Assembly (NCBI GenBank): GCA_016788465.1
Contig: JAEURV010000109.1
Coordinates: forward strand, 1-37,352
DNA: 37,352 nt
Direction: 5' to 3'
Source: Nitrospira sp.
GTDB taxonomy: Bacteria > Nitrospirota > Nitrospiria > Nitrospirales > Nitrospiraceae
The notes beneath the pieces were generated by a model. That model saw only the letters and a list, made by a program, of their open reading frames with translations. It did no database searches and was not told the origin of the DNA. Both the position numbers and the translations under genes were made by a program. This document shows, one piece after another, positions 1 through 37,352 of this stretch (position 1 is the first letter of the stretch; every line of letters begins with the position of its first letter).

Positions 1-5
1 GGCGA

Positions 6-407
6 TCATTGAATCGAGTTGGCAAATCCATCTTTAGTGATCTCAGCTCGCACCCGATCGCCGACTTTCTTCTGGCCTCGGAGGTGCTTGGTTTCCCGAC
101 TGACGTACAGGTGAACCTGATTGCCGTCGTAGTCTTCGACCGTATAGACCTCGCCCTTGATGCGCGTGACTGTCCCCCCGATGGTCTTCCAAGCTGGGCC
201 AGGTCGAGGAGTCGATTGACTGGGACGTGAGAGAGTATAGGCATTTGTCAGTGAGTCATTCGTGTCTGGGAGCGCCGATCCTGATGATGGAGCAACGGGG
301 TTCTGCTTGTCTTGTGAGCCTGCAGAGGTGACGGATGGAGCCATCAGCGATAGCAGAGTCAGGCTCCACAGGAGAGCAGAAAGGATTCTTTTGTAAGCTG
401 TGCGCAT
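6..407 (-). CDS. small exported protein with OB-like C-terminal domain
   Basis: The 133-residue product begins with a signal peptide: a basic n-region (MRTAYKR), a Leu-rich core and a likely cleavage near residue 29 (VTSAG). A low-complexity Ser/Pro linker follows. The C-terminal 60 residues contain alternating strands with the pattern GTVTRIKGEVYTVED, then VHLYV and VGDRVRAEI, which resembles the small beta-barrel/DUF5666-like modules common in exported proteins. A good ribosome-binding site (gaggaggcatctg, minus strand) supports the ATG at 407. It is divergent from the radical SAM gene, with about 100 bases between them for two promoters. I do not recognise a specific function; a periplasmic role is inferred from the signal peptide only. 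Confidence 0.75.
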   Translation of the reverse strand: MRTAYKRILSALLWSLTLLSLMAPSVTSAGSQDKQNPVAPSSGSALPDTNDSLTNAYTLSRPSQSTPRPGPAWKTIGGTVTRIKGEVYTVEDYDGNQVHLYVSRETKHLRGQKKVGDRVRAEITKDGFANSIQ

Positions 408-509
408 CAGATGCCTCCTCGTCGACAGCGTGTATAGATAGGGTCATTGTGCAACAACGGAAATACATGTCGAGAGAAAATTGAAATCGCTACGTCGGAG
501 CACTTCCTC

Positions 510-1568
510 ATGTTGATACAGATTGAACGGTCACAGTCGACTTCGGTGGAGCAAGGCGCGGGATCGGTGTCGGAGCAACCGAGGCGACCAAGTCTTGCAC
601 GATCGCTCTGGGGAGGATTGAAGAATCTCGCCTTGCATCGTCCGCTGTTAGCCGTGTTTCAAGTCAATCTTCGCTGTAATTCTTCTTGCGGGTATTGCAA
701 TCTGCCGCTGAATGTCGGTCGCCATGAAATGTCGCGTAATGAAATTCGAGAGGCCTTTGCCAACCTCTATGAAGATGGGCTGCGGGTGGTATTTGTGCAA
801 GGCGGGGAGCCTCTACTCCGTCGAGACCTCATAGCGATTCTGGAAGATTTGCATAAAATCGGGTTTTATCTGACGGTGATCACGAACGGCACCAAATTGA
901 CCCTTCCGCTTGTCAAACAATTCGACGACCTGGGGATTTCCCTTTCGGTCAGTCTCGATACGTTGGATCCTTCCACGTATGAACGGATCCGTGGAGCGGA
1001 TCAGCTCGCTGTCGTCCTCGCCGGTTTAGAGCTCCTGGACGCCTATCGCCATCCGAAGTTCCTGACCTGCATCGTCAGTGAGGCGAATCGTGAGGAAGTG
1101 AGGGAGGTGGTGGCCTTCGCTCGGCAACGTGGTTTCTTGCCGGTCGTCGGCGCGTACCATTGGGACGTGGGACTGTATGGCAAGCAGGATGACACCTTGA
1201 TGTATGACCGCCGACAGGTTCAAGTGGTGTTTGAACAGCTGCTCAAAGAAGACCGCCTCCCTCCAGGCTATCTTCGGCAATATGCAATGGATAATGTCAA
1301 ATGGCTTGGTGGAGGAACACTCGCGCCTTGCGATGCGGGACGCTACAGCATTGCGATCGATGCCTCCGGGAATGTCTCGCCCTGCCTCTCGCTTTCTCCA
1401 GTCGGCAATCTGCGCGAGTCGTCTCTCAGTGACATCGTCTCGAGATTTGATCGATCGTCGATTCAGTCTTGCTCGGATCAATCATCGTGCAATCGGTTGG
1501 ATGGGCGGGTGATTGGGTCGGTGGTCAGGCATCCGATCGCGGCATGGCAGACACCGGTGTCATGGTGA
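510..1568 (+). CDS. radical SAM protein with SPASM-like C-terminal cysteines
   Basis: The product is a radical SAM enzyme of the MoaA/PqqE/SPASM type. The canonical CNSSCGYC motif (Cys56, Cys60, Cys63) binds the SAM-cleaving 4Fe-4S cluster, and GGEP (98-101) contacts SAM. Four further cysteines (about 274, 292, 321, 327) around PCDAGRYS...GNVSPC suggest an auxiliary iron-sulfur cluster, as in SPASM enzymes, although the set is shorter than a full SPASM domain. The frame is open from a TTG at 447, but the ATG at 510 has GGAG nine bases upstream and is preferred (352 residues). The last codons overlap the start of the next gene, so it probably leads a four-gene operon. The substrate is unknown. 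It is not an obvious ArsS, NifB or MoaA. Confidence 0.85.
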   Translation: MLIQIERSQSTSVEQGAGSVSEQPRRPSLARSLWGGLKNLALHRPLLAVFQVNLRCNSSCGYCNLPLNVGRHEMSRNEIREAFANLYEDGLRVVFVQGGEPLLRRDLIAILEDLHKIGFYLTVITNGTKLTLPLVKQFDDLGISLSVSLDTLDPSTYERIRGADQLAVVLAGLELLDAYRHPKFLTCIVSEANREEVREVVAFARQRGFLPVVGAYHWDVGLYGKQDDTLMYDRRQVQVVFEQLLKEDRLPPGYLRQYAMDNVKWLGGGTLAPCDAGRYSIAIDASGNVSPCLSLSPVGNLRESSLSDIVSRFDRSSIQSCSDQSSCNRLDGRVIGSVVRHPIAAWQTPVSW

Positions 1569-2380
1569 CAAAGAAGGGACGGTTCCGAATGTGGATGGTG
1601 GTCGGGGTGGCGGTGATGCTCACGGCCTGTTCCACTGTTCCGACGTCGTTTCGTCCCACGGATCCGCTTCGCCCGTATGAATTCTCGCACCGATTACTTG
1701 CTCACGTCTTTGCGGCACATGTCAAGGATGGCATCGTTGATTACCCGGCCGTTCAAACGGATGATCGTTTCCCAGCCTATCTTGCTCAGTTGGATAGGAT
1801 GGATCCCAATGCGCTGGCCACACGCAATGAGCGGATGGCCTTTTGGATCAATGCCTATAACGCCTTCGCCGTGAACGGTATCCTGGATCGATTTTCGCCG
1901 ACGAGCCTTGTGGGGCGCTATCGCTATTTCATCGGGCGGGGCTATCGAGTCGGAGGCAGCACGATCAATCTCTACGATCTGGAACGGCACGCGTTGATCA
2001 AACAGTTTCAGGAACCGTTGATCCATTTTGCCATTGTGTGTGCGTCCATGTCCTGTCCCAAGCTCCAGTCGTGGTCCTATGATCCAGAGCAGCTCAATAT
2101 GCAATTGGATCGTGTGGCCAGGGAGTTTATCAATGATCCCACCCGCAATCGGTTCGACCGCAAGAAAAAAGTGGCGTCGCTTTCGATGATCTTTAAATGG
2201 TTTGAGGAGGATTTCACGAAGGCGGCTGGTTCGATTGTATCCTACATCACTCGCTATGTGAATGACCCTGAACTGGTTCAGGATTTGATGCAGTCGGACT
2301 ATCGTATCGAGTATCTCGAGTACGATTGGAGCTTGAACGGCATTCCACCAAGGGAGACAACCTATGTTGGTCGGTCATGA
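1562..2380 (+). CDS. DUF547-domain lipoprotein
   Basis: The protein (272 residues from the ATG at 1562) starts with a basic n-region (MVTKKGRFR), a short hydrophobic stretch and a lipobox ending LTAC (Cys23), so it should be a lipid-anchored envelope protein. The body matches the DUF547 family: AFWINAYNAFAVNGIL and HFAIVCASMSCPKL are the characteristic conserved blocks. The family function is unknown; a cysteine-peptidase-like fold has been suggested, which is inference here. The chosen start overlaps the radical SAM stop (atggtga), implying translational coupling. An ATG at 1589 has a better ribosome-binding site (aaggga) but would lose the basic n-region. DUF547 proteins are often seen beside radical SAM and GT2 genes, as here. 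Confidence 0.82.
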   Translation: MVTKKGRFRMWMVVGVAVMLTACSTVPTSFRPTDPLRPYEFSHRLLAHVFAAHVKDGIVDYPAVQTDDRFPAYLAQLDRMDPNALATRNERMAFWINAYNAFAVNGILDRFSPTSLVGRYRYFIGRGYRVGGSTINLYDLERHALIKQFQEPLIHFAIVCASMSCPKLQSWSYDPEQLNMQLDRVAREFINDPTRNRFDRKKKVASLSMIFKWFEEDFTKAAGSIVSYITRYVNDPELVQDLMQSDYRIEYLEYDWSLNGIPPRETTYVGRS

Positions 2381-3056
2381 TGAGAAGGCCCCCATCGCGA
2401 GACTCTTAACGTTTCTTGAGCATGGCGAGCGGCTGGCCCATGACTGCGCCAAGGCGCAAGCCGGATTGTCCGCTGATTCCACGACAAAACGATTTTTGCT
2501 GAATCAGGCCAAACAAGAATCGATGCATGCCATGGTGTTTCACGGGGCAATTGCCTGGCTGGCCCCGAAGCACCTGCGTGATACGCCGTTTCTTCCTGCA
2601 TTGGAAGAGTATCGAGCGATTCTGAACGAGGCGTTGGCGCGCCGAGATCTCACGGAGACGTTCCTGGCCGAGCAAGTCGTCCTCGAAGGCTTAGGCGAGG
2701 CCGTCCTCACGCGTATTGAGGAAGGGTTAGCGAAGCGGGCGGCTCCGTTCGGACGGCTCCGTCTGGTCTTGCTGCACCAGGAGGAAGCGCACCATGGATT
2801 CGGCCGTCGTCAGCTTGAGCGAGCCATTGAATGTGGCGAGACCGATGTGACGGATCTCAATCGACGGGCGCAACGATACCTTGCCTTGACTGATGCCATG
2901 GTCTTCACGCTCTGTGACCTCTTTGAGAGTATCGACGAGGATGCCATAGCCTGGGCGCAGGATGTACGGACATTCTTACCGGACTGGTGTGTGATGAGCA
3001 GCCCGCTGTCAGCAGTCGATCATCAGCGGGTTAGCGCCGGATGTCTGATGAGCTGA
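2364..3056 (+). CDS. ferritin-like diiron protein
   Basis: This 230-residue, mostly helical soluble protein has the ligand pattern of a ferritin-like diiron four-helix bundle: Glu19/Glu22 in helix 1, E52SMH55 in helix 2, Glu103/Glu108 in helix 3, and E140EAHH144 in helix 4. Two ExxH motifs in separate helices, each paired with an upstream Glu, is the class hallmark and suggests an oxidase, oxygenase or oxidoreductase carboxylate-bridged site. It has no signal peptide, so it should act in the cytoplasm. It overlaps the DUF547 gene by 17 bases and is followed after three bases by the glycosyltransferase gene, so it belongs to the same operon. It may supply an oxidative step to the pathway that uses the radical SAM enzyme. 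The exact subfamily is not recognised. Confidence 0.75.
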   Translation: MLVGHDEKAPIARLLTFLEHGERLAHDCAKAQAGLSADSTTKRFLLNQAKQESMHAMVFHGAIAWLAPKHLRDTPFLPALEEYRAILNEALARRDLTETFLAEQVVLEGLGEAVLTRIEEGLAKRAAPFGRLRLVLLHQEEAHHGFGRRQLERAIECGETDVTDLNRRAQRYLALTDAMVFTLCDLFESIDEDAIAWAQDVRTFLPDWCVMSSPLSAVDHQRVSAGCLMS

Positions 3057-3059
3057 TCA

Positions 3060-3770
3060 ATGATTTCTGTCATTATTCCAACCTACAATGAAGAAAAAGC
3101 GTTGCCGAAGACGCTCCAGGCGTTGTTCTCACAGCCGGGTGAATTCGAGACGATCCTAGTCGACGGCGGCAGCACCGACCGGACGTTCACCATTCTTGAT
3201 GACTTCGAGTTCTGTCCCAGCTCACCCCTTACCCCTCACTCCTCACGCCTTGCATTCACCGCGCCGAAGGGTCGCGCCTCCCAGATGAATGCCGGGGCCA
3301 AGCAGGCAAGCGGCGAATGGCTGCTCTTTCTCCATGCCGATACGATCTTGCCGGACGGGGCGATTCAGCGGCTCAATGAAATGGAGGGGGATCAATCCGT
3401 TCAGGCCGGCGGGTTCATGCACCAGTTCTCCGGTGACGACTGGCGGCTGCAGTTCATTTCGTATTTGGATAATTTCCGCTGTGCTCGCAGTCGGATTATT
3501 TATGGTGACCAGGCGCTCTTCGTCCGGCGCGCCCTGTTTGAACAGCTCGGCAGGTTTCCGAATCAAAAAATTCTTGAGGATGTGGCTTTCTGCGAACGTA
3601 TTATTCAAGTGACCAATCCGCTCCTCCTCTCACCACCGGTTGTCACCGATGCTCGAAAGTTTATCAAGATGGGGATCTGGCGCAGCTTCGTTCGCGTGCT
3701 CCTCATCATCCTCCACGTCGAATACCGTCTGCCGGTTCTCCCGCGAATATTTTTTCAAGACGTACGCTAA
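3060..3770 (+). CDS. family 2 glycosyltransferase, TIGR04283-like
   Basis: The 236-residue product is a compact GT-A glycosyltransferase: SVIIPTYNEEKALP at the N-terminus, LVDGGSTDRT, the KGRASQMNAGA block, and the metal-binding HAD of LLFLHADTILP. It resembles the family annotated as rSAM/selenodomain- or arsenosugar-associated glycosyltransferase (TIGR04283), which fits its position as last gene of a radical SAM operon. The start is three bases after the ferritin-like gene stop, so translation is coupled. Between GGSTD and KGRA the protein is about ten residues longer than I would expect. That part (CPSSPLTPHSSRL) is encoded by a pyrimidine-rich, repeat-like stretch at 3221-3251. Donor and acceptor cannot be told from sequence. 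Confidence 0.85.
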   Translation: MISVIIPTYNEEKALPKTLQALFSQPGEFETILVDGGSTDRTFTILDDFEFCPSSPLTPHSSRLAFTAPKGRASQMNAGAKQASGEWLLFLHADTILPDGAIQRLNEMEGDQSVQAGGFMHQFSGDDWRLQFISYLDNFRCARSRIIYGDQALFVRRALFEQLGRFPNQKILEDVAFCERIIQVTNPLLLSPPVVTDARKFIKMGIWRSFVRVLLIILHVEYRLPVLPRIFFQDVR

Positions 3771-4152
3771 CCGTCTACTCTCTCTCCTGAGCTAACCCGG
3801 TCAAGTGCCGGTATGGTTGAACGTTTGCGCGACCGTGGGACGACCCACGGACCATGGTCTGGCAGAAATGAATCCATTTAGATACAGAATCCAATTGGAT
3901 ACACATGAGTGTTTATGAGGGTGCGGCAGGCACCAGACCGTGCTAGTTCTGAGATTTTATTAGATTTTGGGTAATTTATGCCTGCCTACATGTGTCTTGC
4001 GTGGGGCAATCTCACCGGAGTGTTGAGAGCGGGTGGGAATCTAAAATATTAACCAATTCTTATACGACAGAGCGTTGTGCTGACGATCTGAACTCGGTAG
4101 AGTCCCGTTAGCGTAACATCAGATGAGCTCACTCAATTCAAGGAGGCAGAGA
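3771..4152. other. intergenic region with hairpins
   Basis: No gene is supported in these 382 bases. A 7-bp stem with a 4-base loop (3833-3850, ccgtggg/cccacgg) is followed at once by the palindrome gaccatggtc; these may end transcription of the upstream operon, although no T-run follows. The second half is AT-rich and should hold the promoter of the cupredoxin gene. The best match is a weak TTGAGA (4023-4028) and TATTAA (4047-4052) with 18 bases between. A strong ribosome-binding site (aaggagg) lies at 4140-4146. Confidence 0.5.
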
Positions 4153-6015
4153 ATGAGCAAGGGGGTTACAGTATTTGTGCGTTCATGTTTGGCCATTGCA
4201 ATCGTCCTCATGGCTGGTTCAATAGTGGATCAGGTGCAAGCAAGCGATCCACGGATCGAATTTGAACTGACTGATGAACCGGGATCTTGGTTTCGAAATA
4301 AGGCTGGCGGAGGATCTCTGGCGGTTGCAACGCCGGGAACTGAAGTTCGGTTTTCAGGGAATTCCAACACGGTGCATACTCGCACGAGCCTGATTTTTCC
4401 GACCGGCGCAGTGAATATGCCATTTGACACAGCCCCGCGTAAAGGGTCGGACGAAGTGGTGCTCCATACGCCCGGGCTCTATGTCTTCACCTGCAAGATC
4501 CATCCGTACATGTTCGGTGCGGTGATTGTGGATAATCCTGCTACGCCGGGACTTGAACTGGGAAATAAGATCTCTTTGGTGCACTTCCCCGCCGGGGTTG
4601 GGGTCCCGACGGCGAGTGATCTTGCACTCAGGTTATTGCGCACGTTTTTCATCGCTACGAACCCTGCAAACTGGAAAGACTATACCAAGCAGGAGTGGAA
4701 ACCGAGTTATCCCGCTGTCCCAGTGATAGTGAGTGCTGATGGGGTGACGCCTGTCTCTCTGACCGCAGCACAGTTTACCGGAGCACTTGAGGCCTACGAT
4801 AAGGATAACGGTGTAACGATTAACCCAAACGGCCAATTGGATTACAATTTAGATCCGGCTGTCGGCGAGATCTGGGTGGATACGCAGTTTGAGAAGACCA
4901 GCGGGAAGAGCAAGCCGGGTACGGCGACGGCCATCAGCGGGCAAACGTGGCAGCCGACACGGAAGGTCGCGTTGCCGCAGATCAATATGAATAACCCTCA
5001 CAATATGTGGACGGATAAAAATCAAAACCTGATCTACCAGACGCAATGGTTCGACAGTAAGTTGACGGTGTTCAATCGGACAACCGGCCAGTTGGTGAAC
5101 AACATTTCCGTGGGGGAATCTCCGGCCCATGTGATGACCCAGGTCGGCAGTGACAAGGTTCACGTGACACTTAATGGAGTCACGGATCACAGGTCCGTGG
5201 TGGAACTCTCGGCGAATGCGGGAGGTATTCTCCGGAAAATCGATATCGGTGAAGGCAATCCTCACGCCCATTGGATGAGTCACGACGGGGACCTCATGGT
5301 GACCCCAAACGTGTTTGATAACAACACTACCAAGTATAAATTTTCGAATGATTCGAAGGTGCTCATGTCGACCGGCGCGTTGCCGATCGCAACGGGTATG
5401 ACGCCGGACTCTAAGAAGGCCTATGTGGCCAATCTCCTTGATAGCACGATTACCCGGATCGATACGCAGACGAACACGGTGCTGGCGCCGCCGATCAACT
5501 TGCTGGCCAAATACGATCCGGTTGGAGGTTGTTCGAATCCTTCTGATCCGGCGTTGGATTGTTCGTTCGTCGGGGCCTTGCCGATTCAAACACCCGTCAG
5601 CCCAGATGGAAAGAGCATGGTAACGGCCAATACGCTCAGCGGCACCATCACGGTCGTAGATCCGGTCACTGATACGGTTGTAAAAATGTTGCCCTGTGAT
5701 CCAGGCTGCCATGGGGTCCAATATGGGGCCAAGCAGGGGGGCGGCTACTATGCCTACGTGTCCAGCAAGTTCTCCAACGCGCTGATCGTCGTGGGTTTTG
5801 GTCAGAATGGAAATGCAGCAGACGCGGAGATTGTGGGACGCATTTTATTGACGGCCACAGGCAGCACCGCAAAAGATGCCAACATCACTGGCAATGCGGG
5901 AATGGGTGGGCAAGGATTGCTGACGATCCCCGTTGTCTATAATGGGTGGGTGCAAAACCTGCCACAAACCTGGAAAGATCAATTGGCACCCTCTCACCTG
6001 AATCCGATTCCGTAA
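4153..6015 (+). CDS. cupredoxin-YVTN beta-propeller fusion protein, periplasmic
   Basis: The 620-residue exported protein has a signal peptide (cleavage near VQA/SDP, residue 30) and an N-terminal cupredoxin domain. Its ligands form a complete type-1 copper site: His75, then C114KIHPYM120 giving Cys114, His117 and Met120. From about residue 260 to the end it has beta-propeller repeats of the YVTN/surface-layer kind (AYVANLLDSTITRIDTQTNT, TANTLSGTITVVDPVTDTV). The ATG at 4153 is chosen over 4123 because aaggaggcagaga precedes it. It stands alone between the GT operon and a strong hairpin at 6026. A role as periplasmic electron carrier or copper-dependent redox protein is inferred from the copper site; the propeller may bind a partner. 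It lacks the extra copper-binding domains of a multicopper oxidase. Confidence 0.85.
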   Translation: MSKGVTVFVRSCLAIAIVLMAGSIVDQVQASDPRIEFELTDEPGSWFRNKAGGGSLAVATPGTEVRFSGNSNTVHTRTSLIFPTGAVNMPFDTAPRKGSDEVVLHTPGLYVFTCKIHPYMFGAVIVDNPATPGLELGNKISLVHFPAGVGVPTASDLALRLLRTFFIATNPANWKDYTKQEWKPSYPAVPVIVSADGVTPVSLTAAQFTGALEAYDKDNGVTINPNGQLDYNLDPAVGEIWVDTQFEKTSGKSKPGTATAISGQTWQPTRKVALPQINMNNPHNMWTDKNQNLIYQTQWFDSKLTVFNRTTGQLVNNISVGESPAHVMTQVGSDKVHVTLNGVTDHRSVVELSANAGGILRKIDIGEGNPHAHWMSHDGDLMVTPNVFDNNTTKYKFSNDSKVLMSTGALPIATGMTPDSKKAYVANLLDSTITRIDTQTNTVLAPPINLLAKYDPVGGCSNPSDPALDCSFVGALPIQTPVSPDGKSMVTANTLSGTITVVDPVTDTVVKMLPCDPGCHGVQYGAKQGGGYYAYVSSKFSNALIVVGFGQNGNAADAEIVGRILLTATGSTAKDANITGNAGMGGQGLLTIPVVYNGWVQNLPQTWKDQLAPSHLNPIP

Positions 6016-6025
6016 TGAGTGAAGT

Positions 6026-6056
6026 CGTCTAGCCTGAGCGAAGCTCAGGCTAGACG
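6026..6056 (+). terminator. strong hairpin after the cupredoxin gene
   Basis: A perfect 14-bp inverted repeat, cgtctagcctgagc (6026-6039) and gctcaggctagacg (6043-6056), with a GAA loop, starts 10 bases after the stop codon. There is no clean T-run, so it may be a terminator or an mRNA 3'-stabilising structure. Confidence 0.7.
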
Positions 6057-6224
6057 AATCTCATTTCGTCGATACGATTTTGCTGACATCAGGTTTGGCG
6101 TAATGGAATGCACCTGCGCCAAATACGTTTCTCGCTACTCGTCGGTTATTGGCTTACATCATCCCCCTGTGGCGCATGCTGAGCCTGCCTCTCTCATGGT
6201 GATCGATCGGCAGAGTAGTCTTGC

Positions 6225-6318
6225 TTGTGAAGTGTCGCACGTGAAGCGTCGCTCGATCAGCTGGGGACGTCCTGAGTATGTCGATGAACGTATTTCGTTC
6301 CGGATGACGGCGCTTCAC
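6225..6318. repeat. dispersed palindromic repeat, copy A (interrupted)
   Basis: The segment matches the copy at 21686-21737: left part ttgtgaagtgtcgcacgtga (6225-6244) continuing to gcgt at 6249, right part atttcgttccggat (6292-6305) and cgcttcac (6311-6318). The ends gtgaagcg (6241-6248) and cgcttcac form inverted arms. Relative to the other copy, 42 bases (6250-6291) are inserted between the halves and end in the same cgt that precedes them. Confidence 0.65.
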
Positions 6319-6405
6319 GAGTAATGTCTCAGGTTACATGAACGACCACTGGTGCCAATTTAGTCTATCGGCTTGTGCAGGAGCTGCGTTCAGGAATCCT
6401 GCAGA

Positions 6406-7497
6406 TTAGGGTTTGACTGCAATCGGGGCGCGACGTGTGCGGAATTTGGCCAAGATGGGAGCCAGGATTTCATGCGCGTCGGGAGAGGTGAGTGACTCTT
6501 GCAAGCTCAGAAGCTTTTCTTCCGTCATCGACTCTAAACTCACTAAGGCTTCTCCTGCTCGATAGCGGACCCACCACTGGTCATCATTGAACAAACCGAT
6601 CAACCGCTCCTCATCGTCGACGGTTCCCAATTTCCCCAGCGCGGTTGCTGCTTGAACGCGGACATACCAGGCCCCATGGGTCAGATGTCGACGGATTATC
6701 GGTAGGTCAGCCTGATCGCGAAACTCTCCGAATACGAAGAGACAAGCGGCCAACATATTGTCTGAGGGACGGTGTTCGTGAACATATCGTCGCAAAATCG
6801 ACAGTCCGCTTGGGTTGTGTGTAATCGGTAGGTAGCGAATCAGTCGTGGGCCGACGATGGCGTTCCCGGTGACTGCGGCTTGGGCAAGGATATCCGAGGC
6901 CAGGGCCGGTCCCGCGGTATTCAGCATCGAAGCGATCCTAAGAGGCGACCAATCCGTTCGATGGCCGATCAGAGGGCGAAGGAGTGGAACGGCGGCTACT
7001 GCATCGATCCAGAGCAGCGCCTGAGCCGCGCTGAACGATAAGAACGGATTCTGATGGAGAAGAAGTGCGCAGATCGATGGCCAGGCTGAGTGGTCTCGCA
7101 AGCGCCCCAGTGTCATGACGGCCAGAATCCTTCGTCGGAGGAGTTTCGCCTGCAACAGATCCTTGGCGAAGCGGTTCGTGCCGACCTGTTGTGCCAGACG
7201 AATCAAGTACTCAGTGGTCGTCACCGGCGTTGCCTCGTAACACTCGTTCCAGAGATACAACAGGACGATGTGATCCCGGTGTGTGAGCGACGGCAGTGCT
7301 GTCATAGGATTGGTAGCGTCATGTTTCAACAGCGGGCGCCACCGGTCTGTCACACGTTGTTGTCTTCGCACTTTCACGCGACGATGGATTTGAAAGAGCA
7401 GCAGGCAGGCCACGAGCAGCAGATTGAAACAGCCGATCGACAAGGAGATCAGGTACCAGACTTCGAGCGGTACGGTGACATGATCCAGCACGGCCAC
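6406..7497 (-). CDS. membrane-anchored HEAT-repeat protein
   Basis: The protein has one N-terminal membrane segment (WYLISLSIGCFNLLLVACLL), a basic stop-transfer region (HRRVKVRRQQR), and then about 280 residues of HEAT/PBS-lyase-type helical repeats, for example WYVRVQAATALGKLG and WWVRYRAGEALVSL near the C-terminus. The basic residues after the membrane segment place the repeats in the cytoplasm. The frame opens at a GTG at 7530, but the GTG at 7497 has AGGAG six bases upstream and is preferred (363 residues). It is divergent from the processive glycosyltransferase at 7806. HEAT repeats are protein-interaction scaffolds, so it may assemble or regulate that transferase at the inner membrane; this is inferred from position. 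Confidence 0.75.
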   Translation of the reverse strand: MAVLDHVTVPLEVWYLISLSIGCFNLLLVACLLLFQIHRRVKVRRQQRVTDRWRPLLKHDATNPMTALPSLTHRDHIVLLYLWNECYEATPVTTTEYLIRLAQQVGTNRFAKDLLQAKLLRRRILAVMTLGRLRDHSAWPSICALLLHQNPFLSFSAAQALLWIDAVAAVPLLRPLIGHRTDWSPLRIASMLNTAGPALASDILAQAAVTGNAIVGPRLIRYLPITHNPSGLSILRRYVHEHRPSDNMLAACLFVFGEFRDQADLPIIRRHLTHGAWYVRVQAATALGKLGTVDDEERLIGLFNDDQWWVRYRAGEALVSLESMTEEKLLSLQESLTSPDAHEILAPILAKFRTRRAPIAVKP

Positions 7498-7805
7498 GGC
7501 ATACTCCTGAGTGCGGGTGAGCTCGTTCACTGCTGAGCGACTAGGGTGAAGCGTGAGGCGAGGAGACCGGTTCAGCTTCGTTCCACTTGGTCGCCTTAGC
7601 AGGAAGCGGACTCGTTGGCTGCACCGAGTGCCCTGGCCGGACCATACGAGATAGGGTCGGCTGTGACAGACGGGGCCTCAGCGAAGAAACCACGAAACAA
7701 TTAGCCGACTGCTGGCCACACACTATAACATTACTACGGATTTGCGCGGGGTCCAACACAGTCAGTGTAGTTTCCACAAGTTCCGGGTGCCACGTTGCGT
7801 GACGT
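7498..7805. promoter_or_regulatory. divergent intergenic region, possible promoter for the glycosyltransferase
   Basis: The 308 bases between two divergent genes contain no supported gene. On the plus strand, TTAGCC (7701-7706) and TATAAC (7724-7729) are spaced by 17 bases and could drive the glycosyltransferase gene with a leader of about 70 bases. The motif gtgaagcgtgaggcg (7546-7560) shares the gtgaagcg core of the dispersed repeats at 6225 and 21686. Confidence 0.35.
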
Positions 7806-9233
7806 ATGACGCCGGAAGCTGTTTATAGCATTTTGCAGTCGCTGTTCTTGTTCTACATGATCAGTGTGACCGGAGGATACTTAGCCCTCACCGTGATCTC
7901 CCTGGTCTCTCTTCGGCAGTACTTTGAAGAGCGTAGAGGAGATGCCTTCCCTCGTACCTTCACCGGCTATGAGCCGCAAATCAGCATCATTGTGCCAGCA
8001 TATAACGAAGCAGCGACAATCGCGAGTTCTATTCGATCTTTGCTGGAGCTTAAGTATTCTGAATATGAAATTATCGTCGTGAGCGATGGCTCAACCGATG
8101 GTACGATCGACGTGCTGAGGCGTGAGTTTAAATTGAAGCCATTTCCAGAAGCCTATGGCCATGAGTTGCCGACGCAACCGGTTCGTGCCACGTATCATTC
8201 CGAGATCTACGCCAATGTGCGGGTGATCGACAAGGAAAATGGGGGCAAGGCCGACTCCCTGAATGCCGGCATTAATTTGTCGGTGTACCCGTTGTTTTGT
8301 TGCATCGATGCGGATTCCATTCTGGCACAAGACAGTCTCTATCGCGTGGTGCAACCGTTCCTGCTCGATCATCGCACGATTGCCTGTGGAGGCACTGTCC
8401 GTGTCGCCAACGGGTGTTCCGTGGAGAATGGGCTATTGAGCGCCGTGGGGCTGCCATCCAATGTCCTGGCACTTCTGCAAACCGTGGAATATCTCCGAGC
8501 TTTCTTGTCCGGGCGTCAAGGCTGGTCGCCACTCAATGCGATGCTGATCATCTCTGGTGCCTTTGGTGTGTTTCGCAAAGAGGCTGTGCTGAAAGTCGGG
8601 GGGTACAGAATCGCCACGATCGGCGAGGATATGGAACTGGTCGTCCGTCTTCATCACTACCACCGGTTGAAGGATTTGCCCTATCGTATTACCTATGTGC
8701 CGGATCCGGTCTGCTGGACCGAGGTGCCGGAAGATATTCGCAGTCTCCGCAACCAACGCATCCGTTGGCAACGTGGACTGTGCGAGAGTCTGGCTGGTCA
8801 CTTTGAGCTCTGTTGTCATCCAAAGAGCGGGACGGTCGGGTGGCTGGCATTTCCATTCATGGTGTTATTTGAAGGGTTCGGCGCGGCCGGTGAGATTCTC
8901 GGCTATGGTTTGCTGCTCATCGGATTGGTTGCGGGATGGGTTTCGGTCCAAGGCTGGATCGTGTGCATGTCGGTCGCCATCGGGTTTGGTATCACCCTGT
9001 CCCTGAGCGCGCTGCTGATGGAAGAAATGACGTTTCATCTCTACCGTCGTCCATCGGACCTCATGAAATTGGTGTTGATCTCGGTTCTTGAAAATTGTGG
9101 ATATCGACAGCTCAATTCTTACTGGAAGCTGATCGGTCTTGTCCGGTGGATGCGAGGCACGAAAGCCGAATGGGGCAACATGATTCGATCGGCTTCATGG
9201 CAATCTCCACACATCCGTGCAGGAGGTCGCTAA
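7806..9233 (+). CDS. processive family 2 glycosyltransferase, membrane-embedded
   Basis: The 475-residue protein has an N-terminal membrane segment (about 10-35), a cytoplasmic GT2 domain and a C-terminal membrane region with at least two segments (about 350-415). Catalytic motifs of the processive BcsA/PgaC/hyaluronan-synthase type are all present: SIIVPAYNE (60-68), SDGS with Asp94, DAD (168-170), GED (273-275) and QRIRW (317-321). It should polymerise a sugar from a nucleotide donor and pass the chain through the inner membrane. The neighbouring TPR/YaiO barrel and secreted GH-like protein fit an exopolysaccharide system. It resembles PgaC more than BcsA because it lacks a PilZ domain. No strong ribosome-binding site is seen before the ATG. 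The sugar is unknown. Confidence 0.88.
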   Translation: MTPEAVYSILQSLFLFYMISVTGGYLALTVISLVSLRQYFEERRGDAFPRTFTGYEPQISIIVPAYNEAATIASSIRSLLELKYSEYEIIVVSDGSTDGTIDVLRREFKLKPFPEAYGHELPTQPVRATYHSEIYANVRVIDKENGGKADSLNAGINLSVYPLFCCIDADSILAQDSLYRVVQPFLLDHRTIACGGTVRVANGCSVENGLLSAVGLPSNVLALLQTVEYLRAFLSGRQGWSPLNAMLIISGAFGVFRKEAVLKVGGYRIATIGEDMELVVRLHHYHRLKDLPYRITYVPDPVCWTEVPEDIRSLRNQRIRWQRGLCESLAGHFELCCHPKSGTVGWLAFPFMVLFEGFGAAGEILGYGLLLIGLVAGWVSVQGWIVCMSVAIGFGITLSLSALLMEEMTFHLYRRPSDLMKLVLISVLENCGYRQLNSYWKLIGLVRWMRGTKAEWGNMIRSASWQSPHIRAGGR

Positions 9234-9315
9234 CTGTTTGAAGGATGGGAACTACTGAGAGGGCGGTGCGGACGAAGGCAAGTACAGGCTCATCGGTCGC
9301 ATCATTCGTTCGTTG

Positions 9316-11145
9316 CTACCAGTGATAGATAATGCTGAAGCTGGCTCCGCGTCTGGAATAGAGAGCTCCACGGTCTTCACCATAGCCCGAGACTTCCAAG
9401 GAGACTCGATCGGCTACGGGCAAGACAATCCCACCTTGGATGGTTCGACTGCTCACGCGAGTCACATCTTGCGTTGCGACGATCCGTTCGCCGGACGTTC
9501 CGAAGGAGCCGGATGCGAAGACTTGGAGGCGTTTGGTGGGACGCCAGGTCAGCCGTGACGAAAGCGTGACGGCGCCGGTTTCTGGAACGTAATACACCTT
9601 TTCTGTGAGCCACAGGTTGAATGGCAGAAAGATGGTCAATCCGGGGCTCAGTACATGAATGTCTTCCGTTTTGTAGGAGAGGTAGCGATAGCCGAAGGAG
9701 GCCTCAAACCTGGTCAGTACAGAATGCAAGAGGCCAAGTCCCTGGGAGAGCTCACCGGCAATCGAATATCTTGGTGAAAAGTCAGGATTGATGGTCCCTT
9801 GTGCGGCAAGGTAGCCCCAGGCACGACGCCACAAGGGACTATAGCCTTCAGTCGACAGAACGGTGTCATGAAAGCCGAATCGGTTGATCGGTTCAATCCG
9901 CGCTATGAGGGTTTGTGCGCCAATGGACTTGGAGGCCTCAAACAGGATAGCCCGTTCTCCCTGAATTGCTCGTGAATAGGAAAACTGGCCGTACCCGAGC
10001 TTGAGGTAGTCACGGAACGGTAAACGAATCGTCGCATCGCGAAGGCCAAGCGGGGCCTGCGGTGAGGATTCAATTGCTGCGATGATGTCCTGTATACGCT
10101 TCGCAACGGTTTCATCACCGGTCAACTGATAGAGCCTGGCATATTCCCTGGCGGCTGCTTCGGTTGCCCCGCTCCAGAACAAGGTGTCGGCCAGCCCCTG
10201 TAAGGCCTCTCGATTCGTCCCGTCCTGGCGAAGCACGGTCTGATATTGCTGGATCGCAGAATCGTACTGCTCTTGCCACGACATTATGCGTGCCAAGCTG
10301 ATCTGGACATCGAGATCTGAGGGATGGCGCGTGAGAATGTCGCGATATAGCGAGGCAGATTGCTCAAACTGTCTGTCTTGTCCCAAGACGCGCGCAAGGT
10401 GTCCCCGTGTGTCGTCGTCAGTCGGCGCATCGGTCAGGATTTGCTGGTAGACAGTGATTGCCTGTCTGTATGCTCCATTATGTTCCCATGCCTGCGCCTG
10501 TGCGAGCAGGTCTGCTCGGTCTTGGGGGGCTGGAGTTGGGATCGCAGTCGGCGACGGACGTGTCGGTTCAGGAGTGCCTTGTTTTATTGACGCAATGCGA
10601 TCAGCAATCGTCGAATCGTGACTGATGGCATAGGCTCGCTCGTAGTATGGGAGGGCCTCTTCGGTACGGTTCTCCCAGAACAAGAGATCTCCTAACCCTT
10701 GAAGTGCTTCCGCATGATGAAGGTCTTCCAGCACCACCTGCTCATAAAGGCGCTGGGCTTCCTTCCGATCCGTTTGCCACGAAAGTACACGTGCCAGCGC
10801 GGTGCGTACATCGAGATCGGCCGGATGTTTCCTCACGATCTCGCGGTACAGCTCCACCGCTTCGGCATGGGCGCCTTGCCACGACAACAGCTTGGCGAGC
10901 GTGGCTCGAACGTCGTCATTGTCAGGATCCTGGCGAAGCATCGTTCGGTATGTGGCGATCGCATCGTCATACCGTTGGGTCTGTTCAAACTGTTTGGCTT
11001 GCTCGAGTAACGAATGTGTTGATATGTCACCGGCAGCATACACCGGCTGGTATTCAACCATGCCGAGCACTAAGGCAAGGATCCAGATAATCGGCAGTCT
11101 AGGACTCTTTAGCACGAATCGGAGTGAGGTTGGGTTGGGCGTCAT
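9316..11145 (-). CDS. TPR-YaiO type outer-membrane beta-barrel protein
   Basis: The 609-residue product has a signal peptide (cleavage near VYAAG), two blocks of tetratricopeptide repeats joined by a Pro-rich linker, and a C-terminal region of about 225 residues with alternating amphipathic strands that ends in an aromatic residue (SIIYHW), as outer-membrane barrels do. The barrel resembles YaiO, which in E. coli lies beside a glycosyltransferase gene. Like PgaA or AlgK-AlgE, it could guide a polysaccharide across periplasm and outer membrane. The two TPR blocks resemble each other (VRTALARVLSWQ / VQISLARIMSWQ; EALQGLGDLLFW / EALQGLADTLFW), so one block was duplicated. The ATG at 11145 lies one base after the upstream stop (taagatg), which implies coupling; a longer frame from 11181 is unlikely. 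Confidence 0.85.
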   Translation of the reverse strand: MTPNPTSLRFVLKSPRLPIIWILALVLGMVEYQPVYAAGDISTHSLLEQAKQFEQTQRYDDAIATYRTMLRQDPDNDDVRATLAKLLSWQGAHAEAVELYREIVRKHPADLDVRTALARVLSWQTDRKEAQRLYEQVVLEDLHHAEALQGLGDLLFWENRTEEALPYYERAYAISHDSTIADRIASIKQGTPEPTRPSPTAIPTPAPQDRADLLAQAQAWEHNGAYRQAITVYQQILTDAPTDDDTRGHLARVLGQDRQFEQSASLYRDILTRHPSDLDVQISLARIMSWQEQYDSAIQQYQTVLRQDGTNREALQGLADTLFWSGATEAAAREYARLYQLTGDETVAKRIQDIIAAIESSPQAPLGLRDATIRLPFRDYLKLGYGQFSYSRAIQGERAILFEASKSIGAQTLIARIEPINRFGFHDTVLSTEGYSPLWRRAWGYLAAQGTINPDFSPRYSIAGELSQGLGLLHSVLTRFEASFGYRYLSYKTEDIHVLSPGLTIFLPFNLWLTEKVYYVPETGAVTLSSRLTWRPTKRLQVFASGSFGTSGERIVATQDVTRVSSRTIQGGIVLPVADRVSLEVSGYGEDRGALYSRRGASFSIIYHW

Positions 11146-11146
11146 C

Positions 11147-12814
11147 TTATCGCGTGAGCGCCAGATAGCCGGGCAGATCATGAATCATAAGCCCTGAGAA
11201 GCTTGCGTGATGAATCTTGTCGAACAGCTTGATGATTTCGTGCTGCAGGTCTTGTTCTGTACGTCCTGCAAATGAAATGCGCTCCGGGCGTATCATGGTT
11301 CGATGGTGAATGCGAAACCATATCGTCTGGTTCTTCTCCGGTGATTCCCTTTGAGTAGGAGGTGATAAGGTCAACCGGCGTCGGACAGGATCGAGCACGC
11401 CATCCGCCAAAGCGGCCCGGTGCTCTCGTTTCAAGATAACGTGCCGCTCGGGAAGCAGGTTTGTGGTCTCCAGGGCGAGCCAGACGGGCACATCTTCTAA
11501 CGCACCGTACCGAAGAATGTCGTCGCTGATGGCGATCACTTCGTTCATATCCGTGCGATAGCTCATGACGGCCACTTCGTCCACTCGATCCATGACCGAG
11601 AACGCAAGAGCTCGGTGTGCGTGTATGGTGGAGGAGAACCAGAAAGGAATCACCACCGAGAGTTGCGTTCGCCCGTGCAAGGCAGTTTTCACGCGATCGA
11701 TGGTGCCCAAATAGCGATCAAAGATCGTGTCATCATCAGGAAAGCCATCTAATAGATATGGTTCGATGTCTAGTTGCACCCCAGGAAGTCGTTGGTGTCC
11801 CATCAGAGCCAGCAACCGGTTGAGTTTCTCGATCAGCGGCGAGGCCTCATCGATCATATCCGGAGCTCCGTCGAGTGCGAACAAGTCAATGTCCGCCGCC
11901 TTGGTTGTAGTGAATAGTTTGGCATAGGCCGCCCATGTTTGGTCGGTGTCACGCATATTGGGCAGTTGGAGCAAGATCCGTCGGCAGTGCTGGTTCCGAC
12001 AGGCCGTTACCATGCGCTCAGGGTCTTGTATTGCCGAGCGATAGTCCCAATACCAAAACCCTATCGATGGAGTCGGATGAGGCTCGGATGATGGTCCTAT
12101 GAAGGCGAGTTCGTCGATGACCATGTCTGTATCTGTGTCGGTCACAAGTCGAACTTGAGCAAGCTGTCGGAGGTCGACCTGTCGTGCGGGTGAGGCCAGT
12201 GGTATCTCGAGCGAGAAGTGCCCGACCAGGCGTTCGACGACTGCATGGGTCCGCTGTGCGTCGACCAATTCAAGCCTCATAGGACGTGAGGCCGTCCCGC
12301 GTATACGGAGTGTTCGAAACGACAACGCATCCAGATGTCGGTCTGCTGTCTGCAGAGACCACATCACGCCACAGGGACCTGTTCCCTGCTGACCAATCCG
12401 AAGATGAAGCGGAGGGACGAGACCACCCCGGGTTGCCTGACACGAAGGGATGGGCTGTTCCACAGCAGTTTGGGCCAACAGATCTAGACGATCATCAGAT
12501 AGTCGATAGGAGGAAGGACCCAACGGAGTGGTCGTCTGCTGTCCGCGCACGATGATTGTGGGAATCGTTTGAGACCCCGCGTACACCAATTCAATTTCTT
12601 CGATATCGGTCAGTGAACGTTGTCCAGGAATTACCACCTCTTGGGTGAGGGCTATGGAAGGCCAGAGCCACCCTGCGATAACCATCACAGAGGCTGCCAA
12701 TTGTCGGTGCAGCCTTCTCGATGGTGAGTACTCAGGAAGCTGGCCGCACGCCATGGCGGTTGTGCTTTGTATCACGCCTGACACTCGAAACGATCTCCAG
12801 GGTATCTCAGGCAT
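11147..12814 (-). CDS. secreted GH18-like TIM-barrel protein with carbohydrate-binding-like domain
   Basis: The roughly 555-residue protein carries an internal signal sequence (SRRLHRQLAASVMVIAGWLW, cleavage near ALTQ) after about 30 extra N-terminal residues. Residues about 140-240 form a beta-sandwich ending in VIDELAFIG, like CBM11/CIA30-type galactose-binding folds. The C-terminal half looks like a TIM barrel: GVQLDIEPY (about 346-354) matches the strand-4 D-x-E of chitinase-like GH18 enzymes, and VAVMSYR (about 415-421) matches their Met-Tyr strand. It may cleave or modify the polymer made by the neighbouring transferase, comparable in role to PgaB. It is the first gene of a two-gene operon with the TPR/YaiO gene. 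The start at 12814 (ggaaagcATG) is favoured over the GTG at 12823; an ATG at 12754 is possible. Confidence 0.7.
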   Translation of the reverse strand: MPEIPWRSFRVSGVIQSTTAMACGQLPEYSPSRRLHRQLAASVMVIAGWLWPSIALTQEVVIPGQRSLTDIEEIELVYAGSQTIPTIIVRGQQTTTPLGPSSYRLSDDRLDLLAQTAVEQPIPSCQATRGGLVPPLHLRIGQQGTGPCGVMWSLQTADRHLDALSFRTLRIRGTASRPMRLELVDAQRTHAVVERLVGHFSLEIPLASPARQVDLRQLAQVRLVTDTDTDMVIDELAFIGPSSEPHPTPSIGFWYWDYRSAIQDPERMVTACRNQHCRRILLQLPNMRDTDQTWAAYAKLFTTTKAADIDLFALDGAPDMIDEASPLIEKLNRLLALMGHQRLPGVQLDIEPYLLDGFPDDDTIFDRYLGTIDRVKTALHGRTQLSVVIPFWFSSTIHAHRALAFSVMDRVDEVAVMSYRTDMNEVIAISDDILRYGALEDVPVWLALETTNLLPERHVILKREHRAALADGVLDPVRRRLTLSPPTQRESPEKNQTIWFRIHHRTMIRPERISFAGRTEQDLQHEIIKLFDKIHHASFSGLMIHDLPGYLALTR

Positions 12815-12861
12815 GCTTTCCACTGTATCGAGTTGGGTCGACAGATGAGACTTGTTTGCTC

Positions 12862-13083
12862 AATGCAACCTCCATCCTCTCGCTCAGGCAGTAAGACGAA
12901 CAGAGAAAGGGGGAGTATTACCTACAGGCCTTCATCGGATATAGACTGCAAATTAGCATCATTATGCCAGCATATAACGAAGCCGCTACAATCGCGAGTT
13001 CTATTCAATCTTTATTGCAGCGCCGCTATCCCAACTATGAAGTGGTCGTGGTCAACGATGGCGCAAAGAACGACACGATCAAT
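12862..13083 (+). pseudogene. decayed N-terminal fragment of a second GT2 glycosyltransferase
   Basis: Read in one frame, this stretch gives SILSLRQ-stop-DEQRKG, AFIGYRLQISIIMPAYNE, AATIASSIQSLLQRRYPNYE and VVVVNDGAKNDTI. It aligns with residues about 28-102 of the glycosyltransferase at 7806 (ISLVSLRQYFEERRGD, QISIIVPAYNE, AATIASSIRSLL). The codon matching TAC (Tyr39) is TAA at 12892-12894. DNA identity is very high over the first 65 bases of the catalytic part (12949 onward), then falls. Similarity stops near 13083 and the frame closes with TAG at 13141. There is no start codon, and about 370 codons of the family are missing. It is a broken paralogue that was divergent from the GH18-like gene. 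Confidence 0.85.
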
Positions 13084-13194
13084 TGGCAGAGGCTCCATTA
13101 CGTGGTTCTGCTATTTTCTGGACTGTCAACAATTCTCTGCTAGGATCCGAGCCATCGACGATATCGATGCATGGATGTGGACAAGGAGGTCCTG

Positions 13195-14751
13195 ATGAAG
13201 TTCCCCTCGATGCTTCTCGGGTTCGGTACTGTCTCTTTAATCCTCCTCGGTGCCTTGGCGCTCTCTGGTTGCTCAGGTGGGGGCGGCGGGTCCTCCGATA
13301 CTCTTGTGACCCAGCAGACTTATCTCAAGGCGTCGAACACCGGCGCGGGCGACTTTTTTAGTACTGCAGTGGCTCTTGATGGAGACACGCTGGTCGTCGG
13401 AGCTCCTTTTGAAGACAGCATCGCGACTGGAGTGAACGGCAATCAAGCCGACAACAGCGGAAGCGGCAGCGGCGCGGTCTATGTGTTCGTCCGCACAAAT
13501 GGCGTCTGGACCCAACAAGCCTACCTCAAGGCATCTAATGCGGAGGCTGGTGACAACTTCGGGAAAAATGTAGCCCTGAGCGGAGACACGTTGGCCGTGG
13601 GAGCCCCGGCGGAAGGCAGCGCCCTAACGGGGGTCACGGCCGGTGCCCCTAACGAATCGACAACCAGCAACGGAGCTCTGGGTAGCGGCGCGGTATATGT
13701 CTTCACACGGACGAATGGCGTCTGGAGTCAGCAGGCCTACGTGAAGGCATCGAACACCGGATCCGGTGACAACTTCGGTCACAGCGTCGCGCTCGATGGA
13801 AACACCCTAGCTGTTGGAGCAATTGAGGAAGCCAGCAATGCAACCGGGATCAATGGCGATGAGACGAACAATAGCGCCAGCGGCAGTGGCGCTGTCTATG
13901 TATTCACGAGGAGTGCCGGTGTTTGGAGTCAACAGGCCTATCTCAAGGCATCCAATACGGAAGCTGGTGACCAATTTGGTTTCAGCATCTCCCTGAGTGG
14001 TGAATCGCTGGTCGTGGGGGCATCTCTTGAAGACAGTGCTTTGACAGGCGTGACCATAAACTCGCCCAATGAAGGAGCGACGCTAAACGCGGCAGGAAAT
14101 AGTGGGGCGGCCTATGTGTTCACTAGGACGAGTGGTAGCTGGAACCAGCAAGCGTACCTGAAAGCGTCGAATGCACAAAGTGGCGATGAGTTTGGTAGCA
14201 GCGTGGCTCTGAGTAGCGATACGTTGGTGGTTGGGGCCAGTCTTGAGGATAGCGTTGCATCCGGGGTCAATGGTGATCAGACGAACAACAGTGCCAGCGG
14301 CAGCGGGGCGGCTTATGTCTTTACCCGTAGCGGGACGACGTGGAGCCAACAAGCCTATCTGAAGGCGTCGAATCCAGAAGTGGCTGATAACTTTGGTGCG
14401 AGTGTAGCCCTGAGCAGCGACACGGTCGTCATCGGAGCATTTAATGAAGATAGCAACGCATCCGGGGCCAATGGCGATCAGACGAACAACAGTGCCGGCG
14501 GCAGCGGGGCGGCTTATATCTTTACTCGTAGCGGAACGACGTGGAGCCAACAGGCCTATCTCAAGGCGTCCAATACGGAAACCGGTGACCAATTTGGCAA
14601 CAGCGTGGCCGTGAGTGGTGGACAGCTAGCTGTGGGTGCGAATGCGGAAGGCGGTGCGCTTACCGGTATCACCACCGGCTCGCCGAACGAAGCTGACACT
14701 GGTAACGGTGCAGCGATCAGCGGGGCCGTGTATCTGTTTGGCCCACAGTAG
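13195..14751 (+). CDS. FG-GAP repeat lipoprotein
   Basis: The 518-residue product has a lipoprotein signal ending in LALSGC and a Gly-rich stretch, and then consists entirely of seven repeats of about 66-72 residues, each with YLKASN...GD.FG..VALSGDTLVVGA...SGAVYVFTR. These are FG-GAP/integrin-alpha-type beta-propeller blades, so seven blades would close one propeller on the cell surface or in the periplasm. Blade loops come in two types, GVNGDQTNNS (A) and GVTxxSPNE (B), ordered A-B-A-B-A-A-B; blades 5 and 6 are nearly identical at DNA level. The start is fixed by aaggaggtcctgATG; the frame upstream to 13171 is not needed. Function is unknown; adhesion or ligand binding is typical of the family. 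Confidence 0.85.
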   Translation: MKFPSMLLGFGTVSLILLGALALSGCSGGGGGSSDTLVTQQTYLKASNTGAGDFFSTAVALDGDTLVVGAPFEDSIATGVNGNQADNSGSGSGAVYVFVRTNGVWTQQAYLKASNAEAGDNFGKNVALSGDTLAVGAPAEGSALTGVTAGAPNESTTSNGALGSGAVYVFTRTNGVWSQQAYVKASNTGSGDNFGHSVALDGNTLAVGAIEEASNATGINGDETNNSASGSGAVYVFTRSAGVWSQQAYLKASNTEAGDQFGFSISLSGESLVVGASLEDSALTGVTINSPNEGATLNAAGNSGAAYVFTRTSGSWNQQAYLKASNAQSGDEFGSSVALSSDTLVVGASLEDSVASGVNGDQTNNSASGSGAAYVFTRSGTTWSQQAYLKASNPEVADNFGASVALSSDTVVIGAFNEDSNASGANGDQTNNSAGGSGAAYIFTRSGTTWSQQAYLKASNTETGDQFGNSVAVSGGQLAVGANAEGGALTGITTGSPNEADTGNGAAISGAVYLFGPQ

Positions 14752-15052
14752 AGAGTCATAAAATTCCCGCGCCAGATCAAGACTGGCGCGGGGATTCGCG
14801 GTACCAGTGAACGCACAGCCAAGACACATACTGTTCTCGATCGACTTGTTCGACTGCCCTGTGACAGGTGTGTCTCGTAAGCCGGCCCGTATCCGATATC
14901 CCCAGCACATCTCAGTTTCTGCTTAGATAGACATTTCTCTTTAAAGACGTGCAGCAAGCCGCCACACACCGCACCCGCTCGGAATCTCATCCGTTTACCT
15001 TTCCTCCTCTCCTCCGTCTAACCTAATCAGACAAGGTTGGAAGGAGGGACTG
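14752..15052. other. intergenic region
   Basis: Apart from the hairpin at 14766-14792 I see no gene here. Just before the next gene, ccgtctaacct (15014-15024) and aggttggaagg (15034-15044) can pair with one mismatch and one wobble. The second arm covers the first bases of the ribosome-binding site (aaggaggg, 15041-15048), so translation of the lipoprotein might be damped by this hairpin. Confidence 0.4.
14766..14792 (+). terminator. hairpin after the FG-GAP gene
   Basis: A 10-bp perfect stem cccgcgccag (14766-14775) and ctggcgcggg (14783-14792), with a 7-base loop, starts 15 bases after the stop codon. Only a short AT stretch follows. Confidence 0.65.
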
Positions 15053-15493
15053 ATGCAAGCATTCCGTTCAAAAATGAGCATGTTGGTCGTGACGGCCTCG
15101 ATGCTGTTGTCCGGCTGTGTCTCGACCCTGGTGCACGACGATGTGAAGCACACGGTGGGAATCGACGGCCATTGTTCCGGGAGTCAATGGGTAGACGATT
15201 CCTCGATCGCGGTCCTCCCGGTGCCAGTGGTCGCATTTGTGACGCCTCATATCGATCTACGCGACGTCTCCAGCGAGCCCTATCTCAATCGATGTGGAGC
15301 GTCAATCAAGGTCATCAATCGGGATGTCTCGGTCAACCGTCTGGCCTGTCTGCCGGCCGGGCTGACACGCATTATTACGCTTGGGGTCTGGCAATGGTGC
15401 CCGGCGCGCGTCACCTGGTCGGCCGATGTACTAGCTGATATCCCACGACCTGCAAATGTCTCCCTCGACGAGGAACGAAAACAGAAGTCGTAG
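15053..15493 (+). CDS. small lipoprotein of unknown function
   Basis: The 146-residue protein has a signal sequence and a clear lipobox (MLLSGC, Cys22), followed by about 125 residues with five more cysteines (in GHCSG, NRCGAS, LACLPAG and WQWCPAR), which could form disulfides in the periplasm. I do not recognise the family. The start is well supported by ggaaggagggactgATG. The DUF5666 lipoprotein gene starts 27 bases after its stop, so the two are probably cotranscribed. Confidence 0.75.
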   Translation: MQAFRSKMSMLVVTASMLLSGCVSTLVHDDVKHTVGIDGHCSGSQWVDDSSIAVLPVPVVAFVTPHIDLRDVSSEPYLNRCGASIKVINRDVSVNRLACLPAGLTRIITLGVWQWCPARVTWSADVLADIPRPANVSLDEERKQKS

Positions 15494-15520
15494 CCACAAT
15501 TATTCAATAAGGAACACACC

Positions 15521-16945
15521 ATGAATACGTCACGATGGATTGTCGGTTTTGGTAGCATGATCGGACTCGCCGGGCTTCTGGTCGCTTGTGGCAGTGAGGG
15601 CGTACCCTCCGTGTCGGTCAGTGGATCAGGAAGTGGGGCAGGCAGCGGCTCTGCATCGGCGTCCGGCACGATCACCGGATTTGGGAGTGTCATCGTCAAC
15701 GGCAAACGATTCGACACCAGTAGTTCGTCCTTTACGGTTGATGGCCAATCCGGCAGTCAGAATGATCTCAAGGTCGGGATGACCGTAACGGTCAATGGTT
15801 CGTTTAACGGGACTCAACGGTCGGCGAGCGCTGTGTTTCAAAAGGATGCCGTCGAGGGCCTTGTGCAATCAGTCGCAACGGATGCTCTCAGTTTGATCGT
15901 GATGGGGCAAACCGTATTGGTCGACAACACCACAGTGATCGATGACAACATTCCTGGTCGAAACGTGCTCAACCTTGTGGCTGGCACCGACCATGTCGAA
16001 GTGAACGGTCACATTCGTCCGAACGGTGTCATTCAGGCGACCTTCATCGAAAGGAAGTTGCTCAACGTGACGCCGGAAGTGCGAGGCTTTGTCACCAATC
16101 ATAACGATGGAGCCAAGACGTTTCAGATCGGCACCCTCACGGTGAACTATGCGACAGCCCTGATCACCGATATGCCTGCGCCGAGCGGCAGTAATTGGAA
16201 TGGCCTGTTGGTGGAGACAAAGGGGACCACCTTTAATGCCGTCACGACGACGCTGGCTGCGAGTAAGGTCGAACCGGAGCATCACGGCATCGGCAATCAA
16301 GTCGACGAATTCGAAGTCGAGGGATATGTGACGCAGGTGCGTGGGGCCGGTGATTTCTTCATCAACGGCACGCGGGTGCAAACGACAGGGAATACGGCAT
16401 TCCGGGGCGGCACGATCGACGAGATCACCGTGGGGACAAAGTTGTCAGCGGAAGGGCGATGGGAGAACGGCGTCCTCCTCGCCAAACACGTCAAGTTTCA
16501 TGAGAGTGTGAAGCTCGAAGGCGACATTGCGACTATTGGCGTGAATTCATTCACGCTCACGGGATTGTCCGGTCTGACGATCACAGTGAACGGTCAGACG
16601 GAATTCAAGGATACCAGCCTCGGTGGGTTATCATCCGGCGATCATGTCCGAGTTCGTGGGCGACTGGTTGGTGCCAATTCCGTGATCGCTACCCGCGTTG
16701 AGTTACGGTCTACAGATAACGACGTGGATCTGCAGGGGCCGGTGCAGTCGACCGCTGGGAACATCATTGTGATCTTAGGTGTGTCGGTTGATACCAGCAC
16801 CGTCTCGCAGTTCGAGAGCGTGGGCGGTTCCTCGATGAGTCGTGCCGGGTTCATGGCTGAGGTCAAGCTGAATTCCCTGGTGAAGGTGAAGGGTAATCTG
16901 AACGGATCGACGGTGAGATGGGACGAGGCAGAGTTAGAGGATTAA
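15521..16945 (+). CDS. DUF5666-type repeat lipoprotein
   Basis: The 474-residue product starts with a lipoprotein signal (GLLVAC, Cys23), a Ser/Gly-rich linker and then five or six beta-rich modules of about 65-75 residues. Each module has the DUF5666 pattern: GTITGFGSVIVNGKRFDT, then LKVGMTVTVNGSF; later EVEGYVTQVRGAGDFFINGT and ITVGTKLSAEGRW; later LTGLSGLTITVNGQTEF and LSSGDHVRVRGRL. These modules are small OB-like barrels of unknown role in exported proteins. A ribosome-binding site (aaggaacacaccATG) fixes the start. The small protein at the left end of the window has a single related-looking module. The lipid anchor places it in the envelope; nothing indicates a substrate. Confidence 0.82.
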   Translation: MNTSRWIVGFGSMIGLAGLLVACGSEGVPSVSVSGSGSGAGSGSASASGTITGFGSVIVNGKRFDTSSSSFTVDGQSGSQNDLKVGMTVTVNGSFNGTQRSASAVFQKDAVEGLVQSVATDALSLIVMGQTVLVDNTTVIDDNIPGRNVLNLVAGTDHVEVNGHIRPNGVIQATFIERKLLNVTPEVRGFVTNHNDGAKTFQIGTLTVNYATALITDMPAPSGSNWNGLLVETKGTTFNAVTTTLAASKVEPEHHGIGNQVDEFEVEGYVTQVRGAGDFFINGTRVQTTGNTAFRGGTIDEITVGTKLSAEGRWENGVLLAKHVKFHESVKLEGDIATIGVNSFTLTGLSGLTITVNGQTEFKDTSLGGLSSGDHVRVRGRLVGANSVIATRVELRSTDNDVDLQGPVQSTAGNIIVILGVSVDTSTVSQFESVGGSSMSRAGFMAEVKLNSLVKVKGNLNGSTVRWDEAELED

Positions 16946-16946
16946 T

Positions 16947-16975
16947 TTGGAGCCTGTCCATCAGCGGGCTACACT
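16947..16975 (+). promoter_or_regulatory. sigma-70-like promoter for the Arg/Asp-rich protein
   Basis: TTGGAG (16947-16952) and TACACT (16970-16975) are 17 bases apart, giving a predicted start of transcription near 16982 and a leader of about 30 bases with ribosome-binding site aaaggaga. This is a sequence match only. Confidence 0.45.
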
Positions 16976-17011
16976 GAATCGATCCGATTATTCGAGAAAA
17001 GGAGAACCACA

Positions 17012-17614
17012 ATGAACCGGAGTAGTTGGAAAGAAATCATGTTGGGAACCATTGCTGGGGTATCGCTTCTGACCACACCGGTGATGGGAACGGCAAGCAG
17101 CGCGACAGAAGATGCGATCGCGCGCCTGGATAACCGAGGTCCTGGGTCGCTGAACAGTGGGCCTGGTTCCATCCACAGCGGTCGGGATGAGGGGACCCGC
17201 AGAGGCAGAGATGAAAGAGACGCTCTCTTGGTTGTGCAAGCTGGAGATGACTTTCGCCAAGAAGATCGACGGGTGGACCGGAGAGAAGACCGTCGTCTCG
17301 ATCGACGGGAAGATCGCCGTGAGGATCGGCAACTCGGCCGACGAGAAGATCGCAGGGAGGACCGGCAGTTCGATCGACGTGAAGATCGGAGAGAAGATCG
17401 CCGATCAAACGCGGGTGGCGAAATTCGTGGCCTTGATCGAGCGGATCATGTTGCCGGAGAACACGGCCGTGAAGGCAGAGAGAATGCGCGCATGATGCAA
17501 ATGGATCGGCCTCACAGGCCGGAACGGATGGAGCGAATCGAGAGACCTGAGCGCCCAGAACATCCTGATCGACCTGAGCGTCCAGAACGACCGGAACGGT
17601 CAGGTCGCAACTAG
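17012..17614 (+). CDS. exported Arg/Asp/Glu-rich repeat protein
   Basis: The 200-residue product has a signal peptide (cleavage near VMGTASS) and then low-complexity sequence in two parts. Residues 81-131 are built from a 12-residue unit, DRREDRREDRQx, and residues 164-198 from RPERPE/RPDRPE steps. Both are polyampholytes with no hydrophobic core, so the mature protein is probably unfolded or a charged coil in the periplasm. The start has aaaggagaaccacaATG and a promoter-like sequence just upstream. The 36-base repeat also leaves another frame open (17157-17495), which is a by-product of the repeats. The later protein at 20544 has a similar Asp/Arg tail, suggesting a shared role such as binding polyanions, metals or cell wall; no function is known to me. 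Confidence 0.7.
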   Translation: MNRSSWKEIMLGTIAGVSLLTTPVMGTASSATEDAIARLDNRGPGSLNSGPGSIHSGRDEGTRRGRDERDALLVVQAGDDFRQEDRRVDRREDRRLDRREDRREDRQLGRREDRREDRQFDRREDRREDRRSNAGGEIRGLDRADHVAGEHGREGRENARMMQMDRPHRPERMERIERPERPEHPDRPERPERPERSGRN

Positions 17615-17646
17615 AGTTTCCTCACTCATGTGATGTAAGTATGACG

Positions 17647-17673
17647 ACGGCGCCGAGGTTGTCTCGGCGCCGT
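17647..17673 (+). terminator. rho-independent terminator
   Basis: An 11-bp perfect stem acggcgccgag (17647-17657) and ctcggcgccgt (17663-17673) with a 5-base loop is followed by tccatttt. It lies 33 bases after the Arg/Asp-rich gene. Confidence 0.8.
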
Positions 17674-17737
17674 TCCATTTTCAAATCAACGGCAATTCAC
17701 GTACGGATTTCTCGTGCAGAAAGGGATGGTGAACGGG

Positions 17738-18694
17738 ATGCTGAGGGCGAGCAGAATCGCGATGACAGTATCCATCGCGGTGGTCATGGGGATCCTGGGA
17801 GGGCATGTATGGGCGGCTGATCCATCTGATAAGCGGCCACAGCAGGCAGTAGAACGAAACTGGCAGATCAGCTTCACCCCAAGCTATAGCCACGGGAACT
17901 TTGGGACGAGTACGACAAGCGAGTTTATTTATGTGCCTTTCTCGATTCGACGACTGTTTCCGAAAGGAGATATTTCGCTGGTCATTCCCTCCGTGACGGC
18001 GATTACTGACGGACGCACGACCGTTGTCGGGAATACCGCATTTCGAGTCGATGACAACAGCGGAAGTAACAGTGGATCGGGTGGTGGCGGGTCGGATGAC
18101 GATGGAGGTTGTAGCGGGAAAGGCTCCAATGTTTCAGGCAAGGATCGCGTCTGTGGGACGACGACGCGATCCGTTGGTCAGAAGGTAACTACCACGGGAA
18201 TCGGCGACGTGATTCTTCGAGGCCGCTACTATCTCGTTGAAGAACAGGAGTATGTGCCGCTGATAGCGGTGACGGCTCGGTTGAAGTTTCCGACAGCCAA
18301 TGCAAGCCAGGGGTTAGGAACCGGCGAGTTTGATCATGGCTATGGGGTTGAGATCTCGAAGCTGATTGGGACCAGCTGGCTGGTATTTTTCGACGGAGGA
18401 TATAACGTTATTGGCGACCCGGATCGAGGTGATGGCTCCGGTAGGTTAGGTCTACGCAACCAATATTGGTATGATGTGGGGACAGGCTATTACGTGACCA
18501 AGGACCTCCTTGCCAGTGTGTACTTCGAAGAATATCGGGCCCTTCGACCAGGATTACCGAACGCAAGAGATGTCTTTTTCTCATCGAACTACCGATTGTC
18601 CGTTGCATGGCGTGTGAATGGGGGCGTGGCGGTTGGTCTTTCAAATGGCGCACCGGACTATGTCCTCTCAATCGGCACTAGTTACCGATTCTAG
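17738..18694 (+). CDS. outer-membrane beta-barrel protein
   Basis: The protein of about 318 residues has a signal peptide (MLRASRIAMTVSIAVVMGIL, cleavage near VWAAD) and a body of alternating amphipathic strands ending in SIGTSYRF, with the C-terminal Phe typical of outer-membrane barrels. A Ser/Gly/Asp-rich, Cys-containing loop (about residues 105-145) is probably extracellular. It resembles the transporter-like barrels of the MetA-pathway family (PF13557), but I am not certain. Starts at 17714 (GTG), 17726 and 17738 are all possible; 17738 is used because aaaggga lies 11 bases upstream and the signal peptide is then of normal length. It is separated from its neighbours by a terminator and about 115 bases, so it is probably a single-gene unit. 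Confidence 0.75.
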   Translation: MLRASRIAMTVSIAVVMGILGGHVWAADPSDKRPQQAVERNWQISFTPSYSHGNFGTSTTSEFIYVPFSIRRLFPKGDISLVIPSVTAITDGRTTVVGNTAFRVDDNSGSNSGSGGGGSDDDGGCSGKGSNVSGKDRVCGTTTRSVGQKVTTTGIGDVILRGRYYLVEEQEYVPLIAVTARLKFPTANASQGLGTGEFDHGYGVEISKLIGTSWLVFFDGGYNVIGDPDRGDGSGRLGLRNQYWYDVGTGYYVTKDLLASVYFEEYRALRPGLPNARDVFFSSNYRLSVAWRVNGGVAVGLSNGAPDYVLSIGTSYRF

Positions 18695-18810
18695 CCACCT
18701 TCTCCTTCGTGTGAGACAGTTTACGCCTCACTGTACGATGCGTCTAATGAAGTATGTAGGTCGAGGCAGACGGTCCTGTGGCATCGGACCAGACTAACTG
18801 GAGTCAGCGC

Positions 18811-19392
18811 ATGCCACCGGATCAGTCGGTAGAAGTCGATGATGTGCAATTGGTTGCCAGAAGCCTCAAGCAGGATCATGAGGCCTTCGGACAACTGATC
18901 GACCGGCACTCCTCCAGGATCGTCAACCTGGCCTATCGGATGGTGGGCAATCGGGCTGAGGCGGAGGATCTGGCGCAAGAGGCCTTTCTTACTGCCTTTA
19001 AGGCGCTGTCGACGTTTCGTGCAGACTCGAAGTTTTCGACGTGGCTCTATCGAATCGCCACCAATAAGTGCAAAGATTGGCTGAGGGCCAAGCGACCGGG
19101 GATGGGACAACAGGATGTCGATATTGATGAGACGCTGGATATCCATATCACGGAGGAGCAGACGCCTGAGCGTCTGTTGTCGCAGCAGCAGGTGGCGCAG
19201 CAGTTGGAGCAAGCCATCCAGCGACTGCCGCTGCTTTATCGAGAAGCCTTTGTCCTGAAGCACATTGAAGGCATGAACTACGAAGAGATGGAAGCGATTC
19301 TTGGAGTCAACAGCGATACGCTCAAGATGCGCGTCTATAAAGGACGGCTCCAACTCAGTCGCGATCTTGCGGCACTGAACCCTGTGCAGTAG
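18811..19392 (+). CDS. ECF-type RNA polymerase sigma factor
   Basis: The 193-residue product has sigma region 2 (AFGQLIDRHSSRIVNLAYRM, the EAEDLAQEAFLTAF box and FSTWLYRIATNKCKDWLR) and region 4 (LPLLYREAFVLKHIEGMNYE followed by LKMRVYKGRLQLSRDL), with no regions 1 or 3: an extracytoplasmic-function sigma factor of the RpoE-like group. The ATG at 18811 with GGAG seven bases upstream is preferred to a GTG at 18778. It heads a four-gene unit; the next gene starts 23 bases after its stop and encodes a membrane protein with the layout of an anti-sigma factor. It should direct transcription of envelope functions when released. Autoregulation is usual for this class, but I found no clear ECF promoter upstream. 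Confidence 0.92.
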   Translation: MPPDQSVEVDDVQLVARSLKQDHEAFGQLIDRHSSRIVNLAYRMVGNRAEAEDLAQEAFLTAFKALSTFRADSKFSTWLYRIATNKCKDWLRAKRPGMGQQDVDIDETLDIHITEEQTPERLLSQQQVAQQLEQAIQRLPLLYREAFVLKHIEGMNYEEMEAILGVNSDTLKMRVYKGRLQLSRDLAALNPVQ

Positions 19393-19415
19393 GACGTGGC
19401 TCGTATGGTGATCCT

Positions 19416-20099
19416 ATGACTGAACCGGACCTCCTCATCCAGCGTTTCCTGGATCACGATCTCACTCCAGAAGAACGGGTGGTATTTTTGCAAACCGTCG
19501 ATGCCGACCCTACATTGCGTCGACGTTGGCTCAATCTGGAAATGGTGATTGCCGAGGCGGCTCGATTGCCGAGGCTGGCTCCATCACCACGGTTTCTGAG
19601 TGAGTTGAAGTCTAGTCTTGCTCCACCGGTTCCGAGCTGGTGGGAGCGTGTGTGGGCGGCTGTGACCACACCACGAACGCTGGAATGGAATCTTGCCGGA
19701 GCGATCGCGGCGGCCTGTGTTGTGATGGTGGCAGTCGCGGGGATCTTGACGGCGAGACCGGAACGAGTGGTGGAGGTGCCGGTCGCCATGACCCCAACCC
19801 AGACGATTGCCGCTGGTACCAAACAAGAAGCACCACAAGTGTTTGTCCGGCTTGTCCTACTGCAGCCAGGAGCACGATCCGTGTCTGTCGCGGGCGACTT
19901 TAATGGATGGAACCCAGCGCACACGCCTCTGGAACGTTCGGACGGCGGGGTGTGGACTGCCACCATTGCCCTCAAACCCGGTCGATACCAATACATGTTT
20001 GTGATTGACGGCAAACAATGGGTTGCTGATCCGCTGGCGACGGAAGCCGAGACTGATGGATTCGGCGCACAGAATGCGGTGCTTGATGTGGACATTTAA
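19416..20099 (+). CDS. anti-sigma-like membrane protein with periplasmic glycan-binding domain
   Basis: The 227-residue protein has three parts. Residues 1-70 are an acidic helical cytoplasmic region (LIQRFLDHDLTPEERVVFL) like the sigma-binding part of anti-sigma factors but without the zinc HxxxCxxC motif. One membrane segment lies at about 92-112. Residues 140-227 form an early-set domain of the AMPK1-CBM/CBM48 type, with SVSVAGDFNGWN, WTATIALKPGRYQYMFVIDG and WVADP. Such domains bind alpha-glucans in AMPK and isoamylase-type proteins, so the likely layout is sigma binding inside and glycan sensing outside. It directly follows the ECF sigma gene. The anti-sigma role is inferred from position and layout. 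Confidence 0.75.
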   Translation: MTEPDLLIQRFLDHDLTPEERVVFLQTVDADPTLRRRWLNLEMVIAEAARLPRLAPSPRFLSELKSSLAPPVPSWWERVWAAVTTPRTLEWNLAGAIAAACVVMVAVAGILTARPERVVEVPVAMTPTQTIAAGTKQEAPQVFVRLVLLQPGARSVSVAGDFNGWNPAHTPLERSDGGVWTATIALKPGRYQYMFVIDGKQWVADPLATEAETDGFGAQNAVLDVDI

Positions 20100-20152
20100 A
20101 TTTCCTCGAACGTCTCTTGCAACGAGCCTGGTCTGTATGTACTCTCCCGAAG

Positions 20153-20539
20153 ATGGGGATGGGACTGAACAGGCTTGGCCGCGTCTCTTGGGCGGCGCTC
20201 ATCGTGGTCATCCTGCTGCACGGATTCTTGGCCTGTGCCAAGCCTCCGGCAATGAAACCCAGCCTGCCCACGCCGCTGGCGGGTGCCGTACGATTCACCC
20301 TGCTTGCACCTGGCGCCACACAAGTCTTTCTCGTTGGATCCTTCAATGGTTGGTCCAAGGATGCCACACCTATGACGATAGTCGACGGCGCATTGTGGTC
20401 GGTCACGGTGCCCTTGAATCCAGGGGAGTATCCTTTCATGTTCGTGATCGACAGTGGGCAGTGGATCACGCCGCCCCACGCTGAAGATTTTGTGACCGAT
20501 GGATTCGGGCAAACCAATGGGGTTGTGATCGTACGGTAA
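20153..20539 (+). CDS. lipoprotein with AMPK1-CBM/CBM48-like domain
   Basis: The 128-residue product has a hydrophobic signal with a probable lipobox (GFLACAK) and then little more than one glycan-binding early-set domain: VRFTLLAPGATQVFLVGSF, NGW, WSVTVPLNPGEYPFMFVIDS, WITPP. It is clearly related to the domain at the end of the preceding gene (SFNGW/DFNGW, GEYPFMFVID/GRYQYMFVID), so the two probably arose by duplication. The frame is open from a TTG at 20117, but the ATG at 20153 or 20159 gives a normal signal. It starts about 50 bases after the anti-sigma-like gene and ends four bases before the next gene. It may present or buffer the same sugar ligand in the periplasm; that is inference. 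Confidence 0.72.
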   Translation: MGMGLNRLGRVSWAALIVVILLHGFLACAKPPAMKPSLPTPLAGAVRFTLLAPGATQVFLVGSFNGWSKDATPMTIVDGALWSVTVPLNPGEYPFMFVIDSGQWITPPHAEDFVTDGFGQTNGVVIVR

Positions 20540-20543
20540 AAAG

Positions 20544-21515
20544 ATGATGAGGACTCGAATCGACAGAGTGATGGGGGTGCTGAGCGTCATGGTCGCCTTG
20601 ACGGCTCCCTCGGTCTGGGCCGAACCGCTCACGGCTCAGGATCGGGACGCGATTACTCGGCTTGGTTCCACGCAAGGTCGTTCGGAGAACGAGATCGCAC
20701 CCTTGCTCGATCACGTCAGCAAGGCTGGGGAGCGAGGCCTTCCCACCGAGTCGTTGCTGAACAAGGTCCGCGAAGGCCTAGCCAAAGGGGTTGAACCCAA
20801 GCGGATCGATCCGGTGCTGCGACAGATGACATCTCGACTCGAATCTGCCCATGAAGTCTTGCAGGAGGCTGGTTCTCGCGGCATGGAGGAGGGGAATCGG
20901 CAGCGTGCCATCGAGATCATGGCTGAAGCGCTCTCGCGTGGGACCACCGTGGATGAAGTGCGGGAGCTGAGCCGATTGTCGCAAGATGGTCGACACAAGG
21001 CGACGCAGGAAGAGCTCGCAGCTGGTGCCAAGGGCTTAGCCGTGATGAAGGAAGGACGAATTCCGTCGAAAGATGGAGCGGCCTTGGTCGGCGAGGGGAT
21101 GAAGCAAGGCTATCGCGCATCGGAACTCCTGGATCTCAGCCGGGAAGTCAAGCGGCGTGGATCAGATTTTGAAGAAGGGCGTGCAAGCCTCAAAGCGCTT
21201 CGTGAGCAGGTCAGGCGTGGAGAACGCACTGATCGGCTCTTCAAGGATGAGGATCACAGTGGATCTGGGAGCGGATCAGGTGGTGATCGAAGAGACCGGG
21301 GAGATCGCGGAGGGCGAGACAGTCGAGAGGAGTCCTCACGCGATCGGTCGGACCGACACGACCGATCAGGGGGAGGCGATCGATCGGACCGCACCGATCG
21401 TCCTGACAAAGTTGACCGCCTTGATCGCCCTGAGAAAGTCGATCGCATTGAGCGTCCGGATAGACTCGACCGATTGGACCGATCTGACCATTCCGGCAGT
21501 GGGCGAGATCGTTGA
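20544..21515 (+). CDS. exported helical protein with Asp/Arg-rich tail
   Basis: The 323-residue product has a signal peptide (cleavage near VWAEP, residue 27), a helical region of about 205 residues with repeated short units (GLPTESLLNKVREGLAKGV, then SRGTTVDEVRELSRL, then GMKQGYRASELLDLSREVKR), and a tail from about residue 238 made almost only of Asp, Arg, Gly and Ser (DRRDRGDRGG, DRSDRHDRSG), turning into RPDKVDRLDRPEKVDRIERP steps. The tail is a polyampholyte like that of the protein at 17012. It starts four bases after the CBM48-like lipoprotein gene, so it is the last gene of the sigma-factor operon and a probable effector or sensor accessory. I do not recognise the family. Confidence 0.75.
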   Translation: MMRTRIDRVMGVLSVMVALTAPSVWAEPLTAQDRDAITRLGSTQGRSENEIAPLLDHVSKAGERGLPTESLLNKVREGLAKGVEPKRIDPVLRQMTSRLESAHEVLQEAGSRGMEEGNRQRAIEIMAEALSRGTTVDEVRELSRLSQDGRHKATQEELAAGAKGLAVMKEGRIPSKDGAALVGEGMKQGYRASELLDLSREVKRRGSDFEEGRASLKALREQVRRGERTDRLFKDEDHSGSGSGSGGDRRDRGDRGGRDSREESSRDRSDRHDRSGGGDRSDRTDRPDKVDRLDRPEKVDRIERPDRLDRLDRSDHSGSGRDR

Positions 21516-21847
21516 TTTTTGCGTGCCATCTTCTTTGCACGAACCCCTCAAAGAGTGGATCTTTCTTTCCTTACTTGATACACCAAGCCGGAGAAGGCTC
21601 TGTGTTGTGACAGGTGTCCGAGCGTCAGGCCTCAGTATCCATGGCGGTTCGTGACCCATCAGCCGGTTCATGTTGGATTGCGCGATTGTGAAACGTCGCA
21701 TGTGAAGCGTATCTCGTTCCGGATCAAGTCGCTTCACAAACGACGTGCAACGAATATTGTCGCGGAGGCGTATTGGCTGTGGTGGTAGTAGACGCGTTGA
21801 TGATTCATCCTGGCCAGGAGAAGGTCGTGCCGAGCGAGGAGGGAATG
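21516..21847. other. intergenic region with a dispersed repeat
   Basis: No gene is supported in these 332 bases. They contain the compact copy of the dispersed palindromic repeat (21686-21737) and the ribosome-binding site of the next gene (aggaggg, 21837-21843). A frame continuing from 21157 to 21654 is an alternative reading of the Asp/Arg repeat. Confidence 0.5.
21686..21737. repeat. dispersed palindromic repeat, copy B (compact)
   Basis: Arms gtgaagcg (21702-21709) and cgcttcac (21730-21737) flank a 20-base centre that contains tcgttccggat. The segment matches both halves of the copy at 6225-6318, including the flank ttgtgaa.cgtcgca. Both copies lie between genes, as expected for REP-like elements. 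Confidence 0.65.
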
Positions 21848-22174
21848 ATGAAGGGTATGTTCATCGCAATCAGTGGGGCGATCATACTGCTGAGCAGTAT
21901 GGTCTATGCTCAGTCTGATACGCAGGTGACCGATCAACGGCAGATGAGTCAAGAGGACTGGATTGAGCGCAGCTTCGACAGAGGACAGCTCAATCGCCAG
22001 GAAGAAGGTCAGCTCAATCGTGAACAAGCTCGCCTCGATCCTAGAGAGAGTAGGGGAAAAGCGGACGGAATAGTGAAAAAGAAAGAAGCCGCACGAAGTG
22101 GTGCCGAACGGAAACGTACGTCCCGGCCTATTGTGCGAGAACGGCAGGAGCGTCGGGATGCACGGCATCGCTGA
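21848..22174 (+). CDS. small exported Gln/Arg-rich protein
   Basis: The product of about 108 residues has a signal peptide (MKGMFIAISGAIILLSSMVYA) and a charged helical body with the repeated motif GQLNRQEEGQLNREQARLD, followed by a basic tail (KKKEAARSGAERKRTSRP). The motif recalls a widespread group of small periplasmic proteins with Q..RI..G...G.LT..E..RL-type helices, whose function is unknown to me. Tandem ATG codons occur at 21845 and 21848; 21848 gives a normal distance to aggaggg, while the longer frame from 21773 lacks a signal peptide start. The gene lies alone between the sigma operon and the cca gene. Confidence 0.65.
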   Translation: MKGMFIAISGAIILLSSMVYAQSDTQVTDQRQMSQEDWIERSFDRGQLNRQEEGQLNREQARLDPRESRGKADGIVKKKEAARSGAERKRTSRPIVRERQERRDARHR

Positions 22175-22258
22175 TCTCGATATGGTTTATGATGTTGATC
22201 GTGGCGCCCTTTTCTTTCTGTTCGGGCATCCCGTCAACTGGCCTTCGGCCGTGGTGCT

Positions 22259-22286
22259 TTGTGTCTGATCTGGTCCCTGCTACAAT
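22259..22286 (+). promoter_or_regulatory. sigma-70-like promoter of the cca gene, possibly leaderless
   Basis: TTGTGT (22259-22264) and TACAAT (22281-22286) are 16 bases apart. The ATG at 22293 lies seven bases after the -10 box, where transcription would start, and no ribosome-binding site precedes it. Confidence 0.5.
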
Positions 22287-22292
22287 GCCTGC

Positions 22293-24941
22293 ATGGATGT
22301 GATCGCGACGCACGGCAATGCCGATTTTGATGGCCTCGCCTCGATGGTTGCCGCGAGGAAACTCTTTCCGGGAGCGAGGCTGGTGTTGCCGGCCGGAGCG
22401 CAGGAAGCGGTTCGTAACTTTCTCTCCGTTCATGATCTTAATCTCAGTAAACTGAAAGAACTCGACCTCGCGCAGATCACAAGATTGATTCTGGTCGATA
22501 CCCAAGAACCGAGTCGAATCGGGACGCTCACTTCCTGTCTGGAGAATTCCGCGGTCGAAGTCGTGGTCTTTGATCACCATATCGAGTCGGATTCCGTCTC
22601 TGCCGGATGTTCGAAACAGTCGGTGGTGGACTCGGTTGGAGCCACGACGACGCTGCTCATCGAGCAGCTCCAGCGGCGGCATATCCCAGTGACACCGTTT
22701 GAGGCGACCGTGATGGCCCTCGGTCTCTATGAAGAGACCGGGTCGTTTACCTTCGCCTCCACGACCAGCCGAGATTTGGTAGCCGGAGCATTCCTTGTCC
22801 AAGCCGGCGCGGATCTCAATATGGTCTCGGATACCCTCTACACACCGCTTGATCCGGATGCCGTTGCGCTGCTGAATGATTTCTTGGAGCACAGTGACGT
22901 GCTGTACCTGGAAGGCCGCAAAGTCCTCGTGTCCACGAGCACGATCGATCGCTGCCGCGGCGAAGCGGCCGGCGTGGTGCATCGCCTCGCCGAATTGCAG
23001 GGAGTTGATGCAGTTGTCGTGGCCGTCATGATGGCGGATCGTGTGGAAGTGATCGGAAGAAGTCGTCGACCTGAGATAGACGTCGGTTGGATCGCTCGAG
23101 AATTCAAAGGAGGAGGCCATGCCGTCGCGGCATCCGCCACAGTCAAAGGGCAGACGCTCTCAGAAGTCAAGGAGAAGGTCGTTCAGCTGCTGACCACACA
23201 CTATCGCCCGACCCTGCTGGCCCAGGATGTCATGACCCTCCCGGTGAAGGCGATCGAGACGGACACGACCGTTGCTGAAGCCGGACAGCGGATGACGGCT
23301 TACGGTCTGAATGTCTTTCCCATCTTGGATGAGAAGGACCGTTACACGGGGATCGTCAGCAGGGAGTCGATTCAGAAGGCGTTGTTTCATCGGCTGGGTA
23401 AGATGGCCGTGCGTGACATCATGCAGACCGATGCGTATACCGCGCGGCCGGAGACATCCTTTCATGAAATCGAAACCGCCATGATCGAGCGTAACCAGCG
23501 ATGTGTTCCGATCGTCAAAGAGGCGAAAGTCGTCGGTGTCATTACCCGAACCGATTTACTGCGAACGCTTCATGACGATGTGCTGAAGACCGCCAGAACA
23601 CGCACCATTCAACCAAGCGACGCTGGGACTGAGGCCGGAAGGCCACATCGCAATGTGAAGGGATTGTTGCGGAGCCGCTTGCCGCATCGCCTGGTGACAT
23701 TGCTGGAAGAGGCCGGACACCTGGCGGACCGCTGCGAGGTCTCACTGTTTGTCGTAGGCGGCTGTGTCAGGGATCTGCTGCTGGGCATTCACAATCTCGA
23801 CTTGGACCTCGTCGTCGAAGGTGACGGGATCGCGTTCGCACGAAAGCTCGGTGACGTCTATGAGGCTCGGGTCAAGGTGCATGAGCGATTCGGAACCGCG
23901 ATCGTGCTGCTGCCGGACGGCCTCAAGCTCGATGTAGCCACCGCACGAACAGAGTACTACGAGTATCCCACTGCCTTGCCGACGGTGGAACAGAGTTCCA
24001 TCAAGAAAGATCTCTATCGTCGTGACTTCACGATCAATGCCCTGGCCGTTCGACTGAACGGGAAGGGGTTCGGCGATGTACAGGATTTCTATGGTGGACA
24101 ACGAGACCTCAACGATAAAGTGATTCGCGTCTTGCATGGCCTCAGCTTTGTCGAAGACCCGACTCGTGTGTTCCGAGCGATACGATTTGAAACGCGATTC
24201 GGCTTTCGTTTGGGCAAGGACACAATTGCGTTGATTGCGGGCGCGGTCAAGATGAACCTCTTTCACCGACTGTCCGGCCATCGCTTGCTGGAAGAACTGA
24301 AATTGCTCTTTTCTGAACGCGAACCACGGCAGAGCATCAAGCGGATCGTGGATTTGGGATTGTTGCGATTTATCCATCCCAAGCTCAGCTGGTCCGATCG
24401 GTTGGATCGGTTGCTGGCTGCACTCGAAGAAGCGGTCGATTGGTACCGCTTGCTCTACCTGGATCGAAAGATGGATGTTTGGTTGGTCTACCTGATGGCA
24501 CTGGTCGAGGTGTTGCCGGAGCGTGCCGTGAGGGATGTGCTGAAGCGATTTCCCTTGTCCGAGCAAGAGGCCACCAAGCTCAAACTGGCCCGTGTGGGCT
24601 GTCATAATATCATCCGTCAACTCGCCTCGAAGCGGTCTCTCAAACCGGCGGAGGTATACCACCTCTTGTCGGGGCTATCCGATGAAACACTCATAGTCCT
24701 GATGGCGAAAAGCAAAGGAGAGATGGTCAAACGTCAGGTGTCGGCCTTTCTCACGACCTATCAACATGTGAAGCCCATAATGACAGGCACTGATCTCAAG
24801 GCCATGGGACTCAAGCCCGGACCGCAATTCAAACGGATACTTGAACAATTGCTTGGAGCGCGTTTGAATGGAGAGGTCAAGACGGAAGCAGAAGAACGGC
24901 AGCTCACGTGTCGTCTGATTGAAGAACCCAAGCGTGTTTGA
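22293..24941 (+). CDS. cca: tRNA nucleotidyltransferase (CCA- or A-adding) with DHH and CBS domains
   Basis: The 882-residue protein joins five domains. A DHH phosphoesterase domain (HGNADFDGLAS, LVDTQEP, FDHHIES) with DHHA1 (KGGGHAVAAS) covers about 1-305. Two CBS domains (about 310-430) follow. A class-II poly(A)-polymerase-type head (VVGGCVRDLLLG with LDLDLVVEGDG, and RRDFTINALAV) and the RNA-binding helical region (DPTRVFRAIRFETRFGF) complete it. The poly(A) part adds the 3' CCA end, or only the terminal A in organisms that split the task, as Aquifex does with a similar enzyme. All DHH metal-ligand motifs are present, so the N-terminal domain may be an active phosphodiesterase or nuclease. 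The CBS pair may sense adenine nucleotides. It is a single-gene unit with its own promoter-like sequence. Confidence 0.9.
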   Translation: MDVIATHGNADFDGLASMVAARKLFPGARLVLPAGAQEAVRNFLSVHDLNLSKLKELDLAQITRLILVDTQEPSRIGTLTSCLENSAVEVVVFDHHIESDSVSAGCSKQSVVDSVGATTTLLIEQLQRRHIPVTPFEATVMALGLYEETGSFTFASTTSRDLVAGAFLVQAGADLNMVSDTLYTPLDPDAVALLNDFLEHSDVLYLEGRKVLVSTSTIDRCRGEAAGVVHRLAELQGVDAVVVAVMMADRVEVIGRSRRPEIDVGWIAREFKGGGHAVAASATVKGQTLSEVKEKVVQLLTTHYRPTLLAQDVMTLPVKAIETDTTVAEAGQRMTAYGLNVFPILDEKDRYTGIVSRESIQKALFHRLGKMAVRDIMQTDAYTARPETSFHEIETAMIERNQRCVPIVKEAKVVGVITRTDLLRTLHDDVLKTARTRTIQPSDAGTEAGRPHRNVKGLLRSRLPHRLVTLLEEAGHLADRCEVSLFVVGGCVRDLLLGIHNLDLDLVVEGDGIAFARKLGDVYEARVKVHERFGTAIVLLPDGLKLDVATARTEYYEYPTALPTVEQSSIKKDLYRRDFTINALAVRLNGKGFGDVQDFYGGQRDLNDKVIRVLHGLSFVEDPTRVFRAIRFETRFGFRLGKDTIALIAGAVKMNLFHRLSGHRLLEELKLLFSEREPRQSIKRIVDLGLLRFIHPKLSWSDRLDRLLAALEEAVDWYRLLYLDRKMDVWLVYLMALVEVLPERAVRDVLKRFPLSEQEATKLKLARVGCHNIIRQLASKRSLKPAEVYHLLSGLSDETLIVLMAKSKGEMVKRQVSAFLTTYQHVKPIMTGTDLKAMGLKPGPQFKRILEQLLGARLNGEVKTEAEERQLTCRLIEEPKRV

Positions 24942-25082
24942 GCGGATATTCCCGCGCCTCGCACAGATATCGCTACATCCACCTTTGGATTGAGTTCGAA
25001 GTTGGTTGCTTATCCCAATAAGCGACTCCAGACCATAGGTCGTCTCCGAATGCCTGCCTGTACCATGAATGTGGAAAAGCTA

Positions 25083-25104
25083 TTATGGACTAACCGTTCC
25101 ATAA
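25083..25104. promoter_or_regulatory. TetR operator-like palindrome upstream of the regulator gene
   Basis: TTATGGA (25083-25089) and TCCATAA (25098-25104) form a 7-bp inverted repeat with an 8-base centre. Its reverse complement shares 18 of 19 bases with the site before the FAD monooxygenase (TGGAACGGTTAKTCCATAA). It ends 17 bases before the tetR start, which fits autorepression. Confidence 0.65.
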
Positions 25105-25121
25105 TATGTTAACGATCAAAC

Positions 25122-25706
25122 ATGGCACGACCTAAAGCATTTAATCCGGATGAAGCGCTGGAAAAGGCCATGCATGTTTTCTGGTACAAGGGCTATGAAG
25201 CCACATCGATGGAGGACTTGCTTCCAGCGATGAATATTAGTCGGAGCTCCTTCTATGACACCTTCGGTGACAAGCGGCAGTTGTTCTTACAGGCTCTCGA
25301 CCGGTATCGCGAGTCCGTGGTGAAACCGAATTGCTCGCTCTTCACTCAAGAGGGATCGGCACTGCTGTGCCTGCGCCAATTTCTCGACAACTTGTTCGAA
25401 TGGGCACTGATGGACCCACAACGACGCGGCTGCCTGGTGGGAAACACCATCATCGAGTTAGGCCCCCACGAGCGTGACGTTGCTCGCAAGCTGAATCGTG
25501 CGTTGAAGTTGAGGGAGGATACGTTGTTCCACCTTCTGACTCGTGCCAAAGCGCAAGGCGAACTCGAATCGGATAAAGATCCACGCGTGTTGGCACGGGT
25601 CCTCGTCACGATGATCCTTGGTACTGCTGCGATGATTAAGGCCGGCACACCAGCGAAAATGGTCAAACAAACTGTGTCGACTGTGCTTTCAGCCTTGATC
25701 GGGTAG
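25122..25706 (+). CDS. TetR/AcrR-family transcriptional regulator
   Basis: The 194-residue protein has the N-terminal helix-turn-helix of the TetR family: FNPDEALEKAMHVFWYKGYE, then TSMEDLLPAMNISRSSFYDT and FGDKRQLFLQAL. The C-terminal ligand domain (GCLVGNTIIELGPHERDVAR, a TetR_C-type helical bundle) resembles the AcuR/NemR-like subgroup. It probably represses itself and the genes downstream until a small toxic or reactive ligand binds. Two near-identical palindromes, before this gene and before the monooxygenase gene, are its likely operators. No ribosome-binding site is visible before the ATG at 25122. The gene order tetR, FAD monooxygenase, RND adaptor, RND pump suggests a detoxification and efflux module. 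Confidence 0.9.
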   Translation: MARPKAFNPDEALEKAMHVFWYKGYEATSMEDLLPAMNISRSSFYDTFGDKRQLFLQALDRYRESVVKPNCSLFTQEGSALLCLRQFLDNLFEWALMDPQRRGCLVGNTIIELGPHERDVARKLNRALKLREDTLFHLLTRAKAQGELESDKDPRVLARVLVTMILGTAAMIKAGTPAKMVKQTVSTVLSALIG

Positions 25707-25724
25707 TTTTGTTGTGACTCATAC

Positions 25725-25743
25725 TGGAACGGTTATTCCATAA
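25725..25743. promoter_or_regulatory. TetR operator-like site upstream of the FAD monooxygenase gene
   Basis: TGGAA (25725-25729) and TTCCA (25736-25740) flank CGGTTA, and the full TGGAACGGTTATTCCATAA matches the inverted site at 25083-25104 with a single difference. It lies between the tetR stop and the next ribosome-binding site. Confidence 0.65.
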
Positions 25744-25765
25744 AGTTCACATGTCGAGGTATCCC

Positions 25766-27133
25766 ATGTCGCATCAATCCTCTGCTATTGTCCTGGGAGC
25801 AAGCATCGGCGGACTGCTCACCGCTCGGGCGTTGAGCAACCATTTTGATCGCATTACGATCGTCGAACGCGATCTGCTGCCGGATTGCGCAGAACCTCGT
25901 CGAAGCGTTCCACAATCTGCACATGCGCACGGTTTGTTGGCGAGCGGCTACCGAGTGATGGATCACTATTTCCCAGGCATGATGCAAGAGCTGAATGCCC
26001 TAGGAGCTCCCATCGGTGATATCGTTGGCGACTTTCTCTGGTTTCAATATGGCCATTGGAAGTTGCGCCATGCATCCGGTCTCCCAGGGATCATGGCAAG
26101 TCGCCCCTGCCTGGAAACGGCCATCCGTCATCGGGTCAAAAGTCTCCCCAACGTGACCTTCTTGGAAGGCACCAGCGGCATCCGACCAATGTTCGATTCG
26201 CAAATCGGACGGGTGACAGGACTGACCGTACGACGCCAGGATAGTCAGGATGAGGAACGCTTGACAGCGGATCTTGTGGTAGACGTCACCGGCAGAGGAT
26301 CACGCTCGCCGCAGTGGTTGGACGAGTGGGGATTTGGCCAACCTCAAGTCGCCACTGTCACGGTGAACGTCGGGTACGCCACGGGTGTCTTCGAACGTCG
26401 GCCTGGCGATTTCTTTGACTCCATGGGGGCTCTCGTCCAAGGAGCACCAACAACCACTAGGTATGCGGCGATCCTTGCTGCTGAGGGTAACCGTTGGATC
26501 ATTACCCTTGCGGGGACAGTCGGCGACTATCCACCGACCGACTTAACAGGGTGGAGGCAATTTGCCGCTAGCCTTCCAGTCCCGGCTGTCCATGCGCTCG
26601 TGAGCAAGGCGCGGCCGTTGAAGGAGATCACCAACTACCGATTTCCAGCAGACCAGCGTCGGCTCTATGAGTGTATGAAGCGTTTCCCTGATGGCTATCT
26701 GGTCATCGGCGACGCGGTGTGCAGTTTCAATCCCGTCTACGGGCAGGGGATGTCCGTGGCGGCACTGGAGGCGCAAGCTCTTGACGATGAACTGACGCAG
26801 GGTATTCAGGGCCTTGCCGCCCGTTTCTATCGCAGAGCGCGAAAGATCGTCGATATTCCCTGGGCAATTGCAACCGGTGAAGATTTGCGCATTCCGCAAG
26901 TTGAAGGAATACGTCCGCTTGGCTTTGCTATCATCGGTCGGTACCTCGAAAGGCTTCACGTGGTTGCGGCCGAGGATCGTGTTGTGTGCCGTGCATTCAT
27001 GGAGGTGCTCAATCTGTTGGCATCACCCACCTCACTGCTGTCGCCACGCATCGCATGGCGAGTGCTCAGACCACGTAACTCCACCAGAAAAGAGCAGCAG
27101 GACCCTATGGAGGCTAGATCACGTGTGGCTTGA
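25766..27133 (+). CDS. FAD-dependent monooxygenase/oxidoreductase
   Basis: The protein (455 residues from 25766) has the layout of the PHBH/RebH-type FAD monooxygenases. The N-terminal Rossmann motif is VLGASIGGLLTARAL with the ribose-binding acid at IVERD. The second FAD motif is GYLVIGDAVCSFNPVYGQGM (the GD motif). VDVTGRGSRSPQWL lies between. There is no signal peptide or membrane segment. It should hydroxylate or oxidise a small substrate using NAD(P)H and oxygen. The start at 25766 has GAGG six bases upstream; an ATG at 25751 lies before that site. A TetR operator-like palindrome directly upstream suggests induction by the regulator ligand. A small hairpin (gttgtt atg aacaac, 27134-27148) follows the stop. 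The substrate is unknown. Confidence 0.85.
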   Translation: MSHQSSAIVLGASIGGLLTARALSNHFDRITIVERDLLPDCAEPRRSVPQSAHAHGLLASGYRVMDHYFPGMMQELNALGAPIGDIVGDFLWFQYGHWKLRHASGLPGIMASRPCLETAIRHRVKSLPNVTFLEGTSGIRPMFDSQIGRVTGLTVRRQDSQDEERLTADLVVDVTGRGSRSPQWLDEWGFGQPQVATVTVNVGYATGVFERRPGDFFDSMGALVQGAPTTTRYAAILAAEGNRWIITLAGTVGDYPPTDLTGWRQFAASLPVPAVHALVSKARPLKEITNYRFPADQRRLYECMKRFPDGYLVIGDAVCSFNPVYGQGMSVAALEAQALDDELTQGIQGLAARFYRRARKIVDIPWAIATGEDLRIPQVEGIRPLGFAIIGRYLERLHVVAAEDRVVCRAFMEVLNLLASPTSLLSPRIAWRVLRPRNSTRKEQQDPMEARSRVA

Positions 27134-27332
27134 GTTGTTATGAACAACCCAAGATAGGATCCCCTATATAGTCGACGGAGTTTGCCAAAGTGTGAGCAAG
27201 AGAGCTCTCGTATCACTCAGCATCTTCGCCAAGGCTACATATGTTGCACGCACGACGAGTGGCGCAATAACACCCATGTGATGTCAATGAGGAAAATTAT
27301 ACGCGAACTCTTGAAGAAGATAGGGGAGCGAT

Positions 27333-28451
27333 ATGATGGCAGGCCTGAACCTTGTTGAGAAATCGTTCATATACATTTCGCATGGTACCTGGATAATTGT
27401 CTTCAGTCTGTCCTTGGTTGCCTGTGACCAGAATATTGAACCGGATGTGGTACGTCCTGTGCGCAGTATCGTGATCGAAACTCACGCGTCCGGCGATCTC
27501 ATTGCGTTGACTGGCCAGTTGCACGCACGTGACGAAACCAAATTGGCTTTCCGGCTCTCCGGCAAGCTCATTCATAGTTCGGTGAGCGTCGGTGATACGG
27601 TGAAGACCGGGCAGATCGTGGCGCTAATGGATGCGGCGACGGAACGGCATGCCAGGAATGCCGCACAGGCCGATCATGCGGCGGCGCAAGCCCTCCTGGA
27701 TCAAACCACCGCGGCTGAACGTCGATTCGGCAACCTGCTTCAAGAAAAGGCCGTGTCGCAGGCCGAGTATGAAGAAGCCGTGCGGCAGCTGAAAGCTGCC
27801 CAGTCTCAAGTGAACGCGACTCGGGCCAAGCTCAATTCCTCGGAGGTTCAGCTCAGCTATACGGAGCTTAAGGCGGATGCAGCCGGAGTGATTACTGCGA
27901 AGGGTGCGGAGCCTGGTGAGGTCGTTCAGGCGGGGCAGATGGTGTTCGTGTTGGCGCATCAAGAAGGCCGGGATGCCGTCTTCGATATGCCGGCACAGAT
28001 TATTCGAGATGGTCTCTCACCGCAGCAGGAAATCGATGTGTGGCTGGCCGACAATCCATCTATTAAGACGGTGGGTCATGTCCGTGAAATCTCCCCGCAG
28101 GCGAATCCCTCGACGAGAACCTATCCGGTGAAGGTGAGCCTGCACTCGCTTCCCTCCGGAATGTTTCTCGGGTCGACCATTGTCGGTCGGGTGAAACTAC
28201 GAGCAGGCTCGCAAATAGAAATTCCATCCTCCGCACTGATGATGCGGGAGTCCCATCCCGCCGTGTGGGTCATTGATCCGAACTCGCATACCGTTCAGAA
28301 ACGTGAGGTGGAGGTCGCTCGCCATCATCAGAACGCGGTGGTGATTGCCTCCGGCTTGGCGTCTGGGGAACGAATCGTCACGGCAGGCGCGCATTCGCTC
28401 CATCAAGGGCAACAGGTTACGTTGCTGGAGGATGTGAATGGCCGGCGTTAA
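27333..28451 (+). CDS. RND efflux periplasmic adaptor (membrane fusion protein)
   Basis: The 372-residue protein is an HlyD/AcrA-type adaptor. It starts with a lipoprotein signal (SLSLVAC, Cys31), then a beta-barrel/lipoyl half (LAFRLSGKLIHSSVSVGDTV), an alpha-helical hairpin rich in Ala, Gln and Glu (about 105-175, coiled coil), the second lipoyl half (ADAAGVITAKGAEPGEVVQA) and a beta-barrel and membrane-proximal domain. It links the inner-membrane pump to an outer-membrane channel, which is not encoded in the window. The ribosome-binding site is ggggagcgatATG. Its 3' end overlaps the pump gene by 14 bases, so they form one operon. A gap of 199 bases separates it from the monooxygenase gene, so it may have its own promoter. 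Confidence 0.92.
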   Translation: MMAGLNLVEKSFIYISHGTWIIVFSLSLVACDQNIEPDVVRPVRSIVIETHASGDLIALTGQLHARDETKLAFRLSGKLIHSSVSVGDTVKTGQIVALMDAATERHARNAAQADHAAAQALLDQTTAAERRFGNLLQEKAVSQAEYEEAVRQLKAAQSQVNATRAKLNSSEVQLSYTELKADAAGVITAKGAEPGEVVQAGQMVFVLAHQEGRDAVFDMPAQIIRDGLSPQQEIDVWLADNPSIKTVGHVREISPQANPSTRTYPVKVSLHSLPSGMFLGSTIVGRVKLRAGSQIEIPSSALMMRESHPAVWVIDPNSHTVQKREVEVARHHQNAVVIASGLASGERIVTAGAHSLHQGQQVTLLEDVNGRR

Positions 28452-31400
28452 TCTGTCTGAATGGGCCATCCGTCACAAGGCCCTGACGACCTATCTCATG
28501 GTTGTGACGCTGATTGCGGGTGCCTATGCGTATGTGAATTTGGGACGGAACGAAGATCCGCCGTTCACGATCAGGGTCATGGTGGTGCAAACCCTCTGGC
28601 CCGGTGCGACGCAAGATGAAACGATGCAGCAGGTCACCGATCGGATCGAGAAGAAACTGCAAGAGATTCCTTATCTGGATTATCTGAAAAGTTACACCAC
28701 GGCGGGGAAGTCCACGATCTTTGTGTCGCTCCTGGATAGTTCTCCAAAAGAAGAGGTGGCGTCTGTCTGGTATCAAGTGCGAAAAAAAGTTGGCGACATC
28801 GCGCATACGCTTCCACAGGGCGTAACAGGGCCGTTCTTCAATGATGAATTCAGCGACACGTTCGGTATTATTTACGGTTTCACCGCAGATGGGTTTTCCC
28901 ATCGCGAGTTGAGGGACTATGTCGAGTTGGCACGGTCTCGGTTCCTGGAAGCCCCCGATATTGCGAAGGTGGATATCATTGGGGCGCAGGATGAACGTAT
29001 CTTCGTCGAGTTTTCTGCGCAACGCATGGCCGAGCTCGAACTTGATCGGTTCGCCTTGATCAGGGCGCTCCAACAACAGAATGCGGTCAACCCCTCGGGC
29101 ATCATCCAAACGCACGATGAACGGGTTCTTGTGGAGGTCTCAGGGAAATTCCTCTCTGAACAGGATTTTCTGCAGATCAATTTTGCCATCGGCAATCGCA
29201 TGTTGCGGTTGGGGGACCTGGCCACGGTGTCCCGTGGGTACACCGATCCTCCACAACCGCTCTTTCGAGTTAATGGGCAAGACGCGATCGGCTTGGCCAT
29301 TTCGATGCGGTCGGCCGGCGATATCCTGGCGCTCGAACGCAATCTCCATCAGGTCGTACGACAACTGACGGCGACGTTGCCTGTTGGGATCGATATTCAT
29401 CTTGTGGCGGATCAACCGAAGGTCGTGCATGAAGCCGTCCATGATTTTATGGAGGCTCTATGGGAGGCGATTGCCATTGTCCTCGCTATCAGCTTTCTCA
29501 GTCTTGGTGTCAGAGCGGGACTCGTCGTGGCCTGTTCGATCCCGTTGGTTCTGGCCTGCGTCTTTGTGATGATGCAGATGTGGGGGGTCGACTTCCAACG
29601 GATTTCGCTAGGCGCACTGATTATCGCTCTTGGGTTGCTGGTTGATGATGCCATGATCACGGTGGAAAGCATGATCACCAAGCTTGAACAGGGCTGGGAT
29701 GCATTCCGTTCAGCGACGTACGCCTATACGACCACAGCATTTCCCATGTTGACCGGGACGCTGGTGACCATGATCGGCTTTGTGCCGGTTGGTTTTGCGA
29801 AAAGCAGCGCGGGCGAGTATACGTTTTCCCTTTTCCTTGTAGTGGCGGGCGCCTTACTCGCCTCATGGTTTGTCGCGGTGCTGTTCTCGCCCCTGATCGG
29901 CACGCTCGTGTTGTCGACATCACATCACTCCATGCAAACGGACAAGGGGTGGACCGTTCGGTGCTTCCACCGGATGCTGGTGTGGTGCATGCGTCATTCC
30001 AAGACCACCATCGCCATGACACTCGGTCTCTTTTGTGGCGCCCTGGCGTTGCTGCCCTTGGTTCCCAATCAATTTTTCCCATCCTCAGACCGCCCTGAGC
30101 TGGTCGTCGATTTACGTCTGAGGCAGGATGTGCCGATGTACACGACCGACAAGGTCTCACAGCGGCTCGATGCGATTCTTCGTGATGATGACGAGATCGA
30201 TCATTGGAGCTCGTATGTCGGGCGCGGGGCCGTCCGTTTTTATTTGCCTCTCGATGTCCAACTGGACCACGAGTTTTTTGCCGAAACCGTCATCGTCACG
30301 AAGAGTCTTGAGGCGCGTGAACATGTACGGGCACGCCTTGAAGACACCTTGGCGCAGAGGTTTCCTGAAGTCGTTGGGCGCATTTACCCGCTTGAATTAG
30401 GTCCTCCTGTCGGGTGGCCTGTTCAGTACCGCGTCAGCGGGGCTGACTCCGTCCAGGTCCGCGAGATCGCCGACCGTGTCGCGAACGTCATGGCGGCGAC
30501 TCCAGAACTACGAAACGTGAACTTTAACTGGATGGAGCCGATCCAGAAGCTCACTATTCAGGTCCACCAAGATAAGGCAAGGTTGTTGAGGTTGAGTTCG
30601 TCGGATGTTGCCCAGGCGATCAACCTTGTGGTATCCGGCGAGACAGCCACGCAGGTCCGTGACCATATTTACTTGATCGATGTCGTGATCAGGGCGAAAG
30701 AAACGGAACGCATCTCCTTAGACCGAATGCGGGCATTGGAGATTCCGCTGCCCAACGGGAAGACCGTGCCGCTGACCGAACTGGCCAGTATTCAGTATGA
30801 GCAAGATACTCCCCTGATCTGGCGGAGAGGCCGAGTGCCCACCCTCACGGTGCAGGCGGAAGTCAAGAACGGCATCATGCCAGACACCGCTGTCAACCAT
30901 CTTCAACAGCCGATAATGGCCTTACGAGAACAGCTTCCTCCAGGATATGACATTGCGGTGGGGGGCAGCGTGGAGGAAAGCACAAAGTCTCAGGCGTCGG
31001 TGGCTGCGGTCTTTCCGATCACGATCATCTTGATGATGACCGTTCTCATGGTGCAAATGCAGAACTTTAGTCGGCTGGTGTTGGTGCTGAGCGTCACACC
31101 ACTCGGCCTCATCGGGGTGGTCCTGGCGCTACTGGTTGTACAGAAGGCCATGGGATTTGTCTCGCTGCTGGGAGTCATCGCACTCGTCGGCATGATCATC
31201 CGCAATTCAGTTATTCTCGTCCATCAGATCCAAGTCGAGAAGGAAGCAGGGCATTCGGATTGGCATGCTATTGTGGAAGCGGCCCTCCTGCGATTCCGTC
31301 CGATCATGTTGACCGCCGTTGCCGCGATCCTTGGCATGTTGCCCATTGCCCCGACTGTCTTCTGGGGACCTATGGCCGCCGCGATTATGGGCGGCCTGGC

Positions 31401-31500
31401 GGTCGCCACTATGCTGACCCTAATTTTTCTCCCATCTCTGTATGTCGTGTGGTTCCAGATACACGAAGACGCACCGAACGCCGCAAAATCCGCTGCGTGA
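28438..31500 (+). CDS. RND efflux pump permease subunit (AcrB family)
   Basis: The 1020-residue inner-membrane protein has the twofold RND layout: one N-terminal membrane helix, a large periplasmic loop (about 35-330), six more helices, then the repeat with a second loop (about 550-850) and final helices. The first half carries the proton-relay block ALGLLVDDAMITVESM with the paired aspartates found in AcrB. The N-terminal NLGRNEDPPFTIRVMVVQTL is typical of a particular RND clade that is not heavy-metal specific. It should export hydrophobic or toxic compounds using the proton gradient. It overlaps the adaptor gene. No outer-membrane factor gene follows, so it probably uses a TolC-like channel encoded elsewhere. 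A link to the upstream tetR is likely but not proven. Confidence 0.93.
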   Translation: MAGVNLSEWAIRHKALTTYLMVVTLIAGAYAYVNLGRNEDPPFTIRVMVVQTLWPGATQDETMQQVTDRIEKKLQEIPYLDYLKSYTTAGKSTIFVSLLDSSPKEEVASVWYQVRKKVGDIAHTLPQGVTGPFFNDEFSDTFGIIYGFTADGFSHRELRDYVELARSRFLEAPDIAKVDIIGAQDERIFVEFSAQRMAELELDRFALIRALQQQNAVNPSGIIQTHDERVLVEVSGKFLSEQDFLQINFAIGNRMLRLGDLATVSRGYTDPPQPLFRVNGQDAIGLAISMRSAGDILALERNLHQVVRQLTATLPVGIDIHLVADQPKVVHEAVHDFMEALWEAIAIVLAISFLSLGVRAGLVVACSIPLVLACVFVMMQMWGVDFQRISLGALIIALGLLVDDAMITVESMITKLEQGWDAFRSATYAYTTTAFPMLTGTLVTMIGFVPVGFAKSSAGEYTFSLFLVVAGALLASWFVAVLFSPLIGTLVLSTSHHSMQTDKGWTVRCFHRMLVWCMRHSKTTIAMTLGLFCGALALLPLVPNQFFPSSDRPELVVDLRLRQDVPMYTTDKVSQRLDAILRDDDEIDHWSSYVGRGAVRFYLPLDVQLDHEFFAETVIVTKSLEAREHVRARLEDTLAQRFPEVVGRIYPLELGPPVGWPVQYRVSGADSVQVREIADRVANVMAATPELRNVNFNWMEPIQKLTIQVHQDKARLLRLSSSDVAQAINLVVSGETATQVRDHIYLIDVVIRAKETERISLDRMRALEIPLPNGKTVPLTELASIQYEQDTPLIWRRGRVPTLTVQAEVKNGIMPDTAVNHLQQPIMALREQLPPGYDIAVGGSVEESTKSQASVAAVFPITIILMMTVLMVQMQNFSRLVLVLSVTPLGLIGVVLALLVVQKAMGFVSLLGVIALVGMIIRNSVILVHQIQVEKEAGHSDWHAIVEAALLRFRPIMLTAVAAILGMLPIAPTVFWGPMAAAIMGGLAVATMLTLIFLPSLYVVWFQIHEDAPNAAKSAA

Positions 31501-31796
31501 TGATGTCCGAAGTCTAGCGATGGCTCATGGATAAAGGGTCATGTCGAATTCCGCTCATCCATCGGAATGATGGTCGCTGAGGTTTCCTTGAGTCGCAAGA
31601 GTGGTGCCATGGTCAGGGTGTATTCATCCGGTTGAACGAGCACAAACAATAGTTCCTCTCCTGCTTTACCACTGCGAAAGCAGTCCCTCCAGCTGGAATT
31701 GCAACATTTTCATTTTTTGAAGCCAAACCCCACCTGGCGTGATATCCAAGGATGAGCAAAAGAACCTGTGTCACAATTACATACATAATTATTGCC
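31501..31796. other. intergenic region before the complex I operon
   Basis: These roughly 300 bases hold no supported gene. The 3' part is AT-rich. TTGAAG (31717-31722) and TGATAT (31740-31745) with 17 bases between form the best promoter match for nuoA; transcription would start near 31752. Confidence 0.4.
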
Positions 31797-32261
31797 ATGG
31801 TAGATGACGCTATTTGGCAGATTTGCGTATACGGACTCTGTGTCGGCGTGGTCATTGCCGTCATGTTGGGGCTCCCGCCATTGCTTGGCGAGTGGCACTG
31901 GAGGAAACCGGAACGTCGATCTGAGAGCGCGACCGCCATTCCTTATGAGTGTGGGATTCGTCCAACCGGAAGCGCGCAAGTTCGTCCGCCGGTTCAGTAC
32001 TACTTGATCGCCATGTTCTTCGTCATTTTTGACGTGGAGGCCGCGTATCTCTATGCCTGGGCGGTCGCGGTGCCGGAGACCGGCTGGCTGGGCTTCATCG
32101 AAGTGACGATCTTTGTCTCCATTCTGTTGGCCTCCCTTGCCTATTTATGGCTGACGGGAGCGCTCGATTGGCATGCCCACTCTCAGCGTCGACGAGTCAC
32201 TCACCAGCAGAAACCACAGATGCACACGTCAACGGAGCTCTACAATGACCGAGTGGCGTAG
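31797..32261 (+). CDS. nuoA: NADH-quinone oxidoreductase subunit A
   Basis: The 154-residue membrane protein has three helices (about 8-28, 62-85, 90-112) and the family signature [18 protein letters not shown], then [20 protein letters not shown]. NuoA helps connect the peripheral arm to the membrane arm of complex I. The frame is open from an ATG at 31752, but those first 15 codons are AT-rich with atypical third positions, so the ATG at 31797 is preferred despite a weak ribosome-binding site. If transcription starts near 31752, as the promoter match suggests, the longer start would be leaderless and remains possible. It is the first gene of a nuo operon and overlaps nuoB by 17 bases. Confidence 0.9.
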
Positions 32262-32952
32262 CGGACGGCTCGAAGGTGTACGGGTGACTGAGGGCGGCGA
32301 TGGCCCGCTCACCTCTGTCGTCGGACAGTCAGTCCTCTTTGCGAAGCTGCAAGATCTCCTGGCCTGGGGCCGGAAAAACTCACTCTGGCCCTTAAATTTC
32401 GGTTTGTCTTGTTGTTTCGTCGAAATGGCGACGAGCTTCACCAGTGTCTACGACGTGGCGCGGTTCGGGGCGGAAGTCGCACGTGGGTCACCTCGACAGG
32501 CCGATGTGTTGGTCGTCTCGGGTACGGTCTTTCTAAAGGTGGCCCCCGTCATCAAGCAGCTCTATGAACAGATGTTGGAGCCACGTTGGGTAATTTCGAT
32601 GGGCTCCTGCTCAAACTCCGGCGGCATGTTTGACGCCTATTCCGTCGTGCAGGGGGTCGACAAGTTTATTCCCGTGGATGTGTATATGCCGGGATGTCCA
32701 CCGCCGCCCCATGCGTTTATGGAATGTCTCCTCCTCCTCCAGAGCATGGTGGGGTCAGAGCGACGTCCGTTGAGCGTGCACTTCGGTCCACAGGACGTGC
32801 AGAGACCGATCATGCCATCAATGCGGGATGCGAAGCGCGCAGAGCGGATGGGGCAACGTGAATATCCCAGTATTGATGTGCTTCCTCGGACCGATCTTCT
32901 CTCCTCGCATTTTGCAGGGCAGCCTGGTGGGCGTTCGAAAGGCAAGTCATGA
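32245..32952 (+). CDS. nuoB: NADH-quinone oxidoreductase subunit B
   Basis: The 235-residue subunit binds the terminal iron-sulfur cluster N2, which passes electrons to quinone. The ligand cysteines are visible: LSCCFVEM (Cys56, Cys57), MGSCSNSGG (Cys122) and MPGCPPPP (Cys151). The start at 32245 has ggagctctacaATG; a longer frame from 32173 lies inside nuoA. The C-terminal 60 residues beyond the conserved core are basic and of unknown use. Its stop overlaps the start of nuoCD (ATGA), so the subunits are translationally coupled. Confidence 0.96.
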
Positions 32953-34751
32953 CGTTGCGTGCCTCGGCTCTGAGCGATGCCTCAATCGCTGAACAAAGCG
33001 GCTTACTCTCGGAGCTCATGGCTCACTGTGGTTCGGACGGATCTCTGGTGGCGGTTCAGACAACCAAGGATGGGATTCCGACGGTCTGGATCAAGAGACA
33101 ACAGCTTCGTGATGTGCTTCGCTACGTCAAATCCGAACTTTCTCGTCCATTTTCGATGTTGTTCGACCTGAGTGCGACCGACGAACGGCTCCGTCGAAAC
33201 CATGACGGATTACCAATCGGAACCTTTACGGTATTTTATCACCTCTTTTCCTTTGATCGGAATCAGTCGCTCCGTATCAAGGTGGCGCTTGATGATGAGT
33301 CGCTTTCTCTGCCCTCCATCATCGATCTATGGCCTAACGCCGATTGGTATGAACGGGAAATCTTCGACATGTTCGGGATTCGGTTCGAGGGGCATCCGTT
33401 TCTTCGTCGTCTCCTGATGCCCTCCTGGTGGGATGGATATCCGCTTCGAAAGGACCATCCGTCCCGTGCGACGGAAGTTGGGATGTTCCAATTACCGCCG
33501 GACAAGCTGGACATGACGCAGGATGCGCTGCAATTCAAGCCGGAGGACTGGGGATTGCCGCGCACCTACCACGATCGTGACTCCGATTTCGACTATATGT
33601 TCATCAATCTCGGCCCGGCCCATACCGGGACACATGGCGTGTTGCGGCTGGTGGCGCAGCTCGCGGGCGAAGAAATCGTCAACATCGTTCCGGATATCGG
33701 TTTCCATCATCGTTCACAGGAAAAGATCGCCGAGCGGCAGACCTGGCATACCTTCATTCCTTACACCGACCGGATCGACTATCTCCAGGGCGTGCTGAAT
33801 GAGATGCCGTATTGTCTTGCAGTCGAACGACTGGCAGGAATTACCGTTCCCCCGCGAGCGCAAGCCATCCGCGTCATGATGTCGGAGTTCTACCGAATCG
33901 CCAGCCATCTCGTCTGGTACGGGACTTTTGCCGGAGATGTGGGCGCGTTGTCGCCCGTGTTTTACATGTTCAATGACCGAGAGCGTATCCTCTCCATCGT
34001 GGAAGCCGTCTGTGGCGGCCGGATGCATCCGAATTGGTTCAGGATCGGTGGGGTTGCGCGAGATCTTCCTATTGGGTGGGACCAGCTTGTTCGTCAGTTC
34101 ATTGATTGGTTCCCGGAGCGACTCGACGACTATGAGCGCCTGGTCATGGACAATCCTATCCTGAAACAACGGACCGTCGGGATTGGAGTCCTATCGCGCG
34201 AGGACGCGATTGCGTGGGGCGCCACCGGTCCGATGCTTCGGGCCTGCGGGTTGCCGTGGGATTTGCGCAAAGTCCGTCCCTATTCCGGCTATGAGCAGTT
34301 TGATTTTGAGGTTCCAACCGCGTCGAATGGTGATTGTTATGATCGAGCGGTGGTGCACATGTTGGAGTTGCGCCAGTCGCTGAGGATCATTCGGCAGTGT
34401 CTCGATTCCATGCCAGCCGGTCCCTATACGTCGCTTGATCCACTTGCCACTCCGCCGTTGAAGCAGCACACGATGCAAGATATTGAAACGCTCATCAACC
34501 ACTTTGTCGGGGTGAGCTGGGGACCGGTTCTGCCTCCAGGCGAAGCGGAAGTTTCGACTGAATCGTCTAAGGGGCAGACCAGTTACTATCTGACGAGTGA
34601 TGGGTCGCAGTTCTCGTACAGGACGAGAATTCGCACACCCTCGTTTGCCCACATTCAGATGGTGCCGCTCATGGCACGTGGTGAGTTGTTGTCAGATCTC
34701 TTAGCGGTGTTGGGCAGTGTGGATTATGTCCTCTCTGATGTGGATCGGTGA
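32949..34751 (+). CDS. nuoC: NADH-quinone oxidoreductase, fused subunits C and D
   Basis: The 600-residue protein joins NuoC (about 1-190; [20 protein letters not shown], then RLLMP and DHP) and NuoD (about 217-600; [17 protein letters not shown], and [29 protein letters not shown]). The fused form and these motifs match E. coli NuoCD rather than the split subunits of most bacteria and mitochondria. It forms the quinone-site part of the peripheral arm with NuoB. The protein ends SDVDR, as NuoD should, so it is complete. After its stop there is an 87-base spacer with a repeat-like palindrome before nuoE. Confidence 0.95.
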
Positions 34752-34766
34752 GTGGCTGTGTTTGGG

Positions 34767-34821
34767 GTTTTGAGTTTCATGTTGTGAAATAACCTGAAAC
34801 CTTAAACTCGAAACCTGAAAC
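34767..34821. repeat. small palindromic/direct repeat between nuoCD and nuoE
   Basis: gttttgagttt (34767-34777) and aaactcgaaac (34804-34814) are inverted repeats with one mismatch. aacctgaaac occurs twice as a direct repeat (34791-34800 and 34812-34821). The stretch is AT-rich and looks like a short mobile or REP-like unit inserted into the operon. Confidence 0.55.
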
Positions 34822-34838
34822 TAGGAACGAGAGACGTC

Positions 34839-35303
34839 ATGCTGACTGAGATCGAACGCAGGGAGCTGGAAGATGCGGTGAAGCACTATCCTGAGAAACG
34901 GGGAGCGGCCATCGATGCTTTGCTGACGGTCCAGCGACATCGTGGATGGATTTCGGATGAGTCGCTTCTCGATATTGCACGGTTTCTTGAGATTACAGCG
35001 GAGGACCTCGACAGCATTGCCACGTTCTACAATCTTGTGTTTCGCAAACCCGTCGGCCGGCATGTGGCGTTCGTGTGTGACAGTATCAGCTGCTGGATCA
35101 AGGGATGCGAGCAAGTGCAAGAGCAGATCAAGAATCTCTATGACATAGATCTCGGACAGACGACCTCTGATGGGCGCCTGACGGTTTTGCCAATCGCATG
35201 CTTGGGGCATTGTGAACGGGCACCGGCCATGATGATTGATCAAGATGTATACGGCCAGGTGACGCCAGAAAAAATGGAAATAATTATGGAGAAATACAAA
35301 TAG
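34839..35303 (+). CDS. nuoE: NADH-quinone oxidoreductase subunit E
   Basis: The 154-residue protein is the thioredoxin-like 2Fe-2S subunit of the NADH-binding module. Its cluster ligands are Cys80 and Cys85 (FVCDSISCWIKG) and Cys121 and Cys125 (ACLGHCERAPAMMID). It works with NuoF and NuoG to take electrons from NADH. The ribosome-binding site is gagagacgtcATG. The last codons and the spacer after the stop are strikingly AT-rich compared with the rest of the operon. Confidence 0.95.
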   Translation: MLTEIERRELEDAVKHYPEKRGAAIDALLTVQRHRGWISDESLLDIARFLEITAEDLDSIATFYNLVFRKPVGRHVAFVCDSISCWIKGCEQVQEQIKNLYDIDLGQTTSDGRLTVLPIACLGHCERAPAMMIDQDVYGQVTPEKMEIIMEKYK

Positions 35304-35371
35304 CAAAAAGTAGGAGATGTAAAAAACCAGCTTGTAGTTATTAGTATATTTACACCGCGTATTAAAAACTA

Positions 35372-36682
35372 ATGAATAACGAACGACCACTTACCCAACA
35401 TCTTCATCCCAATGGAAGGCCAAGGCTTCTGAGAGAGTATGTCTCGACAGGGGGGTATGGCAGCCTCCAGAAGCTTGCTGCTGGGATGGTTCCCAAGGAT
35501 GTGCAACGGCTCGTCGGCGAGGCGGGCTTGAGGGGGAGAGGCGGCGGTGGGTTCCCCACGGGCACCAAGTGGAGCTTCGTCCCGATGGGACCCGATGCAT
35601 CGAAACCAAAATATATCGTCGCCAACGGCGATGAAATGGAGCCGGGGACCTTCAAGGATCGAATCCTGATGGAAGGGGATCCTCATGGGCTCGTCGAAGG
35701 CATGATCATGGCGGGCTATGCCCTGGACGCCGAGGTTGGCTACATTTTCTTACGTGGAGAATATCACCTGTCCGCCCAGCGTCTGAATCAGGCTATTGCG
35801 GAGGCCTATGCGGAAGGATATCTCGGGAAGTCGCTCCCAGGGACGACCTTTCGGTTCGATCTCCATCTCCATTCCAGTGCCGGGCGGTACATCTGTGGTG
35901 AGGAAACGGCACTGCTCAACGCATTGGAAGGCAAGCGAGCGGTTCCACGAGCGAAACCTCCCTTCCCACAGACGGTCGGCTTATGGGGACAGCCCACCAT
36001 CGTGCAGAACGTCGAGACGCTCTACAACATTCCTCATATCATCAATCATGGTGTTGAGTGGTATCACCGGTTGAGTCGGACCAAGGACGGCGGCACCAAA
36101 ATCTATGGCATTAGCGGCCGCGTCACCAATCCGGGCTGGTGGGAGTTGCCGCTCGGCACGACTGCGCGTGAAATCTTGGATCGGCATGCCGGGGGGATGG
36201 CCGATGGTATTGGCTTTCGTGGCCTGTTGCCCGGTGGAATCTCGACCTCTTTTATGATCGAGGAACACCTGGATCTCCCTCTGGACTTTTCTTCATTCCC
36301 GCCGGACGTGGGCCGTCTTGGCACGGGGACCATGATCATCCTGGATGACCAGACCTGCCCCGTCGGATTCGTCCTGAACCTTGAAAAGTTCTTTGCGCGT
36401 GAGTCCTGTGGTTGGTGCACGCCATGCCGAGAGGGGTTGCCGTGGGTGGCAAAGCTCTTGACGGCGTTCGAAGAGGGACGCGCCACTCGTGATGATTTAT
36501 CGCTGCTTGACATGCATACCAAATGGCTGGCGCCAGGGCATACCTTCTGCGGTCTGGCACCGGGAGCGATGGCTCCGTTGCAGTCGGCCCTGAAGTACTT
36601 TCGCGAAGACTTCGAGCGACACATCATGATCGGTGGATGTCCGTGGAGCAAGAAGTCAGCGCAGCAGAGGGTCTTGGTCTAG
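35372..36682 (+). CDS. nuoF: NADH-quinone oxidoreductase subunit F
   Basis: The 436-residue subunit binds NADH and FMN and one 4Fe-4S cluster. The FMN/NADH glycine-rich motif is [17 protein letters not shown] (about 49-68), followed by [20 protein letters not shown]. The cluster ligands are Cys346, Cys349, Cys352 ([12 protein letters not shown]) and Cys393 (TFCGLAPGA). It accepts a hydride from NADH at the tip of complex I. The start lies 68 bases after nuoE in AT-rich DNA without a clear ribosome-binding site. nuoG starts four bases after its stop. Confidence 0.95.
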
Positions 36683-36686
36683 GCCT

Positions 36687-37352
36687 ATGGCGATCATCAT
36701 CGTCGATAATCAGTCGTATACCGTGGATGAGAGGCAGAATCTCCTTGCTGCCTGTCTTGGGCATGGGTTGAATGTGCCCTACTTCTGCTGGCACCCGGCG
36801 ATGGGGTCGGTCGGGGCGTGCAGGCAGTGTGCGGTGAAACAGTTCAAGGACGATCGTGATCAGTCCGGGCGGCTGGTGATGTCCTGTATGACTCCCGCGA
36901 CCAACGGCACGCGTATCGCGATCGATGACCCTGAGGCGAAAGCTTTTCGCGCATCCGTCATCGAATGGTTGATGGTGAACCATCCGCACGACTGTCCGGT
37001 GTGTGATGAAGGAGGGGAGTGCCATTTGCAAGACATGACGGTCATGACCGGACATGTCTACCGACGCTCTCGCTTCCCGAAGCGAACCCATCGCAATCAG
37101 GACCTCGGTCCGTTCATTCGTCATGAGATGAACCGGTGTATCCAATGCTACCGCTGCGTACGGTATTACCGGGATTATGCGGGCGGACGAGACCTCAATG
37201 TCTTTGGGGCACACGACGCCCTGTACTTCGGCCGGGAGCAGGACGGCACCTTAGAGAACGAATTCAGCGGGAATCTGGTGGAGATCTGTCCGACCGGCGT
37301 ATTCACCGACAAAACCTTCTTTCATCACTATACGAGAAAGTGGGATTTGCAA
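36687..37352 (+). CDS. nuoG: NADH-quinone oxidoreductase subunit G (3' end outside window)
   Basis: The first 222 codons are present and the frame is open to the window edge; the full family length is about 900 residues. The N-terminal 2Fe-2S ferredoxin domain has Cys34, Cys45, Cys48 and Cys67, the spacing of E. coli NuoG. The next cluster region ([14 protein letters not shown], with His ligand and Cys103, Cys106, Cys112) and the following [13 protein letters not shown] with a later CPTG bind further 4Fe-4S clusters. NuoG carries most of the electron wire of the peripheral arm. It follows nuoF in the same operon, and nuoH-N probably continue beyond the window. Confidence 0.95.

Follow-up and report, generated by a model that had tools for sequence, protein, structure and literature searches.

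A probable synthase-dependent exopolysaccharide locus in Nitrospira with a HEAT-repeat protein as candidate regulatory subunit

The closest described counterparts of the locus studied here are synthase-dependent exopolysaccharide systems, a known kind to which this locus would add a HEAT subunit. The Pga/Ica system makes poly-beta-1,6-GlcNAc by means of PgaABCD, and the Pel and fungal galactosaminogalactan systems contain the CE18 proteins PelA and Agd3. PMC7229062 reports homologues of Agd3 from bacterial operons for exopolysaccharides that had not been identified before, where a GH114 gene is the usual companion. In E. coli, the yaiO-yaiX-yaiP-yaiS cluster combines a YaiO barrel with a GT2 protein (YaiP) and a putative deacetylase (YaiS). 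The Bcs cellulose and Sfz twisted-stalk clusters hold a GT2 synthase together with export and hydrolase genes; for Sfz, BcsB-like and EpsE-like/GT2 proteins are reported, and HEAT is not (PMC8250860).

The window, i.e. the whole stretch of 37,352 nucleotides analysed here, comes from a Nitrospira genome. The genus supplies the main nitrite oxidisers of treatment plants and soils, and its members are found in flocs and biofilms. A first-pass annotation had proposed four genes, coding for a HEAT-repeat protein, a processive GT2, a TPR/YaiO barrel and a GH18-like protein, as a candidate locus for polysaccharide synthesis and export. All four open reading frames are present, open and complete in the window, and the genes are real and were correctly placed.

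The locus resembles Pga/Ica in having a GT2 nearest to PgaC, a TPR-barrel exporter, a PgaB-like hydrolase barrel and, in relatives, a deacetylase. However, the GT2 and the exporter of the window fall below the PgaC and PgaA cut-offs, the barrel is of the YaiO and not the PgaA type, and the deacetylase of the locus is a separate Agd3/PelA-type protein that is missing in the window. Further, the locus has HEAT as an additional component, and no gene like PgaD was noticed. With Pel and Agd3 it shares the three-domain fold of the relatives' deacetylase, but its hydrolase is GH18-like where the usual partner is GH114 (PMC7229062), it has a single GT2 synthase, it carries HEAT and a response regulator, and the window has no deacetylase. 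The E. coli yai cluster also joins a YaiO barrel to a GT2 and a putative deacetylase, but has neither a HEAT nor a GH18-like gene. The zetaproteobacterial stalk cluster was rejected as a match for the locus, from which it differs (PMC8250860).

The processive-type GT2 synthase (475 aa) is encoded at 7806..9233 on the forward strand, and matches the Pfam GT2 family at 9.7e-26. Its top NCBIfam model is PgaC_IcaA (TIGR03937), with 139.9 bits against a cut-off of 422.3. The protein stays under every equivalog cut-off, including that of the CelA/BcsA model TIGR03030 (36 bits against 699), and because it scores below the PgaC cut-off, neither linkage nor sugar can be read off from the match. An identity as PgaC or BcsA was rejected on these cut-offs, and one as YaiP because the identity is only 28% over 221 residues. 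In agreement with the first-pass annotation, the motifs of processive GT2 synthases (D, DxD, ED and Q(Q/R)xRW) are all kept: D94, D168, D170, E274-D275 and Q317 R318 R320 W321 are invariant in ten aligned sequences. Hydropathy places membrane helices at both the N-terminal and the C-terminal ends. The GT2 is predicted to make a polymer.

The candidate exporter (621 aa) lies at 9316..11181 on the reverse strand. The proposed TPR-plus-barrel layout is borne out by a TPR_19 match of 1.6e-32 and by the YaiO outer-membrane beta-barrel model TIGR04390, where the score of 69.4 bits is above the cut-off of 32; PF19413 is also exceeded (44.9 against 23.9). The N-terminus forms a signal-like helix by hydropathy. 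Against the PgaA exporter model TIGR03939 the protein reaches 60 bits of the 366.65 required, and a PgaA identity was rejected on this cut-off. E. coli YaiO gave no clear BLASTP match.

Overlapping this gene by 35 bases is that of a secreted GH18-fold protein (11147..12823, reverse strand; 558 aa, true start uncertain). It has no Pfam match up to E 1 and no NCBIfam match, and as a single sequence it matches nothing among the PDB sequences, while its profile matches one PDB entry (10yv, 'Putative GH97 from Cellulomonas fimi', 2e-13). An AlphaFold model built from 47 aligned homologues, from the window and related loci, reaches a pLDDT of 87.9 and consists of a signal-like helix, a beta-rich N-terminal part and a TIM barrel at residues 248-558. 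In a fold search the barrel comes out similar (Z 16-19) to the C-terminal domain of PgaB, to Cwp19 and to GH18 chitinases. The best VIA-align match is Cwp19, a cell-wall protein of C. difficile (19.3), followed by a putative chitinase domain (18.3) and the PgaB C-terminal hydrolase domain (17.0); PgaB C-terminal domains are found at 16-17 and many GH18 chitinases at 15-16.

A D-x-E (D352, E354) at the end of barrel strand 4, an M-x-Y (M420, Y422) at the end of strand 6, and Y356 are invariant in the 47 homologues. These strand ends are where the catalytic motifs of GH18 enzymes lie. The full DxxDxDxE motif is absent, with QxDxE replacing DxDxE and M-x-Y kept. Thus the chitinase-like D-x-E of the first-pass annotation holds at the level of fold, and the protein is not a GH18 by sequence models. 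No deacetylase domain was recognised in it, so it does not have the two-domain build of PgaB. The protein is a candidate hydrolase or processing enzyme for the polymer.

The HEAT-repeat protein (374 aa) is encoded at 6406..7530 on the reverse strand and matches Pfam HEAT_2 at 5.8e-24. Hydropathy shows a single N-terminal hydrophobic helix at residues 27-45, with six K/R within the next 15 residues and none before it. Following the positive-inside rule, this distribution means that the repeats should face the cytoplasm, and the HEAT domain is thus predicted on the same side as the GT2 catalytic domain. In nearly all relatives the gene next to the GT2 codes for HEAT.

In the window the four genes form three transcription units of opposed directions, as described before, but this is not a property of the system. 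Close relatives have HEAT - YaiO - GH18 on one strand with the GT2 divergent from GH18. In the window, YaiO and HEAT flank the intact GT2 instead. The site at which relatives have theirs is occupied in the window by the decayed 5' part of another GT2 gene (12778..13083, forward strand; codons 1-102, with one stop), which overlaps the beginning of the GH18-like frame. By tblastn this fragment is 68% identical to the GT2 of one relative (L114) and 45% to the window's own GT2. As the GT2 has moved and the fragment marks its usual place, the opposed directions are explained by a local rearrangement. Scans for promoters and terminators gave chance level only.

In a tree the remnant falls inside the clade of close relatives (99/98) and the intact GT2 outside it. 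The AU test, however, does not reject a common clade for both (p 0.243). Replacement of the window's GT2 from another lineage was therefore not adopted, a duplication within the locus being equally possible.

The four families also occur together elsewhere, so the lack of co-occurrence that was to refute the first-pass annotation is not seen. Presence was called from strong matches only, as weak GT2, HEAT and TPR matches occur everywhere. Among 35 Nitrospira genomes, HEAT, GT2 and YaiO are jointly present in 19 and jointly absent in 16, a grouping far from chance (Fisher 2.5e-10); in one of these calls (G027) the HEAT protein is divergent and was recognised by Pfam beside a fused gene. The GH18-like gene is found in 17 of the 19 and missing in two. 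One genome (G013) has, in addition to an intact locus, a second and decaying copy on its contig 59 (L019 / L145), with stops in YaiO and GH18 and a short GT2.

Scanning 84,980 species with a GH18 profile gave 77 loci. HEAT, GT2, YaiO and the GH18-like gene are together in 40, and 25 of these 40 also contain a deacetylase; many of the other loci are interrupted by contig ends. The full set recurs throughout Nitrospira as well as in Alpha-, Beta- and Gammaproteobacteria; Bacillota combine HEAT, GT2 and GH18-like. One locus in the collection (L139), recorded under the title Nitrosospira, groups within Nitrospira in both trees, and the title is probably wrong.

In 18 genomes with distant or odd GH18-like loci, a GT2 is present in 17 at E 3e-104 or better (one of them with two copies), and HEAT directly adjoins it in 16 of these 17, including Paenibacillus, Alkalihalobacillus and Brevibacillus. 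Beyond these 18 genomes, six further loci that were reached through the GT2 alone also carry HEAT. When relatives of two proteobacterial genomes were searched by the GT2 alone, it was found in only 7/120 and 3/78, each time with HEAT adjoining. The HEAT-GT2 pair is thus scattered among genomes, yet its two members stay together. When HEAT was searched among relatives of a Methylotenera genome, the query genome alone matched, consistent with patchy distribution or fast divergence of HEAT. The HEAT-GT2 stretch had no match in plasmid DNA, and no description of the pair was found in the literature searched, a search that leaves out most subscription literature.

GT2 and the GH18-like protein can also be fused. 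One frame of 1070 aa codes for both (L126:8266-11478), with the same gene in L176, and its neighbourhood runs in one direction as HEAT - GT2::GH18 - YaiO - deacetylase. The model of the relatives' deacetylase shows the three-domain fold known from Agd3 and PelA and aligns along most of its length with both, at Z 15.5 and rmsd 8.7 over 470 residues for Agd3 (6nwz) and Z 16.2 and rmsd 6.3 over 448 residues for PelA (9cgy). THDxD, SHTxxHS and RPG stretches are conserved. No three-domain CE18-type deacetylase is present in the window, and none was found in its genome in a search run without a positive control.

Another recurrent neighbour of HEAT is a single-domain response regulator, which shares 42-52% identity with the reference across phyla. 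In about a dozen Nitrospira loci it precedes HEAT at a distance of 13-24 bases, a count that is firm for directly abutting cases of ~131 aa and softer for some mechanically called frames of unusual length. In 10 of 16 HEAT loci outside Nitrospira it is located at most 2.5 kb upstream, and in four Brevibacillus loci it comes after the GT2. One Brevibacillus locus (L197) reads HEAT-GT2-response regulator-UDP-sugar dehydrogenase-GlmS-GlmU-GH18-GH18, and L204 has the same layout by its open reading frames. The clade of the window has neither deacetylase nor regulator at the locus, and the window, where both are missing nearby, is thus a derived and reduced version of the wider system.

Taken together, we consider it likely that this is a widespread synthase-dependent exopolysaccharide system, reduced in the window, in which the HEAT protein acts on the synthase. 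On our best reading it works like Pga and Pel on an amino-sugar polymer, but with parts of its own. The polysaccharide interpretation of the first-pass annotation gains from the Agd3/PelA-type deacetylase, the UDP-GlcNAc genes and the GT2-GH18 fusion in relatives, with the polymer itself still a matter of inference.

At the inner membrane the GT2 would build a chain from a UDP-sugar, an N-acetylhexosamine being most likely, and pass it across. This choice of sugar is supported by the resemblance of the GH18-like barrel to the PgaB hydrolase domain and to chitinases, all of which act on HexNAc polymers. In the periplasm the TPR part of the exporter would guide the chain, and the barrel would release it at the outer membrane. 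The secreted GH18-fold protein would cut or trim it, and in relatives the deacetylase would take acetyl groups off. The HEAT protein, anchored by one helix and with cytoplasmic repeats, would bind the synthase and set its activity as a candidate regulatory subunit. In relatives the adjoining regulator probably supplies the signal, with control presumably running from regulator to HEAT to synthase. The regulatory scaffold suggested for HEAT in the first-pass annotation is strengthened by this neighbour in many relatives.

It could be argued that the product of the GT2 is a short glycan, or that the enzyme transfers one sugar at a time onto an envelope lipid or protein, and that the barrel and GH18-like proteins take part in envelope remodelling. 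GT2 families are versatile, the window protein is below every equivalog cut-off, and a cell-wall protein, Cwp19, heads the fold matches. But QRxRW with flanking membrane helices is the processive synthase type, PgaC/IcaA is the best model, the partner is a TPR barrel, and relatives add an exopolysaccharide deacetylase and UDP-GlcNAc supply genes, so we regard this as improbable. Also improbable is a system that has decayed in the window and no longer functions, where the move of the GT2 and the absence of deacetylase and regulator would be steps of gene loss. Partial decay is possible even with all four frames open: the GT2 remnant contains a stop, no deacetylase match was found in the genome, and G013 holds a clearly decaying second copy. 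Nevertheless, the four genes have full length and kept catalytic residues, and close relatives that also have neither deacetylase nor regulator keep their genes intact. Further, a working GT2 was retained as the original one decayed, which points to selection for the function.

How far HEAT is part of a signalling path is a separate matter. It is possible, and we propose it tentatively, that a response regulator acting through a membrane-anchored HEAT protein forms a previously undescribed cross-phylum switch of a processive exopolysaccharide synthase, in place of the c-di-GMP receptors of known systems (such as PgaD or PilZ domains), and that the window lineage kept HEAT without regulator or deacetylase at the locus. 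Rather unlikely, in our judgement, is a polymer system where HEAT supports the structure or assembly of the synthase and plays no part in signalling. Such a role would fit the window and 13 of 14 deacetylase-free Nitrospira loci, where there is no regulator upstream of HEAT, and a proteobacterial regulator (L188) without the phosphoacceptor Asp. It fits less well with a conserved regulator that recurs beside HEAT across phyla, and with histidine kinases in some loci.

For many Nitrospira the locus offers concrete candidate genes behind a matrix polymer, and the HEAT-GT2 pair recurs in three phyla, often with a response regulator. If HEAT does control the synthase, exopolysaccharide synthesis would have a switch of a new type, testable in cultivable relatives among Proteobacteria and Brevibacillus.

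Some neighbouring genes in the window can also be described. At 447-3770 there is a set of radical SAM, DUF547, a 230-aa unknown and a small GT2, the last an arsenosugar glycosyltransferase by TIGR04283 (211.5 bits over a cut-off of 182); the set accompanies the locus in the relatives L116 and L118. A secreted beta-propeller (YncE-like) at 4123-6015 weakly matches clade III lactonase-type nitrous-oxide reductase (41.8 of 700 bits), and L114 has two beta-propeller copies around a multicopper oxidase. The lipoprotein-like product of 13171-14751 has seven FG-GAP repeats and a homologue after the GT2 in L114 and L116. Finally, 22293-24941 codes for an 882-aa fusion of DHH, CBS and poly(A)-polymerase head, near the A-adding tRNA nucleotidyltransferase at 841.6 bits, below the cut-off of 1440.
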